From Pseudomonadota bacterium (GTDB taxonomy: Bacteria; Pseudomonadota; Gammaproteobacteria; Burkholderiales; Burkholderiaceae_C): a stretch of DNA of 64,000 nt. The stretch is taken from positions 52,198 through 116,197 of the forward strand of contig CAUJIM010000017.1 in assembly GCA_963205335.1 (NCBI GenBank), given 5' to 3'. How positions within the stretch are numbered: position 1 is the first letter of the stretch; every line of letters begins with the position of its first letter. Positions 1 to 64,000 of this stretch are shown here, one piece after another. The position numbers were made by a program, and so were the translations under genes. The notes under the pieces were generated by a model that saw only the letters and a list, made by a program, of their open reading frames with translations, was not told the origin of the DNA and made no database searches.

Positions 1-667
1 GCTGTTCGCGTTGGCCACGCTGCTGCTGGCCATGGTGCACTGGCTCAGCCTGCACGCGCGCGGGCGCATGGGCTGGCGCTGGCACGGGCCGGTCACGCTG
101 GCGCAGTTGCTCACCATGGCGCTGGTCGCGCTGTCGCTGTTCGGCTTCAACCGCGACAGCGCGTGGGACGTCTGGGCGGTGTACTTCTTCGGCGCCTACG
201 GCATGGGCATGCTCGCCCATTGGGGCGTGCATGCGGCGAGCCCCGGCCGGGCCGCCGGCTGGGCGGGGCTGATCGCCGCGTTCACGCTGTTGGCCCTGCT
301 GCTCGATTGGCGCGACCGGGTGCTGCTCGCGGGCGCCACGGCGCTGTTCCTGATCGCCGCGCTGCGCACCAGCGCGGCGGCGCGCTGCCTGGACTGGGCG
401 CCGCTGCGGCGGCTGGGGCGCATCTCGTACTCGGTCTTCCTGGTGCACTTCGGGGTGTGCCTGCTGGTCAACGCGGCGGTCGCCACCTGGTGGCCGCAGT
501 CGCTGCCCGCGGCCGCGGCCGGCATGGTGCTGGCGTACGGCCTGTCGCTGCTCGCCGGGCGCGTGCTCTACGAGGCGGTGGAGCGCCGCACCCACACCTG
601 GCGCACCTCGCTGCGCTGGCAGGCCGGGCTGGTCGGCGCGGGGCTGGCGACGGCGCTGCTGTCCTGA
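1..667 (+). CDS. Acyltransferase family 3 membrane protein, 3' part
   Basis: The gene is cut by the left window edge; the frame is open from base 2, so the TTG the ORF track uses is not a trusted start. About 218 residues are visible: a string of hydrophobic segments, then 'LGRISYSVFLVHFGV' near residues 135-150. That motif is typical of the last membrane helices of family 3 (OafA/YrhL-type) acyltransferases. These integral inner-membrane enzymes move acetyl or other acyl groups onto surface sugars; the substrate cannot be read here. The gene ends 19 bases before the end of rnk, which converges on it. It could also be a sugar O-acetylase of LPS or exopolysaccharide; no glycan genes are in view to decide. 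Confidence 0.8.
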   Translation, partial: LFALATLLLAMVHWLSLHARGRMGWRWHGPVTLAQLLTMALVALSLFGFNRDSAWDVWAVYFFGAYGMGMLAHWGVHAASPGRAAGWAGLIAAFTLLALLLDWRDRVLLAGATALFLIAALRTSAAARCLDWAPLRRLGRISYSVFLVHFGVCLLVNAAVATWWPQSLPAAAAGMVLAYGLSLLAGRVLYEAVERRTHTWRTSLRWQAGLVGAGLATALLS

Positions 668-685
668 ACCAGCCGCCCCGCAGCC

Positions 686-1093
686 TCAACGATGCAGCTC
701 GCCCGCGCTCTCGGGCTGCCAGGCGATCGCGTCCACGCGCACCGTGACCTGCCCGGTCGGGCTGGGCATCTGCAGCTCGTCGCCCACGCTCAGGCCGAGC
801 AGGGCGATGCCCACGGGCGCGAACACCGAGACCTTCTCGCTCGAACCGTCCATGTCCCTGGGGTAGACCAGCTGCAGCGTGCTCTCCTTGCCGGTTTCGA
901 GCAGGGTGAAGCGCACCGTCGAGTTCATCGTCACGACGTTGGGCGGCATGTCCTTGGGTTCGAGCACGTCGGCGCGGTCGAGCTCCGCCTCCAGCGCCTC
1001 GCGGCCGGCAAACGCGCTCCCGTCTTTCTCCAGCAGCGTCTGCAGGCGCTCGAAGTCGAGGGAGGAAACGGTGATCTTGGGTTTGCGTGCCAT
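686..1093 (-). CDS. rnk: Rnk, nucleoside diphosphate kinase regulator / GreA-like RNAP-binding protein
   Basis: 135 aa, almost the length of E. coli Rnk (136 aa). A short N-terminal domain (about 1-50, 'SSLDFERLQTLL') precedes a GreA/GreB C-terminal-type domain with 'VFAPVGIALLGLSVGDEL'. Family members bind RNA polymerase near the secondary channel and compete with Gre factors; in E. coli and Pseudomonas Rnk was first seen to influence nucleoside diphosphate kinase levels. The ATG at 1093 is the only good start. The gene stands alone, convergent with the acyltransferase and divergent from the radical-SAM gene. A strong hairpin (1155-1181) lies in the shared upstream region. Confidence 0.92.
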   Translation of the reverse strand: MARKPKITVSSLDFERLQTLLEKDGSAFAGREALEAELDRADVLEPKDMPPNVVTMNSTVRFTLLETGKESTLQLVYPRDMDGSSEKVSVFAPVGIALLGLSVGDELQMPSPTGQVTVRVDAIAWQPESAGELHR

Positions 1094-1154
1094 GGCGGGA
1101 TATTCCTGTCAAAAATTTCTTGTCGGCACGTGGGGGAGCGTACAGACGGACAAA

Positions 1155-1181
1155 GGCCCGGGCAACAGGGTTGTCCGGGCC
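1155..1181. other. Long inverted repeat upstream of rnk
   Basis: GGCCCGGGCAAC-AGGG-TTGTCCGGGCC forms an almost perfect 11-12 bp stem with a 4-nt loop between two divergent genes. On the minus strand it is followed by TTTGT, so it could act as a weak terminator or a structured rnk leader. No run of T follows on the plus strand. The function is inferred only. Confidence 0.5.
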
Positions 1182-1302
1182 GATGCGTCGCGGGGCGGCT
1201 CGAGCCGACGTGCAAGGCTGCCATTGTGCCGGCGAACCGGCGCCGTGCCAAGCGATACCGCAGCGCGGCGCAGTGGCTTGCCTTTGGCGTGGCATGCATG
1301 AA

Positions 1303-1322
1303 TACTGTATATTAAAACAGTA
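1303..1322. promoter_or_regulatory. LexA-binding SOS box
   Basis: TACTGTATATTAAAACAGTA keeps the CTGT-N8-ACAG core and both outer TA/TA pairs of the proteobacterial SOS box. It ends 19 bases before the ATG of the radical-SAM gene at 1342. The AT-rich centre (TATATT) could serve as a -10 element, so LexA would cover the promoter directly. The divergent rnk start is about 210 bases away, so control of the radical-SAM gene is the simpler reading. Confidence 0.85.
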
Positions 1323-1341
1323 TTAAAAATGGCCGCCGTAC

Positions 1342-2451
1342 ATGCCTTCCCCCACTGCGCCTCGTGCTTGCCTGCAGCCGATCAAGGGGCGCGGCAGCGC
1401 CTCGCGCATCGCGCACCGGTTCGAGGCCGATGCGCGCGAGGCCTTCGACGACGGCTGGCCCGGGCCGGACGATGCACAGGCACCGCCGGCGCCGCGCACC
1501 GAGTGGCGCTGGGAAGACGCGCGCAGCGCGCTCACCCGCAATGACTCGCCCGATATTTTCTTCGAGCGGGCCGTCAACCCCTATCGCGGCTGCGAGCATG
1601 GCTGCGTCTATTGCTACGCGCGCGTCACGCACAGCTACCTGGGGCTTTCGCCGGGGCTGGACTTCGAGACCCGCATCGTCGCCAAGCGCAACATCGCGGC
1701 GCTGCTGCGCCGGGAGCTCGCGCGGCCCGGCTACGTCCCGTCGGTGGTCAACATCGGCTCGGCCACCGATTGCTACCAGCCGCTGGAGCGCGAGCTGCGC
1801 CTGACGCGCTCGCTGATCGAGGTGTTGCGCGACGCGCGCCATCCGTTCGCGCTGATCACCAAGAGCAGCGGCGTGGAGCGCGACATCGACCTGCTCGCGC
1901 CCCTGGCCGGGCAGCGCCTGGCGGCGGTCTGCCTCACGGTGACGACGCTCGACGCGCGGCTGGCGCGCCGGCTGGAGCCGCGCGCCGCCGCGCCCTGGCG
2001 GCGCCTGCGCACCATCCGCACGCTGGTGGACGCGGGCATTCCCGTGGGCGTGAGCGTGGCGCCGCAGATCCCTTTCCTCATCGTCGACATGGAGCAGGTC
2101 CTGGCCGCGGCCGCCGATGCCGGGGCGACGTCGGCCTTCTACAGCGTGCTGCGCCTGCCGTGGGAACTCGATCCGCTGATGCGCGAGTGGCTGGCGCTGC
2201 ACTACCCCGAGCGCGCCGCACGGGTGCTCGCGCGCACCCGGGAGCTGCATGGCATCACCGGGCCGGGCGACGGACGGTTGTACCGCAGCGACTTCGCCAC
2301 GCGCATGAAAGGCACGGGGCCGTGGGCCGATCTGCTGCGCCAGCGCTTCGCCAACGCGTGCGCGCGGCTCGGGCTCAACCGCGAACGGCTGGTGCTCGAT
2401 ACCTCGCGGTTCCGCCCGCCTGCACCCGCGGGACAGGGCGTGCTGTTCTGA
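1342..2451 (+). CDS. PA0069-family radical SAM protein (SplB-like)
   Basis: 369 aa. A CX3CX2C iron-sulfur motif ('CEHGCVYC', Cys84/88/91) marks a radical S-adenosylmethionine enzyme. The following aromatic residue pair (VYCYAR) and 'NIGSATDCYQPLERELRLTR' are typical of the COG1533 family, which also holds spore photoproduct lyase. Family members of the PA0069 type have no assigned reaction. The ATG at 1342 was chosen because it lies just after the SOS box; no clear Shine-Dalgarno site is visible. The box suggests induction by DNA damage, as reported for the Pseudomonas aeruginosa homologue, and so a possible role in DNA repair. That role is an inference. Confidence 0.88.
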   Translation: MPSPTAPRACLQPIKGRGSASRIAHRFEADAREAFDDGWPGPDDAQAPPAPRTEWRWEDARSALTRNDSPDIFFERAVNPYRGCEHGCVYCYARVTHSYLGLSPGLDFETRIVAKRNIAALLRRELARPGYVPSVVNIGSATDCYQPLERELRLTRSLIEVLRDARHPFALITKSSGVERDIDLLAPLAGQRLAAVCLTVTTLDARLARRLEPRAAAPWRRLRTIRTLVDAGIPVGVSVAPQIPFLIVDMEQVLAAAADAGATSAFYSVLRLPWELDPLMREWLALHYPERAARVLARTRELHGITGPGDGRLYRSDFATRMKGTGPWADLLRQRFANACARLGLNRERLVLDTSRFRPPAPAGQGVLF

Positions 2452-2487
2452 ACCCGCGGTTCGGCCGGCGGCCGGTAGGCATATGGT

Positions 2488-3414
2488 TCATGCTGCCAAC
2501 GCCACGGCCTCCTTGTCGTGCATCGTCTGCACAAGGCAATCGCCGAAGTCCATGAGCAGTTGTGTGCGCGGCGCGCCGGACCGCGTGATCTCGTAGAAAC
2601 CCATCCGGACCCTGGGATGTGTCAGCGGCCGCAGATTCACGCGATAGCGGTGCGCGACCGCGCTCACGAACGACGGCAGCACGGCACAGCTCGGACCCAG
2701 TTCCACTATCGATAGCGCTGTGTGCAGTTGCAAGAACACCTGAGGTAGCGACTGTTCCACGCCGACCTCGCGCAAGCGCGCATCCACTAATTTCTGGATG
2801 GGGTTGTTCGGCGGCAGGCTCAGCAGAGCAATACCTTTGAGTTCGTTCCAACCGGCCGCAGTTCGCTGCCCGTCCGCACTGCTTGCGAGGATCAGCGAAG
2901 TGTGCAGCAGCAGTGTGCGCCGCAATTCTCTGGATGCGTCCATGAAAACGCCAAAACCGGCGTCGAGCTCTCCAGCCCGGACGCCAGCGTGGATATTGGC
3001 ACGGTCCAGGTCGCGTACGGTGACCTGGACGCCGGGGTGGCTGCGCGCGAATATTTGGCAGACCTCGGGCAATACCGAGGAGGCGATGAAGGGCGTGGCG
3101 CCTATGACCAGGCGGTGGCTCTCGGCAGAGTTGAGTTCGCCGAGCGAGACAGCGGCGGTATCCAGATCAGCCAGCACGCGGGCGGCTACCGGCAGGAAGA
3201 CCTGGCCGTGCGGCGTGAGTGTCACCGAGCGGGTCGTGCGCTCGAACATGCGGCAGTCGAGCTGCTGCTCCATGTCGCGAACCATGCCGCTCAGGCCTGG
3301 CTGGCTCATGTGCAGTTCTTCGGCAGCGCGCGTGAAGCTGCCGGTACGGGCGATGGTTGCGAACGCACGCAACTGCCGCATGGACAGGCTGAGCGGCGAC
3401 GGTGAGCGAATCAT
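2488..3414 (-). CDS. LysR-family transcriptional regulator
   Basis: 308 aa from the ATG at 3414; the track starts three codons earlier at a TTG, and a Met at 3381 just before 'RQLRAFATIARTGSF' is a third option. An N-terminal winged helix-turn-helix ('GSFTRAAEELHMSQPGLS') is followed by the LysR substrate-binding domain. It is divergent from the Bug-type binding protein gene, the usual arrangement for a LysR regulator that controls its neighbour in response to a pathway intermediate. The inducer is unknown; an aromatic acid is likely given the hydroxylase two genes on. Base composition looks less GC-rich than the flanks. Confidence 0.9.
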   Translation of the reverse strand: MIRSPSPLSLSMRQLRAFATIARTGSFTRAAEELHMSQPGLSGMVRDMEQQLDCRMFERTTRSVTLTPHGQVFLPVAARVLADLDTAAVSLGELNSAESHRLVIGATPFIASSVLPEVCQIFARSHPGVQVTVRDLDRANIHAGVRAGELDAGFGVFMDASRELRRTLLLHTSLILASSADGQRTAAGWNELKGIALLSLPPNNPIQKLVDARLREVGVEQSLPQVFLQLHTALSIVELGPSCAVLPSFVSAVAHRYRVNLRPLTHPRVRMGFYEITRSGAPRTQLLMDFGDCLVQTMHDKEAVALAA

Positions 3415-3543
3415 TGATGGCAAATGGAAATGAATTCATCGGATTTTGCAACTTTACTAATCGATCTGGTTGACGTGCAATACCGCTTGGCCACTGTGGC
3501 GGGCTGCACGTTGCGCGCCGCGGGCCCTTCTTATTTCAGCGAG

Positions 3544-4536
3544 ATGTCTTTCATGCCTTTGAAATCTTCCACCATCCTGCGGCGGCGCCTGCTGCTTGGC
3601 GCTGCCTTGACTGCCTGTGTACCGTTGCCGGCCTTTGCCCAGGCCGATTACCCGAACCGGCCGATAACGATCGTGGTGCCGTTCCCCGCCGGCGGGCCTA
3701 CGGATGCCAGCGCCCGCCTGTATGCCAAGGTGATGAGCGAAGCCATCGGCCAGCCGGTTGTCATCGACAACCGGGCTGGCGCTGCCGGAACCGTAGGCAG
3801 TGCCTACGTGGCGCGTGCGGCTGCCGACGGATACACCTTGCTGTGGGGAGGCACGAGCACGCTGGCTGTGGCGCCGGGGCTCTACAAGAAGCTGACATAC
3901 GATCCCGCTTCGTTCGTGCCCGTGGGCATGGCTTTGCGCGGGCCGCTGATGATTGCGGCTTACCCTGGCAGCGGGGTTGCCTCGCTCAAGGAGTTGGTGG
4001 CGACAGCGATGCAGCGCAACCTGACCGTGGCGACCGCGGGCTCGGGCTCCATTGGCCACCTTGCGACCAAACTGCTGGAAGAGGTTGCCGGGATTCCTCT
4101 GACGCACGTGCCCTACCGTGGCGGCGGTCCCGCGTTGAACGACGCCTTGGGTGGCCAGGTCAACCTCATCTTCGACACGGCTGCGGCGCTTGCGCCGCAC
4201 GTGAAGTCGGGCAAACTGCTGGCACTGGCGGTCACCGGTACGCATGCGTATGCGCCGATACCGGAAGTGCCGACCGTGAAGCAGGTGCTGGGCAAGGACT
4301 ATGAAGCCTATTCGTGGTTTGGCCTGGTGGCGATCAAGGGCACGCCCGAGCCGGTGGTGCATGCGCTGATTGCAGCCTTCCAGAAAGCGGCACAGTCGAG
4401 CGAGGTGCGCAGCCAAATTGCGCAGCAGGGTCTGGAGCCCGGGCTGCCCACGACGGAGCAGTTCGGGGCGGTGATCGATACCGATTACAAAAAATGGTCG
4501 AGCATCGTTGCGCGGGCCAAGGTGCAGGCAGATTGA
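3544..4536 (+). CDS. Bug/TctC-family periplasmic substrate-binding protein
   Basis: About 330 aa from the ATG at 3544 (a second ATG at 3553); the track start at 3424 lies in the regulatory gap. The N-terminus 'LKSSTILRRRLLLGAAL' then 'PAFAQA' is an export signal ending near residue 30, possibly Tat-like (RRR). The mature protein starts with 'YPNRPITIVVPFPAGGPTD', the hallmark of the Bordetella uptake gene (Bug/TctC) family. These periplasmic proteins bind carboxylates, aromatic acids or amides for tripartite tricarboxylate transporters. No TctA/TctB membrane genes are adjacent, common for Bug genes in Burkholderiales. Position between the LysR gene and a hydroxylase suggests the ligand is the hydroxylase substrate or a relative. 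Confidence 0.9.
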   Translation: MSFMPLKSSTILRRRLLLGAALTACVPLPAFAQADYPNRPITIVVPFPAGGPTDASARLYAKVMSEAIGQPVVIDNRAGAAGTVGSAYVARAAADGYTLLWGGTSTLAVAPGLYKKLTYDPASFVPVGMALRGPLMIAAYPGSGVASLKELVATAMQRNLTVATAGSGSIGHLATKLLEEVAGIPLTHVPYRGGGPALNDALGGQVNLIFDTAAALAPHVKSGKLLALAVTGTHAYAPIPEVPTVKQVLGKDYEAYSWFGLVAIKGTPEPVVHALIAAFQKAAQSSEVRSQIAQQGLEPGLPTTEQFGAVIDTDYKKWSSIVARAKVQAD

Positions 4537-4552
4537 CCGGCTGGGATACCGC

Positions 4553-5749
4553 ATGAAACAGCAGATATTGATTGCCGGTGCGGGCATCGGCGGGTTGGCT
4601 GCTGCCCTCGCTCTGCTGCGCGATGGCCACGACGTAACGGTGCTGGAGCAGGCCGCGAGGCTTGGCGAAGTGGGTGCGGGCCTGCAACTGAGCGCCAACG
4701 CCACGCGCGTCTTTACGTTGCTGGGCATCGATGACGCAGTGCATGCGGTTGCCAGCGTGCCCGTGGGCAAGCAGGTGCGATTGTGGAGCACGGGGCAAAG
4801 CTGGAAACTCTTCGACCTGGGCCAGCAGTCAGTTGCCGAATACGGCCACCCCTACTACACGCTGTATCGGCCTGACCTGCATGCCGTGCTGGCGAACGCC
4901 GTGCGGGCGCTGAAGGCCGATGCCATCGTACTGGGCGCCCGTTGCACCGGCTTCATCAACGATGAAGACGGTGTCACGCTCGAGCTGGAGGATGGACGCA
5001 CCCTCCGCGGGAGCCTGCTGGTGGGCGCGGATGGCGTGCACTCCCGCATTCGGCAAGGCCTGTTCGGGCAGGACTCGCCCGTGTTTTCGGGCTGCCTGGC
5101 GTGGCGCGGCGTGATCCAGGCCGCGCGGCTGCCCGAGCACCTGCGCACGCCGGTGGGCACCAACTGGATCGGCCCCGGCGGCCACGTCATCCACTATCCG
5201 CTGCGGCACAACGAGTTGGTCAACTTCGTGGGCGTGGTCGAACGCAGTGACTGGACCGTCGAGTCCTGGACTGCTGCCGGTACTACCGAGGAGTGCTTGC
5301 GCGATTTCGCCAACTGGAACGAAGACGTACACACGCTGATCCGCGCCATCGAGATGCCGTTCAAGTGGGCGCTGATGGGGCGCGAACCCTTGCAGCAGTG
5401 GAGTAGCGGGCGGGTCACGCTGCTGGGTGACGCCTGCCACCCCACCTTGCCGTTCCTGGCCCAGGGGGCCGGCATGGCGATCGAAGACGGTGCCATGCTG
5501 GTGCGCTGCCTGCGCGAGACGCAGGATCCGGTTCATGCCTTGCGCCGCTACCAGGACGCACGTGTGGAACGCACCACGCGCATCGTGCGAGGGTCTGCCG
5601 CCAATACCGAGCGCTTCCACAACGCCGCGCTGGCATCGGCCGCGGGTGCGGTGGAATACGTGGACCGAGAATGGAGCGAGGCGCGGGTGCGGGAGCGCTA
5701 CCACTGGCTGTTCGAGTATCAGGTGGACCGGGTGGCACTGCCGGCTTGA
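4553..5749 (+). CDS. FAD-dependent aromatic monooxygenase (3-hydroxybenzoate 6-hydroxylase / salicylate hydroxylase type)
   Basis: 398 aa from the ATG at 4553. Three flavoprotein hydroxylase motifs are visible: the FAD-binding GxGxxG near the N-terminus ('GAGIGGLAAALALL'), the DG motif 'GADGVHSRIR', and the GD motif 'GDACHPTLPFLAQGA'. Length and sequence style resemble 3-hydroxybenzoate 6-hydroxylase, which makes gentisate with NADH and O2; salicylate 1-hydroxylase is the main alternative. It sits 16 bases after the Bug protein gene and probably shares its transcript. No ring-cleavage dioxygenase gene is in the window, so the product must be used elsewhere. Confidence 0.82.
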   Translation: MKQQILIAGAGIGGLAAALALLRDGHDVTVLEQAARLGEVGAGLQLSANATRVFTLLGIDDAVHAVASVPVGKQVRLWSTGQSWKLFDLGQQSVAEYGHPYYTLYRPDLHAVLANAVRALKADAIVLGARCTGFINDEDGVTLELEDGRTLRGSLLVGADGVHSRIRQGLFGQDSPVFSGCLAWRGVIQAARLPEHLRTPVGTNWIGPGGHVIHYPLRHNELVNFVGVVERSDWTVESWTAAGTTEECLRDFANWNEDVHTLIRAIEMPFKWALMGREPLQQWSSGRVTLLGDACHPTLPFLAQGAGMAIEDGAMLVRCLRETQDPVHALRRYQDARVERTTRIVRGSAANTERFHNAALASAAGAVEYVDREWSEARVRERYHWLFEYQVDRVALPA

Positions 5750-5800
5750 AACCGCCGGCGGGGCCCCGCCGTGCCGGTGCGTTCTGTCGCGGCCGCGGGT

Positions 5801-6667
5801 CTATGCCGCGGCCAGCTGCGCCGCGTGGTGCCGCAGGTGGTCGTCGATGAAGCTCTGGATGAAGTAGTAGCCGTGGTCGTAGCCGGGCTGCCGGCGCAGC
5901 GTGAGCGGCTGGCCGATGTGCTGGCACGCGGCTTCGAAGGCCTCGGGGAGCAGCTGCTTGTCGAACAGGAATTTGTCGGCCATGCCCTGGTCGATCAGGA
6001 TGCCGCCGGGGTAGGGCGCCTGTGCCTGGCGCTGCATGAGCAGCGTCGCGTCGTGCTGCGCCCAGCGGACCTCGTCGTCGCCCAGGTAGCCCTTGAACGC
6101 CTTTTGGCCCCAGGCGCACTGCGTCGGGTGGCTGATGGGCGCGAAGGCCGAAAGGCTCTTGAACTTGCCGGGGTGGCGCAGCGCCAGCGTGAGCGCGCCG
6201 TGCCCGCCCATGCTGTGGCCGCACAGCCCCAGGCGCGTGGTGTCGATGGGCAGCGACACGCCCACGAGCGGCAGCAGCTCCTGGAGCAGGTAGCTTTCCA
6301 TGCGCCAGTAGCGCGCCCAGGGCTCCTGCGTCGCGTCGAGGTAGAAGCCCGCGCCGACGCCGAATTCCCAGTCCGCCGCTTCATCGGGCAGGTTGGCGCC
6401 GCGCGGGCTGGTGTCGGGCGCGATCAGCGCCAGGCCCAGCTCGGCGGCCATGCGCTGCGCGCCCGCCTTGATGAGGAAGGTCTCCTCGTTGCAGGTCAGG
6501 CCGGCCAGGAACAGCACCGCAGGCACGCGCCGCCCTTGCACCGCCTGGGGCGGCAGGAAGACGCCGAACTTCATCGGCAGGCCGATTTCGCGCGAGGCGT
6601 GCCGGTAGCTGCGCTGCGCGCCGCCGAAGCAGGCATGCACGTCTTGCAGTTCGAGCAGTGCGGACAC
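5801..6667 (-). CDS. fghA: S-formylglutathione hydrolase
   Basis: 288 aa with the esterase-D fold. 'GHSMGGHGA' carries the nucleophilic serine, and the aspartate and histidine of the triad lie in the C-terminal third ('GYDHGYYFI'). The enzyme hydrolyses S-formylglutathione to formate and glutathione, the last step of glutathione-dependent formaldehyde removal in the cytoplasm. The start is a GTG at 6667. The gene follows adhC on the same strand with a 69-base gap holding a repeat unit, so both are probably one transcript. Confidence 0.95.
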   Translation of the reverse strand: MSALLELQDVHACFGGAQRSYRHASREIGLPMKFGVFLPPQAVQGRRVPAVLFLAGLTCNEETFLIKAGAQRMAAELGLALIAPDTSPRGANLPDEAADWEFGVGAGFYLDATQEPWARYWRMESYLLQELLPLVGVSLPIDTTRLGLCGHSMGGHGALTLALRHPGKFKSLSAFAPISHPTQCAWGQKAFKGYLGDDEVRWAQHDATLLMQRQAQAPYPGGILIDQGMADKFLFDKQLLPEAFEAACQHIGQPLTLRRQPGYDHGYYFIQSFIDDHLRHHAAQLAAA

Positions 6668-6680
6668 CTGTGTTCTCCTG

Positions 6681-6722
6681 TATTGATAGCTGCTGGCGCT
6701 TTATGGACAAGCGCTAGAGGGT
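6681..6722 (-). repeat. Dispersed palindromic repeat, copy A
   Basis: TTGATAGCTGCTGGCGCTT followed by a short loop and AAGCGCTAGAGG. It is the reverse complement of the family seen at 20195, 28359, 32761, 33910 and 62392. It sits between adhC and fghA. Confidence 0.75.
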
Positions 6723-6736
6723 GATTCCGTTCAAAT

Positions 6737-7894
<1,158 letters not shown>

Positions 7895-7927
7895 CTACTG
7901 TAGGCCATGCGCGCCCGGCCTGCCCAT

Positions 7928-7955
7928 GAAAAAGCCCGCCGGGCAGCGGGCTTCG
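7928..7955 (-). terminator. Intrinsic terminator after gltA
   Basis: On the minus strand AGCCCGC-tgcccg-GCGGGCT is followed by TTTTTC. It lies about 20 bases past the gltA stop and separates the TCA genes from adhC-fghA. Confidence 0.85.
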
Positions 7956-7974
7956 GTGCGGCGGGGCAGGGGGA

Positions 7975-9291
7975 TCAGCGCTGCGCGACCGGCTTGACGT
8001 TGCGCCGGGCGGCGCCGACGTACAGCTGGCGCGGGCGGCCGATCTTGTATTCCGGGTCGGCGATCATCTCGTTGAGCTGGGCGATCCAGCCGACGGTGCG
8101 CGCCAGGGCGAAGATGCCGGTGAAGAGCTTGACCGGGATGCCGATCGCGCGCTGCACGATGCCGGAGTAGAAGTCGACGTTCGGGTAGAGCTTGCGCTGC
8201 ACGAAATAGTCGTCCTCCAGGGCGATCTTCTCGAGCTTCTTGGCCAGGGCGAACAGCGGGTCGTTCTCCAGGCCCAGTTCGGCCAGCACCTCGTTGCAGG
8301 TTTCCTGCATCAGCTTGGCGCGTGGGTCGTAGTTCTTGTAGACGCGGTGGCCGAAGCCCATCAGCTTGACGCCCGAGTCCTTGTCCTTGACCTGTTCCAT
8401 GAACTCGCCGACCTTGGCGATGCCGCCGTTGGCCTGGATGTGCTCGAGCATGTTCAGGCAGGCCTCGTTGGCGCCGCCGTGGGCCGGGCCCCAGAGGCAG
8501 GCAACGCCCGCCGCGATGGCCGCGAACGGGTTGGTGCCCGAGCTGCCGCACAGGCGCACGGTGGAGGTGGAGGCGTTCTGCTCGTGGTCGGCGTGCAGGA
8601 TGAAGATGCGGTCGAGCGCCTTCTCCAGCACCGGGCTGACCTTGTAGTCCTCGCACGGGGTGCCGAACATCATGCGCAGGAAGTTGCCGGCGTAGGACAG
8701 GTCGTTGCGCGGGTACATGTAGGGCTGGCCGACGCCGTACTTGTAGGCCATCGCCACGAGCGTGGGCAGCTTGGAGATCAGGCGGATTGCGGCGATCTCG
8801 CGGTGCTCGGCGTTGTGGATGTCGGTGCTGTCGTGGTAGAAGGCCGAGAGCGCGCCGATCAGGCCGGTGAGCACTGCCATCGGGTGCGCGTCGCGGCGGA
8901 AGCCCCGCAGGAAGAACTGCATCTGCTCGTGCACCATGGTGTGGTTGATCACGAGCTTGTGGAAATCGGCGCGCTGCGCCTCGTTGGGCAGCTCGCCCTT
9001 GAGCAGCAGGTAGCAGGTGTCGAGGAAGTCGCACTGCGTGGCCAGCTGCTCGATCGGGTAGCCGCGGTAGAGCAGCTCGCCCTTCTCGCCGTCGATGTAG
9101 GTGATGGCCGACTGGCACGACGCGGTCGAGAGGAAACCGGGGTCGTAGGTGAACATGCCGGTCTGGCCGTAGAGCTTGCGGATGTCGACGACGTCCGGGC
9201 CGATCGTCCCGTGGTAGACGGGAAGCTCCACACTGGGGCCGCCGTTGTCGAACGACAGGGTTGCTTTGTGTTCTGCCAATTGCATGTTCAT
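7975..9291 (-). CDS. gltA: Citrate synthase, type II
   Basis: 438 aa, the length of hexameric NADH-sensitive type II citrate synthases of Gram-negative bacteria (E. coli 427 aa). Visible landmarks are '[15 protein letters not shown]' with a catalytic histidine, '[19 protein letters not shown]', and the C-terminal '[12 protein letters not shown]'. The enzyme joins oxaloacetate and acetyl-CoA in the cytoplasm. It is the last gene of the sdh cluster, 43 bases after sdhE, and ends at a clear terminator. Two in-frame ATG codons (9291, 9285) are possible starts. Confidence 0.97.
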
Positions 9292-9334
9292 CTCGGTTTT
9301 CCTGGTTGGTGTGGCTGGTGTGGCAATGGGGGCG

Positions 9335-9625
9335 TCAGCCGCCGGACGGGCGCCTGCGCACTTGCGCGAGCACGGTTCTGACTTCCGGGGTGTCGATGTC
9401 CGGCGCGGGTTCGGTGCGGCGCAGGAACAGGTCGAGCAGGTCGTTGTCGGGCAGCGCCATCAGGGCGTCGAGCCCGCGGGCCTGGCCTTCGTCGAGCCGC
9501 TCGCCGTAGGTGGTGAAGAAGCGTTCCAGGAACAGGTCGTTCTCCACCAGACCCCGGCGGCAGCGCCAGCGCAGCACGGAGACTGCGCGCGCGTCCAGCG
9601 GCGACGGAGCCGGCACGGCGGTCAC
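9335..9625 (-). CDS. sdhE: SdhE, succinate dehydrogenase flavinylation/assembly factor
   Basis: 96 aa. In the ORF track this gene is hidden at the end of a longer run-on ORF (9335..10984). I place the start at the GTG at 9625, which overlaps the sdhB stop (GTGA). The protein has the family signature '[15 protein letters not shown]' (RGxxExD-type), the surface that contacts SdhA, and an acidic helical C-terminus ('[11 protein letters not shown]'). SdhE/SDHAF2 proteins promote covalent attachment of FAD to SdhA. Its place directly after sdhB supports the call. Confidence 0.9.
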
Positions 9626-10323
9626 AGCGCGCGGTGGGCCATCAGCTCCTTGATCTTGCCGATGGCGCGGGTCGGGTTGAGGTGCTTGGGGCACACGTCG
9701 ACGCAGTTCATGATGCTGTGGCAGCGGAACAGCCGGTAGGGGTCTTCCAGGTTGTCCAGGCGCTCGTTCGTCGCCTGGTCGCGGCTGTCGGCCAGGAAGC
9801 GGTAGGCCTGCAGCAGGCCGGCCGGGCCGACGAACTTGTCGGGATTCCACCAGAACGACGGGCAGGCGGTCGAGCAGCTCGCACACAGGATGCACTCGTA
9901 CAGGCCGTCGAGCTCCTCGCGCTCCTCGGGCGACTGCAGGCGCTCGCGCTCGGGCGGCGGCTCGTCGTTGACGAGGTAGGGCTTGATCGAGTGGTACTGC
10001 TTGAAGAACTGCGTCATGTCCACGATCAGGTCGCGGATCACCGGCAGGCCGGGCAGGGGCTTGAGGACGATGGTCTCGGGCAGCGTCTGCATGTTGGTGA
10101 GGCATGCCAGGCCGTTCTTGCCGTTGATGTTCATCGCGTCGGAGCCGCACACGCCTTCGCGGCAGGAGCGCCGGAAGGCGATCGTCGGGTCTTCCTTCTT
10201 GAGCTTGAGCAGCGCGTCGAGGAGCATGCGCTCGTGCCCGTCGAGCTCGACCTGGTGGGTCTCCATGTAGGGCTTGGCGTCCTTGTCCGGGTCGTAGCGG
10301 TAGATTTTGATAGTGCGCTTCAT
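9622..10323 (-). CDS. sdhB: Succinate dehydrogenase iron-sulfur subunit
   Basis: 233 aa. The [2Fe-2S] cysteines are in 'CREGVCGSDAM...GLAC', the [4Fe-4S] in 'CILCASCSTACPSFW' and the [3Fe-4S] in 'CHSIMNCVDVCPK'. The subunit carries electrons from the FAD of SdhA to ubiquinone bound by SdhC/SdhD at the inner membrane. Gene order on the minus strand is sdhC-sdhD-sdhA-sdhB-sdhE-gltA with gaps of 0-45 bases, so one operon is likely. Confidence 0.97.
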   Translation of the reverse strand: MKRTIKIYRYDPDKDAKPYMETHQVELDGHERMLLDALLKLKKEDPTIAFRRSCREGVCGSDAMNINGKNGLACLTNMQTLPETIVLKPLPGLPVIRDLIVDMTQFFKQYHSIKPYLVNDEPPPERERLQSPEEREELDGLYECILCASCSTACPSFWWNPDKFVGPAGLLQAYRFLADSRDQATNERLDNLEDPYRLFRCHSIMNCVDVCPKHLNPTRAIGKIKELMAHRAL

Positions 10324-10350
10324 CGTGATCTTCTCGTGTGGGTGGCCCGG

Positions 10351-12156
10351 TCAGAACGTGCGAACCTTCAGCGGAATGGTGTCCACCGTCAGGGGTTTGA
10401 GGGTCACGGGTTTGTAGCTCAGGGCATCGCTCGCGCTGTCCCACAGGGTGTGCTTGAGCCATTCCTTGTCGTTGCGCCCGAGCGGGAAGTCCGGATGGTC
10501 TGCCGGATGCTCGTAGTCGTCCACCATGTGCGCGCCGCGGCATTCGTGGCGCGCGGCGGCGGACGTCATGGTGGCGCGGGCCACCTCGATCAGGTTGTCC
10601 ACCTCCAGCGCTTCCATGCGGGCGGTGTTCCAGACCATGGACTTGTCCTGCAGCGACACCCTGGCCACCTGCTCGCGCAGGGCGTTGATCTTGACGACGC
10701 CTTCGTCCATCGCCTTCTGCGTGCGGAACACCCCGGCGTGCTGCTGCATGGTGGAGCGGATGTCGCCCGCCACGTCCTGCGCGTACAGGCCTTCCCTGGA
10801 CTCCTGCAGCTCGTTGAGGCGCTGCAGCGACCGGTCGGAGGCGTCGCCGGGCACGGCGTGGTTGTCGCCGAAGCCCTTGACGAACTCGACGATGTGCCGG
10901 CCGGCCGACTTGCCGAACACCAGCAGGTCGAGCAGCGAATTGGTGCCCAGCCGGTTGGCGCCGTGCACCGACACGCAGGAGCATTCGCCCACCGCGTACA
11001 GGCCGTTGACCGGCCTGCTCTGCTGCCCGTCCCAGAGCACCACCTGGCCATGGATGTTGGTCGGGATGCCGCCCATCATGTAGTGGATGGTGGGGACCAC
11101 GCCGATCGGTTCCTTGGTGATGTCCACGTTGGCGAAGTTGTGGCCGATCTCTTCCACCGAGGGCAGGCGCTTGTGGATGGTCTCCGCGCCCAGGTGGTCG
11201 AGCTTCATCAGGATGTGGTCCTTGTTCGGGCCGCAGCCGCGGCCTTCCTTGATCTCCTGGTCCATCGAGCGCGAGACGAAGTCGCGCGGCGCCAGGTCTT
11301 TCAGCGTGGGCGCGTAGCGCTCCATGAAGCGCTCGCCCTCGCTATTCAAAAGAATAGCGCCTTCCCCGCGGCAGCCCTCGGTCAGCAGCACGCCGGCGCC
11401 GAACACGCCGGTGGGGTGGAACTGCCAGAACTCCATGTCCTGCAGCGGGATGCCGGCGCGCGCCGCCATGCCCAGGCCGTCGCCGGTGTTGATGAAGGCG
11501 TTGGTCGAGGCCGCGAAGATGCGGCCCGCGCCGCCCGTGGCCAGCAGCACGGACTTGGCGTGCAGTTCGTAGAAATCGCCGGTTTCCAGCTCGATGGCGG
11601 TGACGCCGACCACGTCGCCCTGGGTGTTGCGGATCAGGTCCAGCGCCATCCACTCGACGAAGAAGTTGGTCTTGGTGCGCACGTTCTGCTGGTACAGCGT
11701 GTGCAGCATGGCGTGGCCGGTGCGGTCGGCCGCGGCGCAGGCGCGCTGTACCGGTTTCTCGCCGTAGTTCGAGGTGTGGCCGCCGAACGGGCGCTGGTAG
11801 ATCGTGCCGTCGGGGTTGCGGTCGAACGGCATGCCGAAGTGCTCGAGCTCGATCACCACGTTCGGCGCCTCGCGGCACATGAACTCGACCGCGTCCTGGT
11901 CGCCCAGCCAGTCGCCGCCCTTGACCGTGTCGTAGAAGTGGAAGTGCCAGTTGTCCTCGCTCATGTTGCCGAGCGACGCCGACACGCCGCCCTGCGCCGC
12001 GACGGTGTGCGAGCGGGTGGGGAAGACCTTGGTCAGGCAGGCCACGTTGAGCCCGGCGCGCGAGAGCTCCAGCGCGGCGCGCAGGCCCGAGCCGCCGGCA
12101 CCGACGATGACGACGTCGAACTTGCGTTTGGTGATGTTGGCTTTGGTATAGCTCAT
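10351..12156 (-). CDS. sdhA: Succinate dehydrogenase flavoprotein subunit
   Basis: 601 aa. It has the FAD-binding '[18 protein letters not shown]', the flavin-histidine region '[11 protein letters not shown]', and the active-site region '[10 protein letters not shown]' with '[16 protein letters not shown]'. It oxidises succinate to fumarate. One local oddity is a patch of A/T-ending codons (I-L-L-N, 11341-11361) that forms a perfect 8-bp inverted repeat, CGCTATTC-aaaa-GAATAGCG, unlike the surrounding codon use. The alternative, fumarate reductase FrdA, is unlikely next to sdhE and gltA. Confidence 0.97.
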
Positions 12157-12178
12157 GCTTTGCTTTCCGTCGGGTGAT

Positions 12179-12544
12179 TTACAGACGCCACAGGACCTGG
12201 ACGGCCCAGCCCGCGCACGCGACCAGCCAGACGATGGTCACCAGATAGAACACCAGCCGCAGGCCGTCGGGCTTGATGTAGTCCATCCAGACGTTGCGCA
12301 CGCCGACCCAGGCGTGCCAGATCAGCGCGACGATGGTGGCGAAGGCGAGGGTCTTCATCCACTGGCTGGAGAAGATCCCGGCCCAGAGGTCGTAGCCGAC
12401 CGGGCCCTGGGCGAACAGCACCTGCGCGAGGAGCACCAGCGTGAAGACGAACATCACGATGGCGGTGAGGCGCTGGACGAGCCAGTCGCGCAGGCCGTAG
12501 TGGGCACCGACCGCGGTGCGTTTGGAGCCGTAGGTGACAGCCAT
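12179..12544 (-). CDS. sdhD: Succinate dehydrogenase membrane anchor subunit
   Basis: 121 aa with three hydrophobic segments (about 28-48, 60-80 and 95-118). '[23 protein letters not shown]' is the usual start of betaproteobacterial SdhD. '[19 protein letters not shown]' holds the haem-ligand histidine and quinone-site residues. It anchors SdhAB to the inner membrane together with SdhC. Confidence 0.93.
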
Positions 12545-12586
12545 GGGATTTCCTTTATGTGCGAAAACGTGTCGGAGGGCGCGCGC

Positions 12587-13018
12587 TCAGTACAGGCCGA
12601 ACAGCTTGGCGCCGAGGATCACGGTGAGCCCCAGGCTCAGGACCAGCGTGGCCACGGCCGTGCGGCGGCCCCGGGACTTGGTGGTCTCGTGGCTGACGTC
12701 GAAATACAGGTGGCGCACGCCGGCGATCAGGTGGTGCAGGTAGGCCCAGATCAGGCCGAGCGCCACGAGCTTGATGGACCAGCCCGGCAGGAAGCCCGCG
12801 CCCTCGGTGAAGACCGAGGTGAAGCGGGCGAACGAGATCTCCGACGACAGCGAGGTGTCGAACAGCCAGATCACGAAGGGCAGCAGGATGAAGATCAGCA
12901 TGCCGCTGATGCGGTGCATGCCGGAGACGATCGCGGCCAGCGGCCAGCGGTAGCCCGGCAGGTCCTTGAAGGCGTTGATGTTGCGGAATTCGGGGCGTTT
13001 CTTGGCTATCTCGGTCAT
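12587..13018 (-). CDS. sdhC: Succinate dehydrogenase cytochrome b556 subunit
   Basis: 143 aa from the ATG at 13018; the 25 upstream residues in the track ORF are not typical. Sequence features are 'RPEFRNINAFKDLPGYRWPLAAIVSGMHRISG' (kept here to the fold level: the SGMHRISG loop before the first membrane helix) and 'HHLIAGVRHLYFD' with the haem histidine. Three membrane helices are visible. It is the first gene of the sdh operon, with a palindrome about 65 bases upstream. Confidence 0.94.
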   Translation of the reverse strand: MTEIAKKRPEFRNINAFKDLPGYRWPLAAIVSGMHRISGMLIFILLPFVIWLFDTSLSSEISFARFTSVFTEGAGFLPGWSIKLVALGLIWAYLHHLIAGVRHLYFDVSHETTKSRGRRTAVATLVLSLGLTVILGAKLFGLY

Positions 13019-13081
13019 GGTTGTGCTTTCATGAAGATGTCCGGCGGGACCGGGCGCACGGCGACGGTATCCCAAAATTCT

Positions 13082-13094
13082 ATTGCACTGCAAT
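13082..13094. promoter_or_regulatory. Palindrome in the sdhC promoter region
   Basis: ATTGCA-C-TGCAAT is a perfect inverted repeat between sdhC and the GntR gene. On the minus strand TTGCAG, overlapping the palindrome, followed 16 bases later by GATACC, could be a promoter for the sdh operon. An operator role is inferred. Confidence 0.4.
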
Positions 13095-13147
13095 AAAGCT
13101 GGCCGCGACGGGCGGGAAATTCTTTGGCGGGGGTGGCGGCCGGCGTC

Positions 13148-13900
13148 TCAGTTCAGGGTGTTGTGGTAGTGGTGCGTGTCGGTGCGGTACAGGCCGCGGC
13201 GCAGTTCCATCGGCACGTCGTTGTAGGTGTAGGCGATGCGCTCCACGCTCAGCAGGGGGGTGCAGGGGCCGACCTCCAGCAGCCGCGCCTGCTCGCTGCT
13301 GGGCGTGATGGCGCGCAGCTTCTCGTCGGCGCGCACCATGCGCACGCCGAAATCGAGCTCGAACATCGCGTAGGTGGGGCCCACGTAGTCGGCCATCTGC
13401 TGCATCGTCAGGCCCTTGAAGGCCTGGCCGGGCAGCCAGATGTCCTCCAGGATCGACGGCGTGCCGGCGAACGCGAGCACCCGGCGCACCTGCACCACGA
13501 CGTCGCCGCTGCGCAGCGCCAGGGCCCGGCCGACCTCGGCGCTGGCGCGCACGCGCCTGCATTCGATGATGCGCCGCTGCGCCGGCCCTTCCTCGCTGGT
13601 GTCGCCGCGGTCCGGGCGCAGCCGCAGGAAGCGGTACTGGACCTGCTGCTCGGCGTGGGTCGAGACGAAGGTGCCCTTGCCCTGGCGGCGCATCAGCAGG
13701 TTGTCGGCCGCCAGTTCGTCGATGGCCTTTCTCACCGTGCCCTGGCTGACGCGAAAGCGCGCCGCCAGCTCCATCTCGCTGGGAATGAGCTCGCCCGGCT
13801 TCCATTCGCCCGACTCCAGGCCCTGCAGGATCAGCCCCTTGATCTGCTGGTAGAGGGGGCTGAATGCGGGTGTCTCGCCGAGGCTGCTGGGGTGGGTCAT
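13148..13900 (-). CDS. GntR-family (HutC/FadR-like, UTRA domain) transcriptional regulator
   Basis: 250 aa from the ATG at 13900; the 18 upstream residues in the track are low-complexity. The N-terminal winged helix ('IPSEMELAARFRVSQGTVRKAIDEL') is classic GntR, and the C-terminal part (about 95-245) fits a UTRA ligand-binding domain of the HutC subfamily ('VERIAYTYNDVPMELRRGLYRTDTHHY'). It lies between the sdh operon and the divergent mdh gene, with a palindrome TCTTATATAAGA just upstream, so control of TCA genes and of itself is plausible. The ligand is unknown. Confidence 0.85.
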   Translation of the reverse strand: MTHPSSLGETPAFSPLYQQIKGLILQGLESGEWKPGELIPSEMELAARFRVSQGTVRKAIDELAADNLLMRRQGKGTFVSTHAEQQVQYRFLRLRPDRGDTSEEGPAQRRIIECRRVRASAEVGRALALRSGDVVVQVRRVLAFAGTPSILEDIWLPGQAFKGLTMQQMADYVGPTYAMFELDFGVRMVRADEKLRAITPSSEQARLLEVGPCTPLLSVERIAYTYNDVPMELRRGLYRTDTHHYHNTLN

Positions 13901-13970
13901 CGCAAGGGGGGCGCGTGCGTGCCGGCGCGGGGCGCCGGCAGCTTTGCCGCGCAAAACTGTTTCAATTATA

Positions 13971-13990
13971 TCTTATATAAGACATAAGAC
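13971..13990. promoter_or_regulatory. Candidate GntR operator between the regulator gene and mdh
   Basis: TCTTATATAAGA is a perfect 12-bp palindrome followed by a further half site CATAAGAC. It lies in an AT-rich island about 70 bases upstream of the GntR start and 127 bases upstream of mdh. Position and symmetry suit the dimeric GntR protein encoded beside it. Confidence 0.6.
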
Positions 13991-14116
13991 AATTTGGCGA
14001 TCGGCGCGATTCGACAGTACACTTGCACATCTTTTGCCGAGCGCCGGTCACGCGTCGCCAAGCCGTGCTGGCGGGCCTCGGTTCCACGGCGCTTTCCCCC
14101 TGACTGGAGTTTCACC

Positions 14117-15103
14117 ATGAGCAAAAAACCCGTCCGCGTGGCCGTTACCGGCGCAGCGGGCCAAATCGGTTACGCCCTGCTGTTCCGCATCGCCGCCGGC
14201 GAGATGCTCGGCAAGGACCAGCCCATCATCCTGCAGCTGCTGGAAATTCCGGCCGAGAAGGCGCAGAACGCGCTCAAGGGCGTGATCATGGAGCTCGAGG
14301 ACTGCGCCTTCCCGCTGCTGGCGGGCATCGAGGCGCACTCCGACCCGATGCAGGCGTTCAAGGATACCGACTACGCCCTGCTCGTGGGCGCCCGCCCGCG
14401 CGGCCCCGGCATGGAGCGCGCCGACCTGCTCGCGGCCAACGCGCAGATCTTCACCGCGCAAGGCAAGGCGCTCAATGCCGTGGCCTCGCGGGGCGTCAAG
14501 GTGCTGGTGGTCGGCAACCCGGCCAACACCAACGCCTACATCGCCATGAAGAGCGCGCCCGACCTGCCGCGCGAGAACTTCACCGCCATGCTGCGGCTGG
14601 ACCACAACCGCGCGGCCAGCCAGATCGCGCTCAAGATGGGCGTGGCCGTGGGCGACATCGAGAAGCTCTGCGTCTGGGGCAACCACTCGCCCACCATGTA
14701 CGCCGACTACCGGTTCGCGACGGCGAACGGCAAGTCGGTCAAGGACGCGATCAACGACCAGGACTGGAACGCCAACGTCTTCCTGCCCACCGTGGGCAAG
14801 CGCGGCGCGGCCATCATCGAGGCGCGCGGCCTGTCCTCGGCCGCCTCGGCCGCCAACGCCGCGATCGACCACATGCACGACTGGGCCCTGGGCACCAACG
14901 GCAAGTGGGTCACCATGGGCATCCCCTCCAACGGCGACTACGGCATTCCCAAGGACGTGATCTTCGGCTTCCCGGTCACCACCGAGGGCGGCAAGTACAC
15001 CCTGATCAAGGACCTCCCGATCGACGCCTTCTCGCAGGAGCGCATCAACAAGACCCTGGCCGAACTGCAGGGCGAGCAGGACGGGGTCAAGCACCTGCTG
15101 TAG
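14117..15103 (+). CDS. mdh: Malate dehydrogenase
   Basis: 328 aa from the ATG at 14117, preceded by CTGGAGT as ribosome-binding site. The NAD-binding '[19 protein letters not shown]' and the catalytic histidine in '[13 protein letters not shown]' are visible, with substrate arginines in '[15 protein letters not shown]' and 'RLDHNRA'. It is the cytosolic-type MDH used by many betaproteobacteria and interconverts malate and oxaloacetate in the cytoplasm, feeding gltA across the regulator. The track start at 13994 lies in the operator region. Confidence 0.97.
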
Positions 15104-15118
15104 GCACCGGCCAAGCGC

Positions 15119-15901
15119 ATGCCCGACTGGGATCCCGCGCTGTACCTGCGCTTTGCGGACGAGCGCACGCGAGCGGCCGCCGAGCTGCTTGCGCGCGTGC
15201 CGCTGGCGCGCGCGCGGCACGTGGTGGACCTGGGCTGCGGCCCGGGCAATTCCACCGAGCTGCTGGCACAGCGTTTTCCCGAGGCGAAGGTGCTGGGCCT
15301 GGACCATTCCCCGGCCATGCTGGCGAATGCGCGGGCGCGCCTGCCGCAGGCGACGTTCGTGGAGGCGGACATCGCGGCGTGGGACGGCTCCGGCGCCGCG
15401 CCGGACGTGATCTTCGCCAACGCCGCCCTGCAGTGGGTGGCGGGGCACGAGGCGCTGATCCCGCGCCTGCTGGCGTGCCTCGCGCCCGGCGGCGTGCTCG
15501 CGGTACAGATGCCCGACAACCTGCAGGAGCCGACGCACCGGCTGATGCGCGAGGTGGCGCAGCTGCCGCCCTTCGCGCCGTTCCCGGTCGAGGCCGCGCG
15601 CGCGCCGCTGCTGCCTGCGCCGGCCTACTACGACCTGCTGGCCGCGCCGGGGGCCGCGACCGCCGTGGTGGACGTGTGGCGCACCGTGTACCAGCACCGC
15701 ATGGCGTCGGCCGGCGCCATCGTGCAGTGGCTGCGCTCCACCGGGCTCAAGCCCTACCTCGAGGCCCTGCCGCCGCCGCTGCAGGCGCCGTTCCTGGACG
15801 AGTACCAGCGCCGCATCGATGCCGCCTACCCGCCGCGCGCCGATGGCCAGCGGCTGATGGCCTTCCCACGCCTGTTTTTCGTTGCCCAGCGCCAGCCATG
15901 A
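15119..15901 (+). CDS. tam: Trans-aconitate 2-methyltransferase
   Basis: 260 aa class I SAM-dependent methyltransferase, starting 16 bases after mdh. Motif I is 'VVDLGCGPGNSTELL'; the acidic residue of motif II is in 'VLGLDHSPAML'. 'NAALQWVAGHEALIPRLL' and 'MPDNLQEPTHRLMREVA' are typical of Tam. Tam methylates trans-aconitate, a spontaneous by-product of cis-aconitate that inhibits aconitase; placement between mdh and acnB fits this protective role. A generic SAM methyltransferase is the alternative. Confidence 0.9.
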   Translation: MPDWDPALYLRFADERTRAAAELLARVPLARARHVVDLGCGPGNSTELLAQRFPEAKVLGLDHSPAMLANARARLPQATFVEADIAAWDGSGAAPDVIFANAALQWVAGHEALIPRLLACLAPGGVLAVQMPDNLQEPTHRLMREVAQLPPFAPFPVEAARAPLLPAPAYYDLLAAPGAATAVVDVWRTVYQHRMASAGAIVQWLRSTGLKPYLEALPPPLQAPFLDEYQRRIDAAYPPRADGQRLMAFPRLFFVAQRQP

Positions 15902-16887
15902 ACCCATCTCCCGCCCACCCCGCCCGGATCCTGCTGGGCGCCCAGGCCGACGCGCGGCGGCTGCCCGTCTGCGACCACTACAGCGGCGTCGAGGCGCGCA
16001 TGCGCAAGAGCCTGGCCCTGCAGGCCGAGATGGCCCGCGAGTTCGGCACCTGCGTGTTCGACGTGACGCTCGATTGCGAAGACGGCGCGCCGGTCGGCGG
16101 CGAGGCGCAGCACGCGCACCTCGTTGCCTCGCTGCTGCGCGGCACCGGGAAGGACGCGCGCGTGGCGGTGCGCGTGCACCCGGTCGATCACCCGGCGTTC
16201 GCGCAGGACATGGACACCATCCTGGGCGAGGCCGCCGATCGCCTGTGCCACGTGATGGTCCCCAAGGTCGAAAGCGTGGACGACGTGCTTGAGGCAGAAA
16301 AAGCCCTTTTGCGCAACGCTGGAGAGCGCCTGCCGCTACATGTTTTGATAGAGTCCCCGGGCGCGCTGCACCGCGTGTTCGAGATCGCGGCGCACCCGCG
16401 GGTGCAAAGCCTGTCGTTCGGGCTGATGGATTTCGTCTCGGCGCATGGCGGCGCGATTCCGGCCTCGGCCATGTCGTCGCAGGGGCAGTTCGAGCACCCG
16501 CTGGTGGTGCGCGCCAAGCTGGAGATCGCCAGCGCCTGCCACGCCAACGGCAAGGTGCCGTCGCACTGCGTGGTGACCGAATTCAGCGATGCGGCCGCGA
16601 TGCAGGCCGCCGCGCGCCGCGCCGCGCGCGAGTTCGGCTACACCCGCATGTGGAGCATCCACCCCTCGCAGATCCGCCCCATCCTCGCGGCCATGGCGCC
16701 CGATGACGCGGAGATCGCCGATGCGGCGCGCATCCTGTGCGCCGCCGAGCGCGCCGACTGGGCGCCGATCAACGACGCCAGCCAGCTGCACGACCGCGCC
16801 AGCTACCGCTACTTCTGGCAGCTGCTCGAACGCGGCCACGCGACGGGACGCCCCCTGCCGGAGGGGGTGCTGCGCTGGTTCGGCTGA
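15898..16887 (+). CDS. CitE-like HpcH/HpaI-family CoA ester lyase
   Basis: 329 aa. The true start is the ATG at 15898, overlapping the tam stop (ATGA); the track shows it only inside a longer run-on ORF. 'DVTLDCEDGAP' carries the Mg-binding Glu/Asp of the CitE fold, with 'MVPKVESVDDV', 'HVLIESPGAL' and 'GLMDFVSAHGG' along the TIM barrel. Family members cleave or form malyl-CoA, methylmalyl-CoA or citryl-CoA. The substrate cannot be told, but a TCA-linked role is likely. A stretch of A/T-ending codons (16288-16355) differs from its surroundings and weakly resembles the dispersed repeat. Confidence 0.85.
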   Translation: MNPSPAHPARILLGAQADARRLPVCDHYSGVEARMRKSLALQAEMAREFGTCVFDVTLDCEDGAPVGGEAQHAHLVASLLRGTGKDARVAVRVHPVDHPAFAQDMDTILGEAADRLCHVMVPKVESVDDVLEAEKALLRNAGERLPLHVLIESPGALHRVFEIAAHPRVQSLSFGLMDFVSAHGGAIPASAMSSQGQFEHPLVVRAKLEIASACHANGKVPSHCVVTEFSDAAAMQAAARRAAREFGYTRMWSIHPSQIRPILAAMAPDDAEIADAARILCAAERADWAPINDASQLHDRASYRYFWQLLERGHATGRPLPEGVLRWFG

Positions 16888-16931
16888 AAATACGGTTTCC
16901 CTCCCTTTCCCACTGGCCCACAGGTGCGCTC

Positions 16932-17483
16932 ATGAAGTCCACACTCTTCGCTTGTCTGATCTGCGTTGCCCCCGCGCTGGCGTTGACCGCGGCAGCGCAG
17001 CCGACGGCCGCCGGAGCCGCCAAACCGGCCGCCAAGGCGGCGCCCCAGCCCAAGACCACTGCGGTGAAGACCGCCAAGGCCAAGACCGCGGCTCCGGCCG
17101 ACGTGCCCGAGGTCGTCGTGCTGACGCCCGACGAGCAGCGCATCGCCGAGCGCGTGTACACCGGCCGCATCCCGTGCGAGCTCGGCGCCTCGGTGCAGAT
17201 CGAGGCCGACACGCGCTCGCCCGGCACCTTCCATGTCTTCGGCAAGGGCTTCCAGTACCACATGCGGCCGGTCGGCACCAGCACCGGCGTCGTGCGCCTG
17301 GAGGACCAGCGCGCGGGTGCCGTCTGGCTGCAGATCGCCAACAAGTCCATGCTGATGAACCAGAAGCTGGGGCAGCGCCTGGCCGACGAGTGCATGAGCG
17401 AGCAGCAGGCGGCGGTCACCCAGGCGATGAAGACCGCGCCCGCGCCCAGCCTTTTCGATACGCCCCCGGCCGGCAGCCGCTAG
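16932..17483 (+). CDS. Conserved secreted protein of unknown function
   Basis: 183 aa from the ATG at 16932. The first ~24 residues form a signal peptide ending near '[11 protein letters not shown]'. A low-complexity Ala/Lys/Pro segment (about 25-60) follows, then a compact domain that starts '[20 protein letters not shown]' and contains '[19 protein letters not shown]'. I do not recognise a characterised family. Two cysteines in the mature part could form a disulfide. It lies between the CitE-like gene and acnB on the same strand, so co-transcription with TCA genes is possible, though its envelope location suggests another job. Confidence 0.75.
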
Positions 17484-17574
17484 GCGGCGCCCCCCGATCT
17501 TTCCAACTTCGCGGCGCCGTGGCTGCCGCAGGTGTTTTTTTCAGTTCTGTATTCGCAATCAGGAGATCCGCAAC

Positions 17575-20166
17575 ATGTTGCAAGCCTACCGTGCCCACGC
17601 CGCCGAACGCGCCGCCCTGGGCATCCCCCCGCTGCCGCTGGACGCCAGGCAGGTGGCCGAACTGGTCGAGCTGATCAAGAACCCGCCCGCCGGCGAGGCC
17701 GAGTTCCTGCTCGACCTGCTCACGCACCGCGTGCCGCCGGGCGTGGACGATGCCGCCAAGGTCAAGGCCTCGTTCCTGGCGGCCGTGGCGCACGGCGACA
17801 TCCAGGTCGGCCTGATCGGCAAGGCGCGCGCCACCGAACTGCTCGGCACCATGGTGGGCGGCTACAACGTGCACCCGCTGATCGAGCTGCTCGATGACGC
17901 CGAAGTGTCCGGCGTGGCCGCCGAGGCGCTCAAGAAGACGCTGCTCATGTTCGACTACTTCAACGACGTGGCGGCCAAGGCCAAGGCCGGCAATGCCAAG
18001 GCCAAGGAAGTGATGCAGAGCTGGGCCGACGCCGAGTGGTTCACCAGCCGCCCCGAGGTCGAGAAAAAGATCACCGTCACCGTGTTCAAGGTGCCGGGCG
18101 AGACCAATACCGACGACCTCTCGCCCGCGCCCGACGCCACCACGCGCCCGGACATTCCGCTGCACAACCAGGCGATGCTCAAGAACACGCGCCCGGACGC
18201 GGCCTTCAAGCCCGAGCGGGACGGCGTGCGCGGCCCGATGCAGTTCATCGAGGACCTGAAGCAGAAGGGCCACCTGGTCGCCTACGTGGGCGACGTGGTG
18301 GGCACGGGCTCGAGCCGCAAGTCGGCCACCAACTCGGTCATCTGGGCCACGGGCGAGGACATCCCCTTCGTGCCCAACAAGCGCTTCGGCGGCGTGTGCC
18401 TCGGCGGCAAGATCGCGCCGATCTTCTTCAACACGCAGGAAGACTCCGGCGCGCTGCCGATCGAGGTCGACGTCTCGAAGATGGAGATGGGCGACGTGAT
18501 CGACATCTTCCCCTACGAGGGCCGGATGGAGAAGGCCGGCGCGAAGATTGCCGACTTCAGGCTCAAGAGCGACGTGCTGCTCGACGAGGTGCAGGCCGGC
18601 GGCCGCATCAACCTCATCATCGGCCGCGCGCTGACCGCCAAGGCGCGCGAATTCCTGGGCTTGAAGGCCTCCACGGTCTTCCGCCTGCCGCAGGCGCCCG
18701 CCGAATCGAAGGCCGGCTTCACGCTGGCGCAGAAGATGGTCGGCCGCGCCTGCGGCCTGCCCGAAGGCCAGGGCATCCGCCCCGGCACCTACTGCGAGCC
18801 CAAGATGACCACCGTGGGCAGCCAGGACACCACCGGCCCCATGACGCGCGACGAGCTCAAGGACCTGGCCTGCCTGGGCTTTTCCGCCGACATGGTGATG
18901 CAATCCTTCTGCCACACCGCCGCGTATCCCAAGCCCGTGGACGTGAAGACCCACCGCGAGCTGCCCGCCTTCATCAGCAACCGTGGCGGCGTGGCCCTGC
19001 GCCCGGGCGACGGCGTGATCCACTCGTGGCTCAACCGCCTGCTGCTGCCCGACACCGTCGGCACCGGCGGCGACTCGCACACGCGCTTTCCCATCGGCAT
19101 CAGCTTCCCCGCGGGCTCCGGCCTGGTGGCCTTTGCCGCCGCCACCGGCGTGATGCCGCTGGACATGCCCGAATCGGTGCTGGTGCGCTTCAAGGGCCAG
19201 CTGCAGCCCGGCGTGACCCTGCGCGACCTGGTGCACGCCATTCCTCTGTACGCCATCAGGGCCGGCCTGCTCACCGTGGCCAAGGCCGGCAAGATCAACA
19301 TCTTCTCGGGCAAGATCCTGGAGATCGAGGGCCTGCCCGACCTGAAGGTGGAGCAGGCGTTCGAGCTGTCCGACGCATCGGCCGAGCGCAGCGCCGCCGG
19401 CTGCACCATCAAGCTCAATCCCGAGCCGATCAAGGAGTATCTGCGCTCCAACGTCGTGCTGATGAAGAACATGATCGCCGACGGCTACCAGGACGCCAAG
19501 ACCCTGCAGCGCCGCATCGAGAAGGTCGAGGCCTGGCTCGCCAGGCCCGAGCTGCTCGAAGCCGACAAGGACGCCGAGTACGCCGCCGTGATCGACATCG
19601 ACATGAACGAGATCAGGGAGCCCATCGTCTGCTGCCCCAACGATCCGGACGACGCCAAGTTCCTCTCCGAAGTGGCCGGCACCAAGATCGACGAGGCCTT
19701 CATCGGCTCGTGCATGACCAACATCGGTCACTTCCGCGCCGCCGCCACGCTGCTGGGCGGCCAGCGCGACATCCCGACCAAGCTGTGGGTGGCGCCGCCG
19801 ACCAAGATGGACCAGAACGAGCTGATCAAGGAAGGCCACTACGCCGCCTTCGGCACCTCGGGCGCGCGCACCGAGATGCCCGGCTGCAGCCTGTGCATGG
19901 GCAACCAGGCCCAGGTGCGCGAGGGCGCCACCGTGATCTCGACCAGCACGCGCAACTTCCCCAACCGCCTGGGCAAGAACACCAACGTGTTCCTGGGCTC
20001 GGCGGAGCTGACGGCCATTGCGTCGCGCATCGGCAAGCTGCCCACGCGCGAGGAATACCTCAAGGAGATGGGCATCGTCGATTCCGACAAGGCCGCCATC
20101 TACCGCTACATGAACTTCGACCAGATCGAGGAGTACGCCGAGGTGGCCCGGTCGGTCGAGGCTTGA
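17575..20166 (+). CDS. acnB: Bifunctional aconitate hydratase 2 / 2-methylisocitrate dehydratase
   Basis: 863 aa, matching E. coli AcnB (865 aa). Starting at the N-terminus come the helical HEAT-like domain ('[19 protein letters not shown]'), the swivelling domain 4 ('[18 protein letters not shown]') and domains 1-3. The [4Fe-4S] cysteines are in '[13 protein letters not shown]' and '[10 protein letters not shown]'. The enzyme interconverts citrate and isocitrate and in many species also dehydrates 2-methylisocitrate. The start is preceded by CAGGAG. It converges on tolA with about 100 bases between, holding repeat copy C. Confidence 0.97.
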
Positions 20167-20194
20167 GCGGCGCGAAGTTATCAGTGTTTCTGGG

Positions 20195-20237
20195 CACCAG
20201 CGCTTGCCGGGCAAGCGCTGGCAGCTATCGATTCGAT
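20195..20237 (+). repeat. Dispersed palindromic repeat, copy C (best palindrome)
   Basis: CCAGCGCTTG-ccggg-CAAGCGCTGG, a perfect 10-bp stem, followed by CAGCTATCGATT. It lies between convergent acnB and tolA, where it could also work as a terminator or RNA-stabilising hairpin. Confidence 0.8.
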
Positions 20238-20272
20238 AATGGATCGGACTGCCGAAGAGGCAGTCGCCAGGC

Positions 20273-21190
20273 TCAGTCCTTGGGCCTGAAGCCGATCACC
20301 AGCGAAGACGGCACCCGGCCGTCGACGTCGCGCGGCAGCGTCTCGGTCTTGTAGAGCGCGCGCACCACCGCGTCGTCCCAGGCAGTGTTGCCGCTCGGCT
20401 TGGTCAGGCGCACGCCGACGATGGTGCCGTCGGGCGCGGCGCGCACCTCCACCTCGGCGCGCGGGTCGCCGGGCAAGGTGTCGGGGTAGACGATGTTGGG
20501 CTTGACCTTGGCCGCCACCCGGCCGCCGTAGCTGCCGGAGGGGCCGCTGCTTTTTTGCGCGTTGCCGGTGGCCGTGTCGGCGCCGGTCGCGCCCGCCAGG
20601 CCGGCGATGCGCTTGAGCTGCTCCTGGCGCAGCGCCTCGGCGCGCTTGGCATCGGCCTCGGCCTTGCGTTTTTCCTCGGCGAGCTTGCGCTGCTTTTCCT
20701 GTTCCGCGGCCTTGGCGGCCTTTTCCTGCTCGGCCTTCTCTTTCTGCTGCTGCGCCGCGCGCGCCTGCTTTTGCTGCTCTTCCTGCGCGCGCCGCTCTTT
20801 CTCCTGCTGCTCGCGTTTTTGCTGCTCGAGCCGTGCCTGGCGCTTCTTCTCTTCCTGCTGGCGCTTCTTTTCCTGCTCCAGGGCGATGTCGGCCTGGCTC
20901 GGTTCGGGCTGGATCTGTTGCGGTGGCGGCGGGGCAGGGGTGGGCGCGGGTGAAGGCGCCGGCGCGGGCGCCGGAGGAGGGGGCGGGGGCTCTGCCGGGC
21001 GCGGCGCGGCCTGCTGCGGCACGGCGGACCAGAGCTCGGCCTCGACCGCGGGCTGGTCGCTGCTGGTCTTCCAGTGCACGCCCCAGGTGAGCGCGCCGAT
21101 CAGCGCCAGGTGCGCCAGCACCGCCAGCGCGATGGCGCGCTTGCGTCCCGCGGGCGCGATGGGGGCGAACAGGTCGTGGTCGTGGTGCAT
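20273..21190 (-). CDS. tolA: TolA, cell-envelope integrity protein
   Basis: 305 aa. A single N-terminal membrane helix (about 18-38, 'AIALAVLAHLALIGALTWGV'), a Pro-rich linker, a long Lys/Glu/Gln/Ala coiled-coil helix (about 100-205) and a C-terminal TonB/TolA-like domain ('YPDTLPGDPRAEVEVRAAPD') are in order. TolA spans the periplasm and links the TolQR motor to TolB-Pal for outer-membrane constriction at division. It follows tolR with 11 bases between. No tolB or pal gene follows; the next gene is convergent acnB. Confidence 0.93.
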   Translation of the reverse strand: MHHDHDLFAPIAPAGRKRAIALAVLAHLALIGALTWGVHWKTSSDQPAVEAELWSAVPQQAAPRPAEPPPPPPAPAPAPSPAPTPAPPPPQQIQPEPSQADIALEQEKKRQQEEKKRQARLEQQKREQQEKERRAQEEQQKQARAAQQQKEKAEQEKAAKAAEQEKQRKLAEEKRKAEADAKRAEALRQEQLKRIAGLAGATGADTATGNAQKSSGPSGSYGGRVAAKVKPNIVYPDTLPGDPRAEVEVRAAPDGTIVGVRLTKPSGNTAWDDAVVRALYKTETLPRDVDGRVPSSLVIGFRPKD

Positions 21191-21201
21191 GCCGCCGGGC
21201 G

Positions 21202-21627
21202 TCAGTTGCTGCTCTTGACCGCCAGCGCGACGCGCGGCACGCCCGCCTTCTGCAGGTTCGACATCGCCTGCAGCACGTCGTCGTAGGAGACGTTCTTGTC
21301 GGCGCTGATGAGCACCGGCGTGTCCTCGGGCTGGTCCTTGAGCCAGCTCTTGGCGACCGTGCCCAGGCTCTGCACCGAGACGGTGCGCTCGTTGCCGTCG
21401 GCCTTGAAGCGGATGGAGCCGTCCTTTCCGACGATCACGTCGGCCCGCACCTTGGGTACCTTGCTGCCCTTGCCGACCGAGGGCACGTTGACCGAGCTGG
21501 GCACGAGCATGGGCGCGGTCACCATGAAGATGATCAGCAGCACCAGCATCACGTCGATGAACGGCACCATGTTGATTTCGTTGATGGCGCGGCGGCGGCC
21601 GCCGCCACGGGGAGCCATTGCGGGCAT
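21202..21627 (-). CDS. tolR: TolR, ExbD/TolR-family motor stator
   Basis: 141 aa. The N-terminal cytoplasmic tail is followed by 'INMVPFIDVMLVLLIIFMV', one membrane helix carrying the conserved aspartate (FIDV) that takes part in proton flow, and then a periplasmic domain. It forms the proton-driven TolQR complex that energises TolA. It lies 13 bases after tolQ in the ybgC-tolQRA order. Confidence 0.95.
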   Translation of the reverse strand: MPAMAPRGGGRRRAINEINMVPFIDVMLVLLIIFMVTAPMLVPSSVNVPSVGKGSKVPKVRADVIVGKDGSIRFKADGNERTVSVQSLGTVAKSWLKDQPEDTPVLISADKNVSYDDVLQAMSNLQKAGVPRVALAVKSSN

Positions 21628-21640
21628 GGGCGCCTTCCCT

Positions 21641-22345
21641 TCAGTGCGCGGGCGCGGCGGGTGGGTGGCCGCCGAGGTTGCGCTGCAGGATGTTGGAGAA
21701 CTCCTCGATGAAGGTCTCCTGGTGGGTCGCGACGCGGTCGATGTCGCGCGCGAAACGGTTGTAGGCGACGACGGCGGGAATGGCGGCGAACAGGCCGAGC
21801 GCGGTGGCCACCAGCGCCTCGGCGATGCCGGGCGCCACGGTGGCGAGCGTCACCTGCTCCATGCCGGCGAAGCCGGTGAAGGCGTGCATGATGCCCCAGA
21901 CGGTGCCGAACAGGCCGACGTAGGGGCTGACCGAGGCGACCGAGCCGAGGAACGAGAGGCTGGACTCGATCACGTCCATCTCGCGCTGGAAGCTGGCGCG
22001 CATCGCGCGCCGGGCGCCGTCGAGCAGCGTGCCGGGGTCGGTGATGCGCCGCTCGCGCAGCTTCTGGAACTCGCGCATGCCGCTGGCGAAGATGCGCTCC
22101 ATCGGCCCGGCGTTGCGTGCGTTCTGCACCGCGCCGGCGTACAGGTCGTTCAGGCTGGTGCCGGACCAGAAGTCGCGCTCGAAATCGTCGTTGAGCGCGT
22201 TGATGCGCTTGAGCGTGGAGAGCTTGCGGAAGATCGCCGCCCAGCTCGCGACCGAGACGACGAGCAGCAGCAGCATGACGAGCTGCACCACCCAGCTGGC
22301 GTTGAGCACGAGGCCCAGGATGTTCAGGTCTTGCGACGGGTTCAT
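21641..22345 (-). CDS. tolQ: TolQ, MotA/TolQ/ExbB proton channel protein
   Basis: 234 aa from the ATG at 22345; the 55 extra residues in the track ORF are the ybgC region read out of frame. Three membrane helices (about 17-38, 137-158, 170-195) and 'GTVWGIMHAFTGFAG...APGIAEALVATALGLFAA' identify the family. It forms the inner-membrane pentamer around TolR. The start overlaps the end of ybgC by four bases. Confidence 0.95.
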   Translation of the reverse strand: MNPSQDLNILGLVLNASWVVQLVMLLLLVVSVASWAAIFRKLSTLKRINALNDDFERDFWSGTSLNDLYAGAVQNARNAGPMERIFASGMREFQKLRERRITDPGTLLDGARRAMRASFQREMDVIESSLSFLGSVASVSPYVGLFGTVWGIMHAFTGFAGMEQVTLATVAPGIAEALVATALGLFAAIPAVVAYNRFARDIDRVATHQETFIEEFSNILQRNLGGHPPAAPAH

Positions 22346-22755
22346 GGAGAGAGTCGTTCCAGTAATGCGGAAGGGATGCGGGCCGGGCGCATGCTCGCGC
22401 CGTCGACCCAGCCGATGCGGATGCCCGCTTCGCACAGCAGGGCGGGCGCGGCGGTGCCGGCGTCGCGCCGCAGCGCCTGCTGCGACAGGGTGATGCTGGC
22501 GCGGCTGCACTGCTTGATCGCGGCGGTGACGATGAGTTCATCGTCCAGGCGCGCCGGGCGCAGGTAGCGCAGTTGCGCGTCGGTCACGACGAACATGCCG
22601 CCGGTGCGCTCCTTCAGGGCCTGCTGGCCCAGGCCCAGCGCGCGCAGCCATTCGGTGCGCGCGCGTTCGAAGAACCTGAGGTAGTTGGCGTAGAACACGA
22701 TGCCGCCGGCGTCCGTGTCTTCCCAGTACACCCGCACGGGCCACTCGAAGGCCAT
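22342..22755 (-). CDS. ybgC: YbgC, Tol-Pal-associated acyl-CoA thioesterase
   Basis: 137 aa hot-dog-fold protein, start at 22755 overlapping the stop of the aminotransferase gene (ATGA). The signature 'YWEDTDAGGIVFYANYLRFFERARTEWL' region contains the catalytic aspartate (EDTDAGG). YbgC is the usual first gene of tol-pal operons; it hydrolyses short acyl-CoA thioesters in vitro and is tied to phospholipid metabolism. The ORF track shows it only at the end of a run-on ORF (22342..23610). Confidence 0.93.
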   Translation of the reverse strand: MAFEWPVRVYWEDTDAGGIVFYANYLRFFERARTEWLRALGLGQQALKERTGGMFVVTDAQLRYLRPARLDDELIVTAAIKQCSRASITLSQQALRRDAGTAAPALLCEAGIRIGWVDGASMRPARIPSALLERLSP

Positions 22756-23939
22756 CAGGCCAGTTCCTTGCGCAGGCGTGCCACCGCTTCCTGCAGCTGC
22801 GCCATGGAGTTGGCGGTGGAAAAGCGCACGAAGTGCGCCGTCTCGGCCTGGCCGAAGTCGCGCCCCGGCGTGGCGGCCAGGTGGCAGCGGCGCATCAGTT
22901 CGAGCACGAAGTCCCAGCTGCCCTGCACGCCGAGCCTTTGCGCGGCGCGCGTGCAGTCGGCCCAGGCGTAGAAGGCGCCGTCGGGCATCACCGGCACGGC
23001 GAGGCCCAGTGCGTCGAGCGCCGGGATGAAATAGTCGCGCCGCGCCCTGAATTCGGCGCGCCGCTGTTCGTAGACGGCGATGCTCTCGGGCGCGAAGCAG
23101 GCCAGCGCCGCGTGCTGCGCCACGGTGGAGGCGCAGATGAACAGGTTCTGCGCCAGGGGCTCGACCACCGGCACCATGGCCTCGGGCACGACCATCCAGC
23201 CCAGGCGCCAGCCGGTCATGTTGAAGTATTTGCTGAAGCTGTTGATGCTGATGACGTCGTCGCCCAGCCCCAGCGCGGTCTGGCCGAAGGCGTCGTCGTG
23301 CGACAGGCCGAGGTAGATCTCGTCGATCAGCGTCAGGCCGCCGCGCTCCTGCACCGCCTCGTGGATGGCGCGCAGCTCCTGCGGCGCGATCGAGGTGCCG
23401 GTGGGGTTGGAGGGCGAGGCCAGCAGCACGCCGCGCGTCCTGGCGCCCCAGGCGGCCTGCACCTTGGCGCTGCTGAGCTGGTAGCGCTCCTGCGCCGTGG
23501 TCGGCAGCGGCACCGGCACGCCATCGGCCGCGGCCACGAAGTGGCGGTTGCAGGGGTAGCCAGGATCGGACATGAGGATTTCGTCGCCGGCATTGATCAG
23601 CGCCAGGCACGCCAGGTGCAGCGCCGCCGAGGCGCCCGCAGTGATAACGATGCGGGCGGACGGCACGTTGACGCCGAAGCGCGTGCCGTACCAGGCGCCG
23701 ATAGCCTCGCGCAGCGCCTCCAGGCCGAGCGCGTTGGTGTATTGCGTGCGGCCGTCGCGGATGGCGCGCTCGGCCGCTTCGCGCACCAGCGGCGGCGCGG
23801 TGAAGTCGGGCTCGCCGACGTTCAGGAAGATCATGCGCTCGCGCGAGCCGGCCGCCTCGCGCGCGATCTGCTGCGCGGTCTTGGCCATTTCCATGACGTA
23901 GAACGGGTCGATCCGCTCGGTGCGGTGGGCGAACTGCAT
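22755..23939 (-). CDS. PLP-dependent class I/II aminotransferase
   Basis: 394 aa from the ATG at 23939 ('MQFAHRTERIDPFYVM'). The PLP lysine is in 'SINSFSKYFNMTGWRLGW'; 'SPSNPTGT' and 'DEIYLGL' line the cofactor pocket, and 'FVRFSTANSM' holds the carboxylate arginine. The fold-type I aspartate/alanine aminotransferase group is clear, but the exact amino donor is not. It lies between nusB (11-base gap) and ybgC (overlap), so it is probably co-transcribed with both. Confidence 0.87.
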   Translation of the reverse strand: MQFAHRTERIDPFYVMEMAKTAQQIAREAAGSRERMIFLNVGEPDFTAPPLVREAAERAIRDGRTQYTNALGLEALREAIGAWYGTRFGVNVPSARIVITAGASAALHLACLALINAGDEILMSDPGYPCNRHFVAAADGVPVPLPTTAQERYQLSSAKVQAAWGARTRGVLLASPSNPTGTSIAPQELRAIHEAVQERGGLTLIDEIYLGLSHDDAFGQTALGLGDDVISINSFSKYFNMTGWRLGWMVVPEAMVPVVEPLAQNLFICASTVAQHAALACFAPESIAVYEQRRAEFRARRDYFIPALDALGLAVPVMPDGAFYAWADCTRAAQRLGVQGSWDFVLELMRRCHLAATPGRDFGQAETAHFVRFSTANSMAQLQEAVARLRKELA

Positions 23940-23950
23940 GAACCAGGTTC

Positions 23951-24439
23951 TCAGGGTTGCGCCTTGGCCGCCTGGTCGGCCGCCACCTCGATGGGACGCA
24001 GCTGCGGGGCGAGGTGGTTGAGCACGCCGTTGACGTACTTGTAGCCGTCGGTGCCGCCGAAGGACTTGGACAGCTCGATGCACTCGTTGAGCACCACGCG
24101 CCAGGGCACGTCGGGGCAGTGCCGCAGCTCGTACGCGCCGAGCCACATCACCGCGTGCTCGATCGGCGAGATCTCGATCCAGGAGCGGTCCAGGTGGGGC
24201 TCGATCAGCGCGTCGAGCTGCGCCGCCTCGGCGATGCAGCCGTGCAGCAGCGCGTCGTAGTGCACCGCGTCGGCCTTGTGGAAGCCCGAGAGGTCGCGCG
24301 TGAACAGGTCGATGTCGGCCGCCGCGTTGCCGCCGACGAGGTGCTGGTACAGCGCCTGCAGGGCGAACTCGCGCGCGCGGGTGCGGCCCGAGCGCGCTCC
24401 GCCCTTGCGCGGCGCGTGGCGGGCGTTGGTTTCGCTCAC
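23951..24439 (-). CDS. nusB: Transcription antitermination protein NusB
   Basis: 162 aa, slightly longer than E. coli NusB (139 aa) because of an Ala/Arg-rich N-terminal tail and a C-terminal tail. '[14 protein letters not shown]' and '[28 protein letters not shown]' are diagnostic. NusB with NusE binds boxA RNA and promotes rRNA antitermination. It overlaps the end of ribH by four bases, the ribH-nusB order seen in many proteobacteria. Confidence 0.95.
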
Positions 24440-24900
24440 GAAAGCGACTCCAGCAGGTTGGCCATTTCCACGGCGACGTGGGCCGCGTCGCGCCCCTTCT
24501 CGTTCTGCCGCGTGATCGCCTGGTCGATGTTCTCGGTGGTGAGGATGGCGTTGGCGACCGGCAGCTGGTAATCCAGCGCCACGCGCGAGACGCCGCTGCT
24601 CGACTCGTTGGCCACCAGCTCGAAGTGGTAGGTCTCGCCGCGGATCACGCAGCCGATGGCGATCAGGGCATCGTGGTTCTGCTGCTCCGCCAGGGCCTGC
24701 AGCGCCACAGGGATCTCGAGCGCGCCGGGCACCTGTACCAGGGTGACGTGTTCGTCCCTCACGCCCAGGTCGCGCAGCGCCGCGCGGCAGGCGCCGGTCA
24801 GCGCGTTGGTGATGTTCTCGTTGAACCGCGCCTGCACGATGCCGATGTGCAGGTCTTCGCCGTCGAGCCGCGTGGCCTGGCCCTTGTCCGCGTGTTGCAT
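24436..24900 (-). CDS. ribH: 6,7-dimethyl-8-ribityllumazine synthase
   Basis: 154 aa from the ATG at 24900. '[16 protein letters not shown]', '[17 protein letters not shown]' and '[20 protein letters not shown]' are lumazine synthase motifs, the last with the catalytic histidine. It condenses the ribityl-aminopyrimidine with dihydroxybutanone phosphate in riboflavin synthesis. It starts four bases after the end of ribB, whose product is its substrate. Confidence 0.96.
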
Positions 24901-24904
24901 CCGT

Positions 24905-26029
24905 TCACTCCTTGGGGATGTAGCCGGTGATTTCCAGCCCGTAGCCGGCCATGCTCGGCAGGCGCCGGGGCTGGCCCATGAGGCGCATGCGCGCCACGCC
25001 CACCTCGCGCAGGATCTGCGCGCCGATGCCGTAGGTGCGCAGGTCCATGCGGCCGCGCTCGGGCGCATGGGCGGCGCGCGCCGTGCCGTCGAACTGCGCC
25101 AGCAGCTGGTCGGCGCTCTCGCCGCAGTTGAGCAGCACGGCCACGCCGCGCCCCTGCTCCTGCAGGTAGCGCAGGCTTTCGTGCAGGTTCCACGAGTGCA
25201 TGGTGCTGCCGGTCTCCAGCAGGTCGAGCATGGACAGCGGCTCGTGCACCCGCACGGGCACGCTGTCGTCCGCCTCCCACGCGCCCTTGACCAGCGCCAG
25301 GTGCATGTTCTGGCTCGGCTGGTCGCGGAACGCGTGCGCCGTGAATTCGCCCCAGGGGGTCTGCAGCGCGCGGCTGCCCACCGGGCGCACCAGCGATTCG
25401 GTGCGGCTGCGGTAGGTGATGAGGTCGGCGATGGTGCCCACCTTCAGGCCGTGCTCGGCGGCGAACAGCTGCAGGTCGGGCAGGCGCGCCATGGTGCCGT
25501 CGTCCTTCATGATCTCGCAGATCACCGCGGCGGGCGTGCAGCCGGCGAGCTGCGCCAGGTCGCAGCCGGCCTCGGTGTGGCCGGCGCGCATCAGCACGCC
25601 GCCGTCCACCGCCTGCAGCGGGAAGATGTGGCCGGGCTGCACCAGGTCGCTGGCCTTGGCGTGCGGCGCCACGGCGGTGGCCACGGTGTGTGCGCGGTCC
25701 GCCGCGGAGATGCCGGTGGAGACGCCTTCGGCGGCTTCGATCGAGACGGTGAAGGCGGTGCCGAGCTTGGCGCCGTTGTGCGCCACCATGGGCGGCAGGT
25801 GCAGGCGCTCGCACAGTTCGCGCCTGAGCGTCAGGCACACCAGGCCGCGGCCGAAGCGCGCCATGAAGTTGATCGCCTCGGGGCTGACGTGGTCGGCGGC
25901 GAGTACCAGGTCGCCTTCGTTTTCGCGGTCTTCTTCGTCGACCAGGATGACCATGCGGCCGGCGGCCAGCTCGGCCACGATGTCCTGCACGGGCGAGATC
26001 GGTATGGGAGAAAGGGTGGAAGCGTTCAT
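24905..26029 (-). CDS. ribB: 3,4-dihydroxy-2-butanone-4-phosphate synthase with degenerate GTP cyclohydrolase II domain (RibBX-like)
   Basis: 374 aa. Residues about 15-215 form an intact DHBP synthase domain ('[17 protein letters not shown]', '[20 protein letters not shown]', '[13 protein letters not shown]'). The remainder aligns in position to GTP cyclohydrolase II, but the three zinc cysteines of the normal CLTGD...RCDCG site are absent ('[18 protein letters not shown]') and the RQEGRxIGL segment is missing. The C-terminal half is therefore probably not a GTP cyclohydrolase, and ribA must be elsewhere. No FMN riboswitch (RFN) pattern was seen in the ~140 bases upstream. Confidence 0.93.
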
Positions 26030-26170
26030 GCGCGGGTTGTTCCGGGTGATGGCGGCCAGTGCGGGCGGCGACGCTCCAGGTCAGGAAAACCCTCCAAAGA
26101 ACGGACGCTGCGGCCGCGGGCCGCGCGGTGGGCCTCTGGGCCCGGAAGCATGGATTTTATCGCGCGTGGA

Positions 26171-27463
26171 TCAGTCCAGTGCCCTGGCCGCCGCGACGCC
26201 GTGGCGCACCGCGCCCTCGAGCGTGGCGGGGTAGGGGCCCTGCACGAAGTCGCCGCAGGCCTGCAGGCCCGGGACGATGGCGCGCGGCGGGCGCGCGAGC
26301 CGCGGGCGGCAGACGAAGGTGGCGCGCCGCTCCACCACGGTCTGCAGCGGCTGCAGGCCCTCGATGCCCAGGCTGGCGCGGGCCTGGTCGATGACCTGTT
26401 CCTGCAGCGCCGCGCGCTCGCCGGCAAAGGCGCTGACCACGAACACCAGCACCCCTGCCGGGCCGCCCAGGCGGGCGCGGTCGAAGACGAATTGGGCCGG
26501 CTGGCCGGGGGCCGTGCGCAGCGCCAGCATGGCGCGCGGCAGCAGTGGCGCGCCGGCGCCGGGGCGCTCGGCGTAGACCGTGGCGATGGCGCCGAAGTCG
26601 AGCGCCTGCGCGGTCGCGGCCCAGGCGCGCAGCGGGTCGTCCCAGGCGGATGGCACGCGGGCCTCGCGGACCAGCCGGGCGGCCTCGCCCGGGGGGCAGG
26701 CCAGCACCACGGCGTCGAACGCCTCGCCGTCGACCCGCCAGCCCCCGGCGTCGTGCGCCAGGGCCTGCACGCGCCGGCCCAGGCGCACCTCGTGGCCCTG
26801 CGCCTGCAGCCAGCCCACCGCCGGCTCGGGCAGCAGCGCACCCAGCCCGGCGCGCGGCAGCAGCAGGTGCGAGCCGCCGCGGCCGGCGAACAGGCTGTCG
26901 CGCAGCACGGTCAGGAACACCTGGCCGCTCGCCTGTTCGGGCTCGGTATTGAGCGCGGAGAGGCACAGCGGCGCGATGAAGCCGGCCATCAGGCGCGGCG
27001 GCAGCCCGGCGCAGAGCTGCGCCACGCTGGTCTGCGGCGCGCAGGCGAAGCCGTCCATGCGCCAGCGTGCCGCGCGCGCCAGCAGCGCCAGGCGCTCGCG
27101 CCACGGCCAGCCGCGCGCGCGCAGGGTGCCGATGAGCGCGTCCCACGGCGGCGCCAGGTCGGGCAGGGCCAGGCCTTCGCCGTCGGGAAAGACCAGCGCC
27201 AGCGGCTCGCGCTGCAGCAGCAGGCCGGGATCGGCGCCGACCGCGTGCATCAGGCGCAGGCATTCGGTATAGGCGCCGATCAGGATGTGCTGGCCGTTGT
27301 CCAGCACCAGGGTGCTGCCGTCGGCGCGTTCGAGCGGCACGGAGCGCGCCCGCCCGCCCGGCGTGCGCGTGGCTTCGATCAGCGTGACGCGGTGGCCGCG
27401 CAGCGCGGCCTCGACGGCCGCGGCGCAGCCGCCCCAGCCGGCGCCGACGACGCAAATCTTCAC
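26171..27463 (-). CDS. hpnE: HpnE, hydroxysqualene dehydroxylase (squalene-associated FAD protein)
   Basis: 430 aa. The start is a GTG at 27463 in ATGTGA, overlapping the hpnD stop; the track hides it in a run-on ORF. The N-terminal '[21 protein letters not shown]' is an FAD Rossmann motif and 'GGRARS' follows. '[40 protein letters not shown]' region closes the FAD site as in amine oxidase/phytoene desaturase-type enzymes. HpnE reduces hydroxysqualene to squalene, the last step of the HpnCDE route. Confidence 0.92.
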
Positions 27464-28299
27464 ATCTTCCCCAGCGCCTGCACCTTCCACGCCAGCCAGA
27501 GCTTGCGCAGCGGCGTGAGCGCGATGCGCTGGTGCAGCACCTGGAAGTCGGCGGCCTCGACCTCGCGCAGCAGCGTGCGGTAGATGCTCGCCATCATCAG
27601 CCCCGGCTTCTGGCTGCGCCGGTCCGCGGGGGGAAGCAGCGCCAGCGCCTCGTCGTAGGTGCGGTGCGCGCGCTCGGCCTGGAAGCGCATCAGCGACCTG
27701 AATGGCGCGCCGTACCTGCGCTGGGCGATGTCCTCGGGCGTCACGCCGTACTCGCGCAGTTCGGTTTGCGGCAGGTACACGCGCCCGCGCAGCGCGTCCT
27801 CGCCCACGTCGCGGATGATGTTGGTCAGCTGCAGCGCCAGGCCCAGCCGGTGCGCGTACTGCGTGGTGGCCTCGTCCTGCTGGCCGAAGATGCGCGCCGA
27901 GACCTCGCCCACCACGCCCGCGACGTGGTGGCAGTAGTTGGCCAGGCCGGCGAAGTCTTCGTAGCCGTCGTAGCGCAGGTCCATGCGGCAGCCTTCGATG
28001 ATGCTGTGCAGCTGCCCGGGCAGGATGCGGAAGGCGCCCGCGTGCCGCAGCAGCGCCTGCATCACCGGGTGGGTCGGCCGGCCGTCGAAGGCCTGGGTCA
28101 CCTCGCCCTGCCACCACGCGAGCTTGGCGGCGGCCACCTCCGGGTCGTGCACCTCGTCGACCACGTCGTCCACCTCGCGGCAGAAGGCATAGAACGCGGT
28201 GATCGCGGCGCGGCGCTCGCGCGGCAGGAAGAGGAAGGCGTAGTAGAAACTGCTGCCGGAGGCCGCGGCCTTGTCCTGGACGTACTGCTCGGGGGTCAT
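27460..28299 (-). CDS. hpnD: HpnD, presqualene diphosphate synthase
   Basis: 279 aa from the ATG at 28299. Both Asp-rich trans-prenyltransferase motifs are present: 'FCREVDDVVDEVHD' and 'NIIRDVGEDALRGRVYLP'. HpnD joins two farnesyl diphosphates to presqualene diphosphate. It lies between hpnE (overlap) and hpnC (110-base gap holding repeat copy D). A phytoene synthase is the family alternative, but the HpnC/HpnE neighbours favour squalene. Confidence 0.92.
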   Translation of the reverse strand: MTPEQYVQDKAAASGSSFYYAFLFLPRERRAAITAFYAFCREVDDVVDEVHDPEVAAAKLAWWQGEVTQAFDGRPTHPVMQALLRHAGAFRILPGQLHSIIEGCRMDLRYDGYEDFAGLANYCHHVAGVVGEVSARIFGQQDEATTQYAHRLGLALQLTNIIRDVGEDALRGRVYLPQTELREYGVTPEDIAQRRYGAPFRSLMRFQAERAHRTYDEALALLPPADRRSQKPGLMMASIYRTLLREVEAADFQVLHQRIALTPLRKLWLAWKVQALGKM

Positions 28300-28358
28300 C
28301 GGGGCGTGATTGTCCCATGGGGCAGGGCGCGCCGGCCCCGTGCGGGGTTTTGCATCAA

Positions 28359-28408
28359 AAAGGCCTGAAACCCTTGCACAGAAAGCGCCAGAAGCTATCG
28401 AAAAAAGA
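28359..28408 (+). repeat. Dispersed palindromic repeat, copy D
   Basis: CTTGCACAGAAAGCGCCAGA followed by AGCTATCGAAAAA, a diverged unit of the family, placed between hpnC and hpnD. Confidence 0.65.
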
Positions 28409-28409
28409 G

Positions 28410-29270
28410 TTACATGGCCAGGGCGCGCGCCAGCAGGGCCGGGGCGTCCCGGGCGCGCAGCCGGGGCCGCACGCACAGGCTGGCGCCCCCCAGCGCCTGC
28501 ACCTTGGAGAGCACCGCCAGGCCCCCTTGCACCACCAGACGCAGCTCCCAGCCGATGCGCCCGCCCAATCGGTGCACCAGCGGCGCGCCCTCCAGCATCA
28601 GCGCGCGCGCCCAGGCGGCGCAGTCCAGCACCAGCGCGTCGCTCGCCGGCGTGCGCCGCCGCGCCGCCAGGTCGGCACGGGCCACGCCGTGCGCCGCCAG
28701 GTCCGCATCGCACGGATAGTGGCGCCCGCGCGGCAGGTCGACGCTCAGGTCCTGCCAGAAGTTGATGAGCTGCAGCGCGCTGCAGATCGCGTCGCTCTGG
28801 CGCAGCGCCGCGCCGTCCGCCACGCCGTACAGGTGCAGCAGCAGCCGGCCCACCGGGTTGGCCGAGCGGCGGCAGTAGCCGAGCAGCGCGGCGCGGTCGG
28901 GGTAGGTGGCGCCGTCGCGCGTCATCTCCACGTCCTGCACGAAGGCGTCGAGCAGGTCGTGCAGCAGCGGGACGGGCAGGGCGTGCTGCCCGATCGCCGT
29001 CCGCAGGGGGCCGAAGACCGCGGCCCAGCGCGGATCGATGCCGCCGCCGGCGCAGGCGTGCAGCGCGGCACGGTAGCGCGCGAGGGCGGCCAGTCGCTGC
29101 GCGGCGCCGGCATCGCCCTCGTCGGCGAGGTCGTCCGCCGTGCGCGCGAAGGCGTAGATCGCCCGTATCGGCGCGCGCAGCCGCGCCGGGCACAGCCACG
29201 AGGCGACGGGGAAGTTCTCGTAATGGCCGGCCGGGTCCACGGGCCCGGCGGCGGCCGTCGGCGTCGGCAA
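28410..29270 (-). CDS. hpnC: HpnC, hydroxysqualene synthase
   Basis: 286 aa from a TTG at 29270; a GTG at 29240 ('VDPAGHYENFPVAS') is an equally possible start. 'ARTADDLADEGDA' is the first Asp-rich motif, while the second ('NFWQDLSVDLPRGRHYLP'-like, here NFWQDLSVDLPRGRHYP) is the HpnC form. The enzyme converts presqualene diphosphate to hydroxysqualene. Together with hpnD and hpnE it gives a complete squalene module. No squalene-hopene cyclase gene is in the window. Confidence 0.9.
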   Translation of the reverse strand: MPTPTAAAGPVDPAGHYENFPVASWLCPARLRAPIRAIYAFARTADDLADEGDAGAAQRLAALARYRAALHACAGGGIDPRWAAVFGPLRTAIGQHALPVPLLHDLLDAFVQDVEMTRDGATYPDRAALLGYCRRSANPVGRLLLHLYGVADGAALRQSDAICSALQLINFWQDLSVDLPRGRHYPCDADLAAHGVARADLAARRRTPASDALVLDCAAWARALMLEGAPLVHRLGGRIGWELRLVVQGGLAVLSKVQALGGASLCVRPRLRARDAPALLARALAM

Positions 29271-29277
29271 GGCGCGG

Positions 29278-30042
29278 TCAGGCGGGCACGCCGGCCAGGA
29301 ATTTCTCCACCGCGGTGGCCAGGAACACCGGCGCCTCGTCCATCGGGTAGTGGCCGGCGTTGTGCACCACTTCGAGCCGGGCGTTGGGGAAATGCTCCAT
29401 CCAGGTGGCGCGGCAGGCGGCTTCGCCGAGCGCCGGGTCGTACTGGCCGGGCAGCACCAGCACCGGCAGCTTCTGGCCCTTGACCTTGTCCACGATGCTG
29501 ATTTTCACCCAGGAGGGCATGTAGCCGCCGACGGCCTCGTCGTCCGAATGCGCCTGGGTGCTGGCCACCATGGCGTCGAGCCAGACGCCGGTGAGCCGGT
29601 TGCCGGTGGTGAAGTCGATGATGCCGCGGCGCGCGGCCATCTCGGTCTCGGCGGAGGAAAAGAGTTTCCAGCCGTCGTCGTCCATCGGCACGCCGGCCGC
29701 GGAGACGGGCGTGATGGCCACGAGCGAGCGCACGCGCTGCGGCGCGGCGGCGAGCACGTGCACGATGGCCGCGCCGCCCATGGAGTGGCCCATCAGCGAG
29801 AAGCGCTGCCAGTCCAGGTGGTCGGCGAGCGCCAGCGCGTCCTGCGCGACCTGCTCGACGGTGTAGGGCCCGCCCGAACCGCGCATGCCGCCGTAGCCGC
29901 GCTGGTCCATGAAGGCGAAGCTGCAGTTCTTGCCGTCGAGGTGCTGCGGGAAGGGCCCCCAGCCATGTGCGTGGCCGAACCAGCCGTGCAGCGCGATGAC
30001 CTTGTGCGCGCCGTTGCCGACGATGACGTGGGTGTTGGGCAT
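29278..30042 (-). CDS. Alpha/beta-fold hydrolase
   Basis: 254 aa from the ATG at 30042. The nucleophile elbow is 'LMGHSMGGAA', the oxyanion loop 'ALHGWFGHAHGW', the acid is in 'PGQYDPALG' and the histidine in 'NAGHYPMDEAP'. The family includes esterases and C-C hydrolases; the substrate is not predictable. It ends eight bases before the hpnC TTG and follows a second hydrolase gene 53 bases upstream, to which it is only distantly similar. Confidence 0.85.
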   Translation of the reverse strand: MPNTHVIVGNGAHKVIALHGWFGHAHGWGPFPQHLDGKNCSFAFMDQRGYGGMRGSGGPYTVEQVAQDALALADHLDWQRFSLMGHSMGGAAIVHVLAAAPQRVRSLVAITPVSAAGVPMDDDGWKLFSSAETEMAARRGIIDFTTGNRLTGVWLDAMVASTQAHSDDEAVGGYMPSWVKISIVDKVKGQKLPVLVLPGQYDPALGEAACRATWMEHFPNARLEVVHNAGHYPMDEAPVFLATAVEKFLAGVPA

Positions 30043-30095
30043 GTCTGACTCCTTGTCCGGGTGGATATGACGGGTTTGATGATACGCAGCGGCGG

Positions 30096-30908
30096 TCACG
30101 CCTGCCGCAGGAAGGCGAGCAGCGCGGCGAGCGTGGCGTCGGGCGCCTCGGTCATCTGGTGGTGGCCCACGTCGAGCCGCTCGACCGCGACCCGCTTGCC
30201 CGCGCCGCGCGCGGCCTCGATCAGCGCCTGCGCGGCCTTCGGCGGCGTCATCTGGTCGAGCCTGCCGAGCACGAACAGCACCGGGCACTCGATGGCCGCG
30301 ATGGCCTGCAGCCCGCCGGCGTAGCGGTCGCAGGCGACGAAGCCGCGGTGGAACACGTTGACCGAGCGGTTGCCGCGCAGCACCTTGCGCCCCAGCGCCA
30401 TGTTCGCGCCGTAGACCCAGAAGCCCGCGCCAGTGGGCGAGGCCAGGGTGCTGCGCGAGAACACGTTGATCATTTTCAGCGCCTGCTCGGGGTCGGACTG
30501 CGAGGCCTCGATCAGCGCGGGCGAGACCTTCATCGGAAACGCGGTGCCGACCAGCACCAGGTGGCTCACCCGGTCCTTCAGGCGGCCGGCGGCCTCCAGC
30601 GCGATCAGCGAGCCCCAGCTGTGGCCCACCAGGGCGGCCTTCGGGCAGCCCACGGCATCGAGCAGCGCGGCGATGGTCTCGGCCGCCTGCTCGACGCTCC
30701 CGGGCGCCTCGCCGCCGCTGCGCCCGTGCCCCGGCAGGTCGACGGCGAGCACGTTGAAGCCGTGGTTGGCCAGGTGGCGGCTTTGCCAGATCCAGACGCT
30801 GTGGTCGCCGAGCACGCCGTGGATCAGCACCACGGTGGACCTGGAGGCATCGAACGGCTTGTCGCCGGTGTAGCAGTAGAGCGGGGCGCCCTGCACGGTG
30901 TAGAACAT
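30096..30908 (-). CDS. Alpha/beta-fold hydrolase
   Basis: 270 aa, start ATG at 30908 overlapping the metY stop (ATGA). Motifs are 'VLIHGVLGDHSVW' (oxyanion), 'LVGHSWGSLIAL' (nucleophilic serine in GHSWG), an acid near 'FVLGRLDQMTP' and histidine in 'LDVGHHQMTEAP'. It could be a thioesterase, lactonase or an auxiliary to metY such as an acyl hydrolase. The overlap with metY implies translational coupling, so a link with homocysteine synthesis deserves consideration, though none is known to me. Confidence 0.85.
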   Translation of the reverse strand: MFYTVQGAPLYCYTGDKPFDASRSTVVLIHGVLGDHSVWIWQSRHLANHGFNVLAVDLPGHGRSGGEAPGSVEQAAETIAALLDAVGCPKAALVGHSWGSLIALEAAGRLKDRVSHLVLVGTAFPMKVSPALIEASQSDPEQALKMINVFSRSTLASPTGAGFWVYGANMALGRKVLRGNRSVNVFHRGFVACDRYAGGLQAIAAIECPVLFVLGRLDQMTPPKAAQALIEAARGAGKRVAVERLDVGHHQMTEAPDATLAALLAFLRQA

Positions 30909-32221
30909 CACGCACCTGCCTTTGCGTCGAATTTCTCCGCGGCCTTCAGGGCGCGCTTGAGGTCGTCGATCAGGTCGTCCGGGTCTTCCAGGCCGATGGA
31001 AAGCCGGATCGTGCCCTGCGTGATGCCGCCCGCGAGCAGCGCCTCGTCGGTCATGCGAAAGTGCGTGGTGCTCGCCGGGTGGATGACGAGCGAGCGGCAG
31101 TCGCCCACGTTGGCCAGGTGGCTGAAGATCTTGAGCGTTTCGATGAACACCCGGCCCTGCGCGCGGCTGCCCTTGAGGTCGAAGCTGAAGACCGCGCCCG
31201 CGCCGCGCGGCAGGAGCTTCTGCGCGATCTGGTGGCTCGGGTGGCTTTCCAGCAGCGGATGGCCGACGCGCGCGACGAAGGGGTGGCCGGCGAGGAACTG
31301 CACCACCTTTTCGGTGTTGCGCACGTGCCGCTCCATGCGCGCGCCCAGCGTCTCTATCCCTTGCAGGATCAGCCAGGCGCTGTGCGGGCTGATGCAGGCG
31401 CCGAAGTCGCGCAGCCCCTCGCGGCGCGCGCGCAGCAGGAAGCCGCCGCTGCTTGCCTCCTGCGCGAACACCATGTCGTGAAAGCCGTCGTAGGGCTGGG
31501 CCAGCTCGGGGAAGCGCCCCGAGGCGTCCCAGTCGAAGCCGCCGCCATCGACCAGCACGCCGCCCATCACCGTACCGTGGCCCGAGAGGAACTTGGTCGC
31601 GGCGTGGTAGACCAGGTCGGCGCCGTGTTCCAGCGGCCGCATCAGGTAGGGCGTGGTGAAGGTCGAATCGACCAACAGCGGCACGCCGGCCTCGTGCGCG
31701 ATCTGCGAGACCGTGGGGATGTCCAGCACCTCCAGGCCCGGGTTGCCCACGGTCTCGCCCAGCAGCAGCTTGGTATTGGGGCGGATCGCCGCGCGCCAGC
31801 CGTCGATGTCGCCGGGCTTGACGAACGTGGTCTCGATGCCGAAGCGCCTGAGCGTGTAGTTCAGCAGGTTCTGCGAGCCGCCGTAGAGCGCGGTGCTGGC
31901 CACGACGTGGCTGCCCGCGCCCATCAGCGTAACGATGGCCAGGTGCAGCGCGGCCATGCCGCTGGCGGTGGCGATGGCGCCGGCGCCGCCCTCGAGCGCC
32001 GCCACGCGCTGCTCCAGCACGTCGGTCGTGGGGTTGGACAGGCGCGAATAGACGTGGCCCGGGCGCTCCATGTTGAACAGCGCGGCCGCATGCTCGCTCG
32101 ATTCGAAGACGAAGGACGTCGTGAGGTAGATCGGCGTGGCGCGCGCGCCGGTGGTCGGGTCGGGCCGGGCGCCCGCGTGCACCGCGAGCGTGTCGAAGCC
32201 GGGATCGGAATAGCCGGGCAT
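30908..32221 (-). CDS. metY: O-acetylhomoserine sulfhydrylase (aminocarboxypropyltransferase)
   Basis: 437 aa from the ATG at 32221, the usual length for MetY (about 430) and longer than MetB/MetC (about 380-400). It begins 'GFDTLAVHAGARPDPTTGAR' and carries the PLP lysine in 'YHAATKFLSGHGTVMGG'. It makes homocysteine from O-acetylhomoserine and sulfide in the cytoplasm. MetZ, the O-succinylhomoserine enzyme, is a close alternative. It is divergent from the CBS gene with a 78-base gap. Confidence 0.92.
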   Translation of the reverse strand: MPGYSDPGFDTLAVHAGARPDPTTGARATPIYLTTSFVFESSEHAAALFNMERPGHVYSRLSNPTTDVLEQRVAALEGGAGAIATASGMAALHLAIVTLMGAGSHVVASTALYGGSQNLLNYTLRRFGIETTFVKPGDIDGWRAAIRPNTKLLLGETVGNPGLEVLDIPTVSQIAHEAGVPLLVDSTFTTPYLMRPLEHGADLVYHAATKFLSGHGTVMGGVLVDGGGFDWDASGRFPELAQPYDGFHDMVFAQEASSGGFLLRARREGLRDFGACISPHSAWLILQGIETLGARMERHVRNTEKVVQFLAGHPFVARVGHPLLESHPSHQIAQKLLPRGAGAVFSFDLKGSRAQGRVFIETLKIFSHLANVGDCRSLVIHPASTTHFRMTDEALLAGGITQGTIRLSIGLEDPDDLIDDLKRALKAAEKFDAKAGA

Positions 32222-32299
32222 TCCTGTCTCCGCTGGTGTGGATGAAGCCCATGATTGTGGGCTATATTCTTCCGGTTCCTTCCGGGGAAAGCTCCCAGC

Positions 32300-32755
32300 A
32301 TGAAAGTCCGCGACATCCTGCGCCTGAAAGGCTCGGCGCTCTACACCACCACGCCCGAGGACAGCCTGGCCGACGCCGCGCGCGTGATGTCCGAGAACGA
32401 CATCGGCTCGCTCGTCGTGATGGCGCACGAGCGCGTGGTCGGCATCCTCACCTTCCGCGAGGTGATCGACGCGGCGGTGAGCAACGGCGGCAGCTTCGAG
32501 GGCCTGTCGGTGTACCGCAGCATGGACCCCGGACCGCTGATCTGCACGCTGGAAACCGAGCTCGACGAGGTGCGCCGCATGATGCTCGACCGCCACGCGC
32601 GCTACCTGCCGGTGATCGACAACCGCCGGCTCATGGGCGTGATCAGCTTCTACGACGTCGCCAAGACCGTGGTGGACAGCCAGAACCTCGAGAACAAGCT
32701 GCTCAAGGCCTATATCCGCGACTGGCCCGAGGAAACCGAGCCGTCGGAAAAATAG
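32300..32755 (+). CDS. CBS-domain pair protein
   Basis: 151 aa from the ATG at 32300; the track start 15 codons earlier has no support. Two CBS motifs make up nearly the whole protein ('SLADAARVMSENDIGSLVVM...VGILTFREV' and 'LDEVRRMMLDRHARYLPVID...MGVISFYDV'). Stand-alone CBS pairs bind adenine nucleotides and act as energy or redox sensors, but no partner is evident. TATATT about 45 bases upstream could be its -10 element. Confidence 0.88.
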   Translation: MKVRDILRLKGSALYTTTPEDSLADAARVMSENDIGSLVVMAHERVVGILTFREVIDAAVSNGGSFEGLSVYRSMDPGPLICTLETELDEVRRMMLDRHARYLPVIDNRRLMGVISFYDVAKTVVDSQNLENKLLKAYIRDWPEETEPSEK

Positions 32756-32760
32756 TAATG

Positions 32761-32815
32761 AAAAACGGCTTTTGCGCTTGCCTGTCAAGCGCCGGAAGCT
32801 ATCAAATCAATAATC
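32761..32815 (+). repeat. Dispersed palindromic repeat, copy E
   Basis: GCGCTTGCCTGTCAAGCGCC followed by GGAAGCTATCAAATCAA, just after the CBS gene and 14 bases before aroC. Confidence 0.78.
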
Positions 32816-32828
32816 CAGGCATCGATCG

Positions 32829-33905
32829 ATGAGCGGCTCCACCCTCGGCACCCTGTTCTGCGTCACCAATTTCGGCGAGTCGCACGGCCCGGCCATCGGC
32901 TGCGTGATCGACGGCTGCCCGCCGGGCATGCAGCTTGCCGAAGCCGACATCCAGCACGACCTCGACCGCCGCCGCCCCGGCACCAGCCGCCACGTGACGC
33001 AGAGGAACGAGCCCGACGCGGTGGAAATCCTCTCCGGCGTATACGAGGGCCGCACCACCGGCACGCCGATCGCGCTGCTGATCCGCAACCAGGATCAGCG
33101 CAGCAAGGACTACGGCGAGATCGCGCAGCAGTTCCGTCCCGGCCACGCCGACTACAGCTACTGGCACAAGTACGGCCTGCGCGACCCGCGCGGCGGCGGG
33201 CGCTCGTCCGCCCGCCTGACCGCGCCCACGGTGGCGGCGGGCGCGGTGGCGAAGAAGTGGCTCGGGGAGAAATACGGCACGCGGTTCAGGGCCTGCATGG
33301 CACAGCTCGGAGAGCTGGAGATCCCCTTCGAGAGCTGGGAGCACGTGCCGCGCAACCCGTTCTTCGCGCCTGTGGCCGACGTGCAGCGCTACGAGGACTA
33401 CATGGACGCGCTGCGCAAGGCGCACGACTCCTGCGGCGCGCGCATCCGCGTGCAGGCCACGGGGGTGCCCGCGGGCCTGGGCGAGCCGCTGTACGACAAG
33501 CTCGACGCCGACATCGCCAAGGTGATGATGGGGCTGAACGCGGTCAAGGGCGTGGAGATCGGCGCCGGCTTCGCCAGCGTCGCGCAGCGCGGCAGCGTGC
33601 ACGGCGACGCGATCACGCCGCGGGGCTTCGAGAGCAACCACGCGGGCGGGGTGCTGGGCGGCATCAGCAGCGGGCAGGACATCGAGGTGAGCCTCACGAT
33701 CAAGCCGACCAGCTCCATCCTCACGCCGCGCCCGTCGATCGACATCCATGGCGCGCCGGTCCAGGTGGTGACCAAGGGGCGGCACGACCCCTGCGTCGGC
33801 ATCCGCGCCGCGCCGATCGCCGAGGCGCTGCTGGCGCTGGTGCTGATGGACCATGCGCTCAGGCACCGGGCGCAGTGCGGCGACGTGGCGCCGGTCCGGC
33901 CGTAG
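32829..33905 (+). CDS. aroC: Chorismate synthase
   Basis: 358 aa. '[23 protein letters not shown]' region with '[18 protein letters not shown]' and '[19 protein letters not shown]' are chorismate synthase signatures, the histidines taking part in FMN-dependent elimination of phosphate from EPSP. The C-terminal '[20 protein letters not shown]' and '[18 protein letters not shown]' are complete. It makes chorismate, the branch point to aromatic amino acids, folate and ubiquinone. Confidence 0.97.
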
Positions 33906-33909
33906 ATTC

Positions 33910-33962
33910 CAAGCGAAAAACATCGCTAGCAGGCGCCAGTCAAGCGCCGGCAGCTATCATTT
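33910..33962 (+). repeat. Dispersed palindromic repeat, copy F, overlapping the nrdR 3' end
   Basis: GGCGCCAGTCAAGCGCCGG followed by CAGCTATCATTTCC. On the minus strand the TATCAT part supplies the TGA stop codon of nrdR (33957-33959). Confidence 0.75.
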
Positions 33963-34406
33963 CCGTACCTTGTCGACCAGTGCCTTGAACTCGTCGATGT
34001 GCTCGAAGCTGCGGTAGACGCTGGCATAGCGCACGTAGGCCACCTTGTCGAGCTTCTGCAGCTCGCGCATCACCATCTCGCCCAGGCGGTTGGACAGCAG
34101 CTCGCGCTGGCCCGACTGCAGCAGGCGCTCCTCGATGTGCTCGATCGCGGCGTCCACCTGCTCGGTGCTCACCGGGCGCTTGCGCAGCGCGATGTGGAAG
34201 GACCCGACGAGCTTTTCCCGGTCGTAGTCGACGCGCCGCCCGTCTTTCTTGACGATGGCCGGAAAGCGCACCTCGGGGCGCTCGTAGGTGGTGAAGCGCT
34301 TGTCGCAGGCGCTGCAGCGGCGCCTGCGCCGGATGAAGCCGCCATCCTCGGACACGCGGGTCTCGACGACCTGCGTCTCCGGGTGGTTGCAGAAGGGGCA
34401 CTTCAC
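33957..34406 (-). CDS. nrdR: Transcriptional repressor NrdR
   Basis: 149 aa from a GTG at 34406 ('[17 protein letters not shown]'). An N-terminal zinc ribbon with two CxxC pairs ('CPFC', 'CSAC') precedes an ATP-cone domain ('[24 protein letters not shown]'-like region; [12 protein letters not shown] here). NrdR binds (d)ATP and represses ribonucleotide reductase operons. It follows glyA on the same strand (18-base gap), a common betaproteobacterial pair. Its stop codon lies in a repeat unit. Confidence 0.95.
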
Positions 34407-34424
34407 CGCGCCGGCCCCGGGCCT

Positions 34425-35669
34425 TCAGCCATACACCGGGAAGCGCTGCGTGAGCGCGTGCACCTTGGCGCGCACCGCCGCCAGGTTGGCCTCGTCGCCC
34501 GGCTTGTCGAGCACGTCGGCCATCAGGTTGGCCGTCAGGCGCGTTTCCTCTTCCCTGAAGCCGCGCGTGGTGATCGCGGGCGTGCCCACGCGCACGCCGC
34601 TGGTGACGAAGGGCTTCTCCGGGTCGTTCGGGATCGCGTTCTTGTTGATCGTGATGTGCGCCTGGCCCAGCGCCGCTTCCGCCGCCTTGCCGGTGATGCC
34701 CTTGGCGCGCAGGTCCACCAGCATCACGTGGCTCTCGGTACGGCCGCTGACGATGCGCAGGCCGCGCTCGGTCAGGGTCTGCGCGAATACCTGGGCGTTC
34801 TTCGCCACCTGCCGGCCGTAGGCCTTGAACTCGGGCGAGAGCGCCTCCTTGAACGCCACCGCCTTGGCCGCGATCACGTGCTCCAGCGGCCCGCCCTGCA
34901 GGCCGGGGAAGATGGCGGAGTTGATCGCCTTCTCGTGCTCGGCCTTCATCAGTACGAAGCCGCCGCGCGGGCCGCGCAGGCTCTTGTGCGTGGTGGAGGT
35001 GACCACGTCGGCGAAGGGCACCGGGTTGGGGTATTCGCCGGCAACGACGAGGCCGGCGTAGTGCGCGATGTCCACCCAGAAGATGGCGCCCACTTCCTTG
35101 GCGACCCTGGCCATGCGCTCGAAGTCGATGCGCAGGGCATAGGCCGAGGCGCCACCGATGATCAGCTTGGGGCGGTGCTCGCGCGCCTTGGCCTCGAAGG
35201 CGTTGTAGTCGATCTCTTCCCGGGCGTTCAGGCCGTAGGAGACCACGTTGAACCACTTGCCGCTCATGTTCAGCGCCATGCCGTGCGTCAGGTGGCCGCC
35301 CTCGGCCAGGCTCATGCCGAGGATGGTGTCGCCAGGCTTGAGGAAGGCCATCAGCACCGCCTGGTTGGCCTGCGAGCCGGAGTTGGGCTGCACGTTCGCC
35401 GCGTCGGCGCCGAAGAGCTGCCTGACGCGGTCGATCGCCAGCTGCTCGATCACGTCCACGTTCTCGCAGCCGCCGTAGTAGCGCTTGCCGGGATAGCCCT
35501 CGGCGTACTTGTTGGTCAGCTGAGAGCCCTGCGCCGCCATGACGGCGGGCGAGGCATAGTTTTCGCTGGCGATCAGCTCGATGTGGTCTTCCTGGCGGCG
35601 GTTTTCGGCCTGGATCGCGGCCCACACTTCGGGGTCGGTCTGTTCTACGAGGATGTTGCGTTGGTACAT
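34425..35669 (-). CDS. glyA: Serine hydroxymethyltransferase
   Basis: 414 aa. The PLP lysine region is '[20 protein letters not shown]', and '[18 protein letters not shown]' and '[16 protein letters not shown]' are also diagnostic. It interconverts serine and glycine while making 5,10-methylene-tetrahydrofolate. Upstream lies about 230 bases without a gene; TACACT near 35860 could be its -10 element, which would give a leader of about 185 nt. I could not match that leader to a known glycine or tetrahydrofolate riboswitch. Confidence 0.97.
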
Positions 35670-35900
35670 GGCAGGTACTGAGGTGTCGGTCCCTTGGCGT
35701 GCAAGGGCTGCCCAGGCGAACGACGGATCGCGCGCTGGCCCGCAAGCCTCGGCGCGGTACGCTTCCCCGTGGTGAGCAGCTTGCTGCGGGTCTCCACGTC
35801 GGCTGCCATCCCCGCCATACCGGGGGCGGCCGCGCCTATCGCCAGTCGCGTACCGCGCGAGTGTATCGCGCGGCGCAATGGCCCGAGCGCGCGGGTGAGG

Positions 35901-36716
35901 TCAGAGACCGTCGCCGAGCAGGGCGACCTTTTCCGGCTGCTGCGCCGGCGCCGGGGTGGCCTGCACGGGCGCGGCCCGGGTCGCGAGCACCGGGGCCTTG
36001 CCCGAGGCATTGGCCACCTGGCGCAGGCGGAAGTGCTCGGCCAGCACCTTGCCGGCGTAGCCCGCGTCGTCCGGCAGGTTGGCGGCGCCGACGTAGAAGC
36101 GCAGGCCGCCCTCGACCGAGCCCGCGCGCGCTATGCACTCCTGCAGCACCTTCACGCCCACGCGCAGGTTGGCCACGGGGTCGAAGGCAGCGAAGCGTCC
36201 GCCGAAATCCTCGTACTTGTCGGTGTGCACGCGCGTCATCACCTGCATCAGCCCCTGCGCGCCGACGTTGCTCTGGGCAAACGGATTGAAGCTCGACTCC
36301 ACGGCCATCACGGAGAGGATCAGCGTCGGATCGAGCTTGGTGCGCGCGCCGATCGCATAGGCCTCGCTCACCAGGACGGCCAGCGGTTCGGGCGCGACGC
36401 GGTATTTCTTGCTCAGCCAGTAGGCGACGGCGGCCTGTTCGGTCGGCAGGTCCTTGGGGTTGCTGGCGGTGGCGCGCTCGCTGGCGAACGGTTCGGTGGC
36501 AAAGCCGTCCATCGCCACCTGCCGCTCCTGCAGCCAGCCCATCAGTTCACCTTCGCCCATCTGGCGCAGGTCGGGCCGCATCACCAGCGCGAGGGCGGCA
36601 AAGGCGACCGCCAGGCCGAGCAGCGCGAGGCTGCTGTGCGTGAGCTCGAAAAAACCATTGGCCACGTCGGTAGCAAAGGTGCGGAGGCCGGTGAATGCCT
36701 GGGAGCGTGCCTTCAT
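35901..36716 (-). CDS. Lytic transglycosylase (Slt-type catalytic domain)
   Basis: 271 aa from the ATG at 36716, chosen because GGAAGGA lies six bases upstream; ATG 36722 is too close to that site. An N-terminal membrane anchor (about 28-48) is followed by an SLT catalytic domain: 'LILSVMAVESSFNPFAQSNVGAQGLMQVM' includes the catalytic glutamate (ESSFNP) and the GLMQVM motif. A Pro/Ala-rich tail ends the protein. It cleaves peptidoglycan glycan strands to 1,6-anhydro products in the periplasm. The leader is long (about 196 nt) and structured. Confidence 0.9.
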   Translation of the reverse strand: MKARSQAFTGLRTFATDVANGFFELTHSSLALLGLAVAFAALALVMRPDLRQMGEGELMGWLQERQVAMDGFATEPFASERATASNPKDLPTEQAAVAYWLSKKYRVAPEPLAVLVSEAYAIGARTKLDPTLILSVMAVESSFNPFAQSNVGAQGLMQVMTRVHTDKYEDFGGRFAAFDPVANLRVGVKVLQECIARAGSVEGGLRFYVGAANLPDDAGYAGKVLAEHFRLRQVANASGKAPVLATRAAPVQATPAPAQQPEKVALLGDGL

Positions 36717-36918
36717 TTCCATTCCTTCCAGTTGCGAGCCCGATGCACCACTCGCCCGAAGGAGTGATGGTGGCTTGCGTTGCGCCAGACAAGAAGACGT
36801 CTGGCAAGCTGTACCGTTGCCGGCCCACCGGCATCTGCCGTATTCGGGGTGGGGGCCTGGCGCAAGGTCCGCGGATGACAATCTAGGGGTTTGTACCAAT
36901 GCCTTGGCGATTGGGCGG

Positions 36919-36948
36919 ATTCTAGGGAGCGTTCAAATGCATCGTCAA
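36919..36948 (-). promoter_or_regulatory. Sigma-70 promoter of the lytic transglycosylase gene
   Basis: On the minus strand TTGACG, an 18-base spacer and TAGAAT match the consensus closely. Transcription would start near 36912, giving a ~196-nt leader before the ATG at 36716. The leader can fold into hairpins such as GCCAGAC-gtcttctt-GTCTGGC and a CACTC/GAGTG stem near the ribosome-binding site. No known riboswitch class was matched. Confidence 0.65.
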
Positions 36949-37090
36949 TACTGATTATTCTGTTTGTTATATAGAAAAAGTATTAAAGAAACCGAAATGC
37001 CTGTGAAAACGGGCGCATTTCCAGACTTCGGATCGGTGTGTGTCTGAATGTAATCCGCAATCGGCCGCGCCAGTAGATTGCAAGAAGCAG

Positions 37091-37120
37091 TTGGCAAAGC
37101 ATCCGGGGGTTTGCTACGCT
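37091..37120 (+). promoter_or_regulatory. Sigma-70-like promoter of a candidate structured RNA
   Basis: TTGGCA, an 18-base spacer and TACGCT on the plus strand. A start near 37127 fits the beginning of the folded region described next. Confidence 0.5.
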
Positions 37121-37126
37121 GGTGCC

Positions 37127-37350
37127 GTCTGCATGGCAGACATTCGCCAAGAGCGCCAGGCCGGCGCATGCGAAGCGTTCCGCGCTGCGCGTGCGAAGGT
37201 CTCTGGCGCTTGGAGGCCACCCCTGGAGGCAATCGCTTGCCTCCCGCTCCCGGGACAGCAATCTCCCGGGCGCTGACGATGGCAAACGGCCGTTGTGCCT
37301 GCCGTCAAGCCCGGTGCCCGGAGTACCTCCGGCCGCCGGGCTTTCCGTTT
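37127..37350 (+). ncRNA. Candidate structured non-coding RNA (6S-like?) with own promoter and terminator
   Basis: This stretch lies in the only gene-free region longer than 300 bases (36717-37443). It follows a promoter and ends in an intrinsic terminator. Pairing visible by eye: ATGGCAG (37133-37139) with CTGCCGT (37299-37305), TTCGCCA (37143) with TGGCAAA (37280), and AGCGCC (37152) with GGCGCT (37269) would close one long rod-like RNA of about 180 nt. Internal hairpins are GGAGGCAA-tcgc-TTGCCTCC (37225-37244) and CCCGGGA/TCCCGGG (37249-37270). A competing stem CCAAG/CTTGG (37147-37213) also exists. Size and rod shape recall 6S RNA, but no signature sequence was confirmed. It might instead be a long leader of the DUF748 gene. 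Confidence 0.45.
37307..37350 (+). terminator. Intrinsic terminator upstream of the DUF748 gene
   Basis: AAGCCCGG (37307-37314) pairs with CCGGGCTT (37336-37343), with an inner CCGGAG/CTCCGG pairing, followed by TCCGTTTTC. It would end the candidate RNA about 95 bases before the DUF748 start codon. Confidence 0.7.
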
Positions 37351-37443
37351 TCTCGCCGCCCGATGGCCCTGGCGGGGGCGCCAGGCCGGTCGATTGCACT
37401 CACAATATGCGCTCGTGCATACGACATGCGAAGAGAGCGAAAG

Positions 37444-40400
37444 ATGCAGCGGGCAGGGTGGTTGGCAAGGCGTTCGGTCTGGTTGCGGCGTGTCGTCTGG
37501 GGCGCCGGCATCGTGGTGCTGCTCTACCTGCTCGCCTGGCTGGCGCTGCCGCCTATTCTTCGCGCGCAGCTGGAAAAGCAGGGTTCGGAAATCCTGGGCC
37601 GGCGGGTGACGGTCGCGCAGGTGGCGTTTTCTCCCTGGTCGCTGGAGCTCACGCTGCGCGGGCTGCAGATCGCCAACGCGGCGGGCGATGCCCCCCAGGT
37701 GCAGGTGGAGCGCATCTACGCCAATGCCGCCGTGCAATCGCTGTGGCATCTGGCCCCGGTGATCGATGCCTTGCAGGTCGACGCCCCGAAGCTGCGGTTC
37801 GCGCAGACGGCTCCCGGCGCGTTCGATTTCGACGACGTGCTCCAGCGCCTGGCGCAGCGGCCGAGCCCGCCTTCCGACGAGCCCGCGCGTTTCGCGCTCT
37901 ACAACCTGCAGCTGCAGGGCGGCGAGGTGGACTTCGACGACCGCACGGTGGACGTGCGCCACACGGTGCGCCAGCTGGCGCTGGATATTCCGTTCCTGAG
38001 CAACCTGGCCGCCGACAGGCAGGTGACCGTGACGCCCAGGCTGGCGCTCGAGCTGGACGGTAGCGCCTTCGACTCCTCGGCGCAGGCGACGCCGTTCGCG
38101 GATTCGCGCCAGACCAGCGTGCGGATGCAGCTCAAGGACTTCGACCTCGCGCCGCTGGCGGCGTACGTTCCCGCGTCGCTGCCGCTCAAGCTGCGCGCCG
38201 GGACGCTCGATGTCGACCTGGGCCTGGAGTTTTCCGAACAGGACGGCAGCCCGAAGGTGCGCCTGAGCGGCAGCGTGCGGCTCGGCGGGCTGGACGTGGC
38301 GGATGCGGCCGGCGCGCCGCTGCTGGCGTTCGAGCAGCTGCAGGTGGCGCTCGACGACGTGCGCCCGCTAGAGCGCCAGGTGCGGATCGCGTCGGTCGAG
38401 TGGCAGTCGCCCCGGGTCCACCTGCGGCGCGATGCTTCCGGGAAGGTGGTCCTGCCGATCGCGGCCCCGGACGCGGGCGCGGCGGCGCCGCCGCAGCCAC
38501 CGGGGTCCTCGGCGGCACCCTGGACCGTCAGCGTGCAGCAGGTGCAGGTGCGCGACGGCGCGGCCGACTGGCAGGACGAGAGCCTTCCCGAATCCGGGGG
38601 GCACCGCGCGTGGCAGGTGCGCGGCTGGCAGGCGCAGGTGACCGATGCCGCCTGGCCGCTCGAGCAGCCGCTGCATTTCAGTACCGAGATGCAGGTGAGC
38701 GGCGGCGGCGCGGCGGCGGGCGCGCCCGCCCGCGTGCAGGCGCAGGGCGAGGTCACCGCGCAGCGCGCGCAGGTGGCGCTGTCGGTGAACGACCTGTCCC
38801 TGGCGCTGGCCGCGCCCTATCTCGCGGGCCTGCTCAAGCCGGAACTGGCGGGCGTGGTGGATGCCAAGCTGCAACTCGAGCGCGATGGCGAGGCGCTGCT
38901 GCTCAAGCTGCCCAGGCTGGCACTGGCCAAGGCCAGCCTTTCGTGCGCCGAGGCCAGGGGCTGCCCGGCGCTGCGCGAGGCAGGCGTGGCGAATGCGGCA
39001 AAAGGGGCGCAGATCGCGCTGCAGGGGCTGGAGATCACGGATGCGTCGGTCGACCTGCAGCAGCACCGGGTGGCGCTCGGGCAGGTGACGCTGCAGCAGC
39101 CGCAGATCCTGGTGGCGCGGGACAAGGCGGGCGCCTGGATGTTCGCCGATTGGCTGGCGCCATCGCCCGCCGCCCATGAGCATGGCGCGCCGCCTGCGGC
39201 GGCCTCGCCCCCCTGGTCGCTCAAGATGGGTGGGCTGCAGCTCAAGGGCGGCATGGTGGCGTTGCGCGATGCGGCGGCGCCTGCTCCGGTGGCGCTGAAC
39301 CTGTCGGCGCTCGACGTGGGCGTGCGCGACTTCGCATGGAGCGACGGCCGGATGCCGGCCTTCGGCCTGCGCGTGCAGACCCGCGTCGGGGCGGGGCGCG
39401 CCGACCCCGGTCAATTGTCCTGGGACGGTACGCTGGCGCTGGCGCCGGCGCTCGAAGCCAAGGGCAGGGTGCGTGCGCGCAACCTGCCGCTGCAGGTGCT
39501 GCAGCCGTATGTGGCGCAGGGGCTGAACGTGGACGTGCTGCGCGCCGACGGCGGCTTCGTCGGCGATGTGCGCGTGGCCGATGCGCCTGCGGGGCTTTCG
39601 GTCGGCGTACAGGGCGACGTGGCGCTCGACGAGGTGCATGTGCGCGTGGCCTCTGCGCAAAAAGAGGCGGCGCAGCCGGGGCAATCCACCGTGGGCGAGC
39701 GCGGCGAAGACCTGCTGCGCTGGAAATCGCTCGCGCTGCGCGGCGTCTCGCTGGGCATGGCGCCGGGCAAGCCGCTGGCGCTCGAGGTGCAGGAGACGGC
39801 ACTGAGCGACTTCTTCGCCCGCGTCATCGTGCAGGAGAGCGGCCGCATCAACCTGCAGGACATCCGTTCGTCCACCGGCGCGCAGGCGCCCCACGCCGCC
39901 GAAGCCGCCGCGGATACCGGACCTGCGGGCGACGCGCCCCGGATCCGTTTCGGGCCGGTCGCGCTGACCAACGGCACGGTGGACTTCACCGACCACTTCA
40001 TCAAGCCCAACTACTCCGCCAACCTGACGCAGTTGACCGGGCGCCTGAGCGCGTTCTCGTCGGAGCCGGCGGCGCCCGGCGCGCCGCCGCAGATGGCGCA
40101 GCTCGAGCTCAAGGGGCGCGCGCAGGGCACGGCCACGCTCGACGTCTCGGGCCAGCTCAATCCCCTGGCGAAGCCCCTGGCGCTGGATATCCAGGGGCAC
40201 ATGCACGATCTGGAGCTGCCGCCGCTGTCGCCCTACAGCGTGAAGTACGCCGGGCACGGCATCGAGCGCGGCAAGCTCAGCATGGACGTGGCGTACAAGG
40301 TCCAGCCCGACGGGCAGCTGAGCGCCAGCAATAAGCTGGTGCTCAAGCAACTGGCCTTCGGCGACCAGGTGGAGGGCGCGCCCGCCAGCCTGCCGGTGCG

Positions 40401-41148
40401 GCTCGCGGTGGCGCTGCTGGCCGACCGCAACGGCGTGATCGACGTGGACCTGCCGATCAGCGGCTCGCTCAACGACCCGGAGTTCCGCCTCGGGCCGGTG
40501 ATCCTCAAGGTGATCGGCAACCTCATCATGAAGGCCGTCACCGCGCCGTTCTCGCTGCTGGCGAGCGCCTTCGCGGGCGGTGACGAGCAGGGCGCCGTCG
40601 CCTTCTCCGCCGGCAGCAGCGACCTGGGCGCCAAGGCCCGCGAGCAGCTCGACGCCATCGCCAAGGCGCTCGCCGACCGCCCGGCGCTCAAGGCCACGGT
40701 GGTGGGCTGGGCCGACCCTGCGGCCGAGCAGCAGGCCTGGAAGCGCGAGCGCCTGCAGGACCTGCTGCTGGCGCAGAAGCGCCGCGCGGCGGTGCAGGGC
40801 GGCAAGGACGCGACGGCGGTCACGCAGGTGAGCGCCGAGGAGTACCCCGCGCTGCTCAAGGAGGCATACCGGCGCGCCGACAACATCGCCAAGCCGCGCA
40901 ACCTCGTGGGCCTGGCCAAGGACATTCCGCAGGCCGAGATGGAGAAACTCCTGCTCGACGGCATCGCCGTGCCGGGCGACGCCATGCAGGAGCTGGCCCT
41001 GGCGCGCAGCGTTGCCGTGCGCGACTACCTCGCCGCGCACCAGGTGCCGATCGATCGGCTCTTCGTGGGGGCGAGCAAGCTGCAGGGGGCCGGCGAGAAA
41101 GACAAGGTTTTCACGCCCCACGCCGAGCTGCAGCTCTCGGCCCGGTAA
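37444..41148 (+). CDS. Giant DUF748 / AsmA-like envelope protein with OmpA-like C-terminus
   Basis: 1234 aa from the ATG at 37444 (an in-frame ATG at 37426 is possible). One N-terminal membrane helix (about 17-37, 'GIVVLLYLLAWLALPPILR') is followed by a long beta-rich periplasmic region with AsmA/DUF748 features ('ILGRRVTVAQVAFSPWSLELTLRGLQI'-type start, 'TVDFTDHFIKPNYSANLTQLTGR'). Near the C-terminus 'VAFSAGSSDLGAKAREQLDAIAKAL' looks like an OmpA-type peptidoglycan-binding fold, incomplete. AsmA-like proteins are linked to lipid traffic between the two membranes; the function of this one is inferred only. Confidence 0.82.
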   Translation: MQRAGWLARRSVWLRRVVWGAGIVVLLYLLAWLALPPILRAQLEKQGSEILGRRVTVAQVAFSPWSLELTLRGLQIANAAGDAPQVQVERIYANAAVQSLWHLAPVIDALQVDAPKLRFAQTAPGAFDFDDVLQRLAQRPSPPSDEPARFALYNLQLQGGEVDFDDRTVDVRHTVRQLALDIPFLSNLAADRQVTVTPRLALELDGSAFDSSAQATPFADSRQTSVRMQLKDFDLAPLAAYVPASLPLKLRAGTLDVDLGLEFSEQDGSPKVRLSGSVRLGGLDVADAAGAPLLAFEQLQVALDDVRPLERQVRIASVEWQSPRVHLRRDASGKVVLPIAAPDAGAAAPPQPPGSSAAPWTVSVQQVQVRDGAADWQDESLPESGGHRAWQVRGWQAQVTDAAWPLEQPLHFSTEMQVSGGGAAAGAPARVQAQGEVTAQRAQVALSVNDLSLALAAPYLAGLLKPELAGVVDAKLQLERDGEALLLKLPRLALAKASLSCAEARGCPALREAGVANAAKGAQIALQGLEITDASVDLQQHRVALGQVTLQQPQILVARDKAGAWMFADWLAPSPAAHEHGAPPAAASPPWSLKMGGLQLKGGMVALRDAAAPAPVALNLSALDVGVRDFAWSDGRMPAFGLRVQTRVGAGRADPGQLSWDGTLALAPALEAKGRVRARNLPLQVLQPYVAQGLNVDVLRADGGFVGDVRVADAPAGLSVGVQGDVALDEVHVRVASAQKEAAQPGQSTVGERGEDLLRWKSLALRGVSLGMAPGKPLALEVQETALSDFFARVIVQESGRINLQDIRSSTGAQAPHAAEAAADTGPAGDAPRIRFGPVALTNGTVDFTDHFIKPNYSANLTQLTGRLSAFSSEPAAPGAPPQMAQLELKGRAQGTATLDVSGQLNPLAKPLALDIQGHMHDLELPPLSPYSVKYAGHGIERGKLSMDVAYKVQPDGQLSASNKLVLKQLAFGDQVEGAPASLPVRLAVALLADRNGVIDVDLPISGSLNDPEFRLGPVILKVIGNLIMKAVTAPFSLLASAFAGGDEQGAVAFSAGSSDLGAKAREQLDAIAKALADRPALKATVVGWADPAAEQQAWKRERLQDLLLAQKRRAAVQGGKDATAVTQVSAEEYPALLKEAYRRADNIAKPRNLVGLAKDIPQAEMEKLLLDGIAVPGDAMQELALARSVAVRDYLAAHQVPIDRLFVGASKLQGAGEKDKVFTPHAELQLSAR

Positions 41149-41249
41149 GGGCGCCGCAAACCACGCCACAATAGCGACCCTGCCCGTGCGCCCGTTTGCG
41201 CCGTGGGTCCGGGCGGCAATGGCCGCCCGCCTCTCATCGTTATTGCACC

Positions 41250-43877
41250 ATGTTCCCCTTTTCTACCCAGAGCCCGACGCCCGAACCCGCCGCAACCCCG
41301 CCCGCGACCGACAAGGTGGCCGCGGTCCATCCGCTCGATGGCCTGACCGGCGGAGCTTTTTCCGCCGCCACCTCGGGCGAGCGCGCGGCGCGCGTGCGCG
41401 ACTGGCTCGCGGGCGAGCCGCCGATCGCGCAGCTGCAGGAAGTCTTCAAGGAGTTGAGCGCACGCGACAAGGGCGCGGCGCGGGCCATCCGCGAACGGCT
41501 CGACGAGCTGCGCCGCGCGGCCGCGCAAGAGGCCATCGCCGCCGACTGGGCGGCCCGGGCCGAGGCGCTGCTGGCGGGCGCGCGCCTGAACATCGCCGAC
41601 GCGCTGGCCTGGCAGCGCGATGCCGCCAAGGCCGGGGCGCCGCTGTCGCGCGAGCCGCTGCTGGGGCTCAAGACCCGGCTGGCCGACCGCGTGAAGGCGA
41701 TCGAGGATCTGCAGCACCGCGTGCAGGTCCAGCGCGAGGCCGCCGTGCTGCTGGCGCAGCGCATCGAGGTGCTGTCCACCAAGCCGTGGCGCGAGGCGCA
41801 GTCGGCACTCGACGCCCTGGCCGCCGACGTGGCTCATTGGCAGGCGCAGGCCGGCGAGCTGACGGGCGACGCGACCTGGCCCAGCGTCGACCTGCGCTTT
41901 CCCGCGCAGCTCGATTCGGCGCAGGCCCAGCTGGGCATCGTCTGGGATGCCTTCCAGGCGGCGCTCGGCCAGGCGGTGGCCTCCAGCGAGGACGCGGGCA
42001 TGCCGCTGCCGTCCGTGCCGGTCTGGGCCGACGAGCTGCGCGCCGCGCGCGGCGAGGTGCCGGCCGCCGCCGCCGCGGCGCCGGGCAAGCCGCCGGTCGA
42101 TCCGCAGCGCATCGAGGCGGCGCAGCAGTCCGTCGGCGCGGCGCTGCAGCGGCTGGAGCAGGAAACCGCGCAAGGCCACGGCAAGGCGAGCGTCGGCGCG
42201 GCCGGTGCGCTGCGGGCGGTGCTGAAGGATCACGGGCGCTTCATCGACGCCGCGCTCGAAAGCCGGGTGCAGGCGGCGCTGGTGGCCGCCGGGGAGCTCG
42301 AGGGCTGGCAGCGCTGGAGCGCCGACCAGATCCGCGAGGAGCTGGTGGCCAAGGCCGAGGGCCTGCTCGCCCGCCCGGAGGGCCAGGCGCTCGGCGGACG
42401 CAAGATGCAGGAGCTGCTGCGCCAGCTGCGCGAGCAGTGGAAGCAGGCCGACCAGGGCGCGGTGGCCAACCATGCACTGTGGAAAAAATTCGACGATGCC
42501 TGCAACGCCGCGCACAAGGTGGTCGAGGCGTGGCTCGAGAAATCGCGCGCCGAGGCCGTCGAGCACCGCGTGCAGCGCGAGGCGTTGATCGCCGAGGTCG
42601 ACGCCTGGGCCGCGCAGCACGGCGCGTCGACCGACTGGAAGGCGCAGGTGCGCGCGCTGCACCAATTCAGCGAGCGCTGGCGCAGCGGCGGGCACGTGGG
42701 CGAGAAAGTCTTCGCCGAGCTGCAGCCGCTGTGGAAGCAGGCGATCGCGGCCGCGGGCGCGCCGCTGGCCGCGGCGCAGAAAGACAGCCTGGAGCGCCGC
42801 CGCGCCCTGATCGACGAGGCCACGGCGCTTGGCGCCGCCGCCGGCTTGCGCATCGATGCCGTCAAGGCGCTGCAGCAGCGCTGGCAGGCCGAGGCGCAAG
42901 GCGTGCCGCTGGAGCGCCGCCTGGAGCAGAAACTCTGGGACGCCTTCCGCAAGCCGATCGACGAGGCGTTCGCGCGCAAGAGCGCCGAGCGCGAGCACGC
43001 CGTAGCCCAGCTCAACGCGCACGACCGCGCCGTGCTCGAGGCGTCCAAGGCACTAGAGGCGGCCAACGCCAGCGGTGACGCCGAGCGGATCCGCGCGGCC
43101 ATGGCGGCGCTGGAAGCCGCGCTGCATGGCGAGAGCGGTGCGGAGTCGGGTGAAAAATCAGAAACAAATCAAGATCAAACCATTGCTGGTAGAGCGCAAG
43201 CAGCTCCAAAAACAGAAGCAGATGGAGCGCAGGCCCCGGACGCGGCGGCGCCGGTGCGGCGTGTCGTGGCGGTGCGCGGCGACGACCGCCCCGGTGCGCG
43301 CGGACAAGCCCCCGCGGCACCCGCCGGGCGCTCGCCCGAGCGCCGCGATGGCCGTGGCCCGCGGCCTGGTGCGGGCCGCTTCGGCGAGCGCGAGCGCACC
43401 GAACGCGCTCCGCGCGGGCCGCGGCTCGGCGACGCCGCCTTCCGGGCCCAGCGCGAGGCGCTCGAACAGGCGCAGGGCGCATTGCGCAAGCTGGCCGCGC
43501 AGGCCCATGGAGAGGCGCTGGGCCAGCTGGCCGCGGCATGGGAAAAGCGCGACGCCGCGCTGCTGCCCGCCGCGCGCGACCTGGGGCGCCAGGTGAATGC
43601 CGCGGCGCACGGCGCCTGGGCCAGGGCGCTTTCGGGCGCGGCCGCTGGCGACGCCGCCGAGGCCTTGCTGCGCCTGGAGATCGCCGCCGAGGTGCCGACC
43701 CCCGCCGAACACCACGATGCGCGCCGGGCCTTGCAGCTGCAATTGCTCACGCGCCGCCACGACCCGTCGCCCGCCGAGACCTGGGCGCAGGACGCGGCGC
43801 GCGTGCTCGCGGCCAGCGCCGACGGCGCGAGTGTGCGGCGCCTGCAGGGCGCGCTCAAGGTGCTGCTGCGCCGGTGA
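41250..43877 (+). CDS. DUF349-domain protein
   Basis: 875 aa from the ATG at 41250. Several helical DUF349 repeats (Trp/Lys-rich, such as 'ELLRQLREQWKQADQGAVANHALWKKFDDACNAA') fill about residues 330-600. Ala-rich helices flank them, and a charged low-complexity linker sits at about 620-720. The function is unknown; coiled-coil DUF349 proteins occur widely in Burkholderiales. The linker holds a stretch of A/T-rich codons (43156-43225) that matches the dispersed repeat. A terminator-like hairpin follows at 43898-43924. Confidence 0.85.
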   Translation: MFPFSTQSPTPEPAATPPATDKVAAVHPLDGLTGGAFSAATSGERAARVRDWLAGEPPIAQLQEVFKELSARDKGAARAIRERLDELRRAAAQEAIAADWAARAEALLAGARLNIADALAWQRDAAKAGAPLSREPLLGLKTRLADRVKAIEDLQHRVQVQREAAVLLAQRIEVLSTKPWREAQSALDALAADVAHWQAQAGELTGDATWPSVDLRFPAQLDSAQAQLGIVWDAFQAALGQAVASSEDAGMPLPSVPVWADELRAARGEVPAAAAAAPGKPPVDPQRIEAAQQSVGAALQRLEQETAQGHGKASVGAAGALRAVLKDHGRFIDAALESRVQAALVAAGELEGWQRWSADQIREELVAKAEGLLARPEGQALGGRKMQELLRQLREQWKQADQGAVANHALWKKFDDACNAAHKVVEAWLEKSRAEAVEHRVQREALIAEVDAWAAQHGASTDWKAQVRALHQFSERWRSGGHVGEKVFAELQPLWKQAIAAAGAPLAAAQKDSLERRRALIDEATALGAAAGLRIDAVKALQQRWQAEAQGVPLERRLEQKLWDAFRKPIDEAFARKSAEREHAVAQLNAHDRAVLEASKALEAANASGDAERIRAAMAALEAALHGESGAESGEKSETNQDQTIAGRAQAAPKTEADGAQAPDAAAPVRRVVAVRGDDRPGARGQAPAAPAGRSPERRDGRGPRPGAGRFGERERTERAPRGPRLGDAAFRAQREALEQAQGALRKLAAQAHGEALGQLAAAWEKRDAALLPAARDLGRQVNAAAHGAWARALSGAAAGDAAEALLRLEIAAEVPTPAEHHDARRALQLQLLTRRHDPSPAETWAQDAARVLAASADGASVRRLQGALKVLLRR
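43156..43225 (+). repeat. Degenerate dispersed repeat copy H, read in-frame in the DUF349 gene
   Basis: TTGCTGGTAGAGCGCAAGCA followed by GCTCCAAAAACAG resembles the family core. It is translated as RAQAAPKT, in the same frame as AQAAIKI in truB copy G. Codons here (AAA TCA GAA ACA AAT CAA) are unlike the rest of the gene. Confidence 0.55.
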
Positions 43878-43889
43878 AGTGCGCCGGGC

Positions 43890-43925
43890 AAAAGAAAAGG
43901 CCGCTGCGCGAGCGCGAGCGGCCTG
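43890..43925. terminator. Bidirectional terminator; probable original tRNA-Leu terminator
   Basis: AGGCCGCT (43898) and AGCGGCCT (43917-43924) form a perfect 8-bp stem. On the minus strand it is followed by TTTTCTTTTG, a good U-tract, and on the plus strand by GTCTTC. Read from the right it lies just outside attL, where the tRNA-Leu transcript would have ended before the island inserted. Confidence 0.7.
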
Positions 43926-43959
43926 TCTTCATGTGCAACCCGAAGGGTTCTCTTACACT

Positions 43960-43976
43960 TGGTGCCCAGGAGAGGA
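43960..43976 (+). repeat. attL, 17-bp direct repeat of the tRNA-Leu 3' end
   Basis: TGGTGCCCAGGAGAGGA is identical to 50882-50898, which is the CCA end, acceptor arm and part of the T-stem of tRNA-Leu(CAG). It marks the left end of the integrated element. Confidence 0.85.
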
Positions 43977-44019
43977 AGCGGCAAACGGCTTGAACAAAGG
44001 ATTTGCGTCGATCATTGGG

Positions 44020-44268
44020 TCATAAATGGGTCATTCTGTCACGCTGCCAACGCTCTAGATCGGCCCTGTTCCAGTACCTCCCGACGCGCTTCGGCAAGCG
44101 CCCGTCGTCTTCCATCCGACTCAGTGTCGGCACGCTCACGCCAAGTTCGGCGGCCAGTTCAGTAGCGTTCACCATCTTCTTTTTCCCGATGGTCTTCAGT
44201 GCTGCGCGCATTTCCTCACCGATGATGGCACGCAGTTCGTCAGGGGTGGTAACAATGATGGCGTTCAA
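44020..44268 (-). CDS. Small HTH DNA-binding protein (AlpA/excisionase-like)
   Basis: 82 aa from the TTG at 44268, chosen because GGAGG lies five bases upstream; the track starts four codons earlier at a TTG that is part of that site. 'MVNATELAAELGVSVPTLSRMEDDGRLPKRVGRYWNR' region is a MerR/AlpA-type winged helix followed by a Trp-rich wing. Such proteins act as recombination directionality factors or regulators in prophages. It is next to attL, a frequent place for such genes. Confidence 0.7.
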   Translation of the reverse strand: MNAIIVTTPDELRAIIGEEMRAALKTIGKKKMVNATELAAELGVSVPTLSRMEDDGRLPKRVGRYWNRADLERWQRDRMTHL

Positions 44269-44276
44269 GTTCGCCT

Positions 44277-44306
44277 CCAAAAAACAAAGCCCCGACTAGC
44301 GGGGCT
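44277..44306 (-). terminator. Phage terminator 1
   Basis: On the minus strand AGCCCCG-ctagt-CGGGGCT is followed by TTGTTTTTT. It overlaps the end of the 192-aa phage gene and precedes the HTH gene. Confidence 0.7.
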
Positions 44307-44874
44307 GGGTGGTGTTGTTCAGGTATTCGCGCCACGGGACTTTTCTTCCGTCCACGTCGAACCCCCAGGAACCGCGCTTGCGCCAGGTGAAGAACAGCGT
44401 CCAGACGCCACCTTCGCTCACGGCGCTGATGCGGTGGTACTGACCAAATAGCAGGCGCCCGGTGTAGCCGACGACTCGGTGGAACACGGCTCGCGTGGTG
44501 TTGCACAGTGAAATGCCATCGGCCAGCATGGCTTCGCGATCCGTCATGGTTGCCCACGGACGCTCCTCGGTGTACCAGCCTCGCAGAACGATGGTGCGAG
44601 CGTGCCACGGGTGATCATGCAAGTGCCGATCGGTATCGGGCCGCATGATGTGGTGCACGCGGATGCTGGGCAGCCACGGACAGCGCGCCGGCGTGGGATC
44701 GCCTGCCGGATCCTTGCCGTAGCCGTTGAACAGCCACCACCGGCCCATGTAGAGGCTGCCGTCCGGGCCGATGATGTCGGAGTAGGGCGTGCGCTGCGCG
44801 CGCTGGATGATCCAGTCTGCGACGCGCGGGCGTGTGATGATCAGGGCCGCGATGACCCAAAGCAGGTTTCGCAT
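44296..44874 (-). CDS. Phage hypothetical protein with cupin-like histidine motif
   Basis: 192 aa from the ATG at 44874; the track begins at a TTG four codons upstream. An N-terminal hydrophobic stretch ('LLWVIAALIITRP') may be a membrane anchor. 'RHLHDHPWHARTIVLRGWYTEE' resembles the metal-binding half of a small cupin/dioxygenase-like fold, with 'FGQYHRISAV' later. I do not know its function. Neighbours on both sides are small phage genes, so an accessory or host-interaction role is likely. Confidence 0.65.
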   Translation of the reverse strand: MRNLLWVIAALIITRPRVADWIIQRAQRTPYSDIIGPDGSLYMGRWWLFNGYGKDPAGDPTPARCPWLPSIRVHHIMRPDTDRHLHDHPWHARTIVLRGWYTEERPWATMTDREAMLADGISLCNTTRAVFHRVVGYTGRLLFGQYHRISAVSEGGVWTLFFTWRKRGSWGFDVDGRKVPWREYLNNTTQPR

Positions 44875-44884
44875 TTGAGGTTCC

Positions 44885-44911
44885 AAAAAAGAACCCCGCT
44901 CATTGGCGGGG
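44885..44911 (-). terminator. Phage terminator 2
   Basis: CCCCGC-caatga-GCGGGG followed by TTCTTTTTT on the minus strand. It overlaps the stop codon of the 24-aa ORF. Confidence 0.7.
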
Positions 44912-44974
44912 ATCAGGGTGTTTCTCTTGCTCGCGCTGCCGCCTGGCTTTGCGGATGTCGCGTTTGCGGGTCAT
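44900..44974 (-). CDS. Very small basic phage ORF (24 aa)
   Basis: Too short for the ORF track. The ATG at 44974 overlaps the stop of the upstream gene (ATGA) and has GGAG at a good distance; the peptide is strongly basic (MTRKRDIRKARRQREQ...). Coupling by stop-start overlap supports real translation. No function is known. Confidence 0.45.
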   Translation of the reverse strand: MTRKRDIRKARRQREQEKHPDPRQ

Positions 44975-45396
44975 GATTGCAGCTCCCACGACCATTTATC
45001 CGGTTTAATGACAGGTGGCTCCCACCCCTCAATCAGCCCATCGGGGCCGATCTTCATGATGATGTAATCGCCGTATCCTGGCTCACCGACGCTCAACATA
45101 TCTGGCACGTAGCCAGCCCTCTGGGCGACGACCTTCCTGCCATCGAGCAGTTCGTATTCGCCGGCATCGCACACCTTGTAGTGGATGTCGGCCGTCGTCC
45201 CTTGCGGCCAATCGCGCACGCGGCCGGTTTCCAGCTCGATGATCGGCGCCCAGCAGGCTTCGAAGCGCTGCGGGATCAGCTCGCCGCTCGTGTCCGTGAC
45301 GCCGTTGACTGTGGCGTCCTCCCAGTAGCGGACTTCCGCCGTAATGCCGATGGCAGTTACCTCGAATTCCTTGGTGATTTGTACTGTGACTTTCAA
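44971..45396 (-). CDS. Phage hypothetical protein
   Basis: 141 aa from a TTG at 45396 with GGAG eight bases upstream; the ORF track merges it with upstream sequence. It begins 'LKVTVQITKEFEVTAIGITA' and continues with mostly beta-forming sequence and a C-terminal 'GWEPPVIKPDKWSWE'. I do not recognise a family. It is coupled to its neighbours by overlaps. Confidence 0.6.
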   Translation of the reverse strand: MKVTVQITKEFEVTAIGITAEVRYWEDATVNGVTDTSGELIPQRFEACWAPIIELETGRVRDWPQGTTADIHYKVCDAGEYELLDGRKVVAQRAGYVPDMLSVGEPGYGDYIIMKIGPDGLIEGWEPPVIKPDKWSWELQS

Positions 45397-45590
45397 GATG
45401 TTTTCTCCATAGGCACCACCACGCAAGAGTGGTGCAGAGTGCTCGGCTTGGCGAATCCAGAGCGCCGCACCACGTACTGCGTGCCGCCCGGTGTTTCGTG
45501 TTTGCGGTTGATGAACTCGTAACGCTCGCCGGTGCGCTTGAGGATGAAGCTCTGGCCTGGTTGCATATTGCGGATCCGCAGGGTGATCAA
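45393..45590 (-). CDS. Small phage hypothetical protein
   Basis: 65 aa from a TTG at 45590 that overlaps the stop of the upstream gene. 'IRNMQPGQSFILKRTGERYEFINRKHET' suggests a small beta-barrel fold. It overlaps the next gene by four bases, so it is part of the same operon. Confidence 0.55.
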   Translation of the reverse strand: MITLRIRNMQPGQSFILKRTGERYEFINRKHETPGGTQYVVRRSGFAKPSTLHHSCVVVPMEKTS

Positions 45591-46126
45591 TTCTTGTTCT
45601 CCAAAATTGTGTTAGCCCACTCTTGCACCACCAAGCCAGCTTCCACCATGCGGCGCCCGCGCGTGGCCATATCGACGTCCAAGCCGCCGACGTATTCCAT
45701 TGCCGCACCCAGCTCAAGCATCTGCTCACCCAGCGCGGTAAGCTTTCGCTTGATTTCCGTGGGCATCGGCACGTGTGGCGCCAGCGGGACATCTTTGCCA
45801 TGCCAGTGTTCACGCACCTTGGCCCAGGCAGCTCGATCGCAATCCCAGCCAAGGGGCAGGTATGAGGATTTTTCCGCCCGGGCCTCGTCGTCGCGCCGGA
45901 ATTCCTCTTCGATGTCGCGTTGCATGACGGAGCGCGTGCCTGCTGGCAGGTGTGACCATGCGCGAGCGAGTTCATGCTCGGCAAAGCATGCTGCGTGGAT
46001 CGTGCTGCGCCCGATGTAGTAGCGCTGCGCTCCGATAATGAGGCCATGCGAACCAAAGCAGCCCAGCGCATCCAGGTCGGGGCGGGGCTTGTAGCGCCTG
46101 CCGATTTTTTCGTAGATTTCAGGCAT
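45587..46126 (-). CDS. Phage hypothetical protein
   Basis: 179 aa from the ATG at 46126; the 15 upstream residues in the track belong to the previous gene's region. It starts 'MPEIYEKIGRRYKPRPDLDALG', is rich in charged residues and has helical segments ('RSVMQRDIEEEFRRDDEARAE'). No family was recognised. The start overlaps the stop of the gene before it. Confidence 0.6.
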   Translation of the reverse strand: MPEIYEKIGRRYKPRPDLDALGCFGSHGLIIGAQRYYIGRSTIHAACFAEHELARAWSHLPAGTRSVMQRDIEEEFRRDDEARAEKSSYLPLGWDCDRAAWAKVREHWHGKDVPLAPHVPMPTEIKRKLTALGEQMLELGAAMEYVGGLDVDMATRGRRMVEAGLVVQEWANTILENKN

Positions 46127-46652
46127 GGCCGTTCTCCTTCTTGATGCCGATGCCGTGGGACTGTTCCGCAAATCGCGCGCCAGCGATGAAGCAACTCACC
46201 ATCTGTCGGGGCGATAGTCCCGGTGTATTGCAGAAGGCGTTCATGATGGTGTCGTCCGAAAGCGGATCCGGCCCGCGCGGGAACACTGCTGGATTCGCCG
46301 GGTGCAGGCGCTCCCAGCGCTTGGCTTCGGAAAGCTGGTGCTCGTTCAGACTGTCGTGCTGGCCCATACCCAAGGCGAAGCGGATTGGTTGACCTACGGG
46401 ACTACTGCCGCCCTGGTGGTGCCACAGCACCCACAGCAGAGCCGCGCGTGCCGTGTCCGTGAAGTCTGGCGACAGTTCGGGCGGCTCCACTACAGCAGGC
46501 GGTGTGGGCCTGGTCCAGTGTGCCACGACGGCGCGAGCGAATGCACGCTTGGCGAGCGTTGGACAAATCCATCTATCCCAATCGAAAGCATCGGTGAATG
46601 CAGCTAACTCCGCATCGCTCGGTGCTGCGCTTGTGGTTTTGTTATTCGCCAT
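46119..46652 (-). CDS. Phage hypothetical protein
   Basis: 177 aa from the ATG at 46652, preceded by GGGGGG as a ribosome-binding site; the longer track start is less likely. The sequence has 'AAFTDAFDWDRWICPTLAKRAFARAVVAHW' and a C-terminal 'GLSPRQMVSCFIAGARFAEQ'. No domain was recognised. It overlaps the previous gene by 11 bases. Confidence 0.6.
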   Translation of the reverse strand: MANNKTTSAAPSDAELAAFTDAFDWDRWICPTLAKRAFARAVVAHWTRPTPPAVVEPPELSPDFTDTARAALLWVLWHHQGGSSPVGQPIRFALGMGQHDSLNEHQLSEAKRWERLHPANPAVFPRGPDPLSDDTIMNAFCNTPGLSPRQMVSCFIAGARFAEQSHGIGIKKENGHA

Positions 46653-46890
46653 CGTCGTCCCCCCAGTACGATAGTTCTTCGTCGGCGGCCCATTCCGGGT
46701 CATCCCAGATCACTGGGCCTCTGCCGGCCAACCGGGCGGTGTCTTCTTCCGAAGACGCTGCGACTTCCGCCAGATCGTCGGCATCGAGACAGTCATTGCG
46801 GTTACTGTGTGAGGTGTGGGATTCGCGCACGGATTCGGCATCGCGGCGCAGCAGGCGCTCTGCTTCTGTCAAGGTAGTATTGGTAGTCAT
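46642..46890 (-). CDS. Small acidic phage protein
   Basis: 82 aa from the ATG at 46890. It is strongly acidic with a C-terminal 'WAADEELSYWGDDDGE'. Acidic small phage proteins are often DNA mimics or inhibitors of host enzymes, but nothing here proves such a role. It overlaps the upstream gene by four bases. Confidence 0.55.
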   Translation of the reverse strand: MTTNTTLTEAERLLRRDAESVRESHTSHSNRNDCLDADDLAEVAASSEEDTARLAGRGPVIWDDPEWAADEELSYWGDDDGE

Positions 46891-47117
46891 GAAAATGCCT
46901 TCAGGTTCTCGCGCATGTCTTCGGCATGCGCTTCTGCGGAGTATGGCCAGTGCACCGCGAAGGCCTGGCGCAGAAAGAAATAGCCTTCTCGGCGCGGATC
47001 GTTGAAGTAGTCGTTCAGGATGCGCGCGTGGTTTTCGGCGGCTTCCTTTGATGGCATCGCGTAGATGTCGTCGGGGCCTTCGATGTGGAGCGCCCATAGT
47101 TCGGTGGTTTCAGGCAT
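46887..47117 (-). CDS. Small phage hypothetical protein
   Basis: 76 aa from the ATG at 47117. 'MPSKEAAENHARILNDYFNDP' forms a helix; the rest includes several aromatic residues ('EGYFFLRQAFAVHWPYSAEAHAED'). It overlaps the ASCH gene by eight bases. No family was recognised. Confidence 0.55.
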   Translation of the reverse strand: MPETTELWALHIEGPDDIYAMPSKEAAENHARILNDYFNDPRREGYFFLRQAFAVHWPYSAEAHAEDMRENLKAFS

Positions 47118-47523
47118 ACGCGGCCTCCGGTTCAAAGAGGGGAACATCGAACAACCCCTGAGCCCCGCGCCACGGCACGGGCGCAGGCAAAGGTTTGACG
47201 TTGGTCAGCACCCAGCACCACGGCCCGAAGCAGTGAGCCCGGTTTCTGAGTTGCGGATACTTGTCGTCGAAGATGCCGTTTTCGATGTCCACGATCCGTA
47301 GGCAGTCGGCCAGCGTGCAGGTGGCCACGATGGCACCGAACACCAGCGGGCGGCCCATGGCCTCGGCGCGCTCTTCGTCGCCATCCTCAAGCCACTGGCG
47401 GCTCTTGCCTGCGTGAATAGCCAGCGGCCCGCGATACCTGGTCGGCCACGTCCGGTTCTCGACGTGCTTTTCTCCGATCAGGATCAAGTGGGGGTAGGGT
47501 TGGCAGATGGTGAGGGCTTTCAT
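47110..47523 (-). CDS. ASCH-domain protein
   Basis: 137 aa from the ATG at 47523. 'MKALTICQPYPHLILIGEKHVENRTWPTRYRGPLAIHAGK' matches ASCH proteins found in many phages (quoted here in parts: KALTICQPYPHLI and ENRTWPTRYRGPLAIHAG). ASCH domains are PUA-related and bind RNA or nucleotides; some cleave modified cytidines. It overlaps the 42-aa gene upstream. Confidence 0.78.
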   Translation of the reverse strand: MKALTICQPYPHLILIGEKHVENRTWPTRYRGPLAIHAGKSRQWLEDGDEERAEAMGRPLVFGAIVATCTLADCLRIVDIENGIFDDKYPQLRNRAHCFGPWCWVLTNVKPLPAPVPWRGAQGLFDVPLFEPEAAYA

Positions 47524-47648
47524 GCCGCACCTCCCATCGCCTCGACCAGCGCGGCAATCATTGGAGCCAGTTCGCGCGTGGTAATCGCGATGTCGGCGTC
47601 GAACGCGTCGGCAGCGTCGTCGTAGATGTCGGAGATTTGCTGGGTCAT
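47520..47648 (-). CDS. Small phage protein (42 aa)
   Basis: 42 aa from the ATG at 47648, which overlaps the stop of the methyltransferase fragment (ATGA). It is acidic and helical ('IYDDAADAFDADIAITTRELAP'-like; DDAADAFDADIAITTREL). Coupling by overlaps on both sides supports expression. The function is unknown. Confidence 0.5.
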   Translation of the reverse strand: MTQQISDIYDDAADAFDADIAITTRELAPMIAALVEAMGGAA

Positions 47649-48403
47649 ACAGCCTCTGAAAAAGCAAGGCCCGCGGTGGAGCGGGACTGGTATGTGGTGA
47701 TTTCTTCGACTTGCTCTATTCGCTCGCCGATCCAGCGCGCACAATTGATGGCCCAAGAGTTGCCCAGCGCCTTGTAGCGCGGGCCGTCTGCGGCAGGTTT
47801 TCCACGGTGAGGCACATTGGTATGTCCATCGGGGAAGCCCTGAAGGCGCTCGCATTCCAATGGCGTCATGCGGCGCACCTGCATGTCCTGCATGACGCCG
47901 TTGTGCCAGCGGCTGCCGTAGTTCGATGCCGACGTGATTTGCGTGGTGTCGAACGGAACCGGAATCAGGTTGTGATGTTCATCCCCCGCCGGCCCCGCCG
48001 GCCCCGCCGTGCCCTTGGCCCATTTGCTGCTCATTGCTTGGCTGACGATGGCGGGGATAAGTCCGCCACCTAGTTCGAAGTCGGTTCCGAGTCCGCCACC
48101 GCCCTGAGTGCGCGCACTAATGGTTCCGGCAACGCTTTCCCGCGCTTCGCGGCGCGGCGCAGGATGCCCGCGCAGGCTTTCGCGCTCAAAAAGTACCGCT
48201 GCGGCACGCTGCCAGAGTCCTCCAGAATGTCCGACAACGAACACACGCCGGCGTCGCTGAGGGACGGCGCGAGGGTGTGATTGAACTCGGACGTACTGAG
48301 CGTCCAGAACTCGGTAGGCGAACCCATACCCGAGTTCCGCCAGGAGCCCAAGGAGGGAGCCAAAGTCCCGTCCTCTGTTTGAAGACAGGACACCGGGGAC
48401 GTT
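47645..48403 (-). pseudogene. Cytosine-C5 DNA methyltransferase, C-terminal fragment
   Basis: The frame of the 199-aa track ORF stays open upstream to about 48403. It reads 'NVPGVLSSN', 'GYGFAYRVLDAQYV', 'AVPQRRRRVFVVG' and later 'RRMTPLECERLQGFPDG' with 'DGPRYKALGNSWAI'. These are motifs after the catalytic region of Dcm-type phage methyltransferases: target-recognition region, motif IX and motif X. The SAM-binding motif I and the catalytic Pro-Cys of motif IV are missing, lost at a deletion junction near 48400. It cannot methylate DNA on its own. Confidence 0.85.
47655..47686 (-). terminator. Phage terminator 3
   Basis: TCCCGC-tccacc-GCGGGC followed by CTTGCTTTTTC on the minus strand, overlapping the end of the methyltransferase fragment. 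Confidence 0.55.
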
Positions 48404-48873
48404 TCCGCATCAAAGGGATCACGACGGACACTTTCGTCCTCGAAGGTTGCAACACCAGCAGCACCAGTCTCTTCTCTCCTGGCTCCGGCATCGGTTCTGT
48501 CCAGAAGGCCACCACCTGGGTTGATCTGGACAAGACCATGAACCACAGCTCGAGCGGTGGCGACCCGAAGACCGTGAACGTCAAGTTCATTGAGTCCGAG
48601 GTGGAAATCGTGCTCAACGACGGCTTCAACGCCGTTTCTCGCACGTTCGACATGGACGCGGACATGATCGGCACGCCAGGGTATACCGCTCTGGTCGATC
48701 TGAGCGCGACCGCCGCGTTCACCATCGTGCGTCGTCGTTCCAAGTCTGGGGCGATATCGTTGATCCCCGCAAAGGTTGCTCTGAATGAAGAAGAGACCTT
48801 GACCGAGGGTCAGATTATCGTCGTCAAGTGCGCGGTGAACGCCCAAAACATCGGCACCCGCTACGTCGCGTAA
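48400..48873 (+). pseudogene. Phage tail tube protein, C-terminal fragment
   Basis: The phage-like part of track ORF 48277..48873 begins at 'RFRIKGITTDTFVLEGC' (about 48400) and runs to the stop: 'GSGIGSVQKATTWVDL', 'IPAKVALNEEETLTEGQIIVV', 'NAQNIGTRYVA'. It looks like the tail tube protein of siphoviruses, with the N-terminal part removed by the deletion that also cut the methyltransferase. The upstream 40 residues are methyltransferase DNA read backwards. The tail assembly chaperone gene that follows supports the identity. Confidence 0.68.
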
Positions 48874-48879
48874 ACACCC

Positions 48880-48911
48880 GCCCGCCCTGCCAACCGCACG
48901 GCGGGTTTCTT
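48880..48911 (+). terminator. Terminator after the tail tube fragment
   Basis: CCCGCC (48881-48886) pairs with GGCGGG (48900-48905), followed by TTTCTTG. It lies between the tail tube and the chaperone gene. Confidence 0.6.
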
Positions 48912-49015
48912 GCGCCTGCGCGCACCCCTGAGCACCGACCTGTCGCCATCCGCCTCTTCGCTGGGGCGGCGGCGGCAGGCACGGGCAATCAACCACCAGC
49001 GAAGGAAACCATTCC

Positions 49016-49435
49016 ATGTCGAAAGACAAGACCATCCCCGCAGCAAGCCTGTCCATGCTCGAAAGCGCACCGGACTTTGACCTGCCCGTGACGATCGACG
49101 TGCGCGGCAAGCAGCACAAGATCACGTTCCACTGCAAGACGCACAGCAAGCTGGAGTGGGCTGAGATTCGAGACACAGGCATCGATGAGACTTTGGCCCG
49201 CGGCAAAGAGCGTGCGGAAAAGACCGATGGCGAGCGCAAGCGCCTGGTGGAAGTCGTGCGCGAGGGCATGTCGGCTGACGCTGCTCTGGTGCTGCAATTT
49301 GCCACCGGCTGGGACTTGTCCGACACGCTGAATGCGGACGCGCTCACCAAGTTGGAGAACATGAGCGGCGGCGCGCTCGGTAGCATCGTTTCTGCCTACG
49401 AGATGGCTATCTACCAAGGCCGCCTGGGAAACTGA
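49016..49435 (+). CDS. Phage tail assembly chaperone (gpG-like)
   Basis: 139 aa. It starts 'MSKDKTIPAASLSMLESAPDFDLPV' and has the beta-rich N-terminal and helical C-terminal layout of tail assembly chaperones placed between tail tube and tape measure genes. Its last sense codons are CTG GGA AAC before TGA, a G GGA AAC slippery site. A -1 shift would continue into the DUF1799-like frame, as in the lambda G/GT pair. The tape measure gene that should follow is gone. Confidence 0.78.
   Translation: MSKDKTIPAASLSMLESAPDFDLPVTIDVRGKQHKITFHCKTHSKLEWAEIRDTGIDETLARGKERAEKTDGERKRLVEVVREGMSADAALVLQFATGWDLSDTLNADALTKLENMSGGALGSIVSAYEMAIYQGRLGN
49426..49432 (+). promoter_or_regulatory. Programmed -1 ribosomal frameshift site
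   Basis: GGGAAAC sits in the correct phase (X XXY YYZ = G GGA AAC) directly before the stop codon TGA at 49433-49435. The -1 frame is open to 49761. Lambda uses GGGAAAG at the equivalent place. Confidence 0.8.
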
Positions 49436-49761
49436 AGGCCCTCGCGCGCGCCCTATACGAGCCGCCAATCACCGAGACAGAGGCACGCGCGGAGGGCTTT
49501 GAACTTGAAGACTACGAGACTGAGACGATAGGCATCTGGCCCGACAATCGGGATGCTTACCTGGTGTTCTCGCGCGTCGGTACCCGCTGGCGCTTCCCGC
49601 CAATGGGCGGAGCGCCGATTGGGCTTGATTGGCCTGCCATCTATCCGCTGATGGAAAGGCAGAAATCGGACTGGGAAGAGCTTCACGACGCACTGATGCT
49701 CATGGAGCAGACCGCAATTGAAACCATGCGCGAGTTCGCGCCGAAGCGAGAAGGGAAGTAA
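49426..49761 (+). CDS. DUF1799-like frameshift extension of the tail assembly chaperone (gpGT-like)
   Basis: The -1 frame from the slippery site reads GKLKALARALYEPPITETEA, then 'DNRDAYLVFSRVGTRWRFPP' and 'GGAPIGLDWPAIYPLM'. This resembles DUF1799 proteins found after tail chaperones. The track shows only the part after a GTG at 49564. A shifted ribosome would make a fusion of about 248 aa. Independent translation from the GTG is a weaker option, since no ribosome-binding site is clear there. Confidence 0.72.
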   Translation, partial: GKLKALARALYEPPITETEARAEGFELEDYETETIGIWPDNRDAYLVFSRVGTRWRFPPMGGAPIGLDWPAIYPLMERQKSDWEELHDALMLMEQTAIETMREFAPKREGK

Positions 49762-49780
49762 GGCGGTACGCGGCGGTGAA

Positions 49781-49801
49781 TATACGGCTTTGCCGTATAA
49801 T
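49781..49801 (+). promoter_or_regulatory. Toxin-antitoxin promoter and operator
   Basis: TATACGGC-ttt-GCCGTATA is a perfect 8-3-8 palindrome (49781-49799). It overlaps the -10 hexamer TATAAT (49796-49801). The expected start of transcription falls at or next to the ATG at 49808, so the toxin mRNA may be leaderless. The HTH antitoxin probably binds the palindrome. Confidence 0.75.
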
Positions 49802-49807
49802 TCAGGC

Positions 49808-50134
49808 ATGCAACTGCTCACCGTCGTGGAGTCGCCTCTCTTCACCAAACACTGGCCCGACTATTGGTCAGAGGAAGAGCATGGCGAGTTCATGGCTTTC
49901 GTGGCTGGCCACCCTGAGTCGGGGGATGTTGTTCCTGGCTCCGGTGGATGCCGCAAAGTCCGTTGGGGTGCGGGCGGCAAAGGCAAGCGCGGCGGTGTGC
50001 GTGTGATCTACACGACCCGCCTAGCCAGTGGTGTGGTGGTTGCGCTTGTCATCTACGGCAAAGGTGCCGTGGAGAACATTCCGGCGCACATCTTGCGCCA
50101 GATTGCCGAGGAGTTTGACCATGCCGATGAATGA
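49808..50134 (+). CDS. RelE/HigB-family toxin
   Basis: 108 aa from the ATG at 49808; the track start 30 codons earlier lies in the tail gene remnant. 'GGCRKVRWGAGGKGKRGGVRVIYTTR' and 'ALVIYGKGAVENIPAHILRQIAEEF' are typical of the RelE/HigB mRNA-interferase-like toxins found in phages and chromosomes. The order is toxin first, then antitoxin, as in higBA. Basic residues of the presumed active face (K/R in the central strand) are present. Confidence 0.85.
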   Translation: MQLLTVVESPLFTKHWPDYWSEEEHGEFMAFVAGHPESGDVVPGSGGCRKVRWGAGGKGKRGGVRVIYTTRLASGVVVALVIYGKGAVENIPAHILRQIAEEFDHADE

Positions 50135-50438
50135 ACGAGAACTGCAAGCGCGCGATGCAAAGCGCGACATTGGGGCAGAGCTGCTGCAGTCCATCCGCGA
50201 TGTGAAGGCGGGCAACGTGGGCAAGGTCAACGTGGTGAGGATCACCCCCGCAGCAGAAGCCCGTCAGCGCCTGGGAATGTCGCAATCGCAATTTGCCGGC
50301 CTGCTGGGCGTGTCGGTGCGCACATTCCAGGACTGGGAGCAAGGCCGCCGCGAGCCATCCGGTGCGGCAAAGACGCTGCTGCGTGTGGCCGCCATGCGGC
50401 CCGACGCCGTGCATGAGGCGCTAGCCGGGCATGCCTGA
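50121..50438 (+). CDS. XRE-family antitoxin (HigA/NadS-like)
   Basis: 105 aa from the ATG at 50121, overlapping the toxin gene by 14 bases. 'RLGMSQSQFAGLLGVSVRTFQDWEQGRREPSGAAKTLL' region is a clear helix-turn-helix with the conserved QxxFAxxLGVS and W-E-x-G-R pattern. It should neutralise the toxin and repress the shared promoter at the 49781 palindrome. The pair may help keep the decayed prophage in the genome. Confidence 0.87.
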   Translation: MPMNERELQARDAKRDIGAELLQSIRDVKAGNVGKVNVVRITPAAEARQRLGMSQSQFAGLLGVSVRTFQDWEQGRREPSGAAKTLLRVAAMRPDAVHEALAGHA

Positions 50439-50479
50439 GAGCGGATAGTTCGCGCAGTAGCTGAAATCACTTCAAACGA

Positions 50480-50533
50480 GACCGCCCACGAGGCGGTTTT
50501 CTTTTTTCCAGGCTCGCTTCGGCGGGCCTTTTT
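50480..50533 (+). terminator. Two tandem terminators after the toxin-antitoxin pair
   Basis: ACCGCC-cacga-GGCGGT followed by TTTCTTTTTT (50481-50507), then GGCTCGC-ttcg-GCGGGCC followed by TTTTT (50511-50533). They lie over the broken end of the integrase gene. Confidence 0.75.
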
Positions 50534-50790
50534 GTTTTGGGGCGCCATGAGCACTGAAGTCGACCTCTTCGGCGTAGCGGCGCATCGCATCGCGCAGCGA
50601 CTTGTGCGCGCCTTCGGTGCCATCGTGTTGAGCCTTGAGTTCGGCCCTTCGGCGTACCGCCCACTCCTCAGCCTCGCGCTTCGTGCGGAACGTGCCAGAA
50701 TCGCGCAATGCACTTGGGCCGCTGCCGACCTTCACCTGTCTCCGTATCACTGGGTCATGTCGTGGGTCAAAAGTGGGTCGTACTGTGCCA
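50500..50790 (-). pseudogene. Tyrosine integrase, N-terminal remnant
   Basis: Part of track ORF 50472..50825. 'SGTFRTKREAEEWAVRRRAEL' and 'KSLRDAMRRYAEEV' are the arm-binding and start of the core-binding SAM-like domain of phage integrases. The catalytic domain with the Arg-His-Arg-Tyr residues is absent, and the frame runs into phage terminators. The gene points away from the intact tRNA, as expected for an integrase beside its attachment site. Exact ends are uncertain. Confidence 0.72.
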
Positions 50791-50799
50791 CGTTTTGGC

Positions 50800-50836
50800 G
50801 AAAAAAAGCAAAAGAAAAGCCGCACAAGGCGGCTTC
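50800..50836 (-). terminator. Terminator for tRNA-Leu now in use
   Basis: On the minus strand AAGCCGC-cttgt-GCGGCTT is followed by TTCTTTTGCTTTTTTT. It is inside the island, 46 bases past the tRNA, and replaces the original terminator left at 43890-43925. Confidence 0.75.
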
Positions 50837-50881
50837 TGTATAGGGAAACGTAATCTTTTTCAATTCAAACCACCATGTTGG

Positions 50882-50966
<85 letters not shown>

Positions 50967-50984
50967 ATTTCAGGAAAGTCGCAG

Positions 50985-50990
50985 ATTGTA
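50985..50990 (-). promoter_or_regulatory. -10 element of tRNA-Leu, overlapping the rnr start codon
   Basis: On the minus strand TACAAT lies 19 bases before the tRNA 5' end. The same bases (ATTGTA) contain the TTG proposed as rnr start. Confidence 0.5.
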
Positions 50991-53208
50991 TAGCAAAAAA
51001 AACGAAAATCACGTCGGCGCGGTCGCGACCGATGAAATCGAAGGCAGCGTCCAGGGCCACCGCGATGGACACGGCTTCGTGGTCCGCGATGACGGCGAGG
51101 CCGACATCTACCTGCCCCCCAACGAGATGCGCGCGGTGCTGCACAAGGACCGCGTGCGCGTGCGCATCGTGCGCCAGGACAGGCGCGGCCGCCCCGAGGG
51201 CCGGGTGCTCGAGATCATCGAGCGGCCGCCGCAGCCGATCATCGGCCGCCTGCTGCACGAGGCCGGCATCTGGCTGGTGGCGCCCGAGGACCGGCGCTAT
51301 GGCCAGGACGTGCTCATCCCCAAGGGCGCGACCGGCACGGGCAGCGCGGGACAGGTGGTGGTGGTGCAGCTCACCGAACCGCCCGCGCTGTTCGGCCAGC
51401 CGGTGGGGCGCGTGGTCGAAGTGCTCGGCGAAGTAGACGACGCCGGCATGGAGGTCGAGATCGCGGTGCGCAAGTACAGCGTACCGCACATGTTCAGCGA
51501 GGCCTGCCTGGCGCAGGCGCAGGCGCTGCCCGACACGGTGCGCGCGGCGGATCGGCGCAGCCGCGTGGATCTCACCGACGTCGCCTTCGTGACGATCGAC
51601 GGCGAGGACGCGCGCGACTTCGACGACGCGGTCTATTGCGAGCCGGCGCGCATCGGCCGGGCCAAGGGCTGGCGGCTGCTGGTGGCGATCGCCGACGTGA
51701 GCCACTACGTGGACTCGGGCGGCGCGATCGACACCGACGCCTACGACCGCGCCACCAGCGTGTATTTCCCGCGCCGCGTGCTGCCGATGCTGCCCGAGAA
51801 GCTCTCCAACGGCCTGTGCTCGCTCAATCCCGAGGTGCAGCGGCTGGCGATGGTGTGCGACATGGTGGTCTCCGCCGGTGGCGAGGTGCATGCCTACCAG
51901 TTCTATCCCGCGGTGATCCTGAGCCATGCGCGCCTGACCTACACCGACGTCGCGGCCGTCCTGGCCAACACCCGGGGGCCGGAGGCGGGCCGCTGGCGCG
52001 ACCGGGTGAAGGACCTGCTCAACCTGCACGACGTCTACCGTGCGCTGCTGGCGGCGCGCCACGCCCGCGGGGCGGTGGACTTCGAGACCACCGAGACGCA
52101 GATCGTCTGCGACGACAACGGGCGCATCGAGAAAATCGTGCCGCGCGTGCGCACCGAGGCGCACCGGCTGATCGAGGAGTCCATGCTCGCGGCCAACGTC
52201 TGCGCGGCCGACTTCATCGGCCAGTACAAGCGTCCCTGCCTGTACCGCGTGCACGAGGGGCCGACGCTGGAGAAGCTCGATGTCCTGCGCGGCTACCTCA
52301 AGGCGCTGGCCGTCAACGTCGCGCTCCCCGACGACCCGCCGCCCAAGGCCTTCCAGGCGATCGCCGAGGCGACCAAGGACCGGCCCGACGCGCCGCAGAT
52401 CCACAGCATGCTGCTGCGCACGATGCAGCAGGCGCTGTACACCCCGATCAACAGCGGCCACTTCGGCCTCGCGTTCGAGGCCTATACGCACTTCACCAGC
52501 CCGATCCGGCGCTACCCCGACCTGCTGGTGCACCGCGTCATCAAGTCCATCCTGGCCGGCAGGAAGTACCAGCTCCCCCCGCTGCCCGTGCCCGGCGAGG
52601 CGCAGCACAAGCTGGCGCGGCAGTGGGCTGCCAGGGGGCGCCAGGAGACGCGGACCGGACCGGCCGGCGCCCCGCGCGACGCCCAGGCGTGGGAGGCCGC
52701 GGGCCTGCACTGCAGCGCCAACGAGCGCCGCGCCGACGAGGCCAGCCGCGACGTCGAGGCCTGGCTCAAGTGCCAGTACATGCGCGAGCATCTCGGCGAG
52801 GAATACGGCGGCGTGGTCACCGCGGCCACGAGCTTCGGCATCTTCGTGACGCTCGACGCACTCTACGTCGAAGGGCTGGTGCACATCACCGAGCTCGGCG
52901 GCGAGTATTTCCGCCATGACGAGGCGCGCCAGGAGCTGCGCGGCGAGCGCACCGGCATCCGCTACGGCTTGGGGACCCGCGTGCGGGTCCAGGTCAGCCG
53001 CGTCGACCTCGATGGGCGCAAGATCGATTTCCGGCTGGTGCACGAGGAGGCCGCGGGCACGCCCGCCAAGACGGCGCGCACGGAACGGGCCCAGGGGGGC
53101 GTGCGCGCCGGCGCGGCGGAGCGCCGCAAACCGGAGAAAATGCCCGCGAAAACCAAGGTGGCCAAGGACCAGCGCGGGCGCCATGCCCCGAGGAAGAAGC
53201 TCCCATGA
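50986..53208 (+). CDS. rnr: Ribonuclease R
   Basis: 740 aa from a TTG at 50986 with AGGAAAG upstream; the track ORF starts inside the tRNA and cannot be right. It begins close to '[21 protein letters not shown]' (cold-shock domains), then the RNB catalytic domain with the Asp cluster '[17 protein letters not shown]', and a C-terminal S1 domain ('[27 protein letters not shown]'), ending in a basic tail. RNase R degrades structured RNA 3' to 5'. An N-terminal helix-turn-helix found in some RNase R proteins is absent. Confidence 0.95.
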
Positions 53209-53960
53209 CCCACGACCGCAGAATCGCCATCGTCACCGGCGCCGGCTCGGGCATCGGCCGGGCCGCCGCGCTGGCGCTCCTGGCCGGTGGCTGGAGCGTG
53301 GCGCTTGCGGGGCGGCGCCTCGAGCCGCTGCAGGCCGTGGCGGCGCAGTCGGGGGCGCCCGAACGCGTCTTGAGCGTGGCCACCGACGTGGCCCGGCCCG
53401 AGGCCGTGCGCCATCTGTTCGATGCCACGCTCCAGCGCTTCGGCCGGGTCGACCTGCTGTTCAACAACGCGGGCACCGGCGCGCCGGCCATCCCGCTCGA
53501 GGATCTCGCCGTGGAGCAGTGGCAGAGCGTCGTCGACGTGAACCTGAGCGGCATGTTCTATTGCATCCAGAACGCCTTCCGCGTGATGAAGGCGCAGACG
53601 CCGCGCGGCGGGCGCATCATCAACAACGGCTCGATCTCGGCCACCTCGCCGCGCCCCAACTCGATCGCCTACACCGCGACCAAGCACGCGGTGGCCGGGC
53701 TCACCAAGTCGGCCTCGCTCGACGGGCGCCACTTCGACATCGCCGTCGGCCAGATCGACGTGGGCAACGCCGACACGCCGCTGGCGCACCGCCTCACGCA
53801 GGGGGTGATGCAGGCGCACGGCGCGGTCGCCGAGGAGCCGCTGATGGACGTCGACATCGTCGGCCAGTCGGTGCTGTACATGGCCAACCTGCCGCTTTCG
53901 GCCAATGTGCTGTTCCACACCGTGATGGCCACCAAGATGCCGTTCGTCGGGCGCGGGTGA
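53205..53960 (+). CDS. Short-chain dehydrogenase/reductase
   Basis: 251 aa, ATG overlapping the rnr stop. '[17 protein letters not shown]' (cofactor), '[10 protein letters not shown]' (NNAG), a serine in '[12 protein letters not shown]' and the catalytic Tyr-Lys in 'YTATKHA' are complete. The substrate is unknown. The C-terminal '[15 protein letters not shown]' is typical of a subgroup in Burkholderiales. It is followed within a few bases by two cytochrome c genes. Confidence 0.9.
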
Positions 53961-53965
53961 GCGCC

Positions 53966-54694
53966 ATGCGCTCTCGTGGGTGGGGCGCGCTGCTGGCGTG
54001 CCTGCTGCTTTCGGCGCCGGCCTGGGCGGCGGGCCCGCCGGCGCCGGACATGGCGGACCGGGTGCTGCCCTGCACCGCCTGCCACGGCAAGGAAGGCCGC
54101 GCCACGCCCGACGGCTATTTCCCGCGCATCGCCGGCAAGCCCTCGGGCTATCTGTACAACCAGCTGCGCAACTTCCGCGAGGGCCGGCGCAGCTACCCGC
54201 AGATGGCCTACCTGCTGACCCACCTGGGCGACAACTACCTGCATGAGATCGCGCGGCATTTCGCGGCGCTGCAGCTGCCGTACGCCAGCCCCGCGCCGCC
54301 CACGGCGCCGCAGCCGGTCCTCGACCGGGGCCGGGCGCTGGTCCGCCAGGGCGACGCCGCGCGCGACGTGCCTGCCTGCGCCGCCTGCCACGGCGAGCGC
54401 CTGACCGGCGCGGCGCCCTTCGTCCCGGGCCTGCTGGGCGTCTCGCGCGACTATCTCGCGAGCCAGCTGGGCGCGTGGCGCACCGGACAGCGCCACGCCC
54501 AGGCGCCCGACTGCATGGCGGACATCGCCCGGCGCCTGTCGCTCGACGACGTCCAGGCGGTGGCCGCGTGGCTCGCCACCCAGCCGGTCCCGGACGGCGG
54601 CAGGCCCGCCGCCGCGGCGCCGGCCGAGCCGCCGCTGCGCTGCGGCAGCCTGCAGGCGCCGCTGCCCGCCACCGCCAGGGGGCCGAGGCCATGA
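53966..54694 (+). CDS. Di-haem cytochrome c, periplasmic
   Basis: 242 aa from the ATG at 53966 (a GTG nine bases earlier is possible). A signal peptide ends near 'SAPAWAAG'. Two CxxCH haem sites are visible: 'CTACHGKEG' and 'CAACHGERL', each in a class I cytochrome c4-like domain. It is hidden in a run-on ORF of the track. It precedes a tri-haem cytochrome gene with a four-base overlap, so the two form an electron-transfer pair in the periplasm. Confidence 0.9.
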   Translation: MRSRGWGALLACLLLSAPAWAAGPPAPDMADRVLPCTACHGKEGRATPDGYFPRIAGKPSGYLYNQLRNFREGRRSYPQMAYLLTHLGDNYLHEIARHFAALQLPYASPAPPTAPQPVLDRGRALVRQGDAARDVPACAACHGERLTGAAPFVPGLLGVSRDYLASQLGAWRTGQRHAQAPDCMADIARRLSLDDVQAVAAWLATQPVPDGGRPAAAAPAEPPLRCGSLQAPLPATARGPRP

Positions 54695-55980
54695 GGGCGC
54701 TCTTCGTCGCCACGAGCCGGGTGGTCGGCGTCGTGCTGGCGCTGGCGGTCGCCGCATACGCGGTGTTCACCCTGAACCAGCTCGACGAGACGCCGGCGGA
54801 TGCCGCCGGCGACGTGGTCTCCACGGCGCCCGGGGTCGTCGCGCGCGGAGCCTACCTGGCGCGCATCGGCGACTGCGCCCCCTGCCACACGCGCGCTGCC
54901 GGCGCGGCGTATGCCGGCGGGCGGGCGATCGAAACGCCGTTCGGCGCAGTCTTCGCCCCCAATCTCACGCCGGACGAAGCGACGGGCCTGGGGCGCTGGA
55001 GCGCCGACGACTTCTGGCGCGCGCTGCACAACGGCCGCTCGCGCGACGGGCGCCTGCTGTACCCGGCGTTTCCCTATACCGACTACACCCGCGTGACGCG
55101 CGCCGACTCCGACGCGATCTTCAGCTACCTGCGCAGCCTGCCGCCGGTGGCACAGGCCACGCCCGCGCATGGCCTGCGGTTTCCGTACGGGACGCAGGCC
55201 GCGCTGGCGGTCTGGCGCGCGCTGTATTTCCGCCCCGGCGCCTGGGTGGAGCAGGCCCACCAGTCCCCCGACTGGAATCGCGGTGCCTACCTGGTGCAGG
55301 GCCTGGGCCACTGCGCGGCCTGCCATACCCCGCGCGATGCCCTGGGCGGGCCGCGGCGCGACGCGCCGCTTGCCGGCGGCCTGGTGGCCGGAGACCATTG
55401 GTGGGCCCCGTCGCTCGTCTCGGCGTCGCAGGCGGGCCTGGCCGGCATGCCCTTGCAGGAAGCCGTGTCGCTGCTCACCACCGGCGTATCGGCGCACGCC
55501 GGCGTATCCGGGCCGATGGCCGAAGTGGTCTTCGCCAGCCTGCAGTACCTGGACGCGGCGGACGCCCGCGCCATCGCGACCTATCTGCGGGCGCTGCCCC
55601 GGGACGAGCCGCCGGCGGCACCGGCCGGCGCCGCCCCCGCAGCGGTGCTCGAACGCGGCCAGCGGGTGTACGCCGACCACTGCGCCCAATGCCACGGCGA
55701 CGAGGGCGAAGGCCAACCGGGGGCGTTTCCGGCGCTGGCGGGCAACCGCGCGGTGGCGCTGGCCGAGCCGCTCAACCTGATCCAGATCGTGCTGCGCGGC
55801 GGCTACCTGCCGGCGACGGCGGGCAACCCGCGGCCATACGGCATGCCGCCGTTCCGCCATCTCCTGGCGGATGCCGATGTCGCGGCGGTGCTGTCCTATG
55901 TGCGTGCCAGCTGGGGCCACCGGGCCGCAAGGGTCGAACCGATCGACGTTCACCACGCGCGTGAACGTTCGGGCTCATGA
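54691..55980 (+). CDS. Membrane-anchored tri-haem cytochrome c (alcohol dehydrogenase subunit-like)
   Basis: 429 aa from the ATG at 54691. One N-terminal hydrophobic segment (about 8-28) precedes three CxxCH sites ('CAPCH', 'CAACH', 'CAQCH'). Architecture and motifs such as 'APNLTPDEATGLGRWSADDFWRALHNGRS' match the cytochrome subunit of membrane dehydrogenases that pass electrons to ubiquinone or an oxidase. The catalytic subunit is not adjacent; the SDR upstream is not a usual partner. Confidence 0.88.
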   Translation: MRALFVATSRVVGVVLALAVAAYAVFTLNQLDETPADAAGDVVSTAPGVVARGAYLARIGDCAPCHTRAAGAAYAGGRAIETPFGAVFAPNLTPDEATGLGRWSADDFWRALHNGRSRDGRLLYPAFPYTDYTRVTRADSDAIFSYLRSLPPVAQATPAHGLRFPYGTQAALAVWRALYFRPGAWVEQAHQSPDWNRGAYLVQGLGHCAACHTPRDALGGPRRDAPLAGGLVAGDHWWAPSLVSASQAGLAGMPLQEAVSLLTTGVSAHAGVSGPMAEVVFASLQYLDAADARAIATYLRALPRDEPPAAPAGAAPAAVLERGQRVYADHCAQCHGDEGEGQPGAFPALAGNRAVALAEPLNLIQIVLRGGYLPATAGNPRPYGMPPFRHLLADADVAAVLSYVRASWGHRAARVEPIDVHHARERSGS

Positions 55981-56366
55981 GCGCGCAGATGCCCTCCCGG
56001 GATGGCGGTGCCGCGCCCGTGCCGCCGGCGGCGCCGTGGTGGGTGGTATGCCTGTGCGCCGAGTGGTGCAACGTGTGCCGCGGCATTCGCCCCGCGTTCG
56101 ATGCGCTGGCCGCCGACTGGCCGCGGCTGCGCTTTGCCTGGGTGGACGTCGAGGACGAGGAAGATCTCGTGGGCGAGCTGGATATCGAGACATTCCCCAC
56201 CTTGCTCATCGGCAACGCCGCCGAGGTGCGGTTCTTCGGCCCCGTCCAGCCGCAGGCGGCCGTGCTCTCGCGCATGCTGGCGGGATTGACCGGGGACGAC
56301 GGAGCAGGCCTGGACGACGCCGATGCGCTGGCCTTGCTCCAGCGCATCATCGCCAGCCGGGCCTGA
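55977..56366 (+). CDS. Thioredoxin-like protein
   Basis: 129 aa, overlapping the cytochrome stop by four bases. 'CLCAEWCNVCRGIRPAFDAL' contains a CNVC redox pair at the right place for a thioredoxin fold, and 'DIETFPTLLI' gives the cis-proline. No signal peptide is visible, so it is cytoplasmic. It might serve cytochrome maturation or another thiol reaction; the CxxC central residues differ from thioredoxin (GP). Confidence 0.82.
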   Translation: MSAQMPSRDGGAAPVPPAAPWWVVCLCAEWCNVCRGIRPAFDALAADWPRLRFAWVDVEDEEDLVGELDIETFPTLLIGNAAEVRFFGPVQPQAAVLSRMLAGLTGDDGAGLDDADALALLQRIIASRA

Positions 56367-56386
56367 CGCCGGCGGCCCCCGGTCCG

Positions 56387-56415
56387 TTGCCTGGAGGCAT
56401 ATTTCCCACTACAAT
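56387..56415 (+). promoter_or_regulatory. Sigma-70 promoter of the rimP-nusA-infB operon
   Basis: TTGCCT (56387-56392), 17 bases, TACAAT (56410-56415). Transcription would start near 56422, about 83 bases before rimP. Confidence 0.8.
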
Positions 56416-56433
56416 AGCGCGTTCACGACCAAG

Positions 56434-56463
56434 ACGGGCGGGTATCAACCGCCCGTTTTTTTT
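56434..56463 (+). terminator. Intrinsic terminator (attenuator?) in the rimP leader
   Basis: CGGGCGG-gtatcaa-CCGCCCG followed by eight T. It lies between the promoter and rimP, so most transcripts would end here unless antitermination occurs. Confidence 0.8.
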
Positions 56464-56504
56464 GGTCGTTCGTTTGTCGGTGTACTCGGAGAGAAGACAC
56501 AGCA

Positions 56505-57092
56505 GTGGCGTTGCAGCAGGTGGTACAGCAGACCGTGAGCGGTCTGGGTTACGAGCTCGTGGAGATCGGGCACTCCGCGGGGGGAGTGCTGCGCGTCACG
56601 ATCGACGTGCCCTGGCAGGCGCCGCAGCCCGGCCAGGAGGCGCAGGGGGTGCGCAGCATCACCGTGGACGACTGCGAGGCCGTGACGCGCCAGCTGCAAT
56701 TCGCGCTGGAGGTCGAGGGCGTCGACTACCAGCGGCTGGAAGTGTCCTCGCCGGGCATCGATCGCCTGCTGCGCAGCGAGGCCGACCTGCAGCGCTTCAT
56801 CGGCGAAGTGGTCGACCTGACGCTCAAGGCGCCGATGGGCGCTGCCGCCCAGGGGCAGGTCGCGGCCAACCGCAAGAAATTCCGCGGCCGGCTAGCGCGC
56901 GGCGAGGCGGGCGGCTGGCAGATCGCCTGGAGCGATGCGCCCGCACCCAAGCCGGGGCAGCGCGTGGGCAAGAAGCGGGAACCCGCGCCCTTGCAGGTGC
57001 TCGGGTTCGAGTGGGATGAACTGCGCGAGGCCCGCCTCGCGCCGGTGGTGAATTTCAAGGGGCGTGGCGCCGATGCGGCCGCGCGGGACTGA
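56505..57092 (+). CDS. rimP: Ribosome maturation factor RimP
   Basis: 195 aa, longer than E. coli RimP (150 aa) because of an insertion and a C-terminal extension. 'VSGLGYELVEIGHSAGGVLRVTID' and 'VSSPGIDRLLRSEADLQRFIG' are family motifs, the latter (SSPGIDRPL-like) conserved. RimP helps assemble the 30S subunit. It is the first gene of the classic rimP-nusA-infB operon. Confidence 0.95.
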   Translation: MALQQVVQQTVSGLGYELVEIGHSAGGVLRVTIDVPWQAPQPGQEAQGVRSITVDDCEAVTRQLQFALEVEGVDYQRLEVSSPGIDRLLRSEADLQRFIGEVVDLTLKAPMGAAAQGQVAANRKKFRGRLARGEAGGWQIAWSDAPAPKPGQRVGKKREPAPLQVLGFEWDELREARLAPVVNFKGRGADAAARD

Positions 57093-57164
57093 GGCAGCAG
57101 GAAACAGCGGACGGGCGCGGCGCGCGCACTGTCCGGCGTCATTTGAAAACAGGAGTGTCGAGGC

Positions 57165-58652
57165 ATGAATCGCGAATTGTTGATGCTGATCGAAGCGATT
57201 TCGCGTGAGAAGAGCGTGGAGCACGATGTGGTGCTGGGAGCGGTGGAATCGGCGCTGGCGCAGGCCACCAAGAAGCTCTACCAGGGCGACGTGGACATCC
57301 GGGTCGCGCTCGACCCGGACAGCGGCGACCACGAGACCTTCCGCCGCTGGCTGGTCGTGCCCGACGAGGCCGGGCTGCAGAATCCGGACGCCGAGGAGAT
57401 GCTGATGGACGCGCAGGAGCGCGTGCCGGGCATCCAGGTGGGCGAGTACATCGAGGAGCCGGTCGACTCGGTGCCCATCGGCCGCATCGGCGCGATGGCG
57501 GCCAAGCAGGTGATCCTGCAGAAGATCCGCGACGCCGAGCGCGAGACGCTGCTCAACGATTTCATGAGCCGCGGCGAAAAAATCTTCACCGGCACCGTCA
57601 AGCGCATGGACAAGGGCGACATCATCGTCGAGAGCGGGCGCGTCGAGGGGCGGCTGCGCCGCAGCGAGATGATTCCCAAGGAAAACCTGCGCAGCGGCGA
57701 CCGCGTGCGCGCGATGATCATGGAGGTCGACCTGACGCTGCGCGGCGCGCCCATCATCCTCTCGCGTTCGGCGCCGGAGTTCATGATCGAGCTGTTCCGC
57801 AACGAAGTGCCCGAGATCGAGCAGGGCCTGCTGGAGATCAAGAGCTGCGCGCGCGACCCCGGCAGCCGGGCCAAGATCGCGGTGCTCTCGCACGACAAGC
57901 GCGTGGACCCGATCGGCACCTGCGTCGGCGTGCGCGGCACGCGGGTGAACGCCGTGAGCAACGAGCTCGCCGGCGAGCGCGTGGACATCGTGCTCTGGAG
58001 CGACGACCCGGCGCAGTTCGTGATCGGCGCGCTGGCGCCGGCCAATGTGCAGTCGATCGTCGTCGACGAGGAAAAGCACGCGATGGACGTGGTGGTCGAC
58101 GAGGAGAACCTCGCGATCGCGATCGGCCGCGGGGGGCAGAACGTGCGCCTGGCGTCCGACCTCACCGGCTGGAAGATCAACATCATGGACGCGGCCGAAT
58201 CCGAGCAGAAGCAGGCCGAGGAGACCAGCGCGACGCGCCAGCTGTTCATGGAGAAGCTCGATGTGGACGAGGAGATCGCCGGCGTGCTGATCCAGGAAGG
58301 GTTCGAGAGCCTCGAGGAAGTGGCCTACGTGCCGCTGCAGGAGATGCTGGAGATCGAGGGTTTCGACGAAGATACCGTCAACGAGCTGCGCACCCGGGCC
58401 AAGGATGCGCTGCTGACCATGGAAATAGCGCGCGAGCAGGTGGTGGGCAAGGTGGACGAGGACCTGCGCGAGCTCGAAGGGCTCGATGCGGAGCTCATCG
58501 TCAAGCTCGCCGCCGCCGGCATCAGCACACGCGACGCTCTGGCGGACCTGGCGGTCGACGAACTCGTCGAACTGACCGGCCAGAGCGAGGAAGAAGCCAA
58601 GGCCCTGATCATGAAGGCGCGCGAGCACTGGTTTGCCGCGGGCAATGAATGA
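57165..58652 (+). CDS. nusA: Transcription termination/antitermination factor NusA
   Basis: 495 aa, equal to E. coli NusA. N-terminal RNAP-binding domain, S1 domain ('[22 protein letters not shown]'), two KH domains ('[17 protein letters not shown]', '[18 protein letters not shown]') and two C-terminal acidic repeats ('[21 protein letters not shown]') are in order. It binds RNA polymerase and pausing hairpins. It could act on the leader terminator of its own operon. Confidence 0.97.
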
Positions 58653-58676
58653 GCGTGGGGGAGGAACGAGTCGAAT

Positions 58677-61475
<2,799 letters not shown>

Positions 61476-61542
61476 AGGCAGGCATGCCGGGGGCCGGGCG
61501 TTTCGCGCGCCTGGCCCCCGGCGCCGAATCCGGCTGTCAGTC

Positions 61543-61911
61543 ATGAAAAAGCATTCCGGCCCCCACCGCGAGCTGCGCATCGCCGACCAGATCCAGCGCG
61601 ATCTGGCCGAGCTGATCCGCACGCTCAAGGACCCGCGCGTCGGCATGGTGACCATCCAGGCGGTGGAAGTCACGCCCGACTACGCGCACGCCAAGGTGTA
61701 CTTCAGCGTGCTCGTGGGCGACGGCGAGACCTCGCGCGAGGCGCTCAACCAGTCTGCGGGTTTCCTGCGCAACGGCCTATTCAAGCGCCTCGCGATCCAC
61801 ACCGTGCCGACGCTGCACTTCATCTACGACCGCACGCCGGAGCGCGCGGCCGACATGAACGCGCTGATTGCGCGCGCCGTGGCCTCGCGCTCCAAAGACG
61901 GGGACGCATGA
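61543..61911 (+). CDS. rbfA: Ribosome-binding factor A
   Basis: 122 aa. '[49 protein letters not shown]' region is the KH-like fold of RbfA (quoted in part: [20 protein letters not shown]). It binds 16S rRNA helix 1 during cold adaptation and 30S maturation. The stop overlaps the truB start by four bases. Confidence 0.96.
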
Positions 61912-62882
61912 CGACGGCTGCCCCTCGCATCCGGGTGCAGCGGCGCCCGGTGCATGGGGTGCTGCTGCTGGACAAACCCCTGGGCCTTTCCAGCAACCAG
62001 GCGCTGCAGAAGGCCAAATGGCTGCTGCGCGCCGAGAAGGCGGGCCACACCGGCACGCTCGACCCCATGGCCACCGGCGTGCTGCCGCTGTGCTTCGGCG
62101 CGGCCACCAAGTTCAGCGCGCTGCAGCTCGATGCGCCCAAGCGCTACGAGGCGCTGGCGCTGCTGGGCGTGACCACGAGCACCGGCGACGCCGAAGGCGA
62201 GGTGCTCGCGCGCCGGGCGGTGGACCCCGCCGTGCTCGCACCCGAGCGCCTGGCTGCCGTGGCGCGCGCGTTCACCGGCGCGATCCGGCAGGTTCCGCCG
62301 ATGTACAGCGCGCTCAAGAAGGACGGCAAGGCGCTGTACGAATACGCCCGCGCGGGCGTAGAGGTCGAGCGTGCGCCGCGCGAGGTCGAGATATTTGAGC
62401 TTAATCTGGCTCCAGCGCTTGTGGAGCAAGCGCAAGCAGCTATCAAAATAGATGTTTCCTGCAGCAAAGGCACCTACATCCGCACGCTGGCCGAAGACAT
62501 CGGACAGGCCCTGGGTTGCGGCGCGCACCTCGTGGCGCTCAGGCGCACCGAGACCGGCGGCATCGGCCTTGCGCGCTGCACCACGCTGGCCGCGCTCGAA
62601 GCCCTGCCCGAGCAAGAGCGGCTGGCGCATCTGCTGCCGGTCGATGCGCTGCTCGCCGGCCACGTCGGCATCACGCTGGGCGAACAGGAGGCGGGGCGCT
62701 TTCTCTCCGGCCTGCGCCGGCGCGGCCCGTGGCCCGACGCCGCAGCCGCCGCCGTCTACGGCGAAAACCCGCGCGCGCTGCTCGGCGTGGGCCACGTCGC
62801 GGCGGGCGAACTCATTCCGGACCGGCTCCTGAGCCCCATCGAAATCCAGCAAATCCTGCAAAAAGAAGCACTGCCATCATGA
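61908..62882 (+). CDS. truB: tRNA pseudouridine(55) synthase TruB
   Basis: 324 aa. The catalytic aspartate is in '[15 protein letters not shown]' (about residue 54); '[15 protein letters not shown]' and '[19 protein letters not shown]' follow. It makes pseudouridine 55 in the T-loop of tRNAs. Residues about 162-182 ('[20 protein letters not shown]') are encoded by A/T-rich codons that match the dispersed repeat (copy G). They lie in a variable strand region, so activity is probably kept. Confidence 0.95.
62392..62454 (+). repeat. Dispersed repeat copy G, read in-frame inside truB
   Basis: GCTCCAGCGCTTGTGGAGCA followed by AGCGCAAGCAGCTATCAAAATAG. It keeps the palindrome and the CAGCTATCAAAA tail of intergenic copies, yet contributes about 20 residues to TruB without a stop. 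Confidence 0.75.
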
Positions 62883-64000
62883 GCAAACACATCCGCAACA
62901 TCGCCATCATTGCCCACGTGGACCACGGCAAGACCACCATGGTCGACCAGCTGCTGCGCCAGAGCGGCACCTTCGCCGCGCACGAGAAGGTGGTCGACAC
63001 CGTCATGGACAACAACGCCATCGAGCGCGAGCGCGGCATCACCATCCTGGCCAAGAACTGCGCCGTGACCTGGAAGGGCACGCACATCAACATCCTGGAC
63101 ACGCCCGGCCACGCCGACTTCGGCGGCGAGGTGGAGCGCGCGCTCTCGATGGTGGACGGCGTGGTGCTCCTGATCGACGCGCAGGAAGGCCCGATGCCGC
63201 AGACCCGCTTCGTCACCAAGAAGGCGCTGGCGCTGGGCCTCAAGCCCATCGTCGTCGTCAACAAGGTGGACAAGCCCGGCGCGCGCCCCGACTGGGTGGT
63301 GAACGCCGCCTTCGACCTGTTCGACAAGCTGGGCGCCAACGACGAGCAGCTCGACTTCCCCGTGGTCTATGCCTCGGGCATCAACGGCTGGAGCTCGCTC
63401 ACGCAGGGCGAGCCGGGCGAGCAGTGGGGGCCGGACATGTCGGCGCTGTTCGAGACCATCCTCAAGCACGTGCCCTCGGTACAGGGCGATCCCAACGCGC
63501 CGGTGCAGATGCAGGTCTCGGCGCTGGACTACTCCACCTTCGTCGGCCGCATCGGCGTGGGCCGCATCAACCAGGGCACGCTGCGCGCGGGCCAGGAGGT
63601 GCTGGTGATGGCCGGGCCGGACGGCGAGAAGTACAAGGCGCGCGTCAACCAGATCCACCAGTTCCAGGGGCTGGACCGTGTGCAGGTGAGCGAGGCGGGG
63701 CCGGACGAGATCGTGCTCATCAACGGCATCGAGCACATCGGCATCGGCGAGACGCTGTCCGACCCGGAGAACCCGCGGCCGCTGCCCATGCTCAAGATCG
63801 ACGAGCCGACGCTGACGATGAACTTCTGCGTCAACACCTCGCCGCTGGCCGGGCGCGAGGGCAAGTTCGTCACCAGCCGCCAGATCTGGGACCGGCTGCA
63901 GAAGGAGCTGCGCTCCAACGTCGCGCTGCGCGTCAAGGAGACCAGCGAGGACGGCATTTTCGAAGTCTCGGGCCGCGGCGAGCTGCACCTGACCATCCTG
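62879..64000 (+). CDS. typA: Ribosome-associated GTPase TypA/BipA, 5' part
   Basis: 374 residues are visible; the gene runs off the right edge and the ORF track does not list it. The ATG at 62879 overlaps the truB stop. GTPase motifs are '[15 protein letters not shown]' (G1), '[12 protein letters not shown]' (G2), '[16 protein letters not shown]' (G3) and '[12 protein letters not shown]' (G4). Domain II and the start of domain III ('[14 protein letters not shown]') follow. BipA binds 70S ribosomes and affects 50S assembly and stress adaptation. Confidence 0.96.

Follow-up and report, generated by a model that had tools for sequence, protein, structure and literature searches.

A dispersed palindromic repeat is carried in frame within truB in many genera of Comamonadaceae

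Results

A repeat copy within truB

The stretch of DNA analyzed here (64,000 nucleotides, hereafter the window) encodes the tRNA pseudouridine-55 synthase TruB on its forward strand, and one segment of this gene is an almost complete copy of a ~62-nt dispersed repeat. The truB features and the other repeat copies in the window are as follows.

61908..62882, + strand: truB (tRNA pseudouridine-55 synthase), 324 aa, host of the repeat (open reading frame; Pfam TruB_N and TruB_C_2; PDB 1k8w/1r3f; Foldseek)
62391..62453, + strand: truB repeat copy, in frame, residues 162-182, predicted beta-hairpin (profile, PWM, codons, AF2)
62415..62421, + strand: left arm GCGCTTG of the 7-bp stem of the truB copy (sequence)
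62427..62433, + strand: right stem arm CAAGCGC of the truB copy (sequence)
6675..6737, - strand: repeat copy, not open in frame (L050; profile, context)
20193..20239, + strand: partial repeat copy, not in-frame coding (L051; flank test)
28347..28409, + strand: repeat copy, not in-frame coding (L052; flank test)
32752..32813, + strand: repeat copy, not in-frame coding (L053; flank test)
33906..33966, + strand: repeat copy, weaker (profile)

The match at 62391-62453 (+) scores 54 bits against a profile built from 40 other copies (E-value 6.8e-16 in the window and 3.2e-14 genome-wide). With a PWM built without the truB copy it scores 71 bits, compared with about -30 elsewhere in truB. The original prediction had placed a copy of the repeat inside this gene, and its coordinates were right to within a base or two. 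It had also pointed to rare codons: the 21 repeat codons are indeed the rarest in truB (rank 1 of 303 windows of 21 codons; mean relative codon usage of 0.28 in the repeat segment versus 0.49) and include ATA twice, AAT, TTT, and AAA. The suggestion of about 20 extra or replaced residues holds for the number derived from the repeat (~21) but not as a gain, the hairpin being just four residues longer than in Escherichia coli and repeat-free relatives.

TruB retains its domains and fold despite the repeat (Pfam TruB_N and TruB_C_2; Foldseek match to 1k8w), and the GTLDP and KGTYIR motifs are present. Mapping onto the structure, as had been proposed, places the segment in a hairpin. In an AlphaFold2 model (pLDDT 85.7, from an alignment of 24 TruBs), residues 158-172 and 176-185 form two strands with a tight turn, and most of this hairpin (158-185) is encoded by the repeat, which makes the repeat-encoded segment a confidently predicted beta-hairpin. 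The model matches E. coli TruB 1k8w with a TM-score of 0.81 (Foldseek). The repeat is tolerated in frame, as claimed, but the accompanying label of an essential-type gene suits LpxB, TilS, and similar hosts (see below) better than TruB, because truB is dispensable in E. coli.

Distribution of the truB copy among relatives

A comparison of TruB genes among relatives revealed repeat DNA at exactly the same codons in ~58 of 126, counted as PWM scores (matrix without truB) above about 10 bits at a fixed distance from KGTYIR; the score is about -30 elsewhere in each of the 126 genes. The carriers are core Comamonadaceae, and their records include Comamonas, Simplicispira, Diaphorobacter, Acidovorax, Giesbergeria, Ottowia, Rhodoferax, and Polaromonas. 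The repeat is absent from truB in other families and in basal members of this family, where the hairpin is shorter: the distance from the end of YAR to the end of KGTYIR is 44 residues in the repeat clade and 40 in basal Comamonadaceae, other families, and E. coli. Protein-level conservation of the segment in distant TruBs would have spoken against a repeat origin; in other Burkholderiales families and E. coli the hairpins are shorter and bear no resemblance to it. Because distant TruBs lack this resemblance and both the peptide and the in-register repeat DNA recur in close genera, the peptide AQAAIKI is repeat-derived and tolerated, as first suggested.

What truB carries is one copy of a dispersed palindromic repeat specific to the family, held at one site in many Comamonadaceae genera with the reading frame intact. 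Given the clade-limited register and the lengths of 44 versus 40 residues, the sequences make it most likely that truB acquired the repeat a single time, early in core Comamonadaceae, and grew by 12 nt overall. This ancient event is common to the core of the family, neither recent nor local. The 40-residue hairpin also occurs in some Variovorax and Ramlibacter, where we read it as later shortening. A perfect stem is kept in just 3 of 91 truB orthologs, and conservation of the stem in truB was rejected on this basis.

The truB score rises with the number of repeat copies in the genome (Spearman 0.83, n=36, uncorrected for phylogeny). It is always at least 26 bits in genomes with at least 12 copies, and negative in most of those with 0 to 3. 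Three genomes (G028, G021, and G029) have almost no core copies, yet keep a truB remnant. One congener (G002) has three exact copies genome-wide; its truB and lpxB signatures are lost and the purK signature is kept (L009, L299, L482).

The dispersed repeat family

The repeat has a consensus of about TTTTGAATnAAATcnGGCTCTAGCGCTTGccnGGCAAGCGCnAGCAGCTATCAAAnnAGtAG (from 98 other copies in the genome) and a 7-bp stem, GCGCTTG/CAAGCGC. The 3.0-Mb assembly contains 99 instances of its exact core, AAGCGCNNGNAGCTAT, against 0 matches for the reversed control, and profile search finds at least 150 copies genome-wide (150 candidates were scored by the profile). With these counts and its stem, this is a many-copy dispersed palindromic repeat. 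Copies are found in 11 convergent spacers and 1 divergent spacer. A search of Rfam gave no family match for the repeat, and full-text searches of the non-subscription literature, on the repeat sequence and on repeats of Comamonadaceae, returned nothing relevant. The largest family seen is that of G024, with 451 exact-core copies in 4.3 Mb; this genome also has 20 Y1_Tnp matches. In G013 there is an apparent strand bias among the matches listed, which we put down to the extent of those matches.

Other coding copies share one reading frame

Coding copies were found by testing codon usage in both flanks of 174 copies and then applying family models and comparing orthologs. Besides truB, this genome has the repeat in frame in LpxB, PurK, ProA, Tex, TilS, and UvrA, in three acyl-CoA carboxyltransferases, in the Lpd linker, and at a PxpB-PxpC junction, all in the sense frame used in truB. 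The truB gene is one of about a dozen repeat-bearing coding genes. The single sense copy in a different frame is in a HAD phosphatase, and antisense copies lie inside the conserved genes for PutA aldehyde dehydrogenase (L058), MutS (L441), and AroE (L464). The names Tex, MutS, AroE, and PutA are presumed from sequence recognition, with no family model above cut-off.

One frame is used by 12 of the 13 sense coding copies (P=7e-5, and 4e-4 once paralogs are merged, taking into account how often each frame is open). Because five of the six frames are open in about half of the non-coding copies, this concentration exceeds mere availability. The translated core of the repeat reads ...PALxxQAxAAI.... 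The Lpd and PxpBC copies sit in linkers, where tolerance is unsurprising. In the three paralogous carboxyltransferases (L057, L442, L454) the repeat occupies one shared site, which implies either an insert that predates the duplications or conversion between paralogs. In an apparent PxpB-PxpC fusion at L035:564-2411 the linker consists of the repeat, which may have made this gene fusion.

Length changes in the host proteins

Insertion of ~62 nt predicts about 20 additional residues per protein, and the observed changes range from 0 to +19. Relative to repeat-free orthologs, the net gain is 4 aa in TruB, about 4 to 6 in TilS, 6 to 8 in Tex, and 14 to 19 in ProA (from two repeat-free comparators, G009 and G016). 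The net change is 0 for LpxB in all 28 orthologs compared and for PurK in all 18 (PurK and TilS lengths were taken from alignment). The PurK peptide QAxAAA is largely present in repeat-free orthologs too, with different codons. Because LpxB and PurK carry the repeat without a change in length, these comparisons suggest that its arrival is in part a replacement of native sequence, not a simple insertion. Net lengths this variable favor short templated replacement, through template switching or gene conversion at partial homology, over clean transposition. Neither a recombination intermediate nor a donor copy was found, which we count against templated replacement.

The ProA proteins of G004 and G001 (L267, L268) have a 78-aa extended segment, as in repeat-bearing congeners, that resembles the repeat at neither the DNA nor the protein level. 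It reflects either complete decay or an independent insert.

Retention of third bases in the truB segment

Where the amino acid is the same, A/T third bases are kept at 0.58-0.63 in the segment versus 0.27-0.29 in the rest of truB, and where it has changed, at 0.37-0.39 versus 0.11-0.12 (segment codons 18-23, tree distances 0.6-1.0), a comparison that the ancestral A/T state biases in favor of the segment. Third-position rates are lower in the segment under a two-state model (joint P about 0.001, six codons), and parsimony counts of third-position changes show no slowdown relative to the rest of truB. Strong DNA constraint on the whole segment was rejected: the striking first count was circular, the taxa having been picked by score, and unbiased tests were mixed.

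Discussion

Comparison with known repeat systems

Two articles (PMC10969869, PMC6649704) describe the Rickettsia palindromic elements (RPEs; Ogata et al., 2000, 2002), the precedent for palindromes inside protein genes, and the former gives their length as ~150 bp. Like RPEs, our repeat is a short palindrome found between genes and in frame in unrelated housekeeping genes (TruB, LpxB, ProA, Tex, TilS, PurK, UvrA, the carboxyltransferases, and others), with a recurring peptide tolerated by the host protein and a repeat identity that fades over time. RPEs belong to intracellular Rickettsia, whereas this repeat is shorter and occurs in many genera of GC-rich betaproteobacteria. It also differs in that an extra peptide of about the length of the element is not seen (0 to +19 aa; TruB +4, LpxB 0, PurK 0). 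RPEs are the closest precedent, and the repeat is an RPE-like coding repeat, likened by description and not by sequence. Much like the coding repeats of Rickettsia, it has persisted in core proteins across many genera.

Other known palindromes include the REP or GTAG-tagged palindromes with RAYT transposases, in which REPs measure 20-40 bp (PMC2817692, PMC3733652). The repeat resembles them in its many dispersed palindromic copies and its excess in convergent over divergent spacers; it differs in its length and its in-frame coding copies, and for the REP tag GTAG/CGTC it shows just a weak AGTAG at the 3' end of the consensus. Neither article mentions Acidovorax, Comamonas, or Polaromonas. No PF01797 match, as expected of a RAYT (Y1) transposase, was found in this genome (G000, 86.6% complete) or in the complete genome G006, and both mobilization by RAYT and a RAYT-linked REP were rejected for this reason. 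Intragenic MITEs, ERIC, and RU elements can form ORFs, according to PMC2759123 and PMC5896051, the former giving 103-168 bp for RU elements. These too are small repeats able to join coding sequence. MITEs have terminal inverted repeats, whereas the aligned copies here have a central palindrome and no clear terminal repeats.

Neisseria DUS and Haemophilus USS are genic motif families with a frame preference and hairpins between genes, and their cores of 9-12 nt are far denser than this repeat. The likeness lies in motifs within genes that favor a frame, the difference in the ~62-nt length and lower density found here, and we know of no link between this repeat and uptake.

None of the papers found in the non-subscription literature describes this coding repeat. 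Palindromes within coding sequence had been described as peculiar to Rickettsia, and the same phenomenon is now seen in GC-rich betaproteobacteria, here in one fixed frame, in conserved enzymes, and in dozens of genomes. Whether small repeats give proteins new peptide, and how they enter, thereby becomes testable by comparison. Most informative of all are the proteins without length change (LpxB and PurK), since they are not easily explained by transposition.

Origin and maintenance of the truB copy

We consider it probable that a family-specific palindromic repeat was written into truB by replacement and then mostly inherited. On the branch to core Comamonadaceae, one copy would have been written into the hairpin loop of TruB, mostly replacing the native loop and adding 12 nt. 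The favored frame (...PALxxQAxAAI(K/E)I...) would give a turn that is free of stops and rich in Ala/Gln, and then a short strand, and such a peptide would suit surface hairpins, helices, and linkers, which may be why the copy survived in TruB. Since its entry the segment would mostly have passed down by inheritance while the stem decayed, and some lineages would have trimmed or lost the repeat. Passive inheritance alone does not predict the retention of A/T third bases, and this counts against the account.

It is possible, although we incline against it, that a MITE- or RPE-like element of ~60 bp jumped in frame into truB and other genes, and that deletions later trimmed the proteins toward their native length. 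Such insertion would fit the nearly full-length gain in ProA (the most lineage-restricted case), the smaller gains in Tex, TilS, and TruB, and the presence on both strands of hundreds of copies, most of them extragenic; it has to contend with LpxB and PurK, which lack any indel among 28 and 18 orthologs, and with the absence of a Y1-type transposase from this incomplete genome and the complete congener G006. Spread outward from a coding segment, for example lpxB or purK, is quite improbable: both match the repeat at unchanged length and with a peptide like the native one, but at the DNA level most of their repeat-free orthologs do not resemble it (about -29 to -76 bits), the two genes cannot both be the source, and the AT-rich ends of dispersed copies reach past the LpxB match. 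The probability that an ordinary TruB hairpin resembles a GC-rich palindrome by chance is negligible. The helix motif ALAxQALAA is common and easily encoded in similar ways, but a match of 54 bits (E=3e-14 genome-wide) recurs in the same register in dozens of genomes with AT-rich codons that run against the bias of truB, and the in-register orthologs together with the profile E-value rule chance out.

The retention of A/T third bases even where the amino acid differs, along with the lower modeled third-position rate, bears on a reading that we find doubtful, namely that the motif is kept or spread for a role at the DNA level (a protein-binding or uptake-type site, or gene conversion among copies), with coding copies marking sites that the protein tolerates rather than favored peptides. 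The repeat-like DNA in PurK, which encodes QAxAAA residues shared by repeat-free orthologs, the tracking of genome copy number by truB, and the lack of truB and lpxB signatures in G002 agree with such a role. The parsimony counts, the stem broken in most truB orthologs, the confounding of the copy-number correlation by phylogeny, the purK copy kept in G002, and the truB remnants in G028, G021, and G029 argue against it. A broader reading also seems rather unlikely to us, in which the dispersed palindrome was repeatedly copied into core genes of the whole family by short templated replacement, with no insertion required, and then held partly by DNA-level maintenance, through selection on the motif or ongoing gene conversion. 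If true, a genomic repeat would be shaping protein sequence.

A second repeat family may be translated as well. In UvrA (L248:1-1800, G000:C103), PHPHPLPEGEGV directly follows the repeat-coded stretch and resembles another common coding-region repeat, and a similar sequence, PSPQPSPQRGEGAR, lies upstream of TruB in L141.
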